The notes under the pieces were generated by a model that had not been told where the DNA came from, searched no databases, and was given only the letters and a program-made list of their open reading frames with translations. A program made the translations under genes and the position numbers. A DNA stretch of 5,389 bases from Pseudomonadota bacterium (lineage in GTDB: Bacteria; Pseudomonadota; Gammaproteobacteria; Steroidobacterales; Steroidobacteraceae), in assembly GCA_021817875.1 (NCBI GenBank), contig JAKAFQ010000324.1, positions 1 to 5,389 on the forward strand, written 5' to 3'. Shown in pieces: positions 1 to 5,389 of this stretch. Every line of letters starts with the position of its first letter. Positions within the stretch are counted from its first letter, which is position 1.

Positions 1-12
1 CCCACCCAGAAA

Positions 13-77
13 TAATGCGAAGCACGCTCGGGCAATCGCCCGGATACACCAAGGTCCCGGGCGTGTTCTTCGCATTA
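13..77. repeat. Long imperfect inverted repeat with nested hairpin
   Basis: TAATGCGAAG (13-22) followed by CACGC (23-27) pairs with GCGTG (61-65) and CTTCGCATTA (68-77). This gives a 15-bp stem interrupted only by a two-base TT bulge. Inside the loop, CGGGC (29-33) pairs with GCCCG (38-42) around a four-base loop. It lies directly upstream of the point where the radC reading frame is lost, so it may mark a mobile-element end, a recombination site or an old junction. No transposase, integrase or target duplication is visible, so the identity is open. Confidence 0.5.
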
Positions 78-94
78 CGGCGTCCTGGTCATAA

Positions 95-190
95 AAGGAG
101 GCGCTTGCGCTGGTTGACATTCGGGTGCTTGATCATCTTATCGTCGCCGGACAGGACGTCATATCCTTCGCGGAGCGGAACCTGCTGTAA
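95..190 (+). pseudogene. radC: 3' remnant of a RadC-family (JAB/MPN) gene
   Basis: The frame ending at TAA 188-190 encodes 31 residues matching the conserved C-terminus of RadC family proteins: an [16 protein letters not shown] core, then SFAERNLL at the end. This is the strand and helix region just after the family's JAMM metal-binding motif. An in-frame TAA at 92-94 closes the frame immediately upstream, and none of the three forward frames in 1-94 carries the expected RadC sequence. The gene (normally about 160-230 residues) is therefore truncated here rather than merely cut by the window edge. RadC genes are often carried by mobile islands, and a broken copy next to the cassette suggests an insertion or deletion boundary. 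Recognition is from the family's conserved tail only; the catalytic part is absent. Confidence 0.8.
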
Positions 191-202
191 CCGCTGAGGA
201 CG

Positions 203-230
203 ATCTGGCGCTCCGCAGGGAGCGCCAGAT
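203..230 (+). terminator. Strong hairpin after radC remnant, probable terminator
   Basis: ATCTGGCGCTCC (203-214) and GGAGCGCCAGAT (219-230) form a perfect 12-bp stem with a GCAG tetraloop. TATT follows, which is only a weak U tract. It sits 12 bases after the radC stop codon, where an intrinsic terminator is expected. Because the stem is symmetric it could also stop leftward transcripts from the ImmA-like gene, whose stop codon is at 330, although the sequence on that side is not U-rich. Confidence 0.7.
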
Positions 231-329
231 TATTCCGCGGAGACGGACTGTGCAGCAAAGCATAACGCCCGCTCTCGACCCAGATCGGACATCACGGATT
301 TCCCAATTGGACCAAAGTGCGCACGTGCC

Positions 330-1199
330 TCAGCGCCGTCCGCTTCCGGACCACCCCGGGTAGCCGTCCAGTGGCTTGAGCAACGCATCGTCTTCGTCGT
401 TGCCCTCGCGGTCGGGGATGCCGGCGCGCGGCAAGGCGTCCAGCTCGTCCTGGTCCGTGCAGTGCAGCAAGGTCAGGGTCTGGTCGTACTCGGCGATGAA
501 AACGCTCGATTCGCTCAGCTCCACATCCTGCCAGCCTTCGAACCACGCATCGCCGCTGTAGGTGGCCGACCCGGATCGGCCACTACCGCCGCGCAACGCG
601 GCCGCCGCCGAGCCCGTGGGCAGGGGCGTGCCGCTGGACACCCAGCCGTTGGCGTCACGAAGCGCGGGCGACCGAACCATATGGCGCACCTTGCCGCCTT
701 CGCTCAACACGTAGGCGCAGGCGAGACGGGAGGTGGCGGCCACGCGCGAGGCGGTGGCCTCGCGAGAGGCGAAGAACTTTCCCCGCAATTCGTCGACCGC
801 GTCGAAGTCAGGTGCCATGCCGCGGGCCAGCGCGGTGAAGAAAACAATCGGCAAGAGCAATTCGGCCGCGAACACGTCACAGCACACCTCGTTGGGCGAT
901 CGCTTCGCGTAGCTCCAGTCGGCGCCATTGCCGTGCTCGGAAGGCAAGTCCAGGACGAGGTGACCGATTTCGTGGCACACGGTAAAGCGCCGGCGCGTGG
1001 CGCGATCCATTTCATTGATTGTGATCAACGGCCCGGCGCTCGTGACCATCGTGTACCCGGCTTCTCTCGGGTCGAGCACATCCAGCGAGACCTTGCCAGT
1101 GACCTTGGCCACGTACAGGCCCAAGTCCACCGGGACCGCCGAGACGCCGGCGTCCTGGACGAAACGCCGCGCCTTTTGCTCGGCCTCGAACTCGGTCAC
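330..1199 (-). CDS. ImmA/IrrE-family zinc metallopeptidase
   Basis: Predicted zinc protease of 289 residues. Residues about 1-120 form the ImmA/IrrE (gluzincin-like) domain. The zinc motif HEIGH is at 76-80 within RRRFTVCHEIGHLVLDLP, and the third ligand is probably Glu104, followed by the family-typical FAAELLLP segment (110-117). In this family the protease cleaves or inactivates an XRE repressor, as with ImmA on ImmR in ICEBs1 and IrrE/PprI on DdrO in Deinococcus. The C-terminal part (about 170-289) is longer than in minimal ImmA proteins, begins with a Gly/Ser-rich stretch around 188-212, and is unrecognised; by analogy with IrrE it may sense a signal. The GTG start at 1199 overlaps the stop of the upstream XRE gene (GTGA), so the two are translationally coupled and the partner repressor is almost certainly that protein. 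It is presumably cytoplasmic: no signal peptide or membrane segment is visible. Confidence 0.95.
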   Translation of the reverse strand: MTEFEAEQKARRFVQDAGVSAVPVDLGLYVAKVTGKVSLDVLDPREAGYTMVTSAGPLITINEMDRATRRRFTVCHEIGHLVLDLPSEHGNGADWSYAKRSPNEVCCDVFAAELLLPIVFFTALARGMAPDFDAVDELRGKFFASREATASRVAATSRLACAYVLSEGGKVRHMVRSPALRDANGWVSSGTPLPTGSAAAALRGGSGRSGSATYSGDAWFEGWQDVELSESSVFIAEYDQTLTLLHCTDQDELDALPRAGIPDREGNDEDDALLKPLDGYPGWSGSGRR

Positions 1200-1585
1200 T
1201 GACCGTCCATGATCCGCTTTGCTCGCCGGGCGCGCTCGATCAAGTCGGCGGGGGAGGGGCGGGCCGCCCCGCGATGCACCACGGTAGCGGCGATCGCCAG
1301 GATGTCCGGCGTCGCCTCGGTGTTGGTCAGCGCATGCAGCGCCAAGGCAGGATCGATGGAGTTGCTCGTGCGCAAAAAGCGCAGCACCGCGACCTGATGC
1401 GCCGTCGCCTTCAGGTGCCGGACCAACCGGGCGAAGGTTTCCTCCGGCGGCGGCTCCTTGTCCCCGCGCTCAATCTTGGCGATGTACGCGTGGTCAACCT
1501 CGGCCAGCGCGCCCAAGTCCCGCAGGGAAAGCTGTCGGGTTTCCCGTAATTCGCGCAGGACCACACCGAACGCGGACTCAGCCAC
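1196..1585 (-). CDS. XRE-family HTH transcriptional regulator
   Basis: DNA-binding regulator of 129 residues. The HTH_XRE domain fills about residues 6-62: FGVVLRELRETRQLSLRDLG, then ALAEVDHAYIAKIERGDKEPP, which is the typical helix-turn-helix with the 'IERG...P' signature. The C-terminal half (about 65-129) is helical, has no recognised domain and may be the part that the ImmA-like protease attacks. The frame is open further upstream to a GTG at 1633, which would give 145 residues. That codon lies inside the palindromic operator and has no ribosome-binding site, so I prefer the GTG at 1585, although it too lacks a clear Shine-Dalgarno. The gene overlaps the protease gene by four bases. It is divergent from the ubiquitin-like operon and probably represses both directions by binding the palindrome at 1612-1636. 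Function assignment is sure; start and target are inferred. Confidence 0.93.
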   Translation of the reverse strand: MAESAFGVVLRELRETRQLSLRDLGALAEVDHAYIAKIERGDKEPPPEETFARLVRHLKATAHQVAVLRFLRTSNSIDPALALHALTNTEATPDILAIAATVVHRGAARPSPADLIERARRAKRIMDGQ

Positions 1586-1593
1586 GACGAGGC

Positions 1594-1624
1594 TTGACGG
1601 CGGGGAGCACGACTGTGGTATAAT
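1594..1624 (+). promoter_or_regulatory. Rightward sigma-70-type promoter for the conjugation operon
   Basis: A consensus TATAAT (1619-1624) is preceded by TGG, giving an extended -10 (TGnTATAAT). TTGACG at 1594-1599 is a possible -35, but its 19-bp spacer is long, so the extended -10 probably compensates. Transcription would start near 1631 and leave a leader of about 165 bases before the ubiquitin-like gene. On the opposite strand a weaker TTATAC (1624-1619) could serve the XRE-protease operon, with transcription starting near 1612, just ahead of the GTG at 1585. Confidence 0.65.
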
Positions 1625-1636
1625 TTGGACCACAGT
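1612..1636. promoter_or_regulatory. Palindromic operator between the divergent operons
   Basis: ACTGTGGT (1612-1619) and ACCACAGT (1629-1636) are a perfect 8-bp inverted repeat with a 9-bp spacer, so the half-site centres are about 17 bp apart. That geometry suits a dimer of a lambda-cI-like XRE protein. The TATAAT box lies within the palindrome, so binding would block RNA polymerase. No second copy of the half-sites was seen elsewhere in the window. Assignment to the adjacent XRE regulator is an inference from position. Confidence 0.75.
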
Positions 1637-1787
1637 AGGGACGGAATGACGAAAACCTATGGGATGTGACTGACATATTTTTCAACATGATCCGTGGCCT
1701 GAAGTACGCTACAAGTATGACATGCCCCAAGCACCCTTTCAACGCGCCTTCCTCTGGGGTGCACCCAGTTCCGATTCACCACTTTGC

Positions 1788-1793
1788 GAGGAG
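1788..1793 (+). promoter_or_regulatory. Ribosome-binding site GAGGAG for the ubiquitin-like gene
   Basis: GAGGAG, five bases before the GTG at 1799, is the only strong Shine-Dalgarno in the three-gene operon and decides the start. The two downstream genes lack comparable sites and overlap their predecessors, so they probably depend on translational coupling and are made at lower levels than the modifier. Confidence 0.75.
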
Positions 1794-1798
1794 TTTCC

Positions 1799-2059
1799 GT
1801 GAATACCCATGACAAGAAGCCGCCGGACGACAAGGATTTCACCGTCAAGATCAACAACCGCACCTACAAGGTCCCGGGGCCGACCATCAGCTTCGAGGAC
1901 GTCCTGCGCTTGGGCGACATCAATACCGCCGGCCAGGATCCGAGCCTGTTCGACGTCGATTGGCGCCACGGCAACGAAGGTGGAACGCTCAAGCCCGGCC
2001 AGACCGTCGAGCTCCAGAACGGGATGCGCTTCGATGCCGGCAAGTCCAACCGCTCCTGA
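1799..2059 (+). CDS. Ubiquitin-like modifier (multi-ubiquitin-type beta-grasp domain)
   Basis: Small protein of 86 residues, presumably the modifier that is activated and attached to targets. After a charged N-terminal tail (1-12) a single beta-grasp domain runs from about 13 to 80: FTVKINNRTYKVPGPTISFE (14-33) is the first hairpin and helix start, DVLRLGDIN continues the helix, and LKPGQTVELQNGMRFDAG (64-81) is the last strand region. This pattern fits the prokaryotic multi-ubiquitin family, but with one domain rather than tandem copies. The tail after the last strand is GKSNRS, with no diglycine. The GTG start is chosen because GAGGAG (1788-1793) sits five bases upstream; an in-frame TTG at 1784 would overlap that site. 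The 3' end overlaps the next gene by 26 bases. The E1-like neighbour strongly supports the role. No target protein can be inferred. Confidence 0.85.
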   Translation: MNTHDKKPPDDKDFTVKINNRTYKVPGPTISFEDVLRLGDINTAGQDPSLFDVDWRHGNEGGTLKPGQTVELQNGMRFDAGKSNRS

Positions 2060-3224
2060 TCCGCACATCCAGCGACTGGTGGACGAACGCCATGAGGTAA
2101 CCATCGACGGTGGTTACCTCATCGTCGATCGCATCCCCTACGTGACGTCCGCCCGGGAAATCGCGTGGGGCGCCTTGATCTGCCCGTATCGCAGCGTCGA
2201 TGGCGTCCCGCAGCTCGACGACGATCACCAGTGCTGGTTTACCGGATCGATGCCGCACCGGGCGGACGGCACATCGCTTGAAGGTCCGTTGGTTTCGGAA
2301 AAGCAGGCGCAAACGGTTGCTGGCCGTACGGTGCAGATGCGCTTTTCGAACAAGCCCGAGCCCATCGGCGACTTCTTCGACAACCACTACAACAAGGTCA
2401 CGCACTACATCCGCAAGCTGTCCCGGCACGCCCGGGACATCGATCCGGCCGTTAGCGCTACCTCGGTGGGCTCGTATCGTCGCCGGGAGGTGCCTTCGGT
2501 CTTCCACTACGCTAACGACGCCATCGCGCAGGGCGGCCTCGACGCGGTTGCCGACAAGCTGCACCTCCGGCGGGTGTGCATCGTGGGCGTGGGCGGCACC
2601 GGCAGCTACCTGCTCGATGCATTGGCCAAGGAAGAAATCGAGCGCATCGATCTATACGATCATGACGCTATCGAACCCAAGAACCCCTTTCGAATGCCGG
2701 GAGCGATGAGCCGGGAGGACGCCTACGTCGGTCACAACAAGACCCTTTGGCTCGCATCGTGCTACGCCGCCATGCGCACCGGCGTCACGGGCCACCCGCA
2801 GCGGATCGACGCCGACAACGTTGCGGAGCTGGCCGGGGCGGACTTTGTTTTCATCGCTGTGGACCATGGGCCCTCGCGAGGAGTCATTGCGCGCTTCCTG
2901 GTGGAGCAGCGCATCCCGTTCATTGATGTGGGTATCGGCGTGGACAAGCGCGCGGACGTGGCGGCGCTCATCGCCCGGGCGCGGGTAACGCTGGTTACGC
3001 CGGATACAGCGCATCTGGTCAATGAGTTGCCGACGGCAGATGACTCGGAGGATGCGGTGTACAACAACATCCAGGTGCTCGAGATCAATGCGATCAATGC
3101 CATGCTCGCGGTGATCCGCTTCAAGCAGTATCTGGGCTTCTACGCCGCCGACGAGCACCCGGACGTCATCAAGTACGTGTCCAGTTGGAATGCCCTAGTG
3201 CTGCGCGGACCGACCCAGGCATGA
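2034..3224 (+). CDS. E2/E1-like fusion: DUF6791 N-terminal domain plus ThiF adenylyltransferase
   Basis: Activating enzyme of 396 residues, expected to adenylate the C-terminus of the ubiquitin-like protein with ATP. Residues about 11-147 match the DUF6791-type domain that precedes ThiF in such cassettes: VDRIPYV, WGALICPY, HQCWFTGSMP, RFSNKP (103-108), then DNHYNKVTHYIRKLSRHARDID. Residues about 165-370 form the ThiF/E1 Rossmann domain: the nucleotide loop GVGGTGS is at 185-191, followed by IDLYDHDAIEPKNPFRM (acidic and Asn/Arg positions at 209, 211, 217 and 220), Lys236 in GHNKT, and FIAVDHGPSR with Asp277. There are only four cysteines (50, 67, 182, 243), none in the crossover region after residue 300 and no CxxC zinc pairs, unlike canonical E1 or MoeB. 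The ATG at 2034 overlaps the upstream gene and has only a weak ribosome-binding site; a GTG at 2079 is an alternative. It shares ATGA with the next gene. Confidence 0.92.
   Translation: MPASPTAPDPHIQRLVDERHEVTIDGGYLIVDRIPYVTSAREIAWGALICPYRSVDGVPQLDDDHQCWFTGSMPHRADGTSLEGPLVSEKQAQTVAGRTVQMRFSNKPEPIGDFFDNHYNKVTHYIRKLSRHARDIDPAVSATSVGSYRRREVPSVFHYANDAIAQGGLDAVADKLHLRRVCIVGVGGTGSYLLDALAKEEIERIDLYDHDAIEPKNPFRMPGAMSREDAYVGHNKTLWLASCYAAMRTGVTGHPQRIDADNVAELAGADFVFIAVDHGPSRGVIARFLVEQRIPFIDVGIGVDKRADVAALIARARVTLVTPDTAHLVNELPTADDSEDAVYNNIQVLEINAINAMLAVIRFKQYLGFYAADEHPDVIKYVSSWNALVLRGPTQA
2092..2122 (+). promoter_or_regulatory. Perfect 12-bp hairpin at the modifier/E1 gene junction
   Basis: ATGAGGTAACCA (2092-2103) and TGGTTACCTCAT (2111-2122) pair perfectly around a seven-base loop. 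The hairpin begins 33 bases after the stop codon of the ubiquitin-like gene and lies inside codons about 20-30 of the E1-like gene. It could slow ribosomes or polymerase, or protect the upstream message from 3' decay, and so favour modifier over enzyme. No U tract follows, so it is not an intrinsic terminator. Any regulatory role is inferred. Confidence 0.55.
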
Positions 3225-3661
3225 AGATCCTCGAGCTGACCCCGCGTGATCTGGATGAGTTCCCCCGGGTGCTGGAGGAAGGTGTCCTGTACATCAGCGA
3301 AGAATGCGAGCTGGCCGCGCACAAGTGTTGTTGTGGCTGCGGCGAGGATGTGATCACGCCCTTGAACCCGGCGCGCTGGCGACTGAACCGCCATGGTGGG
3401 CGTGTGTCGCTGCACCCCTCGATCGGCAACTGGAAGTTTGCGTGCCGATCGCATTACTGGATCCGCAACAACCGCGTGATCCCGTCCTACGGCATGGACG
3501 ACGACCAGATTGCTGACGCCATCGAGCTAGACCGGGTGGACCGGGAGGATTACTTCGCGCAGTTGCAGCACGCGCTACCGTCCAGCGGTTCGCAGACGAG
3601 CGCTTGGAAACCGCAGCACTGGATCGCGCGGCTGTTCAAGCGCCTGCGAAGCTGGGTCTAG
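3221..3661 (+). CDS. DUF6527-like cysteine-rich protein of the ubiquitin-like cassette
   Basis: Protein of 146 residues that I recognise as the DUF6527-type partner found beside DUF6791-ThiF proteins. The core (about 20-92) holds a Cys cluster CCCGCG (36-41), ITPLNPARWRL (45-55), VSLHPSIGNW (62-71, with Ser67) and CRSHYWI (75-81, with Cys75 and His78). The Cys and His residues could bind zinc; Ser67 and His78 are also candidates for a catalytic pair. From memory, not checked, a protein of this type has been described as a deubiquitinase-like protease in the bacterial ubiquitination-like (Bub) pathway. If so, it would process the modifier or remove it from targets. The C-terminal tail after about 128 is tryptophan-rich and basic (HWIARLFKRLRSWV) and looks like an amphipathic helix. 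The start overlaps the E1-like stop (ATGA), implying coupling; no good ribosome-binding site precedes it. The family call is fairly sure, the activity is not. Confidence 0.85.
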   Translation: MKILELTPRDLDEFPRVLEEGVLYISEECELAAHKCCCGCGEDVITPLNPARWRLNRHGGRVSLHPSIGNWKFACRSHYWIRNNRVIPSYGMDDDQIADAIELDRVDREDYFAQLQHALPSSGSQTSAWKPQHWIARLFKRLRSWV

Positions 3662-3667
3662 ACGCCT

Positions 3668-3955
3668 TTACGGCCTGGCCGGGGCGCGGCCAGGCGGCGG
3701 CCGCACCGTATTGCGCGCCGCCACCACTTTCGACCCGATCTTCAGCACCGAGGCCACCGGCACGCCGACGAAATGGTCGCGATCATAGTTGACGGCCCAG
3801 TTCACCGCGCTCCCCGCCGGCCCGGAGTCGCGCGCAGTAGGGTCTTAGGACAGCGGCGCCCGATCTCAAGGCTGCGATGGCGAGCACGTCTGCGACCTTG
3901 CGCGCTCCCTCCGGGAAATACGTCAGGGCGGTCCGCCAGCACTCATTTAAAACGC
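3668..3955 (-). pseudogene. Decayed minus-strand coding remnant, unidentified
   Basis: Two adjoining minus-strand frames look coding by their third-position G/C bias and sensible composition. The 3' part (3668-3844, 58 codons) reads DSGPAGSAVNWAVNYDRDHF, then VGVPVASVLKIGSKVV and a Pro/Arg-rich tail ending in TAA. An in-frame TAA at 3845-3847 blocks it upstream. The next frame, upstream of that point, reads ECWRTALTYFPEGARKVADV and then LAIAALRSGAAV. A single shift near 3845 would join them into one protein C-terminus of roughly 95 residues. I do not recognise the family, and upstream of about 3955 the coding character is lost in the AT-rich patch. Most likely it is the tail of a gene broken when the cassette or its neighbour arrived. 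The start boundary is approximate. Confidence 0.45.
3673..3695 (+). terminator. GC-rich hairpin after the conjugation operon
   Basis: GCCTGGCC (3673-3680) and GGCCAGGC (3688-3695) form a perfect 8-bp stem with a seven-base loop, 12 bases after the last gene of the operon. There is no T run downstream on this strand, so it may be a weak or Rho-assisted terminator or an mRNA 3'-end stabiliser. It lies inside the 3' end of the minus-strand coding remnant. Confidence 0.5.
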
Positions 3956-3968
3956 GGAGCCTTTTTTT

Positions 3969-4057
3969 TGAGAAATCAACGCGCCGAAGAAAATTTTGCG
4001 AAATGCCCTCTGCCTCCGGCCACAATCTCGAGAAATGCCACCTGAGAAATCACGCGC
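3969..4057. repeat. Cluster of GAGAAAT-type short repeats
   Basis: TGAGAAATCA followed by CGCGC occurs twice in direct orientation: 3969-3984 (with one extra A) and 4043-4057. Between them lie GCGAAATGCC (3998-4007) and GAGAAATGCC (4030-4039), making four related copies in 89 bases. An 8-T run (3962-3969) adjoins the first copy and the surroundings are unusually AT-rich for this window. The cluster may be a protein-binding array, an attachment or replication-type site, or chance remnants. No repeat/spacer regularity of a CRISPR array is present. Confidence 0.45.
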
Positions 4058-4169
4058 GCACCAATGAAAGCGCGCTTCGGCCGCGAATCTGCGTGGCCGT
4101 TGGTGGCGCGGGTGGTTGATCCCACACACGCTGCGCCAGGGCCGCGCGCGCGCTTCTGGCCGGGCGTCC

Positions 4170-5060
4170 TCAGATGGTCGCAACGATTCGGTAATACAGT
4201 TCCTCGCGTAGTTGCTCCGGAGTGTCCCAAAGAATATGGTTGTACTGGCGCGTGTCAAAGTGCATGTCGGTCTTACGATCGCTCCGGCAGGTCCAGATGA
4301 CAGAGCGCCCCAGGCCAAGCGCATAGCCTGCCTCGAAATAGACACCCTGCGCCCCGAAGGTGACGTCGGCTATCACGAATCGGGATTGCTTGAGTTCTGC
4401 GATGATGTGGGCGTCGATCTGATCGTTGTGCTGTGGGTCATTCGCGAGTCTCGGCACGAAGCGAGCGCGCTCTATCGCAGGGGCGAAGGTCGTTGGCCAC
4501 AGAGCCAGCATGTCCGCGTTGAACTTCATCGCGACGAAGGCCGTTTTCGAGGCTGCGGGCTGATTCGCAAGCTCCGCAGCTCGCATCCACCCCGCGTGAA
4601 GTATCCGGAACTCCCGACCGGATCGCACTTCGATTAGCTCCGCTTTCTGCAAAGCATCGAGAAAAAATTCGAGGTCGCGTTCTTCGCGAGCACAAGCGAG
4701 CGACTTTTCGCGGTACCCGTCGATCTTGAAGCCCGCACCGGGTTCGGGGTGAAGCAACGTCAATGACCGTAGAAGCAAGTCAGGCTTGGTGTGGGTGGGC
4801 GGATTTGGTAGTTGCGCGAGGATGCCGTCAATCGTGTGGCGAGAGAGGGGTGGCGGCGGGCGCCCTTCGAGTTGGCGCTGCTTGCACCAGTAGCTGAAAC
4901 GGAAGCGCTCCGAGTCTGGCAGCGGGAACCGCGATGCCTTGAGAGAACCAGTGATCGTGTACTCGCCGCAGGTCTTGCAGTCGACTTGAGTGAGGTCGCG
5001 AACGATCGGAAACGGCTGCGCGAACTCTCCTGCGCAGATCCAGCAGAAATCGTGGGCCAC
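4170..5060 (-). CDS. Zinc-ribbon plus nucleoside 2-deoxyribosyltransferase-like protein
   Basis: Protein of 296 residues with two recognisable parts. The N-terminus carries CWIC (6-9) and CKTC (28-31), a zinc-ribbon-like pair. A helical middle (about 75-165) may hold a winged-helix-like segment, DLEFFLDALQKAELIEVRSG. Residues about 172-296 resemble the nucleoside 2-deoxyribosyltransferase fold: AFVAMKFN (174-181), PAIERARFVPR (194-204), SRFVIADVT (226-234), GVYFEAGYALGLGRSVIW (239-256) and HFDTRQYNHILW (267-278). Glu243 lies where the family's nucleophilic glutamate is expected. Relatives in the TIR/NDT superfamily cleave N-glycosidic bonds of nucleosides or nucleotides, and several act in phage defence, so an NAD- or nucleotide-degrading effector is possible but unproven. 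The GTG start at 5060 is preceded by a GGGGGAA-like site about seven bases upstream. It stands alone, convergent with the conjugation operon and separated from it by about 500 bases. No membrane segment is visible. Confidence 0.85.
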   Translation of the reverse strand: MAHDFCWICAGEFAQPFPIVRDLTQVDCKTCGEYTITGSLKASRFPLPDSERFRFSYWCKQRQLEGRPPPPLSRHTIDGILAQLPNPPTHTKPDLLLRSLTLLHPEPGAGFKIDGYREKSLACAREERDLEFFLDALQKAELIEVRSGREFRILHAGWMRAAELANQPAASKTAFVAMKFNADMLALWPTTFAPAIERARFVPRLANDPQHNDQIDAHIIAELKQSRFVIADVTFGAQGVYFEAGYALGLGRSVIWTCRSDRKTDMHFDTRQYNHILWDTPEQLREELYYRIVATI

Positions 5061-5206
5061 GGTGATTCCCCCGCTTGCGTAAGTGCCTCAACGCCTTGCG
5101 GGCGGGCGATGCCGACCGCAGTGTTACGCCAACGTGCCGCACCCACGCCGCGGAAATGGTCGCCAGTGACTACGATTGAGCCTGCGCCGCCGCCCACTGT
5201 CGTACG
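5061..5206. other. Upstream region of the deoxyribosyltransferase-like gene
   Basis: There is no supported gene. A minus-strand frame starting with GTG at 5197 (GAGSIVVTGDHFRGVG) has passable composition but runs into the out-of-frame start of the next gene and has no ribosome-binding site, so I do not call it. No convincing -35/-10 pair was found for the minus-strand gene that starts at 5060. Confidence 0.4.
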
Positions 5207-5353
5207 TTACCGCTCGACGAAAATCTCCTCAACCCCCGGGGTCTTGCTCATGACCTCGACGAGTGCCTCGGAGACTTGACCGATTTCCTTCCTTGGATCC
5301 AGTACTCGAAGACTTGAGAGGGGGAGGGCGGGATTACTTGAGGTTACAGCGTA
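5207..5353 (-). pseudogene. Possible C-terminal coding remnant, unidentified
   Basis: The minus-strand frame ending at TAA 5209-5207 reads LRVLDPRKEIGQVSEALVEV and then MSKTPGVEEIFVER, which looks like a natural protein C-terminus with balanced charge and G/C-leaning third positions. It is closed upstream by TGA at 5356-5354, and no start codon with a ribosome-binding site precedes the conserved-looking part. It may be the tail of a broken gene, or of a gene frameshifted just before the window edge. Family not recognised. Confidence 0.3.
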
Positions 5354-5389
5354 TCACGCCTTAGGTTTGATCAGCCTCGTGTTCAGGGG

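Follow-up and report, generated by a model that had tools for sequence, protein, structure and literature searches.

How could a ubiquitin-like protein (Ubl) be activated and attached by an operon that holds neither a free E2 nor a JAB peptidase gene? This question is raised by three overlapping genes (Table 1) in a window of 5,389 nucleotides, the whole stretch of DNA that was analysed. Pfam assigns Multi_ubiq (1.8e-9) to the first product, DUF6791 (1.6e-36) and ThiF (2e-17) to the second and DUF6527 (7.8e-25) to the third, all above cut-off, and the NCBI model PRK06153.1-3 matches the fusion with 376.6 bits against a cut-off of 340. The coordinates and the overlaps of 26 bases (Ubl/fusion) and 4 bases (fusion/DUF6527, 3221-3224) are exactly those given in the original prediction, and the DUF6791-ThiF fusion and the DUF6527-like protein that it named both correspond to these matches. 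It had also seen no free E2 and no JAB/MPN gene, and indeed neither a JAB nor an E2 family was found in the six main ORFs (Pfam) or the 7 additional ORFs of the window, a scope of 5.4 kb. In G003, the genome carrying a copy with a 93% identical fusion (L003), Prok-E2_E and Prok-E2_B both came up empty, and the single Prok-JAB match (27.1 bits against a cut-off of 25, 1.4e-5) lies on a different contig. Very likely, the three genes form a Bub (bacterial ubiquitination-like) operon of the DUF6791 branch beside a CapH/CapP pair. Sequence and predicted structure together establish a free-standing Multi_ubiq Ubl, intact E1 nucleotide-binding residues, a DUF6527 protein of metal-binding type and divergent CapH/CapP; conjugation of the Ubl by the operon is presumed.

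Table 1. Features of the window, in order of position.
Feature	Position	Strand	Basis or remark
CapP-like metallopeptidase (IrrE/M78)	330..1199	-	PADLOC capP 2.7e-47; Pfam Peptidase_M78 1.6e-11
Five-gene cassette capP-capH / bubA - DUF6791-ThiF - DUF6527	332..3662	.	Nucleotide homology; ends are those of the match to L003
CapH-like helix-turn-helix repressor	1196..1633	-	Pfam HTH_31 2.2e-13; PADLOC capH 2.8e-9
Divergent intergenic region, 165 bp, presumed operator/promoter for both units	1634..1798	.	Position only
BubA-type Ubl	1799..2059	+	GTG start, 86 aa, single Multi_ubiq domain
Conserved Ubl C-terminal tail F-D-A-G-K-S-N-R-S (residues 78-86)	2030..2056	+	49 of 50 homologues; same length in 50 loci
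26-nt overlap, fusion start codon nested within Ubl tail codons	2034..2059	+	45/50 loci
DUF6791-ThiF fusion (E1-like)	2034..3224	+	ATG start, 396 aa
DUF6791 domain	2064..2516	+	Conserved H65, G71, P74, S105, K107; residue 75 His here
ThiF/E1 adenylation core	2550..2936	+	Pfam; GxGGTG, D209xD211, R220, K236, D277
BubE-type DUF6527 protein	3221..3661	+	ATG start, 146 aa, Cys/His-rich

The operon is adjoined by a divergent CapP-type M78 peptidase gene with its helix-turn-helix gene, a pair absent from the original prediction. The CapP-like protein matches the solved CapP structure 7t5t at 1.1e-6. The region between the two units contains a single promoter-like site, on the - strand, and no exact palindrome with arms of at least 6 and a gap of at most 8. 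Nucleotide homology to L002 covers 276-3773 and 3950-4163; homology to L001 covers 1110-3773 and 3950-4163, its match breaking off within capP, 127 bases short of the L001 contig end. Since the homology to L003 is confined to the span listed in Table 1 and the downstream gene (4170-5060) has no match in L001-L003, the five genes behave as one cassette. The downstream gene, on the - strand, encodes a 296-residue protein; over its C-terminal part, this is similar to a PADLOC TIR effector model (2.6e-9), to phrog_16139 (1.3e-36) and, just under the cut-off of 28.8, to Nuc_deoxyrib_tr (27.0 bits). The gene lies outside the cassette and is possibly another defence gene.

To place the modifier, we compared the Ubl with solved structures. 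With a profile built from 23 relatives, 9cd2, a multi-ubiquitin domain protein, is matched in its last domain (143-219 of 222) at 4.4e-8, against only 0.026 for the single Ubl sequence. By this homology the Ubl is probably a beta-grasp domain, in agreement with the fold first proposed for it. Its C-terminus is strikingly constant. Among 50 Ubl homologues found by a search that favours shared words, 49 end in FDAGKSNRS and all 50 in Ser. A census of 53 non-redundant loci with a hit, of which 3 not reaching the start were left out, gave 50 DUF6791-branch loci in which the tail length is identical and the last residue, by reading, is Ser in 49: in 44 of the 45 with the 26-nt overlap (Ala in L043) and in the five exceptions (L007, L056-L059). 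In the 45 loci, the fourth position from the end is occupied by Thr or Ser in 44 and the second position from the end by Lys, Arg or Gln in 43, and no Gly is conserved in the Ubl of the branch.

The fusion start codon that opens the exact 26-nt overlap is ATG in 42 loci and GTG in 3. In the five exceptions the Ubl tail length is kept, and the nearest fusion ATG lies 15 nt farther upstream; their tails end in TGES and this ATG gives a 41-nt overlap. We calculated the entropy at codon positions 1, 2 and 3 for 31 loci thinned at 60% identity. Within the overlap, the Ubl frame gives 1.18, 0.92 and 1.35 and the fusion frame 0.92, 1.35 and 1.18; the coding stretches just upstream (0.94, 0.91, 1.53) and downstream (1.17, 0.95, 1.74) have the usual high third position. 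Variation within the overlap thus tracks the Ubl frame, and selection seems to hold the Ubl tail. The nested start codon is held too: the Asn/Asp tail codon that supplies it (41/45 loci) ends in T in 41 of 41 cases, compared with 44% of the Asn/Asp codons elsewhere in the fusion genes, and in 28 of 28 cases in the thinned set, a naive probability of about 10 to the minus 12.5 with shared ancestry uncorrected.

These data bear on whether the encoded tail is the functional one. A peptidase, either DUF6527 or a host enzyme, might cut off KSNRS and leave FDAG, an ordinary Gly-ended Ubl, and Gly81 is indeed present in the window and in 50/50 search homologues. However, the same position is Gly in only 6 of the 45 loci, and the five residues after it keep a constant length and a conserved final Ser, features not expected of a peptide that is cut off. 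A tail of fixed length and conserved last residue argues against trimming, and we consider this alternative quite improbable.

Regarding the activating enzyme, an alignment of 37 fusions shows no variation at G185, G187, G188, G190, D209, D211, R220, K236 and D298 and hardly any at T189 and D277. The ThiF core columns are invariant or nearly so in a 49-sequence alignment as well, and across the loci D211 is kept in 44/45 and D277 in 43/45. E1-type adenylation by the fusion is likely. The original prediction had the fusion cover activation and probably transfer; the activation part agrees with the intact residues, and transfer by DUF6791 is putative, the domain having no conserved Cys. A different outcome of adenylation is offered by MccB, the microcin C7 adenylyltransferase, which shares the E1 core fold, acts on a substrate with a non-Gly end and involves no Cys chemistry. 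By analogy, the E1 might merely nucleotidylate or otherwise modify the Ser-ended tail, with the modified Ubl serving as a signal or ligand and no protein being tagged. In sequence, however, MccB is outscored by Citrobacter BubCD, the closest solved relative of the fusion E1, by the tRNA-modifying E1 relative 4d7a (2.8e-9) and by UBA5 (4.1e-7), and the analogy leaves DUF6791 and DUF6527 without an obvious role. We judge it unlikely.

We then compared the branch with six hand-picked JAB-type Bub loci, L063 and L107-L111, the latter five taken from 40 rows spread over 82 plasmid records. Pfam finds Prok-E2_E in all six, fused to the Ubl in five and adjacent in one. Three of the five JAB fusions submitted pass the Prok-JAB cut-off, with L109 and L110 below it and the L108 fusion left out; the JAMM motif (HxH..SxxD) is present in 6/6 of these E1 fusions and in 0/45 of the DUF6791 branch, as read in the N-terminal 170-residue stretches. 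By reading, the JAB-type Ubl runs to a Gly, which precedes the fused E2 in five loci and is the Ubl's own end in the sixth (Synechocystis), the cleavage point being deduced. The E2_E domains have no conserved Cys, and WSRH is invariant in 6/6. As general background, Bub uses serine in place of cysteine. The JAB-type E1s keep Cys284 (6/6), which lies opposite Ala275 of the window fusion, and Tyr370 (6/6), in a stretch without a counterpart in that fusion; in 9eav, the depositors had replaced Tyr370 by Phe. As the fusion lacks both residues, its E1 step may differ too. The DUF6791 branch differs from the Bub type with solved structures in a whole set of features at once: tail, E2 and JAB.

In DUF6791, H65, G71, P74 and S105 are found in 50/50 loci and K107 in 48/50. 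No Cys is conserved throughout the fusion: the best positions are residue 75 (30/45 loci) and residue 275 (20/45). Within DUF6791 no position holds a conserved catalytic Cys of the E2/UBC kind, and the best candidate, residue 75, varies: the 50 loci have Cys there 31 times and His 14 times, and 120 window homologues have His 66 times and Cys 42 times. The spacing of ten from H65 to C75 resembles the HPN-to-Cys spacing of classical E2s, but the Cys/His exchange looks to fit a metal ligand as much as an E2 active site. The predicted order of elements is helix, strand meander, helix, which as a minor point may be more like E2/RWD. In the fold search, the structure matches of the fusion were filled by E1, and the profile comparison had failed its positive control. 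DUF6791 could instead be a hydrolase or binding domain that replaces JAB in deconjugation or proofreading, with transfer occurring directly from the E1. It occupies the position of JAB on the E1 and exchanges Cys for His at residue 75 in a way typical of metal ligands; against this stand the JAMM counts given above and, slightly, the predicted E2/RWD-like element order. We regard this role as rather unlikely. Transfer of a Ser-ended tag through DUF6791 without Cys would be a coherent reading of these sequence data.

In DUF6527, H34, C36, C38, C40, C75, S77 and H78 are invariant in a 39-sequence alignment, a metal-binding pattern; L007, outside this alignment, is without the first His. The protein had been put forward as the only candidate for processing or deconjugation. 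This is not supported, because DUF6527 is also annotated in 6/6 JAB-type loci (by Pfam in L063, by annotation in L107-L111) and is thus not simply a JAB substitute, and because the fixed Ubl tail opposes trimming.

The operon belongs to a family that is already known and widespread, of which the DUF6791/Ser-tail branch is little studied. Searches returned 4658 DUF6527 homologues among 4668 candidates scored and at least 677 DUF6791-ThiF homologues among 7995; the best named fusion homologue among the matches listed is annotated Metallibacterium scheffleri (94%). DUF6791 occurs in 8/398, 3/396 and 7/385 genomes of three samples, each of which includes its own centre genome, a known carrier. The three-gene set is mobile. 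Among 72,556 plasmid records, 152 match the fusion; in 109 the match spans at least 80% of the fusion, and the others may be matches to ThiF alone. None of 50,697 phage records matches it. We inspected 24 plasmid regions hand-picked for diversity, 12 from the search with the window fusion and 12 from one that used the L028 fusion and gave 116 records. Judged by product names, ThiF is present in 24/24, multiubiquitin in 23/24 (the Ubl frame of L027 is present, unannotated) and DUF6527 in 22/24: L056 has none annotated, and in L019 an IS256-family transposase gene (5368-6615) directly follows DUF6791-ThiF and the DUF6527 frame looks truncated. No gene named JAB, Mov34, E2 or UBC occurs in these 24 stretches. 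Upstream of the operon lie an IrrE-type peptidase gene in 8/24 and a WYL regulator in 3/24. On the same side, a UvrD-helicase-domain gene is seen in 5/24 (L028, L029, L051, L058, L062), and in 4/24 small DUF3892, DUF1508 or DUF2188 genes precede the Ubl (L018 3121-3405; L019 3334-3504; L022 3476-3709; L061 3035-3256). The Acinetobacter johnsonii plasmid NZ_CP010358.1 carries both a DUF6791-type (L051) and a JAB/E2-type (L110) Bub operon, separated by about 26 kb. Among the hosts are Proteobacteria, Actinomycetota, Bacteroidota, Bacillota and Cyanobacteriota. The triplet, whose conservation in further genomes was at stake in the original prediction, recurs across phyla in the same gene order and mostly with the same 26-nt overlap, and is thus more than chance. 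The claim of a minimal, divergent version of the machinery fares less well: the layout is the usual one of a broad family, and a replacement of JAB on the E1 was already listed in 2006.

As a whole, we give about an even chance to the explanation that a CapP-switched, Ser-tailed Ubl is activated by the E1 and transferred by DUF6791 without Cys. First, CapP would be activated by DNA damage, the trigger in other CapP systems being single-stranded DNA, and would cleave CapH and switch on the operon. The nested start codon would link production of the E1 fusion to Ubl translation. The E1 would adenylate the natural Ser-ended tail, so that no maturation peptidase would be needed. DUF6791, seated on the E1 in the position that JAB has in other Bub E1s, would then pass the Ubl to a target without a catalytic Cys, the invariant Ser105 being the leading candidate for the catalytic residue. 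Lastly, DUF6527 would work at a step common with JAB-type Bub, either target/conjugate recognition or hydrolysis. Tentatively, and with somewhat less than an even chance, this may describe the whole branch: a fixed Ser tail without Gly, an E1 without conserved Cys, transfer by DUF6791, no E2 or JAB, and coupled changes of tail and enzyme, with the enzyme gene starting inside the tail codons. Gly-ended modifiers and Cys-based transfer count as central to ubiquitin chemistry. Should the branch really attach a Ser-ended Ubl without Cys, these central elements would be changeable, and the small three-gene set would make reconstitution easy. The CapH/CapP pair places the operon among damage-switched immune-type operons; according to PMC13373217, phage protection has not been shown for Bub.

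Among known systems, Bil (BilABCD) and CBASS Cap2/Cap3 are bacterial E1/E2 machineries, and the PADLOC E1-E2 models match only the ThiF part of the fusion; compared with Bil and CBASS, the window has no E2 family and no JAB. From MccB it differs in the fusion of its E1 with DUF6791 and in having a Ubl as the partner. Iyer et al. (2006, PMC1779556) describe, in row 6e, polyUbl operons in which a distinct domain 'X' replaces JAB on the E1; polyUbl, this E1 and a metal-binding protein Y are shared with the window, although the window Ubl has one domain. Row 6e is most likely the DUF6791 branch itself, and X would be DUF6791 and Y DUF6527. Neither of these two names occurs in the literature searched, whose scope excluded the primary Bub reports (Ye 2026, Gong 2025). 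Bub operons are called complete, with Ubl, E1, E2 and protease, in PMC12687455. Finally, the Citrobacter-type Bub system (PDB 9ea4, 9ea5, 9ea8, 9eae and 9eav) shares with the window the Multi_ubiq Ubl, an E1 as the C-terminal half of a fusion and a DUF6527 gene in last position, and is also plasmid-borne. There, the Ubl reaches a Gly, Prok-E2_E is fused or adjacent and the E1 carries a JAB domain with JAMM, whereas in the window the Ubl is free and Ser-ended, Prok-E2_E is absent and DUF6791 stands in the place of JAB.
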